A stretch of 41,550 nt of DNA from a virus, in the IMG/VR virus record IMGVR_UViG_3300025102_000077, positions 1-41,550 of that record. One strand, written 5' to 3'. Below the pieces are notes generated by a model, which saw nothing but the letters and a program-made list of their open reading frames with translations, made no database searches and was not told where the DNA came from. The first letter of the stretch is position 1; each line of letters opens with the position of its first letter. The position numbers and the translations under genes are program-made. Of this stretch, positions 1 through 41,550 are shown piece by piece.

Positions 1-128
1 TACTTGAACCATCTCCTGAACCATCTCCTGAACCATCTCCTGAACCATCTTCTGAACCATCTTCTGAACCATTTCCTTGTCCCTCTCCTTGTCCCCCTGC
101 ATCAGCTAGAGCTTTTAATCTTGTTTCT
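1..128. repeat. Terminal redundancy, left copy, with 12-bp tandem units
   Basis: These bases match 41411-41550 except that the right copy has one more 12-bp unit (GAACCATCTCCT type) and one G-to-A change. The tandem units encode GDGS/EDGS on the minus strand. The overlap shows that the sequence closes on itself, by circular permutation or as an assembly of a circular map. The one-unit difference suggests repeat number varies among the molecules sequenced. Confidence 0.9.
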
Positions 129-301
129 TGCGCTCTCTTTGCTATAACTCCTGGATCGTTTTGTACTGAAGCTAGAAGATCTGCTGGATTACTGTCTGCA
201 CGTGGTTCTTCATATATTGCAGGTTCTCCTTGTGATTGGAAATACTTAGCTATGAAACTTCCGCTTGGTAACTCTCTTCTTAAAAATGGAAATAAAATCA
301 T
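1..301 (-). CDS. N-terminal part of junction-spanning Gly-Asp-Ser repeat protein (continues at 41550)
   Basis: The ATG at 301 overlaps the stop of the 413-aa gene (ATGA). The first ~56 codons begin MILFPFLRRELPSG and are followed by GQGEGQGNG and a run of four-residue units, EDGS then GDGS, which reaches base 1. The frame has no stop and continues in register at the other end of the window: joining 301-129 to 41550-40383 gives 446 residues, and using the repeat copy at 1-128 instead gives 442. I do not recognise the family. Its position, last in the portal/internal-protein block and just before the scaffold promoter, suggests a virion protein; the repeat is probably a flexible acidic linker. 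Confidence 0.8.
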   Translation of the reverse strand, partial: MILFPFLRRELPSGSFIAKYFQSQGEPAIYEEPRADSNPADLLASVQNDPGVIAKRAQETRLKALADAGGQGEGQGNGSEDGSEDGSGDGSGDGSGDGSS

Positions 302-1539
302 TTAACTCTTGAGTTCCACATAGTACCACCTGTTACTCTTTGTCCAGGTTGTCCGAATACTGATTCTAAATCTGCTACTGCTTTGTCTTGATATGTTTGT
401 GTGCCTAGTTCAGCAGCTATCTCGAATGCAATATCTTCTCTTTCTTTAATATCATTAGTAGCAATAAATCTTGCCCACTCTGATGATGATTCATCAGGTT
501 CTTGTCCCACTATATTTTTAAATTCGTATCTCCATTGTGGAGCAGCAGTAGAATATTTTTTAACATTAGTACCTTTATATTGTGGATGAGAAGCCATAAA
601 AGAATCTTCTAATGATGGTAAGTATGTCTCTGTATACCATAGTGGATTAGCTTCTTTTTCATTAGCTATATTTGTTAAATTTAAATTATCTGATGCACCT
701 GGACCAAGTATTGCGTCTATATCAGTAGCTATAGATTGTGTTGCAACAATGACATTTATATCTTCGCCACTAATAGCTGCTTGTACTTCTGGAGGTAATA
801 TACCAGGCAATCTAGGATTTTTAATTTTGTCATATACTAAACTTAAATCTTCATAACCTGGTGTACCATTAACTGAATTAGATACGAGTACATTAATTAA
901 ATCTGGATCTAAATCTTTGAAACCCGCTAACATCATATCACTTACCACTTTTTCATATTCAGATTGAAAGTTAGCATTATATTGTGCAGGATCTTGTGCT
1001 TTTAATTTTACTGCTTTTCTTTCTGCTGATGTATGGTCTCTATACCAAGTTGTATTCATAAGTTCTGCATCTCTTGGTACTCTACCCTCTTGTGCTGCCT
1101 CAATAGCAACTGCTAAATAATCGTAGTTACCATCTTTATCTGTAGATAATAACCATGGTGCTGTCTTTGCTTCTTCTTTTATTGTCTCTACAAGGTACTC
1201 ATAAGGTGTTGCACCATCAGGTAATTTATCAGCTATATTATATAATTGATTTGTTGTACCAAAATTATAACTACTATTCCACATATCTGTAGTTATAAAA
1301 CCATCAGATTTAACTACTTCTCCGTTTTGTATAATAGTATTAGGAGTTAATGTTTCGTTACCAGGAACTTTTTCTAGTATTTCTAATGGATCTTCTATTA
1401 AATATTTCCAAGTAAACATACTGCCATCAGGTAACTCAATAAAAGCCATTAGCCAAAAGTTGTTATCTTGTTGTACTACTTCATAATCAGCAGGTAATCC
1501 TGCTATTAATCTGTTTTGTTCTTTACTTTGTGTTTCCAT
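298..1539 (-). CDS. Putative virion protein, 413 aa
   Basis: A 413-residue soluble-looking protein beginning METQSKEQNRL. It has no signal peptide, membrane segment or motif that I can name. Its start lies 17 bases inside the preceding 677-aa gene and its stop overlaps the next start as ATGA, so it is translated within one message. It sits among large proteins between portal and scaffold, where podoviruses with big internal cores encode ejection proteins; a virion role is inferred from that alone. Confidence 0.7.
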   Translation of the reverse strand: METQSKEQNRLIAGLPADYEVVQQDNNFWLMAFIELPDGSMFTWKYLIEDPLEILEKVPGNETLTPNTIIQNGEVVKSDGFITTDMWNSSYNFGTTNQLYNIADKLPDGATPYEYLVETIKEEAKTAPWLLSTDKDGNYDYLAVAIEAAQEGRVPRDAELMNTTWYRDHTSAERKAVKLKAQDPAQYNANFQSEYEKVVSDMMLAGFKDLDPDLINVLVSNSVNGTPGYEDLSLVYDKIKNPRLPGILPPEVQAAISGEDINVIVATQSIATDIDAILGPGASDNLNLTNIANEKEANPLWYTETYLPSLEDSFMASHPQYKGTNVKKYSTAAPQWRYEFKNIVGQEPDESSSEWARFIATNDIKEREDIAFEIAAELGTQTYQDKAVADLESVFGQPGQRVTGGTMWNSRVK

Positions 1540-3556
1540 ATATAAACGTTTCTAATAGTCTATCAGGTTCATTTTTTGTATTTACTGGTTTTTCACGCAT
1601 AAATGACAATGTACCTTTTAATTTTTCACTTATATTTGTGTTATCAATGCTTGTTGGTAGGTATGCAGATACGTATTGTGTATCTGTTTCTGCATCCATA
1701 ATTTTATTTATTAACATATCAGTAGGACTTATTTTTTCTACAACACCCATAATATTATTTAGACGCTCCCAGTCTGGTTCGTATTCTTTTTGATTGTACG
1801 CAGCTACACCATGTGCTGCTCCTAAATTATTCCAATAATTATGTGCGTATGTATTAGCCATATTTTTAAGTTCTGGAGCAGCAGCAATAGTCATTGCTAA
1901 ACCTAATACTGCTGTTTCATATATATCTACAAAATCTAGTACACCACCTGGAGTTAATAATTGTGTTCCTAATCTTGTAAGTCTAGTTTTAAATCTTTTT
2001 TTTACTACTTTGTCTACAGGTAAATTGTCAACTTGTTTATTTAAATTATCTACTATATTAGCAAATTCATCTGATTCGTTTGGTGTTAATTGTGATTGTG
2101 CATTTAAATCAGCTTGTTCAGCAATTTCTTCAGCAGTAAATTCTACAGTACCCTCTGGTTCTGCTAATTCTAAAAATTCATTTAACCTATCTCTATCTAC
2201 TTCATCAACTAATTCATCTGGAATTGTGTCTGGTATATCTACGTCTGGATCTATACCAGTTAAACTATTCTCACCTACATCATCTATTTCATCAAGTAAC
2301 TTTTCTTCATCAATAGGACCTATCTCATCTTCTATTTCTGATAAAGATTGTTCAGTCATAGCATCACCATCTGCAAGATCTCCAGTTAATTCTTCTTCTG
2401 CTTCACGTGCTAATCTATTTGATTCATCATCAAGTGTGCTAATATCATCTGGTACATCTACTGCATTCGCATCTATAAATGGTATAACAGCAAAACTATC
2501 AATATTTTTTACTTTGCTTGCGTTAGCTTGAAACTCTCTTACACCAACTTTATCTATGTTCATTCGTTTTCCATAACCTAAATCATCATTAGGATCTAAA
2601 AATACTACTTCGTATTGTACATTAATAGGTCCTGTTACAAACCCCTCAATGCCAGATTTTCTCAACGCTGCAATAGTATCTATATCTCCTACACCAGTTA
2701 TCTGTCTTACTTTCTCTTTTATACTACTTGAGAAACCTTGTGTAGTTAAAGTTGTGAATGGTTTTCCATCAACATAAATATAGTGAGGAAAATCCATATC
2801 TTTAGTAGCTTCAACTAAATCATCAAAACTAACGCCTGTTTCTTTTGCAAATGTTTGCCAATCTATTTTGCTTATTTGATCTCGCAAACCAACAGAGTTA
2901 CCTACTAATGGACCTTTTGTTCCTGCATACTTTCCTGGTCCTATATCTATTAATAAATTATTTGTATCTACTTGTACTTTATAATACGAAGTTAAAGGTG
3001 CATTTGTACCTCCTCCTGTTATTTGTGATAATGATCTACTTCCTACAGGATCTGTATAAAATCCTGGTATCTGATGTACATCTCTACCATATCTAATATC
3101 TCCTGGATTTACTTTACCTGCACCTTGATGACTTACATAAAACTCTACACTACCTGTAGTGCTTGGATTTAAACCATCATAAAAATTATTAATATATCTA
3201 TTTTGTTCTTCTACAGGTAAATTCTTATAATCTATTATTCCACCTTGCGCTCTAGGAAATTTTTCTGTTAAAAATCTTTGAGTACCCTCAAAGTTAAACA
3301 TACCTCTACTAACATGTCCATCTGGCACAGATTTTTCACCTAAATTTTTCCAGTTTATTGTGCTATCAGGAAATTTAGGAAACTCTGGTTGTGTTGAACC
3401 CTCTTTTATAAGCTCGACAATTCTTGCAGCATCTTCTTCTGGAAAACCTTGTGCTTTTGCGAAATCTTCTAAGAAAGTTAAAGGCATAGTTCTTTCACCG
3501 TAATTGTCTAATGCATCTCCAAATAATTCAATTATATCTTCTATTTGCCAATCCAT
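1523..3556 (-). CDS. Putative virion protein with possible ADP-ribosyltransferase-like domain, 677 aa
   Basis: The N-terminal ~60 residues are acidic and helical. From about residue 140, EFYVSHQGAG is followed by PGFYTDPVGSRSLS and, near residue 310, QYEVVFLDPND. This order (a strand with His and Gly, a GFYxTD-like segment with Ser, a closing strand VVFxDP) resembles ADP-ribosyltransferase-like domains in phage structural proteins, but I see no certain catalytic Glu. Residues ~370-500 are rich in Asp and Glu, then a hydrophobic stretch near 560-580 (AVLGLAMTIAAAP) may touch membrane. It starts by TAATG overlap with the 36-aa gene. A virion or ejected protein is likely; enzymatic activity is a hypothesis. 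Confidence 0.65.
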   Translation of the reverse strand: MDWQIEDIIELFGDALDNYGERTMPLTFLEDFAKAQGFPEEDAARIVELIKEGSTQPEFPKFPDSTINWKNLGEKSVPDGHVSRGMFNFEGTQRFLTEKFPRAQGGIIDYKNLPVEEQNRYINNFYDGLNPSTTGSVEFYVSHQGAGKVNPGDIRYGRDVHQIPGFYTDPVGSRSLSQITGGGTNAPLTSYYKVQVDTNNLLIDIGPGKYAGTKGPLVGNSVGLRDQISKIDWQTFAKETGVSFDDLVEATKDMDFPHYIYVDGKPFTTLTTQGFSSSIKEKVRQITGVGDIDTIAALRKSGIEGFVTGPINVQYEVVFLDPNDDLGYGKRMNIDKVGVREFQANASKVKNIDSFAVIPFIDANAVDVPDDISTLDDESNRLAREAEEELTGDLADGDAMTEQSLSEIEDEIGPIDEEKLLDEIDDVGENSLTGIDPDVDIPDTIPDELVDEVDRDRLNEFLELAEPEGTVEFTAEEIAEQADLNAQSQLTPNESDEFANIVDNLNKQVDNLPVDKVVKKRFKTRLTRLGTQLLTPGGVLDFVDIYETAVLGLAMTIAAAPELKNMANTYAHNYWNNLGAAHGVAAYNQKEYEPDWERLNNIMGVVEKISPTDMLINKIMDAETDTQYVSAYLPTSIDNTNISEKLKGTLSFMREKPVNTKNEPDRLLETFIYGNTK

Positions 3557-3666
3557 TATTCAATACCTCTACCAATAATATGGCACCTACATTCACAAAT
3601 AATTTTATGTACCTCTGTATCATCAAGAGGTAAATTAAAACCACAAAAATAACAATTATACTTCAT
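3556..3666 (-). CDS. Cys-rich microprotein, 36 aa
   Basis: A 36-residue frame starts at the TAATG overlap with the lysozyme-like gene and ends in another TAATG with the 677-aa gene. It contains CYFC near the N terminus and CECRC near the C terminus, enough to bind one zinc ion as a knuckle. The exact fit between two stop/start overlaps is the main support. Function unknown. Confidence 0.7.
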   Translation of the reverse strand: MKYNCYFCGFNLPLDDTEVHKIICECRCHIIGRGIE

Positions 3667-4460
3667 TATTTACCTTGCTTCATTTGTTCAAATCTGAATT
3701 TATCGTAGCCAATATTTTTAGGTTCATTAGGAAGTAATGTTGTTCCTTTAACAAAATCATTTAATGTTTCTGCAAACTTAGCTGCTTGCTCTTCCATACT
3801 TTCTTGTACTGGTTTAGCGTATGCAAAATCAAGAATTTTATTTGCAAATTTTGGATTTTCAAAATCTTTTTTTCTCATAAGATTTCCTCCTGTATATCTT
3901 TCTGCTTGTATTGATTCTGCATCCATCATGAAATCTGAATCTGGTGTAACCATATTAAAGGTTGACCAATTCTCTAAACCATTTGGTCCATCACCCTCTA
4001 CATATCCAGATATATAAATAGCTGCAACTGCATTTATAAATGGATTACTTATATTATCTACAAAATCTCTACCATTATCAAATAGTTCTGGAAATATTTT
4101 TTTAAATCTATCTTCCCAAAAATCATTTATCTGCCACAATCCATAGTCGACAGAGCCATCACTATTTGGTTTACTTACTCTGTTTTGTGAATAACCTAAA
4201 CTATAACCACCGTCATGATGTTCAGCTAATGCTACTGCAACTAACTGTTGCATTGCAGATGGATCATCTGTATTTAATACAAACTCTCTTTCATCATTAG
4301 GATTATATTCAGATGTAGATAAGTTTTTAGATTTTACATAATTGTCTGCAAATACTAAATAAGAATATAATCTTTCAGGTGTGTATTGTTCTTTATCTGG
4401 TTGATCTGGTGCAAATGATAACCCATTAGCCATTATCAACCCTATTATAAATAATCTCAC
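3666..4460 (-). CDS. Lysozyme-like / lytic transglycosylase virion protein, 264 aa
   Basis: Around residues 72-110 the sequence reads VALAEHHDGGYSLG, then DGSVDYGLWQINDFW. This matches the SLT/lysozyme-like fold: a catalytic Glu after a small helix, then the (D/S)YGLWQIN strand motif. A muralytic enzyme among large virion proteins fits a role in opening peptidoglycan during DNA entry, as T7 gp16 does, rather than host lysis. The GTG at 4460 overlaps the upstream stop and would give a hydrophobic N terminus (MRLFIIGLIMANG); an ATG nine codons in (MANGLSFAP) is an alternative start. Neither has a strong ribosome site. Confidence 0.75.
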   Translation of the reverse strand: MRLFIIGLIMANGLSFAPDQPDKEQYTPERLYSYLVFADNYVKSKNLSTSEYNPNDEREFVLNTDDPSAMQQLVAVALAEHHDGGYSLGYSQNRVSKPNSDGSVDYGLWQINDFWEDRFKKIFPELFDNGRDFVDNISNPFINAVAAIYISGYVEGDGPNGLENWSTFNMVTPDSDFMMDAESIQAERYTGGNLMRKKDFENPKFANKILDFAYAKPVQESMEEQAAKFAETLNDFVKGTTLLPNEPKNIGYDKFRFEQMKQGK

Positions 4461-6259
4461 TAACCAATAATATCACTCATCCTGTCAATTGAATAGGTTA
4501 AATATGAAAGATTTCTAGCATCTTCATCTGCTTTAGCTTGTGCTTGTATTTCAGGTTGTAATGTCTGTTCTATACGTTCAGCAGTTCTAACTCCTGGACT
4601 ATCAGGCACTTGTAATTTGCTTTCTGGCATCATTCTTCTTCTTACTAAATCTAAATTTCTATCATACTCAACAGCAGCATTTGCATAGTCTTGTTCTGAA
4701 TCTTTATAGAAATCCATAAAAGCTGCCATTTCTCCTGTAGTCATATTTGTTCTACCACCTGCTGCACTAATTGCAGTCTGTACTGCTTCTTTAACTGCTA
4801 AAGGTCCTGCTGATGGATAAACTAAAGGATATATAATTGGTCTATTTTTATAATCTTCTATTGCTCCTTGTAAGTATGGTCCTACCTTTTCTAACTTATA
4901 GTTAGCTTCTGTCATAGCTTCTTTCATTGCTGCTCTTGTTTGTAAACCCCATGTACCTGCTTCTGAATAGTAAGCATCTGGTGATAACATTCCTGCTTGC
5001 ATTAATTGTAATTGAATAGCTTGTTGTTCATCAGGAGGTAAACTAATCCAATTAATTTTTCCCTCTGCTGGATCTCCAGCAATGTGATCAAATCCTCTAT
5101 ATAAGTTATCTACACCGTAATCACTTACTGTGAATTGTTCTTTAGTATCTTTTGCAAATCCCTCTACAGTAGGTTCTTGTACTTCTGCTTCTATATTTTT
5201 AAATATAAAATGATCTGATGGTAAACTTCCAAATACATCTGTATTTCCTATATCTTCAAATAATAATTGTTGTTTATATTGATTAAAACTTTCTGTTCTT
5301 TCTGCTTCAGTTGTTCCTGTTAATTGTATAGGAGGTGTGTTTTGACCTATTAGACTTTCTGCTTGTTCTGCTGATAAAAACTCTTGTTTAAAATCTTCAA
5401 ATTCTCCTGTTATTGGATTTATAGTATATGTCATGTAATAAGTATTACCTGTTGCAACATTAGTTGCTACACCAGATTCATCAACATTATCTTTTAATGA
5501 AACGAATGATCCTGGTTTTGGTTTATAAGTGTTTGCATCTTCTGGTTTAATAAATTCTGGATAGTAATATACTTCAGCATCATTAGCACCAAATAATTTA
5601 AGTCTTGGTAAAGTATATTGCAATGCTATATTATCTGTTCCACGACTAGAAAATGTTTGTTGGATTGATGGTGAAGTGTAAAATAAAAATCCTGATCCAC
5701 CTTTTGGTTTAGCTATTATTGCTGCTTTACCTGTTTCGTCAACAAATTCATTAACTTGTTCTTTTAAAAAGTTTCTATAAGTTGATGATTCTTCTGCATT
5801 TACAGGACTTACACCAGTAGCTAAATCAACACCACTATTAATTGATTGAACAAAATCTACAGGTAAAGTGTATTTATACCTAGGTCCTGAAAAAGAATAA
5901 CTTTGATATTCGTTTACAAATTCTGCTTCTCCAGGAATAAAATTTTCTAATACTGATAAAGAATCTTCAACAACTTGAACATTGTCAGCATAAAAAGAAT
6001 CTAAAGAAGCATTGTTTTCATTGTTATTCATTGCATCATAAACTTCTAAAGTTGTAATTATTTGTGCAATAAATTGAGTATCAGAAATATCTTTAGTAAT
6101 TAAACTATTCAAATTTGTAATTAAATTGTCATCTATTCGTGAACTACTTGTTAATTGCTCTATTGAACCAGCAGTAGTTTGTGAACCATAAGGCATTTTA
6201 ATTACACTTCTGTTAGCTAATACTGCTTCTATTAGCGCTTCTTTATATCCATCTTCCAT
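4460..6259 (-). CDS. Putative internal virion protein, 599 aa
   Basis: A 599-residue protein beginning MEDGYKEALIEAV, linked by TAATG to the giant protein gene. Residues ~405-455 contain WISLPPDEQQAIQLQLMQAG followed by WGLQTRAAMKEAM; this is reminiscent of peptidoglycan-binding helices (LQxxLxxAG...G..T..A) but too divergent for a firm call. There is no signal peptide and no membrane segment. It lies between the giant protein and the lysozyme-like protein, so a role in the internal core or ejection apparatus is likely. Confidence 0.7.
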   Translation of the reverse strand: MEDGYKEALIEAVLANRSVIKMPYGSQTTAGSIEQLTSSSRIDDNLITNLNSLITKDISDTQFIAQIITTLEVYDAMNNNENNASLDSFYADNVQVVEDSLSVLENFIPGEAEFVNEYQSYSFSGPRYKYTLPVDFVQSINSGVDLATGVSPVNAEESSTYRNFLKEQVNEFVDETGKAAIIAKPKGGSGFLFYTSPSIQQTFSSRGTDNIALQYTLPRLKLFGANDAEVYYYPEFIKPEDANTYKPKPGSFVSLKDNVDESGVATNVATGNTYYMTYTINPITGEFEDFKQEFLSAEQAESLIGQNTPPIQLTGTTEAERTESFNQYKQQLLFEDIGNTDVFGSLPSDHFIFKNIEAEVQEPTVEGFAKDTKEQFTVSDYGVDNLYRGFDHIAGDPAEGKINWISLPPDEQQAIQLQLMQAGMLSPDAYYSEAGTWGLQTRAAMKEAMTEANYKLEKVGPYLQGAIEDYKNRPIIYPLVYPSAGPLAVKEAVQTAISAAGGRTNMTTGEMAAFMDFYKDSEQDYANAAVEYDRNLDLVRRRMMPESKLQVPDSPGVRTAERIEQTLQPEIQAQAKADEDARNLSYLTYSIDRMSDIIG

Positions 6260-9200
6260 TATGTCTCCATACTATTTGGTAAATACATACCATATTCTGC
6301 GTATACATTTTCATCATATATCATATCTTCTAAAAAGTCTTGTCTCTCTGCTATATATGGTAGCAATACTCTTTGTGCAACAAAGTAAAAATCATCATTA
6401 CGCATAGTTAATCTAGCAATTTCATCTCTTAAAAATTTACGTTCTTTAATATATTTTCTGGAAGATCTCCAACCATCTTGACTATAACCCTCTGCAAATG
6501 ATTTCTTACTAAACAAATCAAATAAACTTAGAATACGTTTTACATCTTGTCCTACTCTTGTATTAGATAATTTAGGTTCATTTACCCATTTACCTAATTC
6601 TTCTACTTGTAATTCTACATTTACAGTTGCAGGTAAACCAACTATAGTTTGGTCATATCCAGGAAACTGTTCTCTAGCATTAATTTGTTGAAGAGATAAG
6701 AATCTATTTCTTTTTCTGTTTTGTTGTGGATCATTTATATTAAATATTTCTAATGATTGTACTCTTTGATTCTCCATATAAAACTCACCTAAAGATTGAT
6801 TTCTTTTAGCTAACCATTCGTCTGCACTAAGTGGTTCTCTTGTTTCATTTATAATTGTATTTATATATGCTTCATAATTAAATGCACCACCTCCACCTTT
6901 AGGTATAGCAAATTGTGCTGTAAATCGATAGTCTTTAAATAAATCAGGATTGTTTCTTTCAAACTCTGCTCCCTTTTCATCTACTGGTCTTGGCTCTATA
7001 ACAATTGATTTAGGTTGTACTATATCTATAGGATTAAAACCAAATCTTTCTATAAAGTGTTTTGTCGCTCCATAGTTATCTCCTGGCGCAAACTCTAATT
7101 GATTAGTTCCCTCTATAGTAGGAGGTGTATCTAAAATCTGTCTATAGTAATCTGACAAAGATTGCATTGCCCATACTGTTCCATTATTCTTTGGATCATG
7201 TATTTCGTACCTAGCATTTAATCCAGTAGGTCCAATAAATTGTGAAAACGCTTTTACCATTGTTAACCAAGCGCTAGTTGTTTTTGCTCTCTGCATTAAC
7301 TCTGCTTGTTTTTCTGGTGTACTGTCATCTTCTCCATTTGCTTTTAACAATCTATATACGTCTATTTGTGAATTTATTTGTACACGTTTAATTTCATCTG
7401 TAGGTGCGTCTGTACCATCTTCTTGAAAACCTCTAATAGCTCTCCAGGCATTTCTCATCCACGCTGGAATACCTGCTGATCTAATAAAGTCTCCTGCGTT
7501 CTGTACGTCAGGTAAACCATAAGGAAAGACAACTTTTTTAAAATTATCAAATGTAGGATTACCTCCAAGAAATGCAGAGAAAGGTATAGCTACCATAGGT
7601 CCTACACCTGGTATTACATTTAATGCTAAGTTAAGAGAACTAGCATAACCAGGTAATCTAATGTCTGCTTTCCTATCTTCTCCTAATGCTAGATTACTAA
7701 CTAACTCACCACTAAATGGATAATAAAATACTTCTTCACCAGTAACATCATCTTGTGCTAAAAATCCCTCTCCCTCTACAGGACTAAATGGATTTTCTTT
7801 TCTTGCTGCATTAACTACGTTTTGTCCTTTTCTAATTACTTCTGGATTTTCTGCTATTAGTTTTGCCCAGGTAGTCATAATTTCTTTATATGCTTGTCCG
7901 AATGGAAATATAGCACGCATGTTGTAAAAGAATTTATTATTTTTAGATAAGTCATACAGTAAATCTTCTACACCTTGTAATGCAACTGCTTTAGCAACTG
8001 TGTCTATTTGGTCAAAAGATGTTGCGTCATTTGTAAAACCTGATGCTTTGTATAATTTATTTCTTTCTCCATAATATTGTTCTTTTCTTCTTTCAAATTT
8101 TCTTTCTATGTTCAATTCTAATTTATCTAATCTCTCATTTATTTGTCCTCTAATATTATCTACTTGTGATTTCTTTTTATTTAAAGCTGCTGTGTGATCT
8201 TGTAAAACTTCAGTTGCTGCATCTATAAACTTTTGTCCTTTTTCTAATTCTGCTTCAAAAAACTTTACATTTGCTTCTCCTAAATTGTTGGCAATTTCAT
8301 CTCCTTTTTCATTAAATTCTTTATTTAATTTTTTCCAAGCGCTTTTCTTTTGTGCCTTTGTAGTTTCTAAAAATGCTTCTAATTCAGGAACTGCATCAAA
8401 ATATCCATCTTTAACATTTTGTCTTAACTCTGCAAGAGTTTCTGAATACAAATTATTCCACTCTGTTTCAGTAATTTTTATATTATCTAAGTCATTAAAT
8501 AATACTGATAGCTCCATATCCCCAAATTTATCTGATGCACCTCTTTCATATATGTCTCTCAATACTTCATACTCTTGTACATATTCATTAGTTTCAAATT
8601 TTGGAGTTTCTCGTGCAACATAATTATCTAATCTATCTTGCATATTTTTTATATTTCTATTTATTCTGCTGATAGAACCTCTAAGACGATTGATGGTAGT
8701 AGGCATCTTTGGTTTATTTTTACGAGGAGAGTAAGTCTGTATACCTGCTTTTTTCTTAGCATAGCCCAGTAATTCGTGTTCAAAGTTGTCTGCTGGATAA
8801 CGAGCTTCCATGTTACTTAATTTGTGTTCACGCTCACTACCAATTATTTTTAATTCTTTTTCACGCAACTCATCTATCTTTTTATCATATTTTATTTTTC
8901 TTTGAGGAGATATTTTTCTTGATTTCTTTCCTTGTTTAACAATTAAATCTTCACTTATATCATAATCAGCAAACATACCCAAAGAATATTTTTGACCTTT
9001 ACCTAACCAATATTTATTACCTTGAAACTCTTCTAGTTCATTTAAGTATTCTCTTTTTATTTTTGTAAATTCTTTTTGTAATTTATTAATGTCTTTTTGA
9101 AAATCTACAGATACATTACCTGCTGCTGCATCTATTTCATCTAACTTTTTAATTTCCTTTTTAAACATATCTAAATTAATAGTTGTATCTTGTTTACGTA

Positions 9201-12200
9201 ATTGTTGAGGTGTAAATCTCAATTTTGCCCATAAATTTTCATCTGGAATGTTAGCTCTATTTGCTCCTTTTATATTTACAAATCTACCCTCCGTGTAAAT
9301 GGTTCCACCATAAAGTAATCTTTGTCTCATACCAGGACTCATAAAAGGCAACATATCATAAACTTGTCTCCAATACAATTGTCTAAATACTGGAGATCTT
9401 GATAGTGTATCTGTTTTAGATGCCATAAAGAAATCAAAACCTTTAGCTGTCATCTGATCCCATTTATTAGTTGCATCCATGTATGAGTCAAATGGTGCAG
9501 ATATATATTGTGGTAAATCCTCAAATACGTCATCTAAGGTTTTAACTAGTGATTTAAAGTTTTCTGCTTTAACGCCTGATTGTTTTTTAAATAATTTACT
9601 ACCTTTAGATACTAATTCTTTAAATACATCATCTAATTCAACACCATCAACAGTTCCACTTTTAATCATATTAATTAAAGTATCGTTAGCTTTTAATTTA
9701 GAACTAATAGTAAATGGATTATCACGTACTAAATTTATTTCATTTATATTATTTATATCTATTAACTTTTCTAACAATGCTCTGTTTTCATTAAAATCTC
9801 CGCCAGCAGCACCTACAGCTCTTGCTTCTATTGCTTTAGCAAATGTGTACCTACCACCAACAGAACCTGCGGCTCTTCTAAATTGTGGACCACCTCTGTT
9901 ATAAGATTTAATTATGTCTTTAGCTGCATCAGAACTACCCTCCATCCATTCTTGCAATCTTTGTTGTTGTTGTGGTTTAGTTAATAGTTCACCTGAATTA
10001 CTTCTGTATAAAAATTTAAATAAGTCATCATGATGCAATTTAGATATTTCAGATAAATAGTTTCTTAAATACTCGTTGTATTCCCCTGTTCTAACTCCGC
10101 TAGATCCTTTTCTTACAATATCTGCTTTGTTTAACACTTTGTATTTAAAAGGTCCAGGTTTTTTTTGTCCTTTACGTTCTCCACCAAATATATAATCGTT
10201 ATTATTATTTCCTGCAATTCTTGATGCAGCTTGTTGTGCTTCTATAGAATCATCAAACGCATCTCCAAATAAATCATTGTATGTAACACCTTTAGAGTTC
10301 CATCTTTTAACTTTTGCTGCATCATCACTATTAGTAATAAATTGTGATACCCACGACATAGGACGGCTAAATATATTATCGTAACCTCTAGCATACATTC
10401 TTAATTGCTCTTCACCAACAACACGTACTGTCCATGCACCTCTTAATAAAACTAATGGTTTCCAAACATTTGACATGTAGTAATCTGCAAGTTTTGAACT
10501 AACCCCTTGAACTGAATTTTTATCGCCAAGTAATTTGTATAATTTACCTGTGTCTAATGCTTCATCTGGTCCTTTAAATAAATCAGGAACCATAGCACGT
10601 AATATACCCATACTGTTAAATGCTTTTGTTAAACCAGCAGCATCAGGTAATGGAATGCTTCTGTTTATAAACTGTGTCATAAGTTGTGGTCCTGGAGTCA
10701 TTGTTGGTTTGCCATCTATAATTGTTGGTACAAAGTTAGTACCAGTTGCTACCTCTTCTCCAGTTACTGCATTAATCCAAAATTTTCTATACTCTGGTAA
10801 CTCTTCATCAAATATTCTTGTTATAGCTTCTGCGTCTCTACGATTGACACCAGCACTATCTACTAAATCTTCTACAGACCTAGCTAACATATCTTTAGTT
10901 ATGTCAAACAAAGCTGCTTCATCTCCATCATCTATTCGTATCATTTGATCTAATATTTCTGATTTATCTTTTGTTGTCATAGTTGTCTGGTCCATCCATA
11001 ATTTTGATTGATTTAGTGTTTGATCCATTTGATCTACATCTAAAAATCTATAAGGTAAGTCAGATGCGTAAGAAGCAAGTATTCTACCTACTCTTGAATT
11101 TTCCATCATACTAGCTTTAATAATTTTTCTTGCTCCAAACAATTTTCCTGCACCCTCTAATCCAGGATCTAATCCTCTACCAATTAATGTTTCTGCTAAT
11201 CCACCTGCTGCTCTTCCTATGGCACCAACTGTTGGTCTTTCCATTCCAAAACTATCTGGACCTCTAAAAGGATTTCCTAGATATTTATCATTTAAAAGAC
11301 CACGAATAGCTTTCTTTTTATTTTCTAATGGTCTTTTTGATATTTGTATTTTTCTAAAATCTGCTAATATTTCTTTATCACTAATACCAGATAATGTCAT
11401 AAATCTATGTGTATTGTCGTTAGTTGCTAAAAAGTTTATAAACTCTTCTCCAGCATCATCATTGTCTAAAAAATCATTAACTTGTTTTTTATTAACAAAA
11501 TTAAACTTACCTGTTTCGTATATTCCTAAAGTTTTTTTCTGTGCTTGTGTAAACTCACCAGAACCTTTTACCCCTTGTATACCTTTCTTTTTTAATGATG
11601 CAATTAATTCTTCTGACGGTGCTAACAATCTTTTTGATTTAGTTAAGTGTTTAATACCTAATCCAAAATAGTTTGCAGGATCTAAAAACATTACCTTACC
11701 CATATCTATTAGTCCTGATACTGCATTAAAACTTCTACTTCCTGGTTCTAGGACTAAGTTTGCAGTAGCACGACCAAGTGATATAGGCATAGCTACATCT
11801 CTACCATCTGATCCTCTAGTTGTTATAGTAAATTGTCCTGATTCTTCTTGTGATCTTTGGTCTATATCAGTTATAGGATCTCCAAGATAATCATTAATTT
11901 GTTGTGCTGCTCTATCAGGTGCCATACCTTTTTGCACCATATATTGATATTCTTCATAAAATTTAGAGTTAGGATTTTGTGCATCAAACTCATCACTATC
12001 AGGTAAAAACCCCTCGCCTAAATTAACACGTTTACCTTGTCTTAAATTATTGACTGCTTGTCTAACTGTTGATTTACCTGACAATGCGTATGCATCTTGA
12101 AATGTTAAATTCTCTGCTTGATCTCCAAATGTAGAAGCTATAAAAGAGTTTATAGGTCTATCTACCCAACTTCTATATGCATCTTCTAATCCAAGTAAAC

Positions 12201-12501
12201 CTAATCTAATTCCTGCTTTAAAACCATTACCTACTTTAGATAATATTCCTCTTTGATTGTGTTCAGCAATACGTGAAGCTACTTCTCCTAATACTTCTGA
12301 TTCTGGTTTTACTTGCAGTAATGTTAAAGCTGATACTACATCAGGAGAAAAATTTGGATATAACCTTGATATTTGTGTAGCACGTGTAGCATCATTTAGA
12401 GTAACACGGTCTCTTGTTTGTTTATATTGATTCTGTCTATTATAAATTTCTTCGTATAAATCTCGCTCTTGAGAGGGATTGTCAAAATAAAATACACCCA
12501 T
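6259..12501 (-). CDS. Giant putative internal/ejection virion protein, 2,080 aa
   Basis: This one frame uses about 15% of the genome. The start MGVFYFDNPSQERDL follows the 149-aa gene by three bases. Most of the chain is helical and polar. Residues ~1380-1490 are dense in Lys/Glu and likely coiled coil (DKLELNIERKFERRKEQYY). Around 1617-1645 lies a hydrophobic segment (NLALNVIPGVGPMVAIPF) that could insert into a membrane. There is no nuclease, polymerase or helicase motif. Size, position after the portal and the neighbouring muralytic protein fit a core protein ejected with DNA, like T7 gp15/gp16 or the giant virion proteins of marine podoviruses. It is too helical and wrongly placed for a tail fibre. 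Confidence 0.75.
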   Translation of the reverse strand: MGVFYFDNPSQERDLYEEIYNRQNQYKQTRDRVTLNDATRATQISRLYPNFSPDVVSALTLLQVKPESEVLGEVASRIAEHNQRGILSKVGNGFKAGIRLGLLGLEDAYRSWVDRPINSFIASTFGDQAENLTFQDAYALSGKSTVRQAVNNLRQGKRVNLGEGFLPDSDEFDAQNPNSKFYEEYQYMVQKGMAPDRAAQQINDYLGDPITDIDQRSQEESGQFTITTRGSDGRDVAMPISLGRATANLVLEPGSRSFNAVSGLIDMGKVMFLDPANYFGLGIKHLTKSKRLLAPSEELIASLKKKGIQGVKGSGEFTQAQKKTLGIYETGKFNFVNKKQVNDFLDNDDAGEEFINFLATNDNTHRFMTLSGISDKEILADFRKIQISKRPLENKKKAIRGLLNDKYLGNPFRGPDSFGMERPTVGAIGRAAGGLAETLIGRGLDPGLEGAGKLFGARKIIKASMMENSRVGRILASYASDLPYRFLDVDQMDQTLNQSKLWMDQTTMTTKDKSEILDQMIRIDDGDEAALFDITKDMLARSVEDLVDSAGVNRRDAEAITRIFDEELPEYRKFWINAVTGEEVATGTNFVPTIIDGKPTMTPGPQLMTQFINRSIPLPDAAGLTKAFNSMGILRAMVPDLFKGPDEALDTGKLYKLLGDKNSVQGVSSKLADYYMSNVWKPLVLLRGAWTVRVVGEEQLRMYARGYDNIFSRPMSWVSQFITNSDDAAKVKRWNSKGVTYNDLFGDAFDDSIEAQQAASRIAGNNNNDYIFGGERKGQKKPGPFKYKVLNKADIVRKGSSGVRTGEYNEYLRNYLSEISKLHHDDLFKFLYRSNSGELLTKPQQQQRLQEWMEGSSDAAKDIIKSYNRGGPQFRRAAGSVGGRYTFAKAIEARAVGAAGGDFNENRALLEKLIDINNINEINLVRDNPFTISSKLKANDTLINMIKSGTVDGVELDDVFKELVSKGSKLFKKQSGVKAENFKSLVKTLDDVFEDLPQYISAPFDSYMDATNKWDQMTAKGFDFFMASKTDTLSRSPVFRQLYWRQVYDMLPFMSPGMRQRLLYGGTIYTEGRFVNIKGANRANIPDENLWAKLRFTPQQLRKQDTTINLDMFKKEIKKLDEIDAAAGNVSVDFQKDINKLQKEFTKIKREYLNELEEFQGNKYWLGKGQKYSLGMFADYDISEDLIVKQGKKSRKISPQRKIKYDKKIDELREKELKIIGSEREHKLSNMEARYPADNFEHELLGYAKKKAGIQTYSPRKNKPKMPTTINRLRGSISRINRNIKNMQDRLDNYVARETPKFETNEYVQEYEVLRDIYERGASDKFGDMELSVLFNDLDNIKITETEWNNLYSETLAELRQNVKDGYFDAVPELEAFLETTKAQKKSAWKKLNKEFNEKGDEIANNLGEANVKFFEAELEKGQKFIDAATEVLQDHTAALNKKKSQVDNIRGQINERLDKLELNIERKFERRKEQYYGERNKLYKASGFTNDATSFDQIDTVAKAVALQGVEDLLYDLSKNNKFFYNMRAIFPFGQAYKEIMTTWAKLIAENPEVIRKGQNVVNAARKENPFSPVEGEGFLAQDDVTGEEVFYYPFSGELVSNLALGEDRKADIRLPGYASSLNLALNVIPGVGPMVAIPFSAFLGGNPTFDNFKKVVFPYGLPDVQNAGDFIRSAGIPAWMRNAWRAIRGFQEDGTDAPTDEIKRVQINSQIDVYRLLKANGEDDSTPEKQAELMQRAKTTSAWLTMVKAFSQFIGPTGLNARYEIHDPKNNGTVWAMQSLSDYYRQILDTPPTIEGTNQLEFAPGDNYGATKHFIERFGFNPIDIVQPKSIVIEPRPVDEKGAEFERNNPDLFKDYRFTAQFAIPKGGGGAFNYEAYINTIINETREPLSADEWLAKRNQSLGEFYMENQRVQSLEIFNINDPQQNRKRNRFLSLQQINAREQFPGYDQTIVGLPATVNVELQVEELGKWVNEPKLSNTRVGQDVKRILSLFDLFSKKSFAEGYSQDGWRSSRKYIKERKFLRDEIARLTMRNDDFYFVAQRVLLPYIAERQDFLEDMIYDENVYAEYGMYLPNSMET

Positions 12502-12504
12502 TAT

Positions 12505-12954
12505 TTATGGTGCAATATCATCAGGACTTTGTTTATAAGCAGAACCTTGGCTCATCAACAATGACAATAATTCATCAGTTGGAAATATATCTGCCATAGC
12601 TCTAATAAGCATCATAGAATCATCTTCTAAGTATGACTGTTTAGGTATACCAGTTTCAGTAACTGGCATGTCTGGATAATTTGTAGGTGCTGTTAAATCA
12701 AAATCTTCTACTGGATTTATAGCAACAGGTGCATTATCTGCTGGTAACATTCCACTTGTATTAGATGCTTCTGCTGCAACATTTCCTTGTTGTACTTGAT
12801 TTACTAATGCCGACTCTGCACCCATAGGTGCTTCACTTAACATTTCTCTTGCATCTGTAGCCGTAACGTTTAGATCAGTTCTTTTTGATAAAGCTCCTGG
12901 TCCACTTACTGCACCACCTCTTCTACCTTTATTCCTAGAAGATCCATTCGCCAT
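12505..12954 (-). CDS. Small head protein, 149 aa
   Basis: I place the start at 12954 (MANGSSRNKGRR) because AGAGGGAG lies six bases upstream; an in-frame ATG at 12972 would be closer to the previous gene but lacks that spacing. The basic Gly/Arg N terminus followed by GPGALSKRTDLN is a pattern I associate with small virion proteins encoded just after portal genes in podovirus-like phages. The C-terminal third is acidic and helical. It overlaps the preceding gene by 20 bases. Exact role (portal-associated or minor capsid) is unknown. Confidence 0.65.
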   Translation of the reverse strand: MANGSSRNKGRRGGAVSGPGALSKRTDLNVTATDAREMLSEAPMGAESALVNQVQQGNVAAEASNTSGMLPADNAPVAINPVEDFDLTAPTNYPDMPVTETGIPKQSYLEDDSMMLIRAMADIFPTDELLSLLMSQGSAYKQSPDDIAP

Positions 12955-13120
12955 TGTCATCTCCCTCTTCATCTATAATTGGTTTAAATAATATTAAAAA
13001 TCCTGGTAAAGGTATGATGTCTGGTTCTTGTCCAAACGCATTTAAATTGTTCATCCATACATCACTTAATGTACTTTTGACCATACTATCAAATTCTACT
13101 TCAACATACTCTCTATCCAA
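12935..13120 (-). CDS. Small protein after portal, TTG start, 61 aa
   Basis: The frame upstream of 13120 only translates the portal repeat out of frame, so the real start is probably the TTG at 13120 (reading LDREYVEVEF), preceded at proper distance by GGAGGAGG, which is itself the Gly-repeat coding sequence of the portal tail. The TTG overlaps the portal stop (TTGGATAG). The product contains NNLNAFGQEPDIIPLPG and an acidic C terminus. No known family; translationally coupled to the portal. Confidence 0.6.
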   Translation of the reverse strand: MDREYVEVEFDSMVKSTLSDVWMNNLNAFGQEPDIIPLPGFLILFKPIIDEEGDDNGEWIF

Positions 13121-14930
13121 GAGGACCTCCTCCACCTGGTAATGGACCTCCTCCGCCTTGTAATGGACCTCCTCCACCTTGTAATAACAATGACCTTATA
13201 TCTGGTGTAGGTCCTTGTGGCATTGGTGGTTGTCCTGGTATCTGTGCTTGACCTAATTCATCAAGCAATGCTTGTTCATCAGGAGATACTTGTTCCTCTG
13301 GTGTGTAAAATTTATCTAATATACTTGACATCTCTGATGGACTCTTTCTTATTTGTACTAATGCCATTGTAGCTTTAGCATCACCTTGTGTCGCTTGAAC
13401 TTTTAATGTTTCAAACAATACTTGTTCTGCTTCATCTTTAGTAATCCTATTATTTATTTTTTGTAAATTTTCTAATCCATCCATATTTTCTTGTAAAGTT
13501 TCTTTATCTATAATTCCTGCTTGCAACAATTGTAAACCAGAAACAATTTTAGTTGGCTCATCAAATCCTGCCATAACACCATATACTCTACGTGTTGCAT
13601 ATTGACCACCTATATCTGTACTTGGTTCATACTGTTCTGAAAAAGCAGCTCCATTTGCATAACCACTAAGTGGTTTCTTTTTATTTTTATTTAAAACTTC
13701 ATCCATCTCTAAACGTTTAGAATCTATTTCTTCCATTGCTGTTTTTAGTGATAATTGATATTCTCTTACGTTTAAATCAACGGATGACATTAACTCTTGT
13801 AAACCTCTACCAGTAACAAATGAATTAGGAGATTGTGCATCATCTGTAACTGGATAACTTGCACCTAATCTTAATTGTCTTTCTAACCTATCTATTTGTT
13901 GAAACATTTGATACGGCAAGTTATTAGTTGGTTTTGCAACTTGACTACCTGGAGATAAATAGTTTATAGCAAATCTACCTCTTTTGTAATTTCCTGATTC
14001 TATTTCTCCAACAATATTTGTTTCTGTAAATACTGCATCTTCCATAGCTATAATTGATAAAACATTTATTTTTGCCATAGCTGACATAAGTCCTAATACA
14101 TGATCGTATTGTCCTTGTAGTCTGTCAAAACTAAATCTTTTAGCAATTACAAATCTTGGTCCTGTTTGTAATGGATTAGGTGTAAAATCTAATATTTGTT
14201 TAGTAGCTGGTAAATATACATAAGTACCCTCTTCGTTGTAATACTCTATTAACTCTTCACCATCAGAACTATTGTTTTCCCAATTTCTTGAATGAACATC
14301 TTTGTACAATCCACCTGTACCACTTACGCCTGTATACGGTGTAGTACCCATATCGTACTCTATTTTTGCTTGTGGATATAATTTTTTAATTACACCAGCA
14401 GGAACAACTCTAACAAGAGCTAGTTCATTTGGTTGTTGGTCTGGTCCGTAATAACCAGGAAAGCAATCATAAGGATCTCTTAATTCAGCATGTGGATAAA
14501 AATTTCCAAATTGATCTTTTTTGTTTCTTATAATCCATACACAGAATCCATAACCAGGCAACCATCTAGCTGCTTGTGGTAACTGCATGTCAATTTTACT
14601 TTTCTTATCATAAGAATGTACAATACGTTCTAGCTTTTCAGATTTCTTTTTAGCTCTTTCGCTATCTTTGTTATTGTATGGATCAACTTTTAAATCTGGA
14701 ACTCTACCTAGTTTTTGTGCCAGGTGTTCTAATCCTGATTCAATCATATTAGGTATTGGTAAATCTTCATTATAGTTTTCTGAATTAGAACCAAGTAATG
14801 CAGCTACACCTTGTGAGCCACCATTAATTATTTTTCTTATTCTACTTCTATATTCCCAATGACCAGTATGTTCGTGTAATCCACGTAAATCGTCCACCCT
14901 GTGTGCTAACTGGTCTGATGTTAACGGCAT
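13113..14930 (-). CDS. Portal protein, 605 aa
   Basis: Directly follows the terminase (TAAATG). Length is normal for a portal. Recognisable features include MPLTSDQLAHRVDDLRGLHE, the aromatic/Asp segment ELRDPYDCFPGYYG near residue 160, and a long helical region near 330-410 with QQIDRLERQLRLG, all typical of portal proteins of podovirus-like phages. It forms the dodecameric ring at the DNA vertex. The last ~25 residues are an unusual glycine-rich tail made of three near-identical repeats (QGGGGPL type), encoded by a 21-bp tandem repeat, which also supplies the ribosome site of the next gene. Confidence 0.88.
   Translation of the reverse strand: MPLTSDQLAHRVDDLRGLHEHTGHWEYRSRIRKIINGGSQGVAALLGSNSENYNEDLPIPNMIESGLEHLAQKLGRVPDLKVDPYNNKDSERAKKKSEKLERIVHSYDKKSKIDMQLPQAARWLPGYGFCVWIIRNKKDQFGNFYPHAELRDPYDCFPGYYGPDQQPNELALVRVVPAGVIKKLYPQAKIEYDMGTTPYTGVSGTGGLYKDVHSRNWENNSSDGEELIEYYNEEGTYVYLPATKQILDFTPNPLQTGPRFVIAKRFSFDRLQGQYDHVLGLMSAMAKINVLSIIAMEDAVFTETNIVGEIESGNYKRGRFAINYLSPGSQVAKPTNNLPYQMFQQIDRLERQLRLGASYPVTDDAQSPNSFVTGRGLQELMSSVDLNVREYQLSLKTAMEEIDSKRLEMDEVLNKNKKKPLSGYANGAAFSEQYEPSTDIGGQYATRRVYGVMAGFDEPTKIVSGLQLLQAGIIDKETLQENMDGLENLQKINNRITKDEAEQVLFETLKVQATQGDAKATMALVQIRKSPSEMSSILDKFYTPEEQVSPDEQALLDELGQAQIPGQPPMPQGPTPDIRSLLLQGGGGPLQGGGGPLPGGGGPLG
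13123..13185. repeat. Three tandem 21-bp units in portal 3' end
   Basis: Units begin at 13123, 13144 and 13165 and differ at only a few bases. On the minus strand they encode GGGGPL-type heptads at the portal C terminus and provide GGAGGAGG as the Shine-Dalgarno sequence of the following TTG-initiated gene. Confidence 0.9.
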
Positions 14931-16853
14931 TTATCTATCCCACATTCTTTCGTCATAAGTTGTCATTTTATAATTGCTATATGATGGATTATAGTCATTG
15001 TCTACTTCTGATAGTACCAATTTAACGGTCTGGCGTACCCTTTTCATAGGAAACCAACTTGCCATAACTAAGTCTGTTTTACTACTAACCGATTTAGAAT
15101 TACTTCCGCTAGCACTACTAAAATAAATTAACTGTTGTCTTAGTGTGTTTACTTTACGTTGTGTTAGCGGACTTGCCCATGGTAAGTTTATTTTCTGTTG
15201 TTCATACATAGGAACCATGGCAGTAACACCGAATACTGGATCCCATTTGTTTTTATATGTTTGATGTCCCTCTATCCTTACACCATTTGCTCCTGCCCAA
15301 TTCTTTATTTCTTTATCTTGTCCTATAGCTTTTTGGAATCCGTTTTCTTCTACAATCCAATGTGATAAGAAATATTGTTCATGCCAATCTTTCATAACTT
15401 TATGTGCTTTAGATATACCACCGCCTAAGTCATTACGTAAATCTACTAACCATAGTTGTCCAGTTTTTTGATTATATGCCCACAATACAGCAGCTTGATA
15501 ACCTGTAGATGCTGGATCTAATCCTGCAATCAATGCAGTATGTGGTGGTATGTCTCCTAAGTTCCTGGACCTATCTAAACATCCGTCAATCATTTCTGCA
15601 CTAAACAATTCCATACCTGCTGGTACAGCTTTATTTAAATACACCATTTCAAATATAGCTCTACCACCTGTAGTTTCTGCTGATGCTAATTGTTCCATTA
15701 ACCATTTATGAGTACGTTTACCTTTCCATAACATGTGTTCGTCCTGGTCATCTGACTCCTGGTCTAAAGGTATTTCTAAATCGTGCGCACGCTCTACTAT
15801 TGTTTCCCATGCCTCATTGTTCAGCAATGCGTTATACAGGTCATCTGGATGCTGTCTGGAGCCAATTACGACCATTCCTGTGTGTTCTTCTTTTCTTGAC
15901 TGCAATGTTGTGGTCCACCAGTTTTTAGTATTTTCTCTAGCACTTGGTTGTACTGTACTACCATGATCTTCAATGTCATCAGATATTATTAAGTCTGCAT
16001 CCCTGGACAATATCTTTCCGCCTTTACCTACAGCTACTAATGTAGGACTTTTTATACCAGCTACCGTTCTTGTAGCTACAGTAAATTGACTTGTACTCCA
16101 AGACTTTCCTGATTTGTTCATAGGTCTAAATCCCTCGTATGATGCAAAGTCTTGTATAAGTTCTTCATTATTTTCTAAATGGTCCAATACAGCACCTACT
16201 GCATTCTTAGCTATATCCTCATTACCTCCAACCCACATTATTCTCATGTTTGGATTTTTACATATCATGTATACGCAGAAGTGTGTTAACAAATCTGTTT
16301 TGCCATGACGTGGCGGAGACAGTACCATAAGTCTCTTTCCATTTTCTATTGCATCTAATATTGCTGCTATCCATCTTTTTTGGAAACCTGGTGTCTCATA
16401 CGGTACACCTTGCTCTGTCAAAAAATATTTGTCCCTGAAAGCTACAAAGTCATCTAGCTTGACAGCACTATCCCCCCCATTTTTTTGTAAGGACTCGTGA
16501 TTTTCTCTTAGTGCTTCGTCTTTTATCCATGCAGACAATGATCTAGTTACAGTAGCTAATGAGCATCCTAGTATGTCAGCTATCTCTTGTTTAGTCTTAG
16601 TACCATTCAAAAGGTCGTCAAAAAAATTTTTTTTCTCCATAATGGCATAGTAATTACCTCTACGCTTCTGTATATTTGTATCTACCACTTTCTCTACGTG
16701 GTACGTGTCGGTTGTCTTACTAGCCCTGTATGCTCTCTTTTTGATTCTATTAGCACACTTGTCTGAACAATATTTTCTCCTACCATCTGGTAAAATGCGA
16801 TTGCAGTCGTTAGCTACACAAAACTTGTTTTTCTCTTGTTTTGATTTACTCAT
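14931..16853 (-). CDS. terL: Terminase large subunit with N-terminal zinc finger and HTH, 640 aa
   Basis: Packaging motor. The ATPase shows Walker A SPPRHGKT (about 177-184), Walker B DLIISDDIED (about 286-295), and the nuclease domain starts at AGLDPASTG (about 443) with a second acidic patch VEENGFQKAIGQ. The first ~110 residues are extra: CVANDC...CSDKC (about 12-33) is a four-Cys zinc finger, and KQEIADILGCSLATVTRSL (about 79-97) is a helix-turn-helix. No separate small terminase gene is found, so this extension may do its DNA-recognition job. The ATG follows an extended -10 by seven bases without a ribosome site, suggesting a leaderless message. Confidence 0.92.
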   Translation of the reverse strand: MSKSKQEKNKFCVANDCNRILPDGRRKYCSDKCANRIKKRAYRASKTTDTYHVEKVVDTNIQKRRGNYYAIMEKKNFFDDLLNGTKTKQEIADILGCSLATVTRSLSAWIKDEALRENHESLQKNGGDSAVKLDDFVAFRDKYFLTEQGVPYETPGFQKRWIAAILDAIENGKRLMVLSPPRHGKTDLLTHFCVYMICKNPNMRIMWVGGNEDIAKNAVGAVLDHLENNEELIQDFASYEGFRPMNKSGKSWSTSQFTVATRTVAGIKSPTLVAVGKGGKILSRDADLIISDDIEDHGSTVQPSARENTKNWWTTTLQSRKEEHTGMVVIGSRQHPDDLYNALLNNEAWETIVERAHDLEIPLDQESDDQDEHMLWKGKRTHKWLMEQLASAETTGGRAIFEMVYLNKAVPAGMELFSAEMIDGCLDRSRNLGDIPPHTALIAGLDPASTGYQAAVLWAYNQKTGQLWLVDLRNDLGGGISKAHKVMKDWHEQYFLSHWIVEENGFQKAIGQDKEIKNWAGANGVRIEGHQTYKNKWDPVFGVTAMVPMYEQQKINLPWASPLTQRKVNTLRQQLIYFSSASGSNSKSVSSKTDLVMASWFPMKRVRQTVKLVLSEVDNDYNPSYSNYKMTTYDERMWDR

Positions 16854-16869
16854 CTGTTATAGTGTATCA
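16854..16869 (-). promoter_or_regulatory. Extended -10 promoter giving leaderless terL message
   Basis: On the minus strand TGATACACT (16861-16869) is followed by ATAACAG and the terL ATG at 16853. Seven bases after the -10 hexamer is the usual start distance, so transcription would begin on the A of ATG. No Shine-Dalgarno sequence lies between. Confidence 0.6.
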
Positions 16870-17119
16870 TACAAATACTTTGATTTAGATGGTTAAAGCA
16901 ACCTAACATGTGTACAAGTAAGTGAGATCGAGACTCAGAAAGTTCCGAATCGGTAGTACGATAAACTAGTAAGGCAAACGGAATACTCAAGGCACCTGAC
17001 TAAATCCTTGTCAATAGCTCTTTTTTTTATAGCTCGCTACGACTTCAATGGCGGTAGTCCTTACTAGCACTCCTAGTCCTATGTATTTGTCCTGTACTAG
17101 CAAGAACTGACCTACTTAC
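16870..17119 (-). other. Structured non-coding leader upstream of terL, candidate packaging region
   Basis: About 250 bases without a gene. If transcribed from the promoter at 17120 it forms a long leader: CTAGTAAGG around 17059-17067 (minus sense) pairs with CCTTACTAG around 16966-16974, and CAAGG/CCTTG form a smaller hairpin inside. It also carries direct repeats (separate entry). Position next to the terminase gene is typical of pac or cos sites, but no site can be proved from sequence alone. Confidence 0.4.
17055..17102. repeat. Direct repeats GTCCT(G)TACTAGCA
   Basis: GTCCTTACTAGCA at 17057-17069 and GTCCTGTACTAGCA at 17089-17102 are the same sequence but for one inserted base, spaced 32 bases, about three helical turns. 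TAGTCCT also occurs at 17055 and 17074, with TTGTCCT at 17087. Same-face repeats near terL could be bound by terminase or a regulator. Confidence 0.6.
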
Positions 17120-17128
17120 ATTATAACA
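17120..17128 (-). promoter_or_regulatory. Extended -10 promoter toward terL
   Basis: Reads TGTTATAAT on the minus strand, a perfect extended -10. The start would fall near 17112, producing a ~260-base leader before terL, in addition to the promoter touching the gene. The same nonamer occurs upstream of the scaffold/capsid operon at 40341-40349. Confidence 0.6.
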
Positions 17129-17183
17129 GACTAATTACTGACTATAAAAAACATACTAGATATAGTGTATATTTCTGTAAATA

Positions 17184-17215
17184 CTACATGTAGTGTACAC
17201 TATATATGGTATACT
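17184..17215 (+). promoter_or_regulatory. Promoter of tRNA-like RNA with palindromic operator candidates
   Basis: TGGTATACT at 17207-17215 is an extended -10, and seven bases later comes the first G of the RNA at 17223. No good -35 is present. Instead two perfect palindromes overlap just upstream: CTACATGTAG (17184-17193) and AGTGTACACT (17192-17201), placed where a repressor or activator could control this start. Confidence 0.6.
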
Positions 17216-17222
17216 GTCTACT

Positions 17223-17314
17223 GGGGATGATTGGTAAGTAAAGCTAACAATCAAATAATAGATTGCCTTTGTACACAGTAGCTTTAAACCTAGGTTCGAC
17301 TCCTAGCATCTCCA
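17223..17314 (+). ncRNA. tRNA-like RNA without D arm (acceptor, T arm, long P2 stem)
   Basis: Acceptor GGGGATG (17223-17229) pairs with CATCTCC (17307-17313) over seven pairs, one G-U, with A as discriminator. The T arm is canonical: CTAGG, loop TTCGACT, CCTAG (17290-17306), abutting the acceptor. After the acceptor comes ATTGGTAAG, like a D loop without a stem. TAAAGCTA (17239-17246) then pairs with TAGCTTTA (17279-17286), enclosing a hairpin CAATC/GATTG (17248-17265) with an eight-base loop. This acceptor + D-like loop + P2 + T arm plan recalls the tRNA-like domain of tmRNA, but at about 91 bases there is no room for a tag message. The eight-base loop lacks the usual U33, so normal decoding is unlikely. 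CCA is not encoded. Confidence 0.65.
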
Positions 17315-17562
17315 CTATATATAGTAGGTCTATACGAAATACCTAGTTACCACCTATACTTTTGGTGATTCATATACATTTACGCGAACGCCAGATTTAA
17401 GTGTGGGGGTTGTTAAATTATGCTCCAGAATTTGTAGGTTTTTGAAAGAGTCCTGAAGCTGATGGATCTATATGAATCGATTTGTCTACTCCATAACGGT
17501 ACACGCACGCACGACCGCCCTTAATTTAATCTGGAACTGGTATACGTCAATTGAACCAGGAT
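17315..17562. other. Gene-free stretch downstream of tRNA-like RNA
   Basis: Contains the palindrome ACTATATATAGT just after the RNA, a weak CACC/GGTG hairpin near 17358-17375, AGAGTCCTGAAG at 17447-17458 (repeated at 19041-19052), and the first two-part repeat element. I see no open frame with a ribosome site. Confidence 0.5.
17465..17515 (+). repeat. Two-part element copy A
   Basis: GATCT at 17465 and CGCACGAC at 17508, start-to-start 43 bases. The right half lacks the ACA that follows in the other copies. Intergenic. Confidence 0.55.
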
Positions 17563-17589
17563 AAAAAGAAAGAGGGACCGAAGTCCCTC
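17563..17589 (-). terminator. Rho-independent terminator with UUCG loop
   Basis: Minus strand GAGGGAC-TTCG-GTCCCTC followed by TTTCTTTTT. Seven pairs, a stable tetraloop and a U tract; it ends the small-gene operon whose last gene stops at 17613. Confidence 0.9.
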
Positions 17590-17612
17590 CCTCCCTGCGT
17601 ACGATACTGGGC

Positions 17613-18002
17613 TTATATCATAGATTCATAATTAAAGAACCTCTCGCAGTACTCCAACAATGTCTCTTCTTCTTCATTAGTTAATTGAGCAGATGTCCAC
17701 GGTAAGAACCAGTTCTGAAATTGATACTCTGCTCTATCCTCATCCGCATAATATACAATGCGCATAGCGGGACCTCCTCCGCCTAAGGTTATTATGATAG
17801 TTCTCTGGAACTCTACGCCATAATTATCCTCTAAGGATTCTTTTAATTCCTCCGCTCTTTCTTCCTGCTCTTCAGTAGGTACAGGATTCTTGGACATATT
17901 CTCTATGTCCTGAAGCTCATCCAGTTCTAATTTCATGAACTTAATGAAGCGCTTCCCATACTCATCAGCTTCTGCTTGGTGCATCTTCTGTTCAGCTTGC
18001 AT
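17613..18002 (-). CDS. Acidic small protein, 129 aa
   Basis: Start chosen at 18002 (MQAEQKMHQAEADEYG) because AAGAGG is eight bases upstream; the ATG two codons earlier would be only two bases from it. Strongly acidic helices in the first half (LDELQDIENMSKNP, EEQEERAEELKESLED), then a more hydrophobic second half with TIIITLGGGGPAMRIVYYA. Last gene before the terminator. No family recognised. Confidence 0.7.
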   Translation of the reverse strand: MQAEQKMHQAEADEYGKRFIKFMKLELDELQDIENMSKNPVPTEEQEERAEELKESLEDNYGVEFQRTIIITLGGGGPAMRIVYYADEDRAEYQFQNWFLPWTSAQLTNEEEETLLEYCERFFNYESMI

Positions 18003-18129
18003 AATCATTACCTCTTCTTGTAGCTTTCTTGTATTTCATTTCTGTACAGTCTCCGCATACTTGGTATTTTGAGAAGTTAACAAATAAATCCTCATCACTC
18101 CCGCATTCTGTACAACTTTTATAATTCAT
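17992..18129 (-). CDS. Zinc-ribbon microprotein, 45 aa
   Basis: Begins at ATG 18129 overlapping the stop of the 177-aa gene (ATGA), with GGAGG ten bases upstream. CTEC and CGDC, 17 residues apart, form a typical four-Cys ribbon, followed by a basic tail (MKYKKATRRGN). It overlaps the next gene. Probably nucleic-acid or protein binding. Confidence 0.75.
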   Translation of the reverse strand: MNYKSCTECGSDEDLFVNFSKYQVCGDCTEMKYKKATRRGNDYAS

Positions 18130-18659
18130 GTTCTATATACCTCCATGATTCTCATTAAGTTAGTTGCTTTTAAATTATTTAAATTGTAATTATTACTTAA
18201 ACAATTATCCAGGATTTCCATGGTCGTAGCTCTTGCATCAGATAGATTTAAGAACTCTCCCCAGTGGCTTATAGGTTGGATAGTCTCTCCGTTATTCTCT
18301 GGAGTTAATATCGTGTATCTATAACCCTGCTCATATTCTTTATATGAGTAATTCATATTTAAATGGTCTGTATCATCTTTCATGAATCTCATATAATTAT
18401 CTTTATTATGGATCTCCATTAGATATTTATGTCTCATTATAAATAAACGTAGCCCACTCAACCGAAACAATTTAAATGCATTATTCTCAGCATTCTCAAC
18501 GGCATCAATTTCCAATAATGGTAATATCCACGCCATGCCTATGCCGAAGATTTTACCCTCAGCATAAACATTATTATGACGATTGAACCAACGTCCGTTT
18601 AATCTTTTTAACTGCTCTAAATAACTTTTATTATTTGAGTAATGACTAAACAGAAGCAT
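18126..18659 (-). CDS. Hypothetical protein, 177 aa
   Basis: Starts MLLFSHYSNNKSYLEQ with GGAGGAAGA seven bases ahead of the ATG, in the end of the upstream gene. The sequence is rich in Asn, Tyr and Leu, with no membrane segment or recognisable motif. It is one of the larger products of the 18995-17613 operon. Confidence 0.7.
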   Translation of the reverse strand: MLLFSHYSNNKSYLEQLKRLNGRWFNRHNNVYAEGKIFGIGMAWILPLLEIDAVENAENNAFKLFRLSGLRLFIMRHKYLMEIHNKDNYMRFMKDDTDHLNMNYSYKEYEQGYRYTILTPENNGETIQPISHWGEFLNLSDARATTMEILDNCLSNNYNLNNLKATNLMRIMEVYRT

Positions 18660-18660
18660 A

Positions 18661-18789
18661 TTAATCTTCCTCCAATACTTCTACATTTAACGTGATATTC
18701 ATTCCTTTAAGCGGTCCCTCTGTAATCATGATGGTATTCTCATCAACATACTCAGCACAACCCTTAATGATATTTTTTTCTTTGCTCAT
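18661..18789 (-). CDS. Microprotein, 42 aa
   Basis: TAATG overlap with the preceding gene; the 3' end (VLEED) carries GGAGGAAGA, the ribosome site of the 177-aa gene. The core alternates strands (NTIMITEGPLKGMNITLNVE) and may be a small beta barrel. Function unknown. Confidence 0.7.
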   Translation of the reverse strand: MSKEKNIIKGCAEYVDENTIMITEGPLKGMNITLNVEVLEED

Positions 18790-18995
18790 TATTCATCTTC
18801 CTCTAAAGAAAGATTTATATCGGATGCTATTTCACGGAGTCGAAAATATATGGCTCTATATCCTGCCTTGTTTCTGCTCCCGATTCCTAGCATCTGATTA
18901 GCTCTGGTCATGTCCGCCCCGATTCTTATTCCGAAACGTTCTATATCACTCCAAGCATCTTCACGGATGTCGTGAAGCTCCTGCAATTCATCCAC
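18789..18995 (-). CDS. Operon-head small protein, 68 aa (GTG start)
   Basis: GTG at 18995 follows AGGAGGTAC by TAA; the nearby ATG is out of frame and soon meets a stop. The protein (MDELQELHDIREDAWSDIER) is a helical, charged product containing NQMLGIGSRNKAGYRAIYFRLR, which could be a DNA-binding helix pair. It is the first gene of the 18995-17613 operon, and its ribosome site contains GGAGGUAC, complementary to the RNA at 25951. Confidence 0.7.
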   Translation of the reverse strand: MDELQELHDIREDAWSDIERFGIRIGADMTRANQMLGIGSRNKAGYRAIYFRLREIASDINLSLEEDE

Positions 18996-19029
18996 TTAGT
19001 ACCTCCTTATTAATTAAATAGATACTCAT

Positions 19030-19058
19030 ATTATTGCAGAAGAGTCCTGAAGAATCAA
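19030..19058 (-). promoter_or_regulatory. Promoter of 18995-17613 operon
   Basis: Minus strand TTGATT (19053-19058), 17-base spacer, AATAAT (19030-19035); start near 19023, giving a ~28-base leader with AGGAGGTAC. The spacer contains AGAGTCCTGAAG (plus sense), also found at 17447. Confidence 0.5.
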
Positions 19059-19076
19059 ACTTTAAAATTATTCCTG

Positions 19077-19129
19077 GATCTCAATTTATTTTAAATATAA
19101 ATTTGCCACGCATTATCGCACGACACACA
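19077..19129 (+). repeat. Two-part element copy B
   Basis: GATCT at 19077 and CGCACGACACACA from 19117, 40 bases apart. AT-rich between. Intergenic, upstream of the promoter for 18995. Confidence 0.65.
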
Positions 19130-19164
19130 AAAGCCGTAGGTAAATCGGATAAACCTACGGCTTT
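19130..19164 (-). terminator. Strong hairpin, probable terminator
   Basis: AAAGCCGTAGGT pairs perfectly with ACCTACGGCTTT over 12 bases with an 11-base loop. On the minus strand it follows the operon that ends at 19204; the U tract is short (TTT then TGTGTG), so termination may be partial. Confidence 0.6.
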
Positions 19165-19170
19165 GCGTTT

Positions 19171-19201
19171 AGCGTGGTTATGTGCGGACCACAACCATGC
19201 T
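19171..19201 (-). other. Second hairpin after 19204 gene
   Basis: AGCGTGGTT and AACCATGCT pair over nine positions with one G-U, three bases from the stop of the 123-aa gene. No U tract; perhaps a 3' stability structure acting with the adjacent terminator. Confidence 0.45.
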
Positions 19202-19203
19202 AA

Positions 19204-19575
19204 TTATTTGTTAAGCGGGGTACCATTCTCCTCATAATAAGAATCAATTTGCAATTCCATTTCTTTTTCAGCTCTTTGCAACACAACTATTAATTCACTT
19301 AATTTATTTTTATTTTTTATGTACCTATCTATGAGGGGAGTCTCGTCATTTAAAGGATACCAATTTTCTAAGTGTAGTTCAGATGAACCATAAACTAATG
19401 CACCACCAACATTTACTCTAGTGTTTAATGTCTTTGTACTTTGAAATGTACGAGTGCTATCAGTTTCTATAACTGATTTTTCTACTAGCTCATTGTACGC
19501 ACCAACTCTTTCACTCTCAGTTGTATTATTCTTGTCACTAAGAATATCTCGTAGTGTTTGTTTAATATCTAACAT
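19204..19575 (-). CDS. Hypothetical protein, 123 aa
   Basis: Starts MLDIKQTLRDILSDKN one base after the previous stop. It resembles small conserved phage proteins with a helical start, a central strand region (NTRVNVGGALVYGSSELHL), then a Lys/Glu helix at the C terminus. The middle segment looks like a small fold rather than random coil, but I cannot name it. Last gene of the 20555-19204 operon. Confidence 0.7.
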   Translation of the reverse strand: MLDIKQTLRDILSDKNNTTESERVGAYNELVEKSVIETDSTRTFQSTKTLNTRVNVGGALVYGSSELHLENWYPLNDETPLIDRYIKNKNKLSELIVVLQRAEKEMELQIDSYYEENGTPLNK

Positions 19576-19764
19576 TTATTTTACCTCCATATTTTTCTGC
19601 GTCTCTTTTAGTTTACCTAAGATAGTATTTAATTCTGAATCTAAATCAGAAACATTATTTATAGCATCCTCTATGTTGCTTGAAGCATTGTGTAAATCTG
19701 CGTCCATGCTTTCAAACGTACTGATTAGCTCTTCTATTTTTTTAATTAGCTCTGTTATTTTCAT
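19576..19764 (-). CDS. Coiled-coil small protein, 62 aa
   Basis: MKITELIKKIEELISTFE continues with regular Ile/Leu heptads to the end; almost certainly a coiled coil. ATGA overlap with the preceding gene, whose end (KEDR) carries AAGGAGGACAG as ribosome site. Confidence 0.75.
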   Translation of the reverse strand: MKITELIKKIEELISTFESMDADLHNASSNIEDAINNVSDLDSELNTILGKLKETQKNMEVK

Positions 19765-19916
19765 CTGTCCTCCTTAAGAACTTTTACAACTGTCTCTTCA
19801 GGACAATCTGAATATGGAAACTGTTCTTGCTCTTCACACAAACAAAAGTTAAATTCTTGCACTTGTGTTTTGTGTGTAAGGTTAGCCATGTCTTGCCAAC
19901 TGTGGGATTTATTCAT
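19761..19916 (-). CDS. Microprotein, 51 aa
   Basis: ATG at 19916 overlaps the preceding stop (ATGA). MNKSHSWQDMANLTHKTQ leads to CLCEEQEQFPYSDC, a possible three-Cys metal site, and a final ETVVKVLKEDR. Read between two overlapping neighbours; function unknown. Confidence 0.7.
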   Translation of the reverse strand: MNKSHSWQDMANLTHKTQVQEFNFCLCEEQEQFPYSDCPEETVVKVLKEDR

Positions 19917-20125
19917 AACTGGACTCCTCTCATGTTCAACTCTTGTTTTAATGTATGTATTGATAACTTTCCATGTCTTAGCATAATGAAAGATACCTTA
20001 GTCAGAAACTTTGTCTTTGTTTCTTTGTCGATTTCACTCCATCCAGATAGTTCCGCTTCCAACTGTTGGAATACGGATTCTGAAAAAGTTACTAACAATC
20101 CTCTTAAGTCTTTTTCATCTATCAT
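19913..20125 (-). CDS. Hypothetical protein, 70 aa
   Basis: TAATG overlap with the 43-aa gene, AAGGAAA ahead. Amphipathic helices (KDLRGLLVTFSESVFQQLEA) and no motif. Part of the 20555 operon. Confidence 0.65.
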   Translation of the reverse strand: MIDEKDLRGLLVTFSESVFQQLEAELSGWSEIDKETKTKFLTKVSFIMLRHGKLSIHTLKQELNMRGVQL

Positions 20126-20256
20126 TATTTTCCTTTCACTATTTTGTTTACTCTTGTATATAAGTCATCATATTTTTGTAATAGTTCATCTTCGGTATGT
20201 TCATCACATCTGAACACACCCTCTAATATTTCTATTATTTGTTCATCTACTTTCAT
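20125..20256 (-). CDS. Microprotein, 43 aa
   Basis: ATGA overlap with the 100-aa gene, whose Glu-Glu-Glu end supplies GGGAGGAAGA. Two short acidic helices, one Cys, one His. Function unknown. Confidence 0.7.
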   Translation of the reverse strand: MKVDEQIIEILEGVFRCDEHTEDELLQKYDDLYTRVNKIVKGK

Positions 20257-20555
20257 TCTTCCTCCCACTTTTCCATTTCATTAGACCATGAATTTACACC
20301 TCTATCTGAAAGCAATTCAAGTGCAACGTCTAGTCCTCTGCGCAAATATTTTTCATCTGATATTGCATCTAAAGATAAGACTCTAATTCTACAATCATTC
20401 AACCAAGAATATATTTCATTTCTTAATGCCATATACAATTCCAAGTCTGTTGGAATTTCATCTTGCCAGTTGTCTGAATGTGCGTTAAGGAAACTTGTTC
20501 CTAAATACGTCTTATCCACTTCAATATCTAAAGCGAATCGTTTTCTATATATCAT
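20253..20555 (-). CDS. Operon-head protein, 100 aa
   Basis: First gene of the 20555-19204 operon, ATG preceded by AGGAGGTACTAA. MIYRKRFALDIEVDKTYLG starts a strand-rich domain, followed by helices with DCRIRVLSLDAISDEKYLRRG and an EKWEEE end. The ribosome site includes GGAGGUAC, complementary to the RNA at 25951. No family recognised. Confidence 0.7.
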   Translation of the reverse strand: MIYRKRFALDIEVDKTYLGTSFLNAHSDNWQDEIPTDLELYMALRNEIYSWLNDCRIRVLSLDAISDEKYLRRGLDVALELLSDRGVNSWSNEMEKWEEE

Positions 20556-20698
20556 TTAGTACCTCCTATTTAATACTTAAAGATACCACACATTCACAAA
20601 CAAACAAACAATATATTTATATATTGGACATTGTCCAGGATCTTAATTAATATAAAAATTAGAAATGCGTAAATACATGCGCACGACACACATAAATA
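20556..20698. promoter_or_regulatory. Divergent promoter region
   Basis: Minus direction: TGGTATCTT around 20582-20591 as extended -10, with TTGTTT repeats (a CAAA tetranucleotide run on the plus strand) at -35 spacing. Plus direction: TTGGAC at 20624 and TAATAT at 20648, spacer 18. The perfect palindrome TGGACATTGTCCA (20625-20637) overlaps the plus -35 and is a strong operator candidate. Confidence 0.55.
20639..20692 (+). repeat. Two-part element copy C
   Basis: GATCT at 20639, CGCACGACACACA from 20680, 41 apart. Lies in the leader of the plus-strand cassette. Confidence 0.65.
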
Positions 20699-20708
20699 GG
20701 AGGTACAT

Positions 20709-21119
20709 GTGAGCAAGAACATTGCAAAAATATTAGATACTTATTTGTTTGACAAAGATAATGTTGAAGAAAGTACAACTATAAGTAATGAAGAATGGAT
20801 AAGAAAGTACAAGCCAATTGCAAATACTAATGATGAAAATCATAATTATTACAATGCTGATGGACAATTAGTACATGGTTGGTTTGATTACAGTACAGAA
20901 GAAGAAAGAAATTATCTTAAATCTATACCAGAGAATAGATTGTGGACCGAGATACATTCAAGCGGTAGTTTTGAGGGAATCGTTGCAGGTGCAGTAGCAT
21001 TTGATAGATTAGAATACTACATTACAGAAATACCATGGGAAAATAATGGCATAGAAGTTGATTATCATATTGAGTGTAAAGAAGAATATCCAGATTGTTG
21101 TCAGGACGAGGAGGAATAA
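20709..21119 (+). CDS. First gene of plus-strand cassette, 136 aa (GTG start)
   Basis: GTG at 20709 follows AGGAGGTACAT; the overlapping ATG meets a stop at once. MSKNIAKILDTYLFDK begins a mixed protein with ADGQLVHGWFDYSTEEERN and ends in CCQDEEE. The ten bases GGAGGTACAT just before the GTG are perfectly complementary to AUGUACCUCC in the RNA at 25951. The terminal GAGGAGGAA is the ribosome site of the next gene. Function unknown. Confidence 0.75.
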   Translation: MSKNIAKILDTYLFDKDNVEESTTISNEEWIRKYKPIANTNDENHNYYNADGQLVHGWFDYSTEEERNYLKSIPENRLWTEIHSSGSFEGIVAGAVAFDRLEYYITEIPWENNGIEVDYHIECKEEYPDCCQDEEE

Positions 21120-21376
21120 TGAATAAATATTGGTGGATAATTAGAACTGATGATAATTTAGGTTTGCCGTACGATACTTTTATTAAGTGGTACAACATAC
21201 CTAAATTAGTTTACTGGTTAATTAAATATGAATATAGTCAAGCAAACTATTGGTGTACCTTTACTTGGGTAGATATAGATAGCAATATAGGAGAGAGTAG
21301 TTTATTTGTATTAGCTGAAATGAAAAACAAATTGATAAGAGAATTTAATTCTATTGAAGTAGAGGAGGAAGAATGA
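21119..21376 (+). CDS. Cassette protein 2, 85 aa
   Basis: TAATG overlap with the previous gene. Trp/Tyr-rich (MNKYWWIIRTDDNLG, YEYSQANYWCTFTW), strand-forming, ends EVEEEE. No family recognised. Confidence 0.7.
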   Translation: MNKYWWIIRTDDNLGLPYDTFIKWYNIPKLVYWLIKYEYSQANYWCTFTWVDIDSNIGESSLFVLAEMKNKLIREFNSIEVEEEE

Positions 21377-21504
21377 GTTTTGTTAATCAAATAGATTGGA
21401 CTTGTGGTTGTATGCGAATGACAGAGTTTGATTATAGAAGTGGTAAAGAACGAACAGTAGGTAGAAGTTATTGCAGAAAACAAGATTGCGATAGGAGGAA
21501 GTAA
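21373..21504 (+). CDS. Cassette protein 3, Cys-rich, 43 aa
   Basis: ATGA overlap with the previous gene. MSFVNQIDWTCGCMRM and CRKQDC provide four Cys, with basic residues between: a small zinc module. AGGAGGAAG at its end precedes the next ATG. Confidence 0.72.
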   Translation: MSFVNQIDWTCGCMRMTEFDYRSGKERTVGRSYCRKQDCDRRK

Positions 21505-21758
21505 TGCCAGGAATAGATACAGAAGAATTAGATAGTTGTTGTGAGATTTTATTTGGACATACAGATTGGGAATTTGTAGAGGACAAAGACACACACATAA
21601 CAATTAAATTTAATGTAGAAGATACAAGAGAGGAAGAAAGACAAAAAACATATAAGATATTAGTAAAGTTTGATGCGACTGATGAAAAAGATGCAGAAGA
21701 TTTCGTTTACGATATGCAACCTAAAGATTGGTTACAACATTTAGAGGAGGAAGAATAA
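21504..21758 (+). CDS. Cassette protein 4, acidic, 84 aa
   Basis: TAATG overlap. Pattern is strand-helix-strand: WEFVEDKDTHITIKFN, YKILVKFDATDEKDAEDFVY, ending in LEEEE. Very acidic; could be a DNA-mimic-like protein, but that is only a thought from charge. Confidence 0.7.
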   Translation: MPGIDTEELDSCCEILFGHTDWEFVEDKDTHITIKFNVEDTREEERQKTYKILVKFDATDEKDAEDFVYDMQPKDWLQHLEEEE

Positions 21759-21883
21759 TGACTAAATTTAATATCTATGAAATTAGTGAAGAAGATATTT
21801 GTTGCACAATAGGTGTAGATTTCGCACCATATAAGTTACCAATAGATTGTGATTGTGAGGAGGAAGAATACAATGCCAAATAA
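21758..21883 (+). CDS. Cassette protein 5, 41 aa
   Basis: TAATG overlap. MTKFNIYEISEEDICC, then DCDCEEEE and a short tail that overlaps the next start by 11 bases. Cys pairs suggest metal binding. Confidence 0.65.
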   Translation: MTKFNIYEISEEDICCTIGVDFAPYKLPIDCDCEEEEYNAK

Positions 21884-22034
21884 TAGTAGACAACGATTAA
21901 AAAAATTAATCGAAATTGTACAAGCAGAATTAGAGATAGACAAATCTGCAATGTTAGGTAAAGATATTTACTGGGACAGAGGATATATAGCAGGTTTAGA
22001 ACACGCTATAACAGTAATAAAGGAGGAAGAATAA
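21873..22034 (+). CDS. Cassette protein 6, 53 aa
   Basis: ATG at 21873 preceded by GAGGAGGAAGAATACA; this start is favoured over upstream in-frame TTG codons. Helical: RQRLKKLIEIVQAELEIDK, then GYIAGLEHAITVIKEEE, resembling short phage helical hairpins. Function unknown. Confidence 0.7.
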   Translation: MPNNSRQRLKKLIEIVQAELEIDKSAMLGKDIYWDRGYIAGLEHAITVIKEEE

Positions 22035-22168
22035 TGAAAGATAATCCATTTGATAAAGAGGGTTTCAAGATTGATTCTCCAGAAGCTAAAGAAATGATTA
22101 TGAAAGTAATGTTAAACAAACACAATAATCCAGATGAGGATTTTAATTTATTTCAAGAGGAGGAATAA
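22034..22168 (+). CDS. Cassette protein 7, 44 aa
   Basis: TAATG overlap. MKDNPFDKEGFKIDSPEA, one central helix, ends FQEEE. No Cys. Function unknown. Confidence 0.68.
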   Translation: MKDNPFDKEGFKIDSPEAKEMIMKVMLNKHNNPDEDFNLFQEEE

Positions 22169-22302
22169 TGTTAAAATTAGGAGAGATTATACAAGTAGGA
22201 GATGAACTAGATGGTGCAACCTTATGTGACTGGTGCAACATGCACTTCAAAGGAGACGGAAATTTGGAGAGGTGTAATGATTGTTGGGAGGAGAGTAGAT
22301 GA
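22168..22302 (+). CDS. Cassette protein 8, zinc ribbon, 44 aa
   Basis: TAATG overlap. CDWC and CNDC, 13 residues apart, form a clear four-Cys ribbon after a short strand domain. GGGAGGAG near the end precedes the next ATG. Confidence 0.74.
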   Translation: MLKLGEIIQVGDELDGATLCDWCNMHFKGDGNLERCNDCWEESR

Positions 22303-22481
22303 TTTGCAAAGTGTGTGGCAATTGGATAGCTCCGCAATTAACTGATTGTTTTGTATGTGGTCCCAATCCAATTGATCTAAATTTTAAGAAGATTAAAAAA
22401 GAAGATAAGAATCGCACGACACAGTACGAGTACTGGTACGACTCTAAAGGTAGAGTTGTAGGTAAGGAGAAGATAGAGTGA
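22299..22481 (+). CDS. Cassette protein 9, zinc ribbon, 60 aa
   Basis: ATGA overlap. CKVC and CFVC in the first 20 residues, then a basic linker and TTQYEYWYDSKGRVVG. Contains the right half of two-part element copy D within its codons, so the DNA motif is kept even where it costs coding freedom. Confidence 0.74.
   Translation: MICKVCGNWIAPQLTDCFVCGPNPIDLNFKKIKKEDKNRTTQYEYWYDSKGRVVGKEKIE
22374..22423 (+). repeat. Two-part element copy D
   Basis: GATCT at 22374, CGCACGACACA from 22413, 39 apart. Entirely inside the 60-aa gene. Confidence 0.6.
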
Positions 22482-22645
22482 GCGACATATACAAAGAGTA
22501 TAAAAAGTTAGAGCAAGAGCATTATAAGTTAGAGCAGAGAATTTATTATCTTGAACAAGAAATTACTGGATTAGATTTTGAAAATTCAGAAGCATTTGAT
22601 AAAGTAGAACAGAAAATGAACGAACAATTTGGAGAGGAGGAGTAA
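22478..22645 (+). CDS. Cassette protein 10, coiled coil, 55 aa (GTG start)
   Basis: GTGA overlap with the previous stop, AAGGAGAAG upstream. Leu/Tyr/Glu heptads across the whole length (YKKLEQEHYKLEQRIYYLEQ), ends GEEE. A dimeric or trimeric coiled coil. Confidence 0.72.
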   Translation: MSDIYKEYKKLEQEHYKLEQRIYYLEQEITGLDFENSEAFDKVEQKMNEQFGEEE

Positions 22646-22827
22646 TGGCTAAAATAATTATTCATGCTTACACACAAGATGAAAATAATCCACACCTACC
22701 TAAATACGCAGACCTATTTGTAGCGTTAAAAGATACTTTAGGAGGTTATGTAGGTTGGATTGACTGTGTTGATACAACAAACAAAACTACATTTGAATAC
22801 GAGGATAAACTAGAGGAGGAAGAATGA
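22645..22827 (+). CDS. Cassette protein 11, 60 aa
   Basis: TAATG overlap. MAKIIIHAYTQDENN starts a strand-rich fold with TLGGYVGWIDCVDTTNKTT; ends LEEEE. Looks compact; unknown. Confidence 0.7.
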   Translation: MAKIIIHAYTQDENNPHLPKYADLFVALKDTLGGYVGWIDCVDTTNKTTFEYEDKLEEEE

Positions 22828-22964
22828 GACTATATACATGGGATGTCTTTGAACACTTAAGAAAATGTGATTCAGAGGACCACCTAATAGACGTAATAGC
22901 GATAGCAGAAACTAGATTGTATACAATCAGAAAGGAGCAAGGTTATTGTGAGTGGAATTATTAA
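22824..22964 (+). CDS. Cassette protein 12, 46 aa
   Basis: ATGA overlap. MRLYTWDVFEHLRKCDSED, then a hydrophobic helix IDVIAIAETRLYTIRKEQ. One of the few cassette members without a Glu-run end. Confidence 0.68.
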   Translation: MRLYTWDVFEHLRKCDSEDHLIDVIAIAETRLYTIRKEQGYCEWNY

Positions 22965-23140
22965 TGAGGTGTAATTACTGCATGGATGGTACGAGCTTTA
23001 TGAAAGGAGAAGTAAATGTCTCTAGCTATGGAGGAACATACCATAAACCATGTTATGAAGAACACATGAAACCGATACACGACCATTACAAAAATGGAGG
23101 TACATGGCAAACTTTACTTAAGGATGTGTACGGAGAATAA
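22964..23140 (+). CDS. Cassette protein 13, zinc finger, 58 aa
   Basis: Start at the TAATG overlap; an in-frame GTG four codons earlier is possible. CNYC, then HKPCYEEHMKPIHDHY gives Cys and His ligands in a LIM-like arrangement. Last cassette gene; a terminator follows 22 bases later. Confidence 0.72.
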   Translation: MRCNYCMDGTSFMKGEVNVSSYGGTYHKPCYEEHMKPIHDHYKNGGTWQTLLKDVYGE

Positions 23141-23160
23141 TTAACGTATGTTATTGAGGA

Positions 23161-23400
23161 TTAAGCGAGGAAGTTCCTCGCTTTTTCTTTTGTGTTTATT
23201 GGATTGTTAAACTCCGCTCTCTTTTTAACCTTGTCATCATCTTCACAGGGCAGTCCGTCATAGTGATGCATGAACTTTCTATTACAAACCAAACATGGTT
23301 CATGCCTATTGTACTGAAAATCAACTACCGCCATCAATGATTGTAATTGTAAAGCGATCTTCCTCGCCTGTATATCTATATGTTTATCTATATCACGCAC
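23161..23400 (-). CDS. Small protein with CxxC, 79 aa
   Basis: CLVCNRKFMHHYDGLPC gives three Cys and two His for a zinc site in an otherwise helical basic protein. The GTG start at 23400 falls inside copy E of the two-part element and lacks a good ribosome site; an internal TTG or ATG (MAVVDFQYNRHEP) is possible. Its last codons are the 3' terminator hairpin of the opposing cassette. Real but start uncertain. Confidence 0.55.
   Translation of the reverse strand: MRDIDKHIDIQARKIALQLQSLMAVVDFQYNRHEPCLVCNRKFMHHYDGLPCEDDDKVKKRAEFNNPINTKEKARNFLA
23163..23190 (+). terminator. Terminator of plus-strand cassette
   Basis: AAGCGAGGA and TCCTCGCTT with a three-base loop, then TTTCTTTTG. The hairpin also encodes KARNFLA of the minus-strand gene; no U tract on that strand. 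Confidence 0.85.
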
Positions 23401-23408
23401 GACACATG
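23356..23408 (+). repeat. Two-part element copy E
   Basis: GATCT at 23356, CGCACGACACATG from 23396, 40 apart. In the start region of the 79-aa gene. Confidence 0.65.
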
Positions 23409-23435
23409 TGTTTTAAATTTATCGCACGACACATG
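23385..23435 (+). repeat. Two-part element copy F
   Basis: CGCACGACACATG from 23423, 27 bases after copy E; left half degenerate (TATCT at 23385, 38 apart). E and F are therefore a tandem pair sharing CGCACGACACATGT. Confidence 0.6.
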
Positions 23436-23819
23436 TCATGAGGTAGGTACCGTTTTCCAAAATGGTTCGTCAAAAAATTCATTCCCTTTCCTGGATTCAA
23501 TTATTTCACAAAAAGTTTCTAACGGTAAACATACTACAATAGGTACACCGTCTGGTTGTCTTTTGTTTTTATCTGTTTTAACTAATCGTTTCCATATAAG
23601 TGCAGTAAAATCTGATTTAGATTTTTTAATTGCTTTAGCTAGTTCTCTTGTTACGTTTAAGGATTGTCTGGCTTTGCATTCAACAAAGAACTCAATGCCA
23701 TTCCATTTAAAAACCACATCTCCTCTATCGTACTTACCTCCCTCTGGTAATCTTTCTCCTCCTAGCAATTTTGCTACGAAAGTTTCTAACCTCGTACCCT
23801 GTTGTTTTGGTTTGTTCAT
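23436..23819 (-). CDS. PD-(D/E)XK nuclease, Holliday-junction-resolvase-like, 127 aa
   Basis: MNKPKQQGTRLETFVAKLLG supplies the N-terminal Glu, RGDVVF the Asp and FFVECKARQSL the ExK of the PD-(D/E)XK nuclease core, in the order and spacing of small resolvase-like enzymes. A later KSDFTALIWKRLVK strand is compatible. Expected to cut branched DNA during recombination or before packaging. It lies in the same operon as the Rad52-like annealing protein, which supports a recombination role. ATG has GGAAAG upstream. Confidence 0.78.
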   Translation of the reverse strand: MNKPKQQGTRLETFVAKLLGGERLPEGGKYDRGDVVFKWNGIEFFVECKARQSLNVTRELAKAIKKSKSDFTALIWKRLVKTDKNKRQPDGVPIVVCLPLETFCEIIESRKGNEFFDEPFWKTVPTS

Positions 23820-23844
23820 TCATACTTTCCGACTGCCTTTGTGT

Positions 23845-24321
23845 TTATTTTGTATAAAAACTTATATCATTTTTGTATGTATTATCTTTATACTCTTTCT
23901 TTATTTGCATTCTTTTTTTCTTTAACGACTTACTACTGTTTAATATAGATGATGTCTCCATTAACCAACCATTCATAGAATCATAAAATGCTCTACCATA
24001 ATCTAGCTGAACACCTTGCTTTGTATAATTAAATACAAACAAATCATTAAAGTCTAATAGTATTTCTAAAGTACCATAACCTTTAGTGTTTACATATCCC
24101 ATGTGCATACCACCCCAATGTGGACAATCGCTTGTAGGTATCTCAAACATATTATCACTCATTAAAAATGTAGTTTCATTATCAAATCCACTATCAGGAA
24201 TCCAAGAAATTTTGTCTCCAGGATCAATCTCTTTTAATGATGTAGCACTTTCTAAAATAGCGCACGACACAAGTAAATCGTATACTGCAATAGCACCTTT
24301 AGATTTTATTACGTCTTTCAT
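23845..24321 (-). CDS. Hypothetical protein, 158 aa
   Basis: ATGA overlap with the winged-helix gene. Begins MKDVIKSKGAIAVYDLLVS; has ISWIPDSGFDNETTFLMSD and DCPHWGGMHMGYVNT, and a very basic C terminus (SLKKKRMQIKKEYK). Not recognised. The right half of copy G of the repeat element is inside it (encoding VSCA on the minus strand). Confidence 0.68.
   Translation of the reverse strand: MKDVIKSKGAIAVYDLLVSCAILESATSLKEIDPGDKISWIPDSGFDNETTFLMSDNMFEIPTSDCPHWGGMHMGYVNTKGYGTLEILLDFNDLFVFNYTKQGVQLDYGRAFYDSMNGWLMETSSILNSSKSLKKKRMQIKKEYKDNTYKNDISFYTK
24222..24272 (+). repeat. Two-part element copy G
   Basis: GATCA at 24222 (one mismatch), CGCACGACACA-like from 24261, 39 apart. Within the coding region of the 158-aa gene. 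Confidence 0.55.
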
Positions 24322-24596
24322 AAATCTAACGCAATCAAATCATCAAAGGTTTGCATCATGTATTCTTTTTCTTCATGATGTACATTACGGTACTTGTATA
24401 CTCTGGACCTGTGATTATGACCATCCATATCACATGGCGCACCATCAATAATTCTGTTGCCTGTTTCTTTTTCTGAGGCAATGTTCATTTCACTAATCCT
24501 ATTTCTTGCTGACGTACCTGTCTCAAGGATAATAGAATTAATACAATGCCAATTGCCATCAGATAAAATGCCACGAATTATTTCTTTGTAATCCAA
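24318..24596 (-). CDS. Winged helix-turn-helix protein, 92 aa (TTG start)
   Basis: TTG at 24596 directly follows the Rad52 stop; no in-frame ATG precedes the fold. DYKEIIRGILSDGNWHCINS and ILETGTSARNRISEMN are the helix, wing and recognition helix of a small wHTH seen in phage recombination or regulation loci. GAPCDMDGHNHRSRVYKY follows, with Cys and His. Likely DNA binding. Confidence 0.68.
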   Translation of the reverse strand: MDYKEIIRGILSDGNWHCINSIILETGTSARNRISEMNIASEKETGNRIIDGAPCDMDGHNHRSRVYKYRNVHHEEKEYMMQTFDDLIALDL

Positions 24597-25628
24597 TTAC
24601 TTAGCTTTAGATTCTTTGAGCTTTGTAATTAAATCAGATGCTTGTCCTTTAGATAACTCTCCGCCTTGAACTTTTGTCTTAGCTTCTTGTGCGAAAGCAT
24701 CTTGACCTGCATCAATACATTCTGGTATCAAAGTATTAAGCATAAAGTTTGCTTGTGCCTCTGTCATTGGATCTTCTTTCCATTTACCGTCAGGTATTTC
24801 TGTCATATCACTCTCCTGTTCTATTACTTCTGCTTCAAAACCTGCTTCAGACAACGCAGATAAATGTTCATCAGTATGTGTTGTAATTATTTGCTCTCCA
24901 TTTTTTTCAAAATACAAAGCAATTTTATCAAGTAGTGTGTCTATCTCACTACTAGAAAATTGTTCTACAGATACATCATTCTTTAGCATTCTTTGTTTAC
25001 CGAACTCTACTAAATGTTTAATAACTTTTTGTTCAGCTTCTTTGTCCAATCCATAAGTAAATAACAATGTATTTTTTATGTACGCAATTATTTTTTTAGT
25101 GTTTTCTAATTGATTACCTGGAGCATTTACTGAATTAGGAGGTGGTGTCTGTGTCTGCTCTGCAACTGGTACAGATTTAGTTTCTACCTCCTCCAATTCA
25201 GTTGCTTGCTTCGCTGTTGAATCGGACGACATACTCCACAATTCTTCTTCAGGTAATCCAGTCCACAAATGAAGCCCGATACCGTATCTCATGGCACACC
25301 GTTTTAAAGCATCACTAAATGCTAGCTTTAATAATTCTGATTCAGTTCTTTTACCATTCTGTTTATCATTTCTATCTACATCACCAACCTCATCATTAGG
25401 TCCTTGTAATCCCTCAATATATAGACTCATTACAACACCCTCAAGTTCTCCCTCTTTATTTCTTATTTCTTTTTTCATTGTAAAGTTCCATTTTCCTGGC
25501 ACTACATCATTTAATCTTTTAGTAATTAAGTGGTGTGGTACATACTTTCCGTACTTACCTGTTGGTGGTGCCTTTACTTCATCATCTTTAAAATGTGCCG
25601 TCAACTTCTTATATACTTTGTCGTCCAT
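24597..25628 (-). CDS. Rad52-like single-strand annealing protein, 343 aa
   Basis: Residues ~25-115 carry the Rad52/Rad22-type core: KYVPHHLITKRLNDVVPGKW, MSLYIEG, then LLKLAFSDALKRCAMRYGIG. This family anneals complementary single strands without ATP, for recombination-dependent replication and repair. A Pro/Thr-rich linker near 140-160 leads to an acidic middle and a C-terminal helical domain (MTEAQANFMLNTLIPE ... ASDLITKLK) also found at the end of other phage recombinases. Starts by TAATG overlap with the 85-aa gene; GAGGACG upstream. Confidence 0.85.
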   Translation of the reverse strand: MDDKVYKKLTAHFKDDEVKAPPTGKYGKYVPHHLITKRLNDVVPGKWNFTMKKEIRNKEGELEGVVMSLYIEGLQGPNDEVGDVDRNDKQNGKRTESELLKLAFSDALKRCAMRYGIGLHLWTGLPEEELWSMSSDSTAKQATELEEVETKSVPVAEQTQTPPPNSVNAPGNQLENTKKIIAYIKNTLLFTYGLDKEAEQKVIKHLVEFGKQRMLKNDVSVEQFSSSEIDTLLDKIALYFEKNGEQIITTHTDEHLSALSEAGFEAEVIEQESDMTEIPDGKWKEDPMTEAQANFMLNTLIPECIDAGQDAFAQEAKTKVQGGELSKGQASDLITKLKESKAK

Positions 25629-25885
25629 TATTCGTCCTCCTTTGTATCTAACCTCATAGGTTCATCATCATACGAAGCTATGATTTTATCATTCATTTCG
25701 TAGTGTACCCATAACTTTGTTTTAGCATTTACATTATATTGAAAACATAAATCTTGTATGCTTTGTTCTTTGTGCAACCAAATCATATCAAATATTTTTT
25801 CACATTCTTCTATACTGTCAGCAGTTACAATGTAATCTCTTACACTTGTGTCAGTAAACATTATTGATATTTGTTTTTTCTTCAT
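25628..25885 (-). CDS. Hypothetical protein, 85 aa, leaderless start
   Basis: First gene of the recombination operon. MKKKQISIMFTDTSVRDYI has beta strands, then DSIEECEKIFDMIWLHKEQS. Six bases separate the -10 TAGAAT from the ATG and there is no ribosome site. Its acidic end (TKEDE) contains AAAGGAGGACGAA for the Rad52-like gene. Function unknown. Confidence 0.7.
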   Translation of the reverse strand: MKKKQISIMFTDTSVRDYIVTADSIEECEKIFDMIWLHKEQSIQDLCFQYNVNAKTKLWVHYEMNDKIIASYDDEPMRLDTKEDE

Positions 25886-25891
25886 AATATT

Positions 25892-25919
25892 ATTCTAAAA
25901 AAAAATAAAAAAATTGCAA
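25892..25919 (-). promoter_or_regulatory. Promoter of recombination operon (leaderless)
   Basis: Minus strand TTGCAA (25914-25919), 16-base A/T-run spacer, TAGAAT (25892-25897), then AATATT and ATG. The TTGCAA is palindromic and is also the -35 of the plus-strand promoter. Confidence 0.6.
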
Positions 25920-25944
25920 GTATTAAATAAAGGTATGGTATAAT
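25914..25944 (+). promoter_or_regulatory. Promoter of small anti-SD RNA
   Basis: TTGCAA (25914), then TGGTATAAT at 25936-25944, an exact extended -10. Spacer is 19, so the TG motif probably carries most of the strength. Start predicted at 25951. Confidence 0.7.
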
Positions 25945-25950
25945 TTTATA

Positions 25951-26026
25951 TCGTTTCAAAGATGTACCTCCGTACCTCAATAACAAACGAACAGAAAAGT
26001 GGTCTAGCAATAGATCACTTTTTTTG
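25951..26026 (+). ncRNA. Small RNA with anti-Shine-Dalgarno loop
   Basis: About 75 bases between a plus-strand promoter and terminator, in a gap between minus-strand genes; no frame with a start. From the predicted 5' end, TCGTTT (25951-25956) pairs with AAACGA (25985-25990), holding a 28-base loop. The loop has GATGTACCTCC directly followed by GTACCTC, two anti-SD modules. AUGUACCUCC (25962-25971) is perfectly complementary to GGAGGUACAU at 20699-20708, the ribosome site of the plus-strand cassette, and its GUACCUCC part to the sites of the operon heads at 20555 and 18995. Expected to block or titrate ribosome binding on those messages. Not a known family to me. Confidence 0.68.
25995..26025 (+). 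terminator. GNRA-loop terminator of small RNA
   Basis: AAAAGTGGTCTA-GCAA-TAGATCACTTTT, twelve pairs with one G-U, then a U tract totalling seven T. On the other strand the hairpin is followed by TTTTCTG and may also stop the 26737-26031 microgene message. Confidence 0.88.
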
Positions 26027-26030
26027 TTTA

Positions 26031-26189
26031 TCATTCTTCTTCACACTTACACATTGTAGTTTGTCTAACCATATCTATCATGGAAGAGTAGCACCACACA
26101 CAAAAAGCAACTGGACTTATTCCAAATGAACCAATTATATCTCCTGCATCTAAATCTATATCAGCACTACAAACATTACATGTAGTCAT
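26031..26189 (-). CDS. Cys-rich microprotein, 52 aa
   Basis: ATGA overlap. CNVC, CVWC and CKC give six Cys, with SFGISPVAFCVWCYSS hydrophobic in the middle. Ends CEEE in GAA codons although no gene follows before the terminator. Confidence 0.72.
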   Translation of the reverse strand: MTTCNVCSADIDLDAGDIIGSFGISPVAFCVWCYSSMIDMVRQTTMCKCEEE

Positions 26190-26269
26190 TCTTCCTCAAA
26201 TTCTGTATTAATCCAGGAAACGTGTACTTTTGTACCATCTTGTAAATATACCCAATCGTCTTTACGCAT
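26186..26269 (-). CDS. Microprotein, 27 aa
   Basis: Three bases after the previous stop codon set (TAATAATG). MRKDDWVYLQDGTKVHVSW looks like two strands of a small barrel; ends FEEE. Supported by exact start/stop overlaps on both sides. Confidence 0.6.
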   Translation of the reverse strand: MRKDDWVYLQDGTKVHVSWINTEFEEE

Positions 26270-26271
26270 TA

Positions 26272-26412
26272 TTATTCTTCTTCTTTCATTTCCCAATATG
26301 CTTCTATTTCGCTTGCACAACGTTCACAATAACTTTCATCATTTATATAAGCACCGCCATTGTGTGTGTGAAAATAATTATTACATTTGAAACATGGCAA
26401 CCAACCACCCAT
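26272..26412 (-). CDS. Zinc-ribbon microprotein, 46 aa
   Basis: CFKC and CERC with FHTH between them: a clear zinc module, followed by an acidic helix ending KEEE. Start is four bases after the previous stop. Confidence 0.72.
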   Translation of the reverse strand: MGGWLPCFKCNNYFHTHNGGAYINDESYCERCASEIEAYWEMKEEE

Positions 26413-26414
26413 TA

Positions 26415-26528
26415 TTATTCTTCTTCTTCTTGTACTACTTCTACATCCATAGGTATGTGCATAGGGGCATCTATAAAATCTATGTCTTTAAATTCACCAC
26501 CATTAGAAACTATTATTTTTATTTTCAC
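26415..26528 (-). CDS. Microprotein, 37 aa (GTG start)
   Basis: GTGA overlap with the 70-aa gene, GGAGGAAGA upstream. VKIKIIVSNGGEFKDIDF forms strands; ends VVQEEEE. Function unknown. Confidence 0.65.
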   Translation of the reverse strand: MKIKIIVSNGGEFKDIDFIDAPMHIPMDVEVVQEEEE

Positions 26529-26737
26529 TCTTCCTCCTCTGCACTTTTAATTGCTGCAAGCATATTTGTATTCCATTCCAACACAAATTGTTCACATAAT
26601 GATTTTACTTTTGTCATATTTTTTTTTGATAACGTTATTGTTTTAGTAACTTCAAATCCACCTAAAGAGTTATGTAAATTTATACACCATTGTTTTAATT
26701 GTTCTTCATCTCCAAATAAATCAGACGACCTCTGCAT
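26525..26737 (-). CDS. Hypothetical helical protein, 70 aa
   Basis: Starts 17 bases inside the metallophosphoesterase gene with AGAGGG upstream. MQRSSDLFGDEEQLKQW, then VTKTITLSKKNMTKVKS and SAEEEE at the end, whose codons are the next gene's ribosome site. Confidence 0.7.
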   Translation of the reverse strand: MQRSSDLFGDEEQLKQWCINLHNSLGGFEVTKTITLSKKNMTKVKSLCEQFVLEWNTNMLAAIKSAEEEE

Positions 26738-27950
26738 TTGAATACCCTCTTTCTGTTTCCTCTATAACTAATGTAAACACACCCTGTTGTGTACTCTTAC
26801 CTGTTTGATGTTTAAACCATGTAGACTCATCTAAACTAGGAACTTGAAACCAACTACGAGGATCTGTTTTATGTATGTAATGATGGTAATGACCTGATAT
26901 TAACAACTTAGAATCTCCTGGATGTTGCCAACCAAATGCTTGATTCTTCCACCAATTCATAACTTTAACTTCTGGCTTACCTCCCCCGCCACCAATAGCA
27001 TGACCGTGAGTAAAACTACAAACAGTACCGCATATATTAAAAGTTAAATGTGGCTCATCAGGAATAATAAATTTGACATGATTGTATGTTTCGTTCTGTG
27101 CAAAGATTTCACCAAGCTGTTCAAAAACTTCTAAGTCTGAATTGTCCATCTCACCAGTAGGTGCTACACCTTTAGATACTCGTTTGGCTCCATGATTACC
27201 TGGGACTGCACCGACAACTACAAGATCAAAATCTTTAGACCACTCTACTATGGCTTTAGCTATCAACTTACGTGCTACTTTTATTTGAGATCTATTATCT
27301 AATTCGACTGAAAAAGTTTGATCGGGATAAAACCCTAAACATCCCTCGACAATATCACCTAATCCTACGATAGTAAGTTGATCAAACTCCATGCCTGCTT
27401 TACGTAAAAATTCATATCGTTCTTTTACTTTATCTATTTTGTCTAAGAATCTTTCTATGATAGCTTCTGTCCCACCGCCATCACGTTTACCTAATTGTAA
27501 ATCAGATATGGCTACAAAAAAAGATCTGTTAGGTCTTGTAACTTTTGGTTTTGGTTTTCTTTTGTGAGACTTTATCCAACTTAAGAGTCTGTCATAATCT
27601 TTATCTGATAAAGCTAAATCATTAGCAACAATAGTTGCACGATAATACCATGCTTGTTGCACATTTCCTGAACCCATATTCATATCCCAGGTCCTGACTT
27701 GCAAAGTATTTTCTAATATTGTGTAATGATTAGGATCGAATCCCCAGTCTCTTAACAAGTCCTCAAACTTAGGACTTGCATTAGTAGTTGGTCTGGAAGT
27801 TATAGTTCCTTTTTTATTACCATGTGTAAAGCTAACACCTGGTTCCCATCCTTGCGGATGAGTAGGTATTGGAGCTTTAGTATTGTGTGATACGTCCTGC
27901 TGACTCTTAGTAAGTTCCTGTAACTTACTTTGAGATTTCTTACTACTCAA
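26721..27950 (-). CDS. Calcineurin-like metallophosphoesterase, 409 aa
   Basis: Metal-binding motifs appear in order: FFVAISDLQLGK (DxQ in place of DxH, about residue 150), GLGDIVEG (GDxxE), GAVPGNHG (GNH), CSFTHGHAIG, and LISGHYHHYIH (GHxH). The ~140-residue N-terminal part (FEDLLRDWGFDPNHYTI ... QVRTWDMN) is shared by actinophage proteins I recall. Such enzymes act as nucleases or phosphodiesterases, possibly Mre11-like in DNA end processing, which would fit the neighbouring Rad52-like protein and resolvase; substrate unproven. Its message also reads into the microgenes 26737-26031. Confidence 0.82.
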   Translation of the reverse strand: MSSKKSQSKLQELTKSQQDVSHNTKAPIPTHPQGWEPGVSFTHGNKKGTITSRPTTNASPKFEDLLRDWGFDPNHYTILENTLQVRTWDMNMGSGNVQQAWYYRATIVANDLALSDKDYDRLLSWIKSHKRKPKPKVTRPNRSFFVAISDLQLGKRDGGGTEAIIERFLDKIDKVKERYEFLRKAGMEFDQLTIVGLGDIVEGCLGFYPDQTFSVELDNRSQIKVARKLIAKAIVEWSKDFDLVVVGAVPGNHGAKRVSKGVAPTGEMDNSDLEVFEQLGEIFAQNETYNHVKFIIPDEPHLTFNICGTVCSFTHGHAIGGGGGKPEVKVMNWWKNQAFGWQHPGDSKLLISGHYHHYIHKTDPRSWFQVPSLDESTWFKHQTGKSTQQGVFTLVIEETERGYSNAEVV

Positions 27951-27973
27951 TAGAAACCACCTTTCTCAAGTAA

Positions 27974-28261
27974 TTATTTTGTTATTTGTTTTTTAGCGTA
28001 TGTCTTAACAACTGCTAATGCAGCTCCACCACCAGCTAATGCTGCAAGTTGAAGTGTCTCTGCCTCAACTCCAGCTAATGGTGCTACGACTAACGCTCCG
28101 AGAAATGCTTCAACGAATGTCCAAAAGGTTCGCTCTAACATATCTTTGAGTTCTTCGCTCAATTTATACTCCCATGTGTCTGACCATGGAGTCCACCATA
28201 CGTCTTTCTTAAACGTACCGTCCTGGTTTCTTGCTCTTTTACTTTTTTCAAATAAACTCAT
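27974..28261 (-). CDS. r1t-type holin, 95 aa
   Basis: Residues 1-35 are polar (MSLFEKSKRARNQDGTFKK); then FWTFVEAFLGALVVAPLAG and LQLAALAGGGAALAVVKTYA make two membrane helices with a charged tail. This matches r1t-type holins of actinophages. It would open the cytoplasmic membrane for lysis. A TATAAT lies six bases ahead of the ATG, so it can have its own leaderless message. Confidence 0.75.
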   Translation of the reverse strand: MSLFEKSKRARNQDGTFKKDVWWTPWSDTWEYKLSEELKDMLERTFWTFVEAFLGALVVAPLAGVEAETLQLAALAGGGAALAVVKTYAKKQITK

Positions 28262-28267
28262 ACTAAA

Positions 28268-28273
28268 ATTATA
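28268..28273 (-). promoter_or_regulatory. -10 for leaderless holin message
   Basis: Minus strand TATAAT, then TTTAGT and the ATG at 28261. The base context TAGTATAAT is near an extended -10. No ribosome site. Confidence 0.55.
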
Positions 28274-28292
28274 CTATACATATACGACATTT

Positions 28293-28491
28293 CTATCTTT
28301 TATTTGTATTAAATTGGTTTTTATTAAAATGCCTACACTCTCTGTTTAAGCACACAAAATTATTACCTTTATAAATTAAAGGACGATCACAACTAGGACA
28401 TTTTATAATTATATAATTCCTAGTATTTAGTTGCTTTTTTTTTGCGCTTTGAAGAATATCTTTTCTTCTTTTTACCTGGCATGTTAGGCAT
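28293..28491 (-). pseudogene. Frameshifted basic zinc-ribbon protein (A9 run)
   Basis: ATG at 28491 gives a 23-aa basic peptide (MPNMPGKKKKRYSSKRKKK) ending at 28420. The +1 frame continues without stop as CPSCDRPLIYKGNNFVCLN and REC, a clear zinc ribbon, to a stop at 28293, but has no start of its own. The frames meet at nine A on the minus strand (28435-28443). Losing one A gives a single 65-aa protein. Either slippage makes it, or the run is miscounted, or the gene is broken. Confidence 0.55.
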
Positions 28492-29063
28492 TAATTCCAC
28501 CATCCTTTCCTTGGTTCATATACTTTAGTAACTTTTTTTGCTGGTGCTTTAGCTTTTCTTTTTAACTTAGTAAATGGATTAGCTTGAGTATCATAATCAA
28601 CATATTGTATTGTTACTTTCTCTCCTTTAACTAATGCATCTCTTATATAAGGATAGGTAGTTGCGTAATTAGAACCTGAACTTCCTACCCAACCCTTTGG
28701 TTTCACAATGTTGCTCTCTTGTGAATTTCCTAAAATTAAACAACCCATGGTCGCTGATTCGTCATTACCTTTATGGATTAAGATCCACTCAAATCCAGGT
28801 ACGTCTTTAATCCACAGCATACCTGCACCATGAAACTCTTCTCCATAAGATTTAACATAACGTGAATAAAATCCACCCTCTGCTCTTAACACAACTGGAT
28901 AAGTACCAGCAGGTATTCTCGTTTCACCTCTGATCTTGTCCTCTCTATACTCATCTTCTATTGTGTATGCTAAAAACTTTTTATTCATAGCATTAGTAAC
29001 ATCCATTAATATACCTGATGTACTATCTGGTTCTGAACTAAATCTCAATACTTGTAATTTCAT
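28491..29063 (-). CDS. DUF5675 family protein, 190 aa
   Basis: Start set at the ATG 29063 with CCAGGAAAT upstream and ATGA overlap. KIRGETRIPAGTYPVVLR, then GMLWIKDVPGFEWILIHKGN and ESATMGCLILGNS are the diagnostic segments of DUF5675, including the HxGN and GC(I/L)(L/V)G motifs that resemble the L,D-transpeptidase catalytic region. In phages it sits among lysis genes and may act on peptidoglycan. The C-terminal ~45 residues are basic (KLKRKAKAPAKK). Neighbour of two holin candidates. Confidence 0.78.
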   Translation of the reverse strand: MKLQVLRFSSEPDSTSGILMDVTNAMNKKFLAYTIEDEYREDKIRGETRIPAGTYPVVLRAEGGFYSRYVKSYGEEFHGAGMLWIKDVPGFEWILIHKGNDESATMGCLILGNSQESNIVKPKGWVGSSGSNYATTYPYIRDALVKGEKVTIQYVDYDTQANPFTKLKRKAKAPAKKVTKVYEPRKGWWN

Positions 29064-29149
29064 TTTATTTCCTGGCAATGTTGACTACCGTGTAAACAAT
29101 TACATATTTGTACAAATGATCCATCTTCTTTAGTTGTAACCATGCACAT
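29060..29149 (-). CDS. Cys/His microprotein, 29 aa
   Basis: TAATG at the start and ATGA at the end link it to its neighbours. CNCLHGSQHC offers three Cys and two His as a zinc site. Function unknown. Confidence 0.62.
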   Translation of the reverse strand: MCMVTTKEDGSFVQICNCLHGSQHCQEIK

Positions 29150-29187
29150 TACTTTCCTCCGCAACAACCGTTACCACAACAATCCAT
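29149..29187 (-). CDS. Possible 12-residue Cys peptide MDCCGNGCCGGK
   Basis: Exact TAATG overlap at both ends, and its codons GGAGGAAAG serve as ribosome site of the 29-aa gene. It may be a real peptide with two Cys pairs, or only a translated ribosome-loading leader. Confidence 0.45.
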   Translation of the reverse strand: MDCCGNGCCGGK

Positions 29188-29405
29188 TATCTACTAACCT
29201 TTCTCTTATTATTTTCTGGTTTATCTTTTCTAAAATTCATAGTAAGCAACCATATAACTAGAGTAGTAACTGTTGCTAATCCTGTAACTTGTTGTGCGGT
29301 TCCTGTTAATGTTAGTGTTGCAATTACCAAACCAACAAGAGTCCAGCTTAAATTTAAAGTTTCTTTTATAATTGAAATAATCCAGGATGTTACTTTTTTT
29401 ACCAT
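29187..29405 (-). CDS. Small membrane protein, holin or antiholin candidate, 72 aa
   Basis: Amphipathic start MVKKVTSWIISIIKETL, then two membrane helices (WTLVGLVIATLTLTG and VTTLVIWLLTMNF) and a highly basic tail (RKDKPENNKRKVSR). Its start overlaps the previous stop by seven bases. Location between cell-wall and surface genes fits a holin partner. Confidence 0.68.
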   Translation of the reverse strand: MVKKVTSWIISIIKETLNLSWTLVGLVIATLTLTGTAQQVTGLATVTTLVIWLLTMNFRKDKPENNKRKVSR

Positions 29406-29671
29406 TTAGTTTTGTTTGCCCAAAATGCTGCTGACATTTTACCTTTCTTAATATTTTTTTTGTGTCTTGCTTTAAAAGATTTTGACCTAGCAGTATTACC
29501 TTTATCTCCAGATACACCTTGTTGTCCAAATCTAATTAATTTTATTTTATGTCCCTCTTGTGCAAGCACAACATGTGATTTACTACCATGCTTTGGAGTT
29601 CTCTTAGGTTTATTGACACCTTTTAATCCGTGTTTTTTTAACATAGATGCTTTTCTATCTGCATGTGGCAT
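29399..29671 (-). CDS. DUF6321-like basic phage protein, 90 aa
   Basis: HGLKGVNKPKRTPKHGSKSH, KLIRFGQQGVSGD and the end KGKMSAAFWANKTKW are conserved features of a short basic protein common in marine phages and annotated DUF6321. RFGQQG and the terminal Trp-containing helix are the best marks. Function not known; TAATG with AGGAG upstream. Confidence 0.75.
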   Translation of the reverse strand: MPHADRKASMLKKHGLKGVNKPKRTPKHGSKSHVVLAQEGHKIKLIRFGQQGVSGDKGNTARSKSFKARHKKNIKKGKMSAAFWANKTKW

Positions 29672-31494
29672 TAGAATCTCCTCATTGCTAACCCAACTAA
29701 ACTTGCAATCCTAGCAATAATTACTGGAACTACAACTTCTTGTGCTTTTTCACGTTGATCTTGTGTCATATCTTTACCTATATTAGATATTACCACATTA
29801 GATAAATCGACATCTATCAAAGTACCTATTGGATCTTCAATAAATGACTCTATTTGAACCTCAACAACCACGTCTGCTAAGGTATAATCTTCTATATCTG
29901 TATTTTCTACAGCTCTTTCTACATACTCTTCTACTGCTTCAGCTACTACTTCATCTGATTTAATTGCTTCTGCAACGATAGCAACATCTTGAGTTTCAAC
30001 TTGTAATACTTCAGCAACAACTTCAACTTGTTCTTCCGTAAGTTCTTCAACATTTTCTATAGCTTCTTCTACTACCGCTTGTACAACTTCTTGTACTTCT
30101 TCTGATACCTGGTCTAAATTCTGTACACCAACATCATTTACTTCTGTTAGGACCTCTGATGCTTCTTCGTTAGTAAGCTCTTGTACATACTCTTGTATAG
30201 CTTCTTCTTTTGCTTCTTCATATTCTACTAACTCCTCTTCTGTAAATTCCTCTATCTCTTCTTCAGTTGCTATCTCTATCTCTATAACAATAACTTCTTC
30301 AATCTCTGCAACTTCTTCAGCTACTTCTTCTTTTGTAAGATCCTCAACTGGTCTCTCCTCAACATCTTCCTGTATTGGCTCAACCAAAACTTCTTCTGTA
30401 ATCTCTTCAACCTCTTCAACTTTTTCCTCCTCTACTACAATAACTATATCTTCAGAAATGTCCTCAAATATAATTTCTTCTTCTTCAAACTTAAACTCTT
30501 CTTCAATTTCCTTGACATCAATTTTAACTTCCTCTTCAACAATATCTTCCTCTGTAATAGTTTCAAGTTCTTCCACTTCATCTTCAAGCTCCAATTCAAG
30601 TACCACAACATCATCATCAGGAAGCTCTTCTTCGGTATCTGGTTGTTCTTCATCAACAACTATTATAACTTCTTCTTCTATAACTTCTTCTTCTATAACT
30701 TCTTCTTCTATAACTTCTTCAGGTATTTCGCAATCACCACGTTCCAAAGCAGCATCAGTAATATAACAACCATAAAGCTCTTCATTCTTTTTCCTTTGAT
30801 TATCTCTTTCTACAGTACCATCTTCTACTTCATAAGTTTCGTATTCTGCTGTAGAACCATCATCCATTACAACTTCTACCTTTGGTGGTGGAGGAGGTGG
30901 AGGAGGTGGAGGAGGTGGCACAGTAGTAGTAGTAGTAGTAGTTGTAGTAGTAGTAGTTGTAGTAGTTGTAGTAGTTGTAGGAATAGTGCTTACATCTACA
31001 TATTGCCAGTACAATGTATCTAATACAGATATATCTGTTATTGTAACTTCAAACTTTGTAATAAACTTATCTGTGTTAGATTCATCATTGTTGTAATCAG
31101 TAAATGATTTGTAAAAATCATCATACATATTATTACCATCACTACCCCAAGATTGTGCAGATTTGTTTTCTGTTTCTTCTGTACTATCTGAATAATAATA
31201 TTTAACAGAATAAGAATTATTTACTGCACCTACTAAAAATCCTACTTCATATACATCTTCTGCAAATTCAAAGACATAAGTACCACTTTGTATAGCTAAT
31301 GAACAACCTGTAGTTCCATACCTGCCTTGTTCATTACAATAAATATATGCAGCTTGATTACCACCACTAATAGTTAAACCTGATTGATAAGTATTATCAC
31401 TAAAATCTTCTTGAACTGTAACTTCGCCAGGTACTTCTTCTGCGAATACAGGAGTAGGTATTAATAAAAATAATGCCAGGAGAATCCTAAACAT
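29671..31494 (-). CDS. Secreted Thr/Pro-tract, Glu-rich surface protein, 607 aa
   Basis: Signal peptide MFRILLALFLLIPTPVFA, then a beta domain (~20-165), a Thr tract of ~18 residues and a Pro tract of ~12 as a stalk, a Cys pair region, then ~300 residues of Glu/Val/Ile repeats (EEVIEEEVI type) likely forming long acidic helices. The last 20 residues (VVVPVIIARIASLVGLAMRRF type) may be a membrane anchor with basic end. Exported in the infected cell or virion-attached. The repeats are encoded by simple-sequence DNA, so length may vary. Function unknown; similar Thr/Pro linkers occur in actinobacterial surface proteins. Confidence 0.7.
   Translation of the reverse strand: MFRILLALFLLIPTPVFAEEVPGEVTVQEDFSDNTYQSGLTISGGNQAAYIYCNEQGRYGTTGCSLAIQSGTYVFEFAEDVYEVGFLVGAVNNSYSVKYYYSDSTEETENKSAQSWGSDGNNMYDDFYKSFTDYNNDESNTDKFITKFEVTITDISVLDTLYWQYVDVSTIPTTTTTTTTTTTTTTTTTTTVPPPPPPPPPPPPKVEVVMDDGSTAEYETYEVEDGTVERDNQRKKNEELYGCYITDAALERGDCEIPEEVIEEEVIEEEVIEEEVIIVVDEEQPDTEEELPDDDVVVLELELEDEVEELETITEEDIVEEEVKIDVKEIEEEFKFEEEEIIFEDISEDIVIVVEEEKVEEVEEITEEVLVEPIQEDVEERPVEDLTKEEVAEEVAEIEEVIVIEIEIATEEEIEEFTEEELVEYEEAKEEAIQEYVQELTNEEASEVLTEVNDVGVQNLDQVSEEVQEVVQAVVEEAIENVEELTEEQVEVVAEVLQVETQDVAIVAEAIKSDEVVAEAVEEYVERAVENTDIEDYTLADVVVEVQIESFIEDPIGTLIDVDLSNVVISNIGKDMTQDQREKAQEVVVPVIIARIASLVGLAMRRF
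30661..30720. repeat. 15-bp tandem repeat encoding EEVIE
   Basis: TTCTTCTTCTATAAC repeated about four times; encodes the EEEVI repeats of the acidic protein. Confidence 0.8.
30888..30981. repeat. Trinucleotide tracts for Pro and Thr runs
   Basis: GGT/GGA runs then GTA/GTT runs on the plus strand encode the Pro and Thr tracts. Typical of slippage-prone sequence. Confidence 0.85.
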
Positions 31495-31661
31495 TACATT
31501 ACAATTGCAGCAACAACTCCACCTAATGCTACGAATAGCGTTAATACTTTATAAAACTCTGCTTTATCTAGTTTTGCATCTAGCTTTTCTTCTAATCTAT
31601 CAAGTCGTTCAATGACCATGTTAAGTAATTCTTTCTGTGTGTAGCCATTGTTGTGTGTCAT
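31494..31661 (-). CDS. XhlA-like coiled-coil membrane protein, 55 aa
   Basis: Residues 1-35 are a heptad helix (KELLNMVIERLDRLEEKL), followed by one membrane helix (LTLFVALGGVVAAIVM). This is the plan of XhlA-type small lysis-associated proteins. TAATG with the 607-aa gene. Confidence 0.68.
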   Translation of the reverse strand: MTHNNGYTQKELLNMVIERLDRLEEKLDAKLDKAEFYKVLTLFVALGGVVAAIVM

Positions 31662-31811
31662 TTATGGTAAGTCATCTTTCTTAAGTGAAATCCAATCCCA
31701 ATCTTCGTTAAGATACAGATCGTTCTTAAAATTACTTTCACTTATTTTTTTTAGATATGTAAAAATTATTTTTAAAAAATAACCTATTAAAAATCCTGTT
31801 ACAAAATCCAT
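31662..31811 (-). CDS. Small membrane protein, 49 aa, leaderless start
   Basis: MDFVTGFLIGYFLKIIFTYL is one membrane helix; the rest is acidic (NEDWDWISLKKDD). ATG lies exactly seven bases after TGATATAAT, without a ribosome site. First gene of the lysis/surface operon. Confidence 0.68.
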   Translation of the reverse strand: MDFVTGFLIGYFLKIIFTYLKKISESNFKNDLYLNEDWDWISLKKDDLP

Positions 31812-31818
31812 AACAAGA

Positions 31819-31827
31819 ATTATATCA
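31819..31827 (-). promoter_or_regulatory. Extended -10 of lysis operon (leaderless)
   Basis: Minus strand TGATATAAT then TCTTGTT and ATG at 31811: perfect extended -10, start on the A of ATG. Confidence 0.68.
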
Positions 31828-31834
31828 TACTAAA

Positions 31835-32137
31835 TTATTCAGGTTTTGGATTATCAGCTTTAACTTTAGCTACGTGATCTTTCCATGTAGTAGTATCATT
31901 TAAAATGTCTTTATACTGCATGTCTAATTGATCTCCAATAAAACCATACGCTTCTTGTCTAGCTTCTATATAACCAAATTGTTGAGTATTCCATTTTCTA
32001 TTAGCCAAGTCTGTTACAGCTTGTGCATAATCAGTATCAGTATATTCAAGTTTTTCGTTATTAACTAGCTTGTACATTGGCTTAGCAGCTTCTATTTCTG
32101 CTGTAGCTTCAGTTGTTAGTTCTTCTTTTGTTGCCAT
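31835..32137 (-). CDS. Phage tail-associated small protein, 100 aa
   Basis: RQEAYGFIGDQLDMQYKDI and TTTWKDHVAKVKADNP match a short protein found after tail fibre genes in many marine phages. Helical. AGGAGAG precedes the ATG. Role unknown, possibly fibre assembly. Confidence 0.68.
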   Translation of the reverse strand: MATKEELTTEATAEIEAAKPMYKLVNNEKLEYTDTDYAQAVTDLANRKWNTQQFGYIEARQEAYGFIGDQLDMQYKDILNDTTTWKDHVAKVKADNPKPE

Positions 32138-32157
32138 ATCTCTCCTATGTTAGCACA

Positions 32158-32688
32158 TTAATTATTAATTTTATACAATGTGATGGTTCCACCAGTAATT
32201 GTAGTAGAATCTCCTGTGATTACTATTCCATTATGAGCTTCTGCAACTCCATATTGCATAGCCCCTTGTGAGCCATGAGCAGTAGATGAAGTTGAATTAA
32301 AAACATTATCTTCTATAGTTATGTAACTATATTGGCTTGAATTATTAAAATTAAATAAATAATAAACAAAACTACTACTTTCTCCTGCTGAAGCACCTAT
32401 TGGACTGTTAGCAAAATACATTTCTGTTCTACTTGGATATGCGAAATTTTCGAAAGCACCATCTGGTTTTAAAATTAAATTAGCAAAATCATACTGTGCA
32501 GCAGTTTGTGGTTGTGATGCACCGCTAACAACTTTAGTAAATCTAGTATGTAGATAAGCAGTGTCTGTGTTAATAGTAATACCTTTACCTACTAACATAT
32601 ACACATGATCAGTTGTAACACCATCCATGATTACTGAAGATACAGCACTTGTTACTGTTGTTGATTTTACTTGTTCTATAGCTTCCAT
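32158..32688 (-). CDS. Tail fibre tip protein 3, 176 aa
   Basis: Third of three adjacent beta-rich proteins. Shares with the others an N-terminal strand, a central YITIEDNVFNS-type strand, and the ending GITITGDST...GGTITLYKIN, like SGNFTAGSVSLYGV in tip 1. The middle (residues 60-130) differs strongly. Likely receptor binding. TAATG overlap with the 168-aa gene. Confidence 0.62.
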   Translation of the reverse strand: MEAIEQVKSTTVTSAVSSVIMDGVTTDHVYMLVGKGITINTDTAYLHTRFTKVVSGASQPQTAAQYDFANLILKPDGAFENFAYPSRTEMYFANSPIGASAGESSSFVYYLFNFNNSSQYSYITIEDNVFNSTSSTAHGSQGAMQYGVAEAHNGIVITGDSTTITGGTITLYKINN

Positions 32689-33194
32689 TATGTTGCTTTA
32701 ACTCCATATACTCTTGCTCTAATATTTAATATAGTAGCAGAGCTAAGAAAATTAATTCCTGTATGACTTTCAGCAACTCTTAAAAGTCCAATAGCTTTTC
32801 TTGCAGGAGTTCCAATACTTGATACACCTGCATTTTGCCAATTTGCTGCAGTGTAAAGACTTGAATTAAAAGGATTATATATATCTATAACAGTTGCACC
32901 ACCTTTATTAGATAAATCACTAAAACCTATTTGACCAAATTCTGTTCCTGACAATGTTTTGTTTTCTCCAAAGACACCATAACTTCTCATAAGTAATACT
33001 GCATCATCGTAATGTGAACTAGATACAACTCCACTTGCATTCATAAGTCTGAAATTTAAACCACCATTAGCAAAGTCAATAGTATCTAAAATAACTTTAT
33101 AAGCATCATAATCAGCACTAAAACAATTTGTAATACTTACATTACTTACAGAAGTTGCAGTTTTTGTTTCAATTAATTCTAAAATAGTTGACAT
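32688..33194 (-). CDS. Tail fibre tip protein 2, 168 aa
   Basis: MSTILELIETKTATSVSNV, YKVILDTIDF, then GLNFRLMNASG and an end SSATILNIRARVYGVKA: the same strand order as tips 1 and 3. GGAGGAATAA precedes the ATG. Likely one alternative receptor-binding head of the fibre. Confidence 0.62.
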   Translation of the reverse strand: MSTILELIETKTATSVSNVSITNCFSADYDAYKVILDTIDFANGGLNFRLMNASGVVSSSHYDDAVLLMRSYGVFGENKTLSGTEFGQIGFSDLSNKGGATVIDIYNPFNSSLYTAANWQNAGVSSIGTPARKAIGLLRVAESHTGINFLSSATILNIRARVYGVKAT

Positions 33195-33197
33195 AAT

Positions 33198-33749
33198 TTA
33201 TTCCTCCACACCATAAAGAGAAACACTACCTGCAGTAAAATTACCACCACTATCATTTAAAATTCTTACAGCATTTATTGTTTCTGCAACATTATAAACC
33301 TGTCCTCCAAAATACATGAAGATACTTCCAATAGTGCTATGGTGAGTTATCATACTAAATTTAGAACTGTCACCTAAATTGTATAAATAAACATAACCAC
33401 TCATAGGAGTACCTGCATTAGCAAAAGCCAAAGACCTAAATCTATCTGTACCTGTACTAATACTCGGACCAAAACTTCCATTGTGTCCTCCATATTGTAC
33501 TCCTCTTTCATAAGCTGTTCCTGCTTCAAAATTACTTCCACCATCATTAGATAATCTCATCTGTGTATAATCTGAATTAGTACCTGTTTTTAAATTAGTA
33601 TAAGTAAGAAAGTGTACATTATAAGAACCAAGGGAATCAAAATCTACATTTGATTTACCACTTGCACTTTCTGTTTCAAGCAATGTTAATCCACCTGCTG
33701 CACCACCACCTGCAGTAATTAATGCTCTAGCTACACCTAGTGGAGCCAT
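33198..33749 (-). CDS. Tail fibre tip protein 1, 183 aa
   Basis: Short Gly/Ala N terminus (LITAGGGAAGGLTLLE), then SGKSNVDFDSLGSYNVHFL, MRLSNDGGSNFEAGTAYERG and SGNFTAGSVSLYGVEE. A jelly-roll-like pattern with conserved ends, TAATG overlap with the fibre shaft gene. Confidence 0.65.
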   Translation of the reverse strand: MAPLGVARALITAGGGAAGGLTLLETESASGKSNVDFDSLGSYNVHFLTYTNLKTGTNSDYTQMRLSNDGGSNFEAGTAYERGVQYGGHNGSFGPSISTGTDRFRSLAFANAGTPMSGYVYLYNLGDSSKFSMITHHSTIGSIFMYFGGQVYNVAETINAVRILNDSGGNFTAGSVSLYGVEE

Positions 33750-34768
33750 TATGCAAACGCTAGTTGTGGGACTATAAAAACTGTAGTACTTGCATCTTTA
33801 AATATAAAAGTCACAATGTCTATTGAAGCTGCTGCGGTACTTAATGTTAATCCTGCACCACCTGCTGTTTTACCTGCAGTTTCAGCTTGACCATTTACAG
33901 TTGTTTTGTTGATAGCCATAGTCCTAGAACCTGTACCATCTTGTGTAACAATCAAAGTAAATGTTGATATACCTGCGGCAGGTACATTTAAAAAATCTAT
34001 ATCTGTAACAGAGTGTGCTAGTGTAACTGAACCTGTATTACCATTAGCTAAATCAATAGATAATGCTGCTGCTGATGTAACATCTTGATCTGTTTCAGCA
34101 TAGTCTTTTAATACTGCTGCTGATATTGTTTGGTCGCCACCTGTTACAGCACCTGATAAAGTTACAGCACCTAAAGTTTTATTTGTAAGAGTGTCTGTGG
34201 AGCTTTCTGTTACTACTGTTGAATCTATATTTAATACACCAGATGATGCTGTTAAACCTGTTCCATCTATTGCATCTACAAAATCTGCAATAGTTTCTCT
34301 TTTAGTAATATTGTTTCCGTCTGCATCTCTAAAGAATATTGAGTCAGCAGCAACGTTTACTGCTGCGTCTGTTACATTAAATACTACTTCTCCTGCTTGT
34401 GCGCTACTCCAGGTGCCATCTATAACTTTACCTACAGCATCCCAAATATCTTCAAACATTTGTGCCATAGGAGAAACACGTACCTTTGTACCAGAAGCAT
34501 GAGATAAACCTGATCCAGCAGCAGATCCTGTTAGGTATCTGTTGTCAACTGTAGACATAGCTGCTGATGATGCATTAATTGTTCCGTCAATAAAAATATA
34601 TTCTCTTGATGTAGAACTATCTGGATCAATTACCAAATATATTGGTGAAGTTAAACCTGTTGTTGAAGTTAAATTTAAAGTAGTGTCAGTTGCACCAAGT
34701 GTTCCTGACAATGTTGTTTCAAAAGCATTACGTAAATTAGTTTCTGCTGCTTTTCTTGTATCTGCCAT
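33749..34768 (-). CDS. Tail fibre shaft protein, 339 aa
   Basis: N-terminal strands (TLNLTSTTGLTSPIYLVID) then helices, and repeated Thr/Ala/Gly shaft segments (TDTLTNKTLGAVTLSGAVTG), typical of marine phage tail fibres. The start of this type often attaches to the tail, with the DTLTNKTL motif a common mark. The C terminus is a beta domain ending IVPQLAFA. Followed by three tips in the same message. Confidence 0.75.
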   Translation of the reverse strand: MADTRKAAETNLRNAFETTLSGTLGATDTTLNLTSTTGLTSPIYLVIDPDSSTSREYIFIDGTINASSAAMSTVDNRYLTGSAAGSGLSHASGTKVRVSPMAQMFEDIWDAVGKVIDGTWSSAQAGEVVFNVTDAAVNVAADSIFFRDADGNNITKRETIADFVDAIDGTGLTASSGVLNIDSTVVTESSTDTLTNKTLGAVTLSGAVTGGDQTISAAVLKDYAETDQDVTSAAALSIDLANGNTGSVTLAHSVTDIDFLNVPAAGISTFTLIVTQDGTGSRTMAINKTTVNGQAETAGKTAGGAGLTLSTAAASIDIVTFIFKDASTTVFIVPQLAFA

Positions 34769-34821
34769 ATTTTATCTTTCTATAGCACCACCTCTATCTA
34801 TACTTATATCCTTTCTTGTAC

Positions 34822-34830
34822 ATTATATCA
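34822..34830 (-). promoter_or_regulatory. Extended -10 of fibre operon, overlapping a stop codon
   Basis: Minus strand TGATATAAT; its TGA is the stop codon of the 658-aa gene. Start near 34814, ~45-base leader with GAAAGA before the fibre ATG. Confidence 0.58.
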
Positions 34831-36804
34831 AGTACCAAATTCGTATATACCTAAATTACCAACTCCGAGAGCGCTAAGAGAAGTTATTTCTGAAGTATCA
34901 CTTTCTTGTAATTGACCTCTAACAGTAACAAAACAAAATACCATAGTAGAACCTTGTTTAGATATTTCTGATACTGGTAATGTAACATTCTCTACAATTC
35001 CTCTTACAGTTTCTTCTGGTCTAAATACGTTTAACGTTACAGATTTACCCTCTAGTTTTTGTATTTGATTAAATATTTTTTGTCCAATGCCTGGTATATT
35101 TTTTGCAAGTTTACCTGGTCTTTCAATTCTATCTGAAACATTTATTGGTAACTTAACTATAACGTCCTCTGGTTCTGGGAATGCACGAACAGAAAAAGAA
35201 TAAACATACGGAGAGTATATTCCACCACTACCTGATTTAATAACTATTTTAGTTACTAACCATCTTGATAATACATTTACTAATGGGACCTCATCACCAT
35301 TACCTTTAATTTGTATATTCTCTATATTTATCCAACCTGAACTTGATGCATCAGACATATCTTCTAGCTCTGTAGAATAAAATGTATTTACTTCTGATCC
35401 ACCTGTCATAGTATTTGTATATACTCTTGAACCTATCCATTGTTTTGCAGATGCTGTATAAAAATCTCCTGCTGATAATATTACGTAACCATCATCAACG
35501 TAAGTTGTAGTATCTTCTTTAACTACACCAATATCTTTTAAAGTAAAAAATAATATATCGTTAGCAATAGCAATACCTTGACATTCTTTGCTAGCACTAC
35601 TGTAATATATATTCCTAGCTATACCTAATGTAGGTAGGAATACAGACCACAAATGTGTTTCATTAGCATCTTCAATAACTGACATGTATATTTGTTCTCT
35701 TGTTTTTATAAACTTTAAAGGACCTCTATCAACAGTTGTAGAGTCATCTCCCCATTCTTTCATAACTTGTTTGTTGCTTACAATATATAAATTGTCTGCT
35801 GCAACAACTTGAGCCATATACAATCTTCCTATGTAACCATTTGTTTGTTGATTTTTTTGTTTAGAACCTACAAAAACAATACCGTTAGATTCGATAATGT
35901 CAGTTAATTCTTCTCCCTCAAAAAATGTTTGACCTTTAATAGTTAAACCAGAATCATCTTTTATAGAATAAACATAACCATTACTTGCTGCTGCTAATAT
36001 TACAGCTCCTGCATCTGTCATGCCTACCCACTCTGTATTGTCAGGTAAATCTTTTACAATAGATGGCGCACCTGAACCTGATGCTACATTTAATAAATTA
36101 CCATTAGATCCATCTACACCAAATATAAAATCTTTTACAGCAAATACATCTGTGTAATGTTTACTATTTGTATTCCAATCAGACCATGTTGTAGTAGATA
36201 CATCATATTTACGAATAGTTCCATCAGTACCATCACTCATAGCAACATATAAATCTCCACCATAAATTGCAATACCTCTTACTGTACGTGATAGATTACT
36301 AGAGTCAGGTGTAAGTTCTGTCCAGTTAGTTCCATTGTCTGTAGATTGATATATTTTATTACCATCTCCTACATACAAAGTATTACTACTAGAAACTAAT
36401 ACTTGATTTGTTGCATTGTCGCTTCTAGCTAAAGTAGTTCTATGTAACAATTCAACTTTATATTGCGTACCTTTTTCACCTGCATATTTAAATACATCTA
36501 CACCTTTGCTATCAAAAAATCTTTTGTAATCATTTTTTCCTTGTGTTCTCTGGTGTGCCTGGTCTAATCCTTGTCCACCAGAAAAATCTGATCTACCATA
36601 ACTTTGACCAAACTCTGATCTAAATTCTTCTGGAGTTTGTGAAGTGTTTATTTGTTGAGCAGCTAATGGTGCAGTTGTTAAAGTAAATTCCCTACCTGGT
36701 GCAGTTGCTAATCGTAATAATACATCTGTAATCCCATCACTAATAGATGCTTCGTAACCCCATGCTAAAGGTCGAGAAACTTCTCCACTTGTAGGTACTG
36801 GCAT
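34828..36804 (-). CDS. Beta-propeller tail protein, tail tube B-like, 658 aa
   Basis: Repeats of ~45 residues such as NTLYVGDGNKIYQSTDNG, GIAIYGGDLYVAMSDGT and NGNLLNV are blades of a propeller; the C-terminal third has strand domains (FSVRAFPEPEDVIVKLPINV). Size and place after the 306-aa protein match nozzle/tail tube B proteins of short-tailed phages. TAATG-type overlap with its predecessor. Confidence 0.72.
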   Translation of the reverse strand: MPVPTSGEVSRPLAWGYEASISDGITDVLLRLATAPGREFTLTTAPLAAQQINTSQTPEEFRSEFGQSYGRSDFSGGQGLDQAHQRTQGKNDYKRFFDSKGVDVFKYAGEKGTQYKVELLHRTTLARSDNATNQVLVSSSNTLYVGDGNKIYQSTDNGTNWTELTPDSSNLSRTVRGIAIYGGDLYVAMSDGTDGTIRKYDVSTTTWSDWNTNSKHYTDVFAVKDFIFGVDGSNGNLLNVASGSGAPSIVKDLPDNTEWVGMTDAGAVILAAASNGYVYSIKDDSGLTIKGQTFFEGEELTDIIESNGIVFVGSKQKNQQTNGYIGRLYMAQVVAADNLYIVSNKQVMKEWGDDSTTVDRGPLKFIKTREQIYMSVIEDANETHLWSVFLPTLGIARNIYYSSASKECQGIAIANDILFFTLKDIGVVKEDTTTYVDDGYVILSAGDFYTASAKQWIGSRVYTNTMTGGSEVNTFYSTELEDMSDASSSGWINIENIQIKGNGDEVPLVNVLSRWLVTKIVIKSGSGGIYSPYVYSFSVRAFPEPEDVIVKLPINVSDRIERPGKLAKNIPGIGQKIFNQIQKLEGKSVTLNVFRPEETVRGIVENVTLPVSEISKQGSTMVFCFVTVRGQLQESDTSEITSLSALGVGNLGIYEFGT

Positions 36805-37724
36805 TATCCTGTAAAACTAATGCCGTATAAATCAACACCAGCAGGAAACCTGGTACGTTGTTCTCTTCTAGCTCTGTCTAATAGCACTCCATAATACCTA
36901 AGTAATGCATTTCTAATTCTTTCACCAGAACCTAGTGGCACTCCTCTTGTCTCTAAACTTTCTGTAATAAAATTTTGTGTAGTAGTATCTACATCTAATT
37001 CAGACAACATTTGTGCAACAGCGCCAACCATAACTATCTGTTCATGAAATTCATCTAATCCACTAACAGTATTTAAATCATTTGCTTCTGATGTCGGTCT
37101 TGTAAATTGTGCTGCGTATACAACATAAACACTTTTACCACTTGTTGGACCAGTTGGAAATTGAACAGCAACATTAGTAGAGCTAGGTGTAAAATCAGTA
37201 AGTAACTCTAATGATATGTCTGCGTAAGTAGTTGTAGAACTTGTAGAATTATTTATTCTTGCTTTTAATATTCTTTTAGTATCTGCTGGTGCCTCTGCAT
37301 ATTGTGTTGAAGTTGTTGTCAATGTAGTAGTCTTAACTGCATACAATGCAGGATATAAACCTATAATTTGATCTCCTATAGCATTAGCTACGTTCATTCT
37401 TGGATAACGTGGTTTTAATATAATATCAGCATTTGTACTATGAGAGTCAATAGTTGATCCTAATCTTGCACGTTCTACAGTTATAGTTCTTGTTACTGTA
37501 TTAATATCTTCCACCATCATTAACTCTTGACCTATTTCTAATATAGATCCAGAACCAATTAAATCTTCTTCTTCTGGTGTCCATAAATTATCTACATAAG
37601 TGATTGTTGTTGTAGATGCAGAGTTATCTATACCTGAAGCTAATTGAGATAAAGGTTCCTGCTCTTCTACAGGACGTAAATATTCCCTATATGTTCTATC
37701 TATTAATTGAGCAAGCGTTGACAT
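36804..37724 (-). CDS. Head-tail adaptor, tail tube A-like, 306 aa
   Basis: MSTLAQLIDRTYREYLRP opens a helical domain, with a beta insertion (ILEIGQELMMVEDINTVTRT) and a C-terminal helix bundle (EQIVMVGAVAQMLSELDVD, IRNALLRYYGVLL). This layout resembles adaptors below the portal. Starts at TAATG after a basic 42-aa gene. Confidence 0.7.
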   Translation of the reverse strand: MSTLAQLIDRTYREYLRPVEEQEPLSQLASGIDNSASTTTITYVDNLWTPEEEDLIGSGSILEIGQELMMVEDINTVTRTITVERARLGSTIDSHSTNADIILKPRYPRMNVANAIGDQIIGLYPALYAVKTTTLTTTSTQYAEAPADTKRILKARINNSTSSTTTYADISLELLTDFTPSSTNVAVQFPTGPTSGKSVYVVYAAQFTRPTSEANDLNTVSGLDEFHEQIVMVGAVAQMLSELDVDTTTQNFITESLETRGVPLGSGERIRNALLRYYGVLLDRARREQRTRFPAGVDLYGISFTG

Positions 37725-37852
37725 TATTTAGGTTTCCTTTTATATAATTTTTTAGAATTTTTTGTATGTTTAGAACCTGTGTGTATAGTACCATTTTTCA
37801 TTGTATGATATTTACCTTTGTAAAGTTTTCCTGATTTTAAATAATAAGGCAT
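37724..37852 (-). CDS. Basic microprotein, 42 aa
   Basis: MPYYLKSGKLYKGKYHTMKN continues with Lys, His, Ser to a Lys/Arg-rich end. TAATG at both ends. May bind DNA in the head. Confidence 0.7.
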   Translation of the reverse strand: MPYYLKSGKLYKGKYHTMKNGTIHTGSKHTKNSKKLYKRKPK

Positions 37853-38001
37853 TATTTTTTATTTTTTCTTTTTTTCTTTTTAGGAAAACCTGCTTTCATA
37901 TTTGCATACGCTTTAGGTGAAATAGTAGATTTCTTTTTTGATCTACTTGTTCCTGCTTTTTTTCTTTTATTTATGTTATGGTACAATCCTTTTTTTGCCA
38001 T
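37852..38001 (-). CDS. Conserved basic marine-phage protein, 49 aa
   Basis: MAKKGLYHNINKRKKAGTSR and the middle SPKAYANMKAGF match a very short basic protein that recurs in head-tail regions of marine phages. Strongly Lys-rich end. TAATG with the next gene. Possibly DNA-associated in the head. Confidence 0.78.
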   Translation of the reverse strand: MAKKGLYHNINKRKKAGTSRSKKKSTISPKAYANMKAGFPKKKKRKNKK

Positions 38002-38172
38002 TTATTCTCCAAACATTCCTACACCTGCAACTTGTATACCGAATCTTCCATCAAATATTTCATCAGCTTCAAATGAATCTGGAAATGATTTGACAAAACT
38101 ATCGCTGATAATTGCAGCAGATTCTAAAAGTATAGAGGTCTTGCCCTCTTTAAGCATAAGTAGAATACCCAT
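38002..38172 (-). CDS. Small protein, 56 aa
   Basis: MGILLMLKEGKTSILLESAA begins a mostly hydrophobic helix; SFEADEIFDGRFGIQVAG follows. Located in the head-completion cluster; two bases separate its stop from the next ATG. Weak ribosome site. Function unknown. Confidence 0.62.
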   Translation of the reverse strand: MGILLMLKEGKTSILLESAAIISDSFVKSFPDSFEADEIFDGRFGIQVAGVGMFGE

Positions 38173-38179
38173 AAGTAAC

Positions 38180-38512
38180 CTAGCTTGCTCTAAATATTAA
38201 TACTATTTTTCTTTCAGCACCCTCAGAACTACCCGATACTATTTGTAAGTAACCACCTGAAGCAAAAGCCCATCCTGATGGATCAATTCTTATTACGTCA
38301 CCAGCGCTAACTGTGTAGCTTACTGCTGATCCGTCTGTTTCTTTTACATCTTTCCAACTTGAACCGTCAGTTGAAAACTTAAATGTTACGGTAGATCCTG
38401 TCATAGCTGATGGAAACAATATGCCTGACAACAACTGTGTATCAGTATCGACTGCATCACTTGCTGTTTGTCCATTTGCTATTGTTGCTAATTTTGTTAC
38501 GTTTCTTGCCAT
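38180..38512 (-). CDS. Head decoration or fibre-like protein, 110 aa
   Basis: A compact beta domain: TVTFKFSTDGSSWKDVKE, then VSYTVSAGDVIRIDPSGWAF and YLQIVSG. Length and place right after the capsid gene suggest a decoration or head-surface protein. No ligand motif. Confidence 0.65.
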   Translation of the reverse strand: MARNVTKLATIANGQTASDAVDTDTQLLSGILFPSAMTGSTVTFKFSTDGSSWKDVKETDGSAVSYTVSAGDVIRIDPSGWAFASGGYLQIVSGSSEGAERKIVLIFRAS

Positions 38513-38532
38513 ATTACTTTTTATTCTAACAT

Positions 38533-38573
38533 ACTCACAAGACCGCTAAGGTGGTTTAACGGTCTTAGTGAGT
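38533..38573 (-). terminator. Long hairpin between capsid and decoration genes
   Basis: ACTCAC...GTGAGT plus AGACCG/CGGTCT and TAA/TTA form an interrupted ~15-pair stem. On the minus strand the following sequence is not a good U tract, so it may act as partial terminator or processing site that lets capsid message exceed downstream genes. Confidence 0.5.
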
Positions 38574-38585
38574 AATACTTGTAGC

Positions 38586-39626
38586 TTACGCTACGCCTTT
38601 AATTTCCCCGTGATACTGCTGTGGACCAAAGTCGAATCCCATTTCCATGTAGACTGCTTTAGCCATTCTTGCATAATCATCTTGGTCTATATCTCTTACG
38701 AACATTGTTCCAAATCCTGGAATATTCAAGAATACTGGTTTAACAAAAGCTAAGTCAACGATATACGCTTTGTTAGCTGGTAAGTAATCAGATAGAGCCA
38801 TACCAATAGTTCCGAATGGTGTTACGAGTGTATCGATATCGACACCTCCAACATTTCGATCTCTTGGTAAGATACCATAATTAGTAGAACCAGAAGCTGC
38901 TGTTCCCTTAAGTACTTCATTGTTTAGATCAAGTAATTGTGCTGGAGAACAGAATAATACTGGATTCTTCATTGGCGCACCTGCGGTGTACATAGTTTTC
39001 ATCAAATTAGTAACTGCTGACCAAGATAGTTTTTGGTTTGTACCTGTACCATCTCCGTCTGTGTCGTGATATTCCCAGTTACCCCCTGCGAGGTTAACAT
39101 GAGCTGCTAATCCTCTCATTTGACGATTTTGTCCGCCTGTGGAGCCATCATTAAAAGTACCATTGAATGCTTGAAATTCAACTTTCTTAGCTATTGTTTC
39201 CAATAGTAAAGACATTTGATAAGCGAGTTCATCAGTTACCTGGTTAGTACCCTCTAGTGCTAATTTATCAATTCCGTTCTTGTAGTTTGCTGATAAATCA
39301 AACGGTACAATTTCACCACTAGCTGCTTGAGCTGAGAAAGATATTTGTACTGCTTCATGGAAAATTTCCAATACACCTTGTACAGAAGATCTGGATTGAC
39401 CTGAATAGTTAGGTTGTCCGCCCTCTGCTCCTGGTGTAACTGAAGAAACAGTTACGTTATCTTGTGTTTGAAATTGGAAAAATGTTGAGTTAGTAACAAT
39501 TCCACCATTCAAACCGCCTGCTGCTGCTAATAGAGGTGTTCTTGTAGGTGTGATTTTAAACAGTTCACCAGTAAAGTTATCAACGTCACTAGCTACTATA
39601 GGATTTGCACCTGATATTGCTGCCAT
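38586..39626 (-). CDS. Major capsid protein, SU10/DUF5309-like, 346 aa
   Basis: MAAISGANPIVASDVDNFTG, FKITPTRTPLLAAAGG and the end FVRDIDQDDYARMAKAVYME fit the SU10-type capsid family, an HK97-fold group of about 350 residues. The central part has LAYQMSLLLETIAKKVEFQA, the long spine helix, and PVLFCSPAQLLDLNNEVLKG. Neighbour of a scaffold-like gene, with GAGGAAAGG before the ATG. It forms the icosahedral shell. Confidence 0.85.
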   Translation of the reverse strand: MAAISGANPIVASDVDNFTGELFKITPTRTPLLAAAGGLNGGIVTNSTFFQFQTQDNVTVSSVTPGAEGGQPNYSGQSRSSVQGVLEIFHEAVQISFSAQAASGEIVPFDLSANYKNGIDKLALEGTNQVTDELAYQMSLLLETIAKKVEFQAFNGTFNDGSTGGQNRQMRGLAAHVNLAGGNWEYHDTDGDGTGTNQKLSWSAVTNLMKTMYTAGAPMKNPVLFCSPAQLLDLNNEVLKGTAASGSTNYGILPRDRNVGGVDIDTLVTPFGTIGMALSDYLPANKAYIVDLAFVKPVFLNIPGFGTMFVRDIDQDDYARMAKAVYMEMGFDFGPQQYHGEIKGVA

Positions 39627-39670
39627 TTAAATCATTTCCTTTCCTCTAATTTACATTAGATATTAATTAT

Positions 39671-40126
39671 TTATTTTTTATCTTTTTTTAATCGCTCAGA
39701 CATATACATCTTCGCTCGTATAGCTTCCTCTGGAGTTCCTTTTTCGATAATTTCATTTAATAAAACTATTGGATCCTCTTCTCCTATAGGTGCAGAACTT
39801 TGTTGTATTTCTTGAGACCTAGCATCTGCATCAAATATTTTATCTGCTGCTACAGAATCATTTAGATTCACATTTTGATCTGCTGTGATTCCATAATTTT
39901 CAGATAACCATGATGACAATTCGGAAGAATCTAATTTACCACTATAAAGATCTGCTGCCATCTTTCCTGTTCCTTGTGTAGGATCAAGTCCTACCTCTTT
40001 AAACAAGTTAGTTTTAGCATATCCACGTAGTTCCTTATTTTCTTTTTCCAGGCGTTTAGTGTAATCTCTAAAAGATTCCTCGCCTTTTCCCTCTGCTATT
40101 TCTGTCTCCTTAACTTCTTCTGTCAT
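39671..40126 (-). CDS. Scaffold protein, 151 aa
   Basis: Acidic, highly helical, starts MTEEVKETEIAEGKGEES, with YTKRLEKENKELRGYAK as coiled coil and a C-terminal basic helix (IRAKMYMSERLKKDKK), the usual arrangement of scaffolds that bind the capsid inner face. Located directly before the capsid gene. Confidence 0.78.
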   Translation of the reverse strand: MTEEVKETEIAEGKGEESFRDYTKRLEKENKELRGYAKTNLFKEVGLDPTQGTGKMAADLYSGKLDSSELSSWLSENYGITADQNVNLNDSVAADKIFDADARSQEIQQSSAPIGEEDPIVLLNEIIEKGTPEEAIRAKMYMSERLKKDKK

Positions 40127-40349
40127 ATCTATACCTTTTCTCTACCTTTATGCACATGCTCTATTAATGGTAGGATTTAATAGGTGTGGTTCTATTTGTT
40201 ACTAACTTATAAGTGAAAATTCCGCCTTAGAACTAGGCATTAACACCACAACGATTTGATACTTGATAGGTACGTTGGCATTCCTATCAGCATGGTGATC
40301 TATTTATATACTGGCGGATTCTACCTACGCCATTAAATATATTATAACA
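40127..40349 (-). promoter_or_regulatory. Capsid operon promoter and ~200-base leader
   Basis: Extended -10 TGTTATAAT on the minus strand at 40341-40349, start near 40333. The leader has CCGCC (near 40307) able to pair with GGCGG (near 40223) across a large loop and several smaller helices; no open frame. A structured 5' leader before the most expressed genes is plausible for stability or control. Confidence 0.55.
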
Positions 40350-40382
40350 TTTATGATATTAGGTAATAATAAAAAAACGCAC

Positions 40383-41550
40383 TTAAAGTTCTTGTAAACC
40401 TGTAACACCAGTCTCAGATATAGCAGTAGTACCTGTTGCAGAGAATATTGTTTCTTCTTCTGATTCTAATTGTTGTTTTAAAAATGCAGCTTCACTATCT
40501 CCAAATACTTCTGCTTCTAAAAATTCTGAAGTTCCAAATACTGCTTGACTCTCTCTATATTTTGCAGCTAATCTCCTAAGTCTTGGTAAATTAGTTTCTG
40601 CTTTTGCTGCTAATTGTTGTGCAAGTTGTGAATTAACACCAGCATTAATTAATCTTTGTGATTGTGATAATGTTACATCAACTCCACGTTCTGCAAATGC
40701 ACCACCTATTTGTGATATTTTAACTCTGTTTTCTATAATATCTTTACTTATATCTTCATTTATAAAACTAGCAAATATAGCTTCGTCTGTAATCTGATCT
40801 TCAGATGTAGCAACATTAGGATAGTTTTGTACATAAAATGTTTTGACTGCATCAAACTGTGGGAATAATAAACTATAAGCTGTTGATAATCTTTCTTCTA
40901 CTTCTTTTGGTGCTACGTCTTGTTCAAATAGTTGTACAATTTTATTTTCAAATAAATCAGGATTTAAATTGTAATCAGCAAAATAACTTCTATATGCTTC
41001 TACATTAGTTAAATATTGTAGTTCTGGTGTTGCACCCTCTAACCTAAGTGTCTTACCATCTTCTCTAAATATACCAGGAAACTCATCTTTGTATTTTTCT
41101 GTTGTTCTTAATTCACGTATAGCATCATCTGCTTCACCACCATTAGTGTTGTATATAGATATAAATGTTTGCAATAATTCTTCGTCCATCCATGTGTAAT
41201 TTAATCTTGCATACTCTTCAATATTAAATTTTTCTACTGGATCTCCTGGTTGTTCAGTCAATTGTGGACCTGTAGGTGGATCGCTTCTACCATCATCTGC
41301 TGAACCTATATCTTCTTCTGCAGATGTACCATCAGAATATATTGTTAGTCTCATCCTACGTCCATTATTAATGTACTCTCTTATAGAAGTTATTGTTACT
41401 GGACCACCTATACTTGAACCATCTCCTGAACCATCTCCTGAACCATCTCCTAAACCATCTCCTGAACCATCTTCTGAACCATCTTCTGAACCATTTCCTT
41501 GTCCCTCTCCTTGTCCCCCTGCATCAGCTAGAGCTTTTAATCTTGTTTCT
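40383..41550 (-). CDS. C-terminal part of junction-spanning Gly-Asp-Ser repeat protein (from 301)
   Basis: The in-frame ATG at 41354 is internal: the frame stays open up to 41550 through GGPVTITSIREYINNGRRM and the GDGS repeats, joining the N-terminal part at 301. Beyond the repeat the chain is acidic and helical (NIEEYARLNYTWMDEELLQT, SQSQRLINAGVNSQLAQQLA, LRRLAAKYRESQ), without membrane segments. The helical C-terminal domain would suit a core or portal-associated protein. A short T run follows the stop. Confidence 0.8.
   Translation of the reverse strand, partial: ETRLKALADAGGQGEGQGNGSEDGSEDGSGDGLGDGSGDGSGDGSSIGGPVTITSIREYINNGRRMRLTIYSDGTSAEEDIGSADDGRSDPPTGPQLTEQPGDPVEKFNIEEYARLNYTWMDEELLQTFISIYNTNGGEADDAIRELRTTEKYKDEFPGIFREDGKTLRLEGATPELQYLTNVEAYRSYFADYNLNPDLFENKIVQLFEQDVAPKEVEERLSTAYSLLFPQFDAVKTFYVQNYPNVATSEDQITDEAIFASFINEDISKDIIENRVKISQIGGAFAERGVDVTLSQSQRLINAGVNSQLAQQLAAKAETNLPRLRRLAAKYRESQAVFGTSEFLEAEVFGDSEAAFLKQQLESEEETIFSATGTTAISETGVTGLQEL
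41411..41550. repeat. Terminal redundancy, right copy
   Basis: Same as 1-128 with one additional 12-bp unit (140 bases) and a Ser-to-Leu coding change (TAAACC in place of TGAACC). Confidence 0.9.

Follow-up and report, generated by a model that had tools for sequence, protein, structure and literature searches.

A small-RNA gene almost certainly lies on the plus strand of the window, the whole 41,550-base virus record analysed here (GC content 33.7%), and its predicted product of about 75 nt carries a conserved anti-Shine-Dalgarno (anti-SD) sequence in a hairpin loop. The RNA would be transcribed from its own extended −10 promoter beside an exonuclease gene and would end at its own terminator, with the anti-SD sequence displayed by a 5′ hairpin. 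Judging from sequence comparison, it appears to belong to a new family of phage anti-SD RNAs that occupies a fixed locus in an uncultured phage clade. The RNA is conserved, widespread and absent from Rfam. To our knowledge, few small RNAs of non-model phages have been given any mechanism.

The window encodes an SU10-type capsid protein, a large terminase, a phrog_284 exonuclease, a Rad52/Erf-like annealing protein and a RusA-like resolvase. The exonuclease gene (26721–27950, minus strand) is the constant neighbour of the small-RNA gene. By capsid and exonuclease, the closest cultured relatives are mostly actinobacterial phages, at about 28–33% identity. Phages ascribed to 'Ca. Actinomarinales' have GC contents of 33.6–36.5% (PMC7771536). 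A marine low-GC actinobacterium such as 'Ca. Actinomarinales' is a plausible host of the window phage, and the marine phages that carry the RNA probably infect low-GC actinobacteria.

The promoter element of the small RNA is the extended −10 sequence TGGTATAAT (25936–25944, plus strand), which follows the pattern TGNTATAAT kept in both groups of related phages, group 1 with the loop GUACCUCC and group 2 with the loop GUUUCCUCCUUUA. The predicted RNA occupies 25951–26025 on the plus strand, with its 5′ end placed about 7 nt past TATAAT; it is identical or structure-preserving in relatives and folds with −22.5 kcal/mol (z = −5.6, reached by 0 of 200 shuffles). In the fold, a closing stem P1 pairs TCGTTT (25951–25956) with AAACGA (25985–25990) around the conserved anti-SD stretch GATGTACCTCC (25961–25971), which is identical in group-1 units except for GTTGTACCTCC in L038. 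Within this stretch, GUAC (25964–25967) is the 5′ arm of an apical hairpin and CUCC (25968–25971) its apex, while the 3′ arm is GUAC (25972–25975). The first-pass annotation, made from the sequence alone, had read GTACCTC at this 3′ arm as the second half of a 'double' anti-SD. The arm is GUAC or GUAU in all relatives, indicating that it keeps pairing and not an anti-SD sequence, and GTACCTC itself is replaced there by GTATTG or GTATTA, so that only one anti-SD is conserved. The intrinsic terminator (25993–26025) was indicated by a terminator search and by compensatory changes in relatives, and it was the sole one detected across 25800–26200 (0.2 in shuffles). Its GCAA loop and U tract had been annotated correctly, whereas the stem (25993–26024, with the U tract after it) has 14 pairs and not 12. 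The other strings named in that annotation are present as well, namely TTGCAA (25914–25919), TGGTATAAT, TCGTTT/AAACGA and GATGTACCTCC.

The role given to TTGCAA did not hold. At this position relatives carry ATGCAA or ATCAAG/C, and no plus-strand −35 for the small RNA is conserved among them. On the minus strand, TTGCAA is instead the −35 of a leaderless promoter of the gene at 25628–25885 (TTGCAA-N16-TAGAAT-N6-ATG, 25886–25919). The layout TTGNNN, 16–17 bases, TANNAT, 6–7 bases and ATG is common to 11 of 11 group-1 sequences; the leaderless promoter of this gene is thus conserved, and it is divergent from the small-RNA gene. Nor is the region free of reading frames, as had been proposed: a minus-strand ORF of 50 codons (25882–26034) crosses it with ATGA overlaps at both ends, and a plus-strand ORF begins inside it at 25962. 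The minus-strand ORF is the only credible rival frame, and its conservation, looked for among the aligned relatives, was not found.

For this comparison, 19 contigs encoding relatives of the neighbour protein at 25628–25885 were aligned upstream of that gene. In the sequences nearest to the window the hairpin and the terminator are almost unchanged, even where the gene at 26031–26189 has been swapped (L005, L009 and L014). The more distant L015–L024 have lost the 50-codon frame and have no start after GGAGGTACATC; they retain TGGTATAAT (TGGTATAGT in L022 and L023), GATGTACCTCC and a terminator whose altered bases still pair, and their closing stem is CTATCG/CGATAG in place of TCGTTT/AAACGA. 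The extended −10 is TGGTACAAT in L007. Across relatives the N of TGNTATAAT is G, T, A or C while the other letters are mostly constant, which is the mark of an extended −10. The 5′ arm of P1 may also be AUCG, UAUCGA or UAUAAC, each with a matching partner, whereas the loop GATGTACCTCC stays constant in group 1. A compensatory change from AAGTGGTCTA/TAGATCACTT to AGAGGTCT/AGACCTCT is seen in the terminator. Every group-1 sequence folds into the outer stem and the apical GUAC-CUCC-GUAC/U hairpin, with z-scores of −3.6 to −5.8 in five folded examples and an apex of six bases (CUCCAA) in L015 and L016; the stems thus differ yet fold, in a set too small for a formal covariation count. The L038 unit, which has no U tract, is perhaps in decay, and the contigs of the L007 and L038 lineages seem to stop short of the operon heads. 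When any CCTCC loop ahead of a group-1 terminator was searched for by pattern, only the known group-1 contigs came up. The proposal of a standalone plus-strand RNA gene with an anti-SD loop is borne out by these relatives, in which the unit is kept while neighbour genes, stem letters and the promoter spacer letter change. The adjoining slot at 26031–26189 (minus strand) is itself exchangeable, being filled by unrelated small genes in L005, L009, L014 and L015-type relatives next to an RNA that stays.

The same alignment bears on the reading that CCTCC is a mere complement of a minus-strand ribosome site, for example one serving a hydrophobic peptide of 25 aa that would begin at a TTG near 25957, in which case the plus-strand RNA would be a type I antitoxin. 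In the window, this TTG is indeed preceded by GGAGGTACATCT, and the open frame behind it runs into the next gene with an ATGA overlap. An opposite-strand hydrophobic peptide frame, conserved as in type I toxin–antitoxin systems, was not found among the relatives: the frame is shifted in L013 and startless in L015–L024, while the RNA unit stays. Moreover, on the opposite strand of group-2 units GGAGG is not consistently followed by a start, and the unit is found on both strands relative to its neighbour. The toxin reading of CCTCC is ruled out by the alignment, and the explanation as a whole is extremely improbable.

A second form of the unit was found at loci around exonuclease relatives, just downstream of the gene, and consists of TGNTATAAT, a hairpin with the loop GTTTCCTCCTTTA and a terminator. 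This group-2 form occurs in phages with about 60% exonuclease identity and in some with 35%. Its loop is an invariant stretch of 13 nt, GUUUCCUCCUUUA, with the anti-SD core CCUCCUUU, and the predicted group-2 RNAs are about 85 nt long. Including an independent DNA-pattern scan of IMG/VR, at least 48 distinct group-2 sequences have the loop flanked by at least six pairs, almost all of them with an extended −10; among the matches listed, nearly all other IMG/VR hits have 0–2 pairs. Covariation, which the first-pass annotation had proposed as a check, is present in the group-2 stem. In an ungapped alignment of 17 distinct stems, 90.4% of cells are paired against 65.8% after shuffling, and 34 two-sided changes compare with 12.3 in shuffled stems, none of 500 shuffles reaching 34. 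The covariation score is 0.749 (0.276 shuffled), and structures slid along the alignment reach at most 0.201. In L052, L065, L077 and L045, a TTGACA- or TTGCAT-like hexamer, 16–17 bases and a TATATT- or TATCTT-like hexamer were seen by eye opposite the group-2 extended −10; this pair may be a divergent promoter that overlaps it.

Among 180 occurrences of the unit, with overlapping loci counted more than once, 177 are located about 60–1000 nt beyond the exonuclease gene, measured from its 3′ end. Relative to this gene, the unit is on the opposite strand in group 1. Most of group 2 has it on the gene's own strand and a few group-2 lineages, such as L045, L046 and L049, on the opposite one, which ties the unit to the locus and not to a strand. 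The constant position beside the exonuclease gene would also suit a hairpin that works at the DNA level next to recombination genes, for instance in priming or packaging, and is transcribed only incidentally. That explanation is very unlikely, given that the extended −10 and the terminator, the unit's own promoter and terminator on sequence evidence, are conserved in both groups, and that G-U forms among the Watson-Crick forms of the covarying group-2 pairs point to RNA.

We infer that groups 1 and 2 are one family. A group-2 covariance model gave one strong match in each of ten of the group-2 stretches searched but detected nothing in group 1 or in phages whose exonuclease is 44% identical; the common origin of the groups is therefore argued from place and layout, not from sequence. 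No Rfam 15 family, including C4 antisense RNA, scored above its gathering cut-off in the window and nine related loci. Against cultured phages, blastn gave no match for an 801-bp region, and for the units only 18–27% query coverage in unrelated phages (best E 0.08). In genome contigs, the matches listed for the group-2 pattern have no proper stem and look like chance.

Pairing with Shine-Dalgarno (SD) sequences is probably how the small RNA acts. The sequence GGAGGTACAT (20699–20708, plus strand), a 10-nt perfect complement of AUGUACCUCC, lies directly before the GTG at 20709 that begins the plus-strand accessory operon. On the minus strand, GGAGGTAC offers an 8-nt perfect complement before the operons starting at 20555 (20559–20566) and 18995 (18999–19006). 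These three candidate sites had all been located correctly in the first-pass annotation. In group 1, the apex CUCC would touch the GGAG of the target SD first; the weak GUAC stem would then open and zip onto the GUAC just 3′ of GGAG, giving a duplex of 8–10 bp between GUACCUCC and GGAGGUAC. Ribosome binding would be blocked at the heads 20709+, 20555− and 18995−, and the operons would be silenced or timed. That a trans-acting RNA occludes the SDs of accessory operons in this manner has about an even chance of being right, and the evidence is similarly balanced for the narrower proposal that these three operons are what the window RNA regulates. The operon-head proteins received no function from Pfam or PHROGs. 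If the mechanism is true, the phage re-addresses translation by a 75-nt RNA and not by a protein. Since the RNA occurs naturally with two loops whose predicted targets differ, SD interception can be tested by compensatory mutation.

Counts of matching sites are consistent with such targeting. The window holds six copies of GGAGGTAC against 0.44 expected, of which three are at the operon heads, two are intragenic (3006 and 23096) and one is the RNA's own complement (25964). In group 1, starts with GGAGGTAC are mostly operon heads, as had been suggested. Among 11 group-1 and 14 group-2 records, with heads called by a simple script and not from curated annotation, 14 of 309 group-1 starts have at least 8 nt complementary to GATGTACCTCCGTACC, made up of 10 of about 64 heads and 4 of the 245 starts that are not heads. 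Such a match is absent from all of the roughly 124 group-2 heads. The difference between heads of the two groups (Fisher p ~1e-5) is overstated by such p-values, since the heads come from few gene families and the phages are related and not independent. At group-1 heads, GTACCTCC is the most matched of the 64 NNNCCTCC words (10 heads against 2 for the next), and random flanks around CCTCC reached 10 heads in 81 of 2000 trials. By duplex energy, computed without accessibility, the three window heads rank 3rd, 11th and 12th of 69 starts. The operon-head idea is plausible, not proven. A loop that changes while the heads do not, which had been named in advance as evidence against it, was not clearly found: phages with GUACCUCC have GGAGGTAC heads and phages with GUUUCCUCCUUUA lack them. 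The 14 group-2 records have no clear phage target set and no matching TAAAGGAGGAAAC heads, so that loop and head SDs co-vary in a single direction, on the evidence of few gene families.

The group-2 loop invites a different explanation, in which the RNA is a general decoy that copies the 3′ tail of 16S rRNA, binds strong SDs, above all those of host mRNAs, and lowers host translation, the group-1 heads being incidental or a later refinement. CCUCCUUU, held by the invariant 13-nt loop, is the actinobacterial anti-SD core, and group-2 phage starts seldom match their own loop over at least 8 nt (18 of 489, compared with 44 of 309 in group 1). The group-2 loop, which resembles the 16S tail, may address host mRNAs, and if the decoy is real, the group-2 RNA would lower translation of AAAGGAGG mRNAs. 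However, GUACCUCC in group 1 differs from the 16S tail at just those positions that match the phage's own heads, and the difference in SD use between groups may reflect gene content only. The 16S tail also leaves the UAC after GGAGG unexplained; it would favour UGA. As an account of the RNA in general, the decoy is rather unlikely. Similarly doubtful is a combined scenario in which an RNA of a marine phage clade mimics the 16S anti-SD tail, the canonical loop lowering host translation, and the window lineage has a private code, GUACCUCC/GGAGGUAC, with loop and heads shifted together, that times phage operons. The loop could also be a binding site for a phage or host protein, with the likeness to an anti-SD being secondary. 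Thirteen invariant loop bases on a freely changing stem are what is expected of a protein-bound loop, but what the two loop types have in common is precisely CCUCC, the anti-SD core, and in group 1 the flank also fits the head SDs. A protein site is a fairly unlikely explanation.

Other features were noticed around the accessory operons. The sequence GCACGACACA occurs at 19118, 20681, 22414, 23397, 23424 and 24262, on the plus strand only (6 against 0.00 expected), and one copy lies just ahead of the operon head at 20699. Most copies, in the window and in relatives, stand 35–38 bases after a GATC. Most group-1 records contain it, whereas the 14 group-2 records do not, and its appearance suggests a bipartite, phage-specific promoter or operator. 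At 19118–19170 (plus strand) a copy runs directly into a strong hairpin that belongs to no gene, AAAGCCGTAGG...CCTACGGCTTT; the same arrangement is seen from L096:4701 onwards, where the hairpin is AAAGCCGGCC...GGCCGGCT. The hairpin at these two places is perhaps a second small RNA. Between 21119 and 22827 (plus strand), many small operon proteins end in EEE or EEEE, their codons GAGGAGGAAGAATGA doubling as ribosome site and start of the next gene.

Among known systems, the c4 antisense RNA of phages P1 and P7 has loops that base-pair with the ribosome site of a phage gene and thereby block it (PMC12197685), which is the action proposed here for another phage RNA. Unlike c4, the small RNA of the window is without an Rfam match and has its own promoter and terminator; c4 acts on one linked target, whereas short matches of 8–10 bp to several operon heads are found here, and the hosts are others. 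The CU-rich anti-SD loop is also reminiscent of bacterial regulators. In RNAs of the LhrC, AbcR1/2 and RsaE types, a C/U-rich hairpin or single-stranded loop pairs with SD regions. Those differ from the present RNA, which is phage-encoded, in single copy and at a fixed phage locus, with GUACCUCC or the 16S tail as its extended loop; a relation to them in sequence was not found. The mycobacteriophages L5 and D29 produce abundant non-coding RNAs of a function not known (PMC5712189), comparable as non-coding transcripts, predicted in our case, of probably actinobacterial phages. They come from a region of about 500 bp at the Pleft end and have no reported anti-SD hairpin (PMC5712189), and they are unrelated in sequence as far as tested. 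The last likeness is to the 16S rRNA 3′ end: the group-2 loop contains CCUCCUUU, the core known from actinobacterial 16S tails in general, displayed here in a phage hairpin, whereas GUACCUCC of group 1 differs from the tail 5′ of this core.
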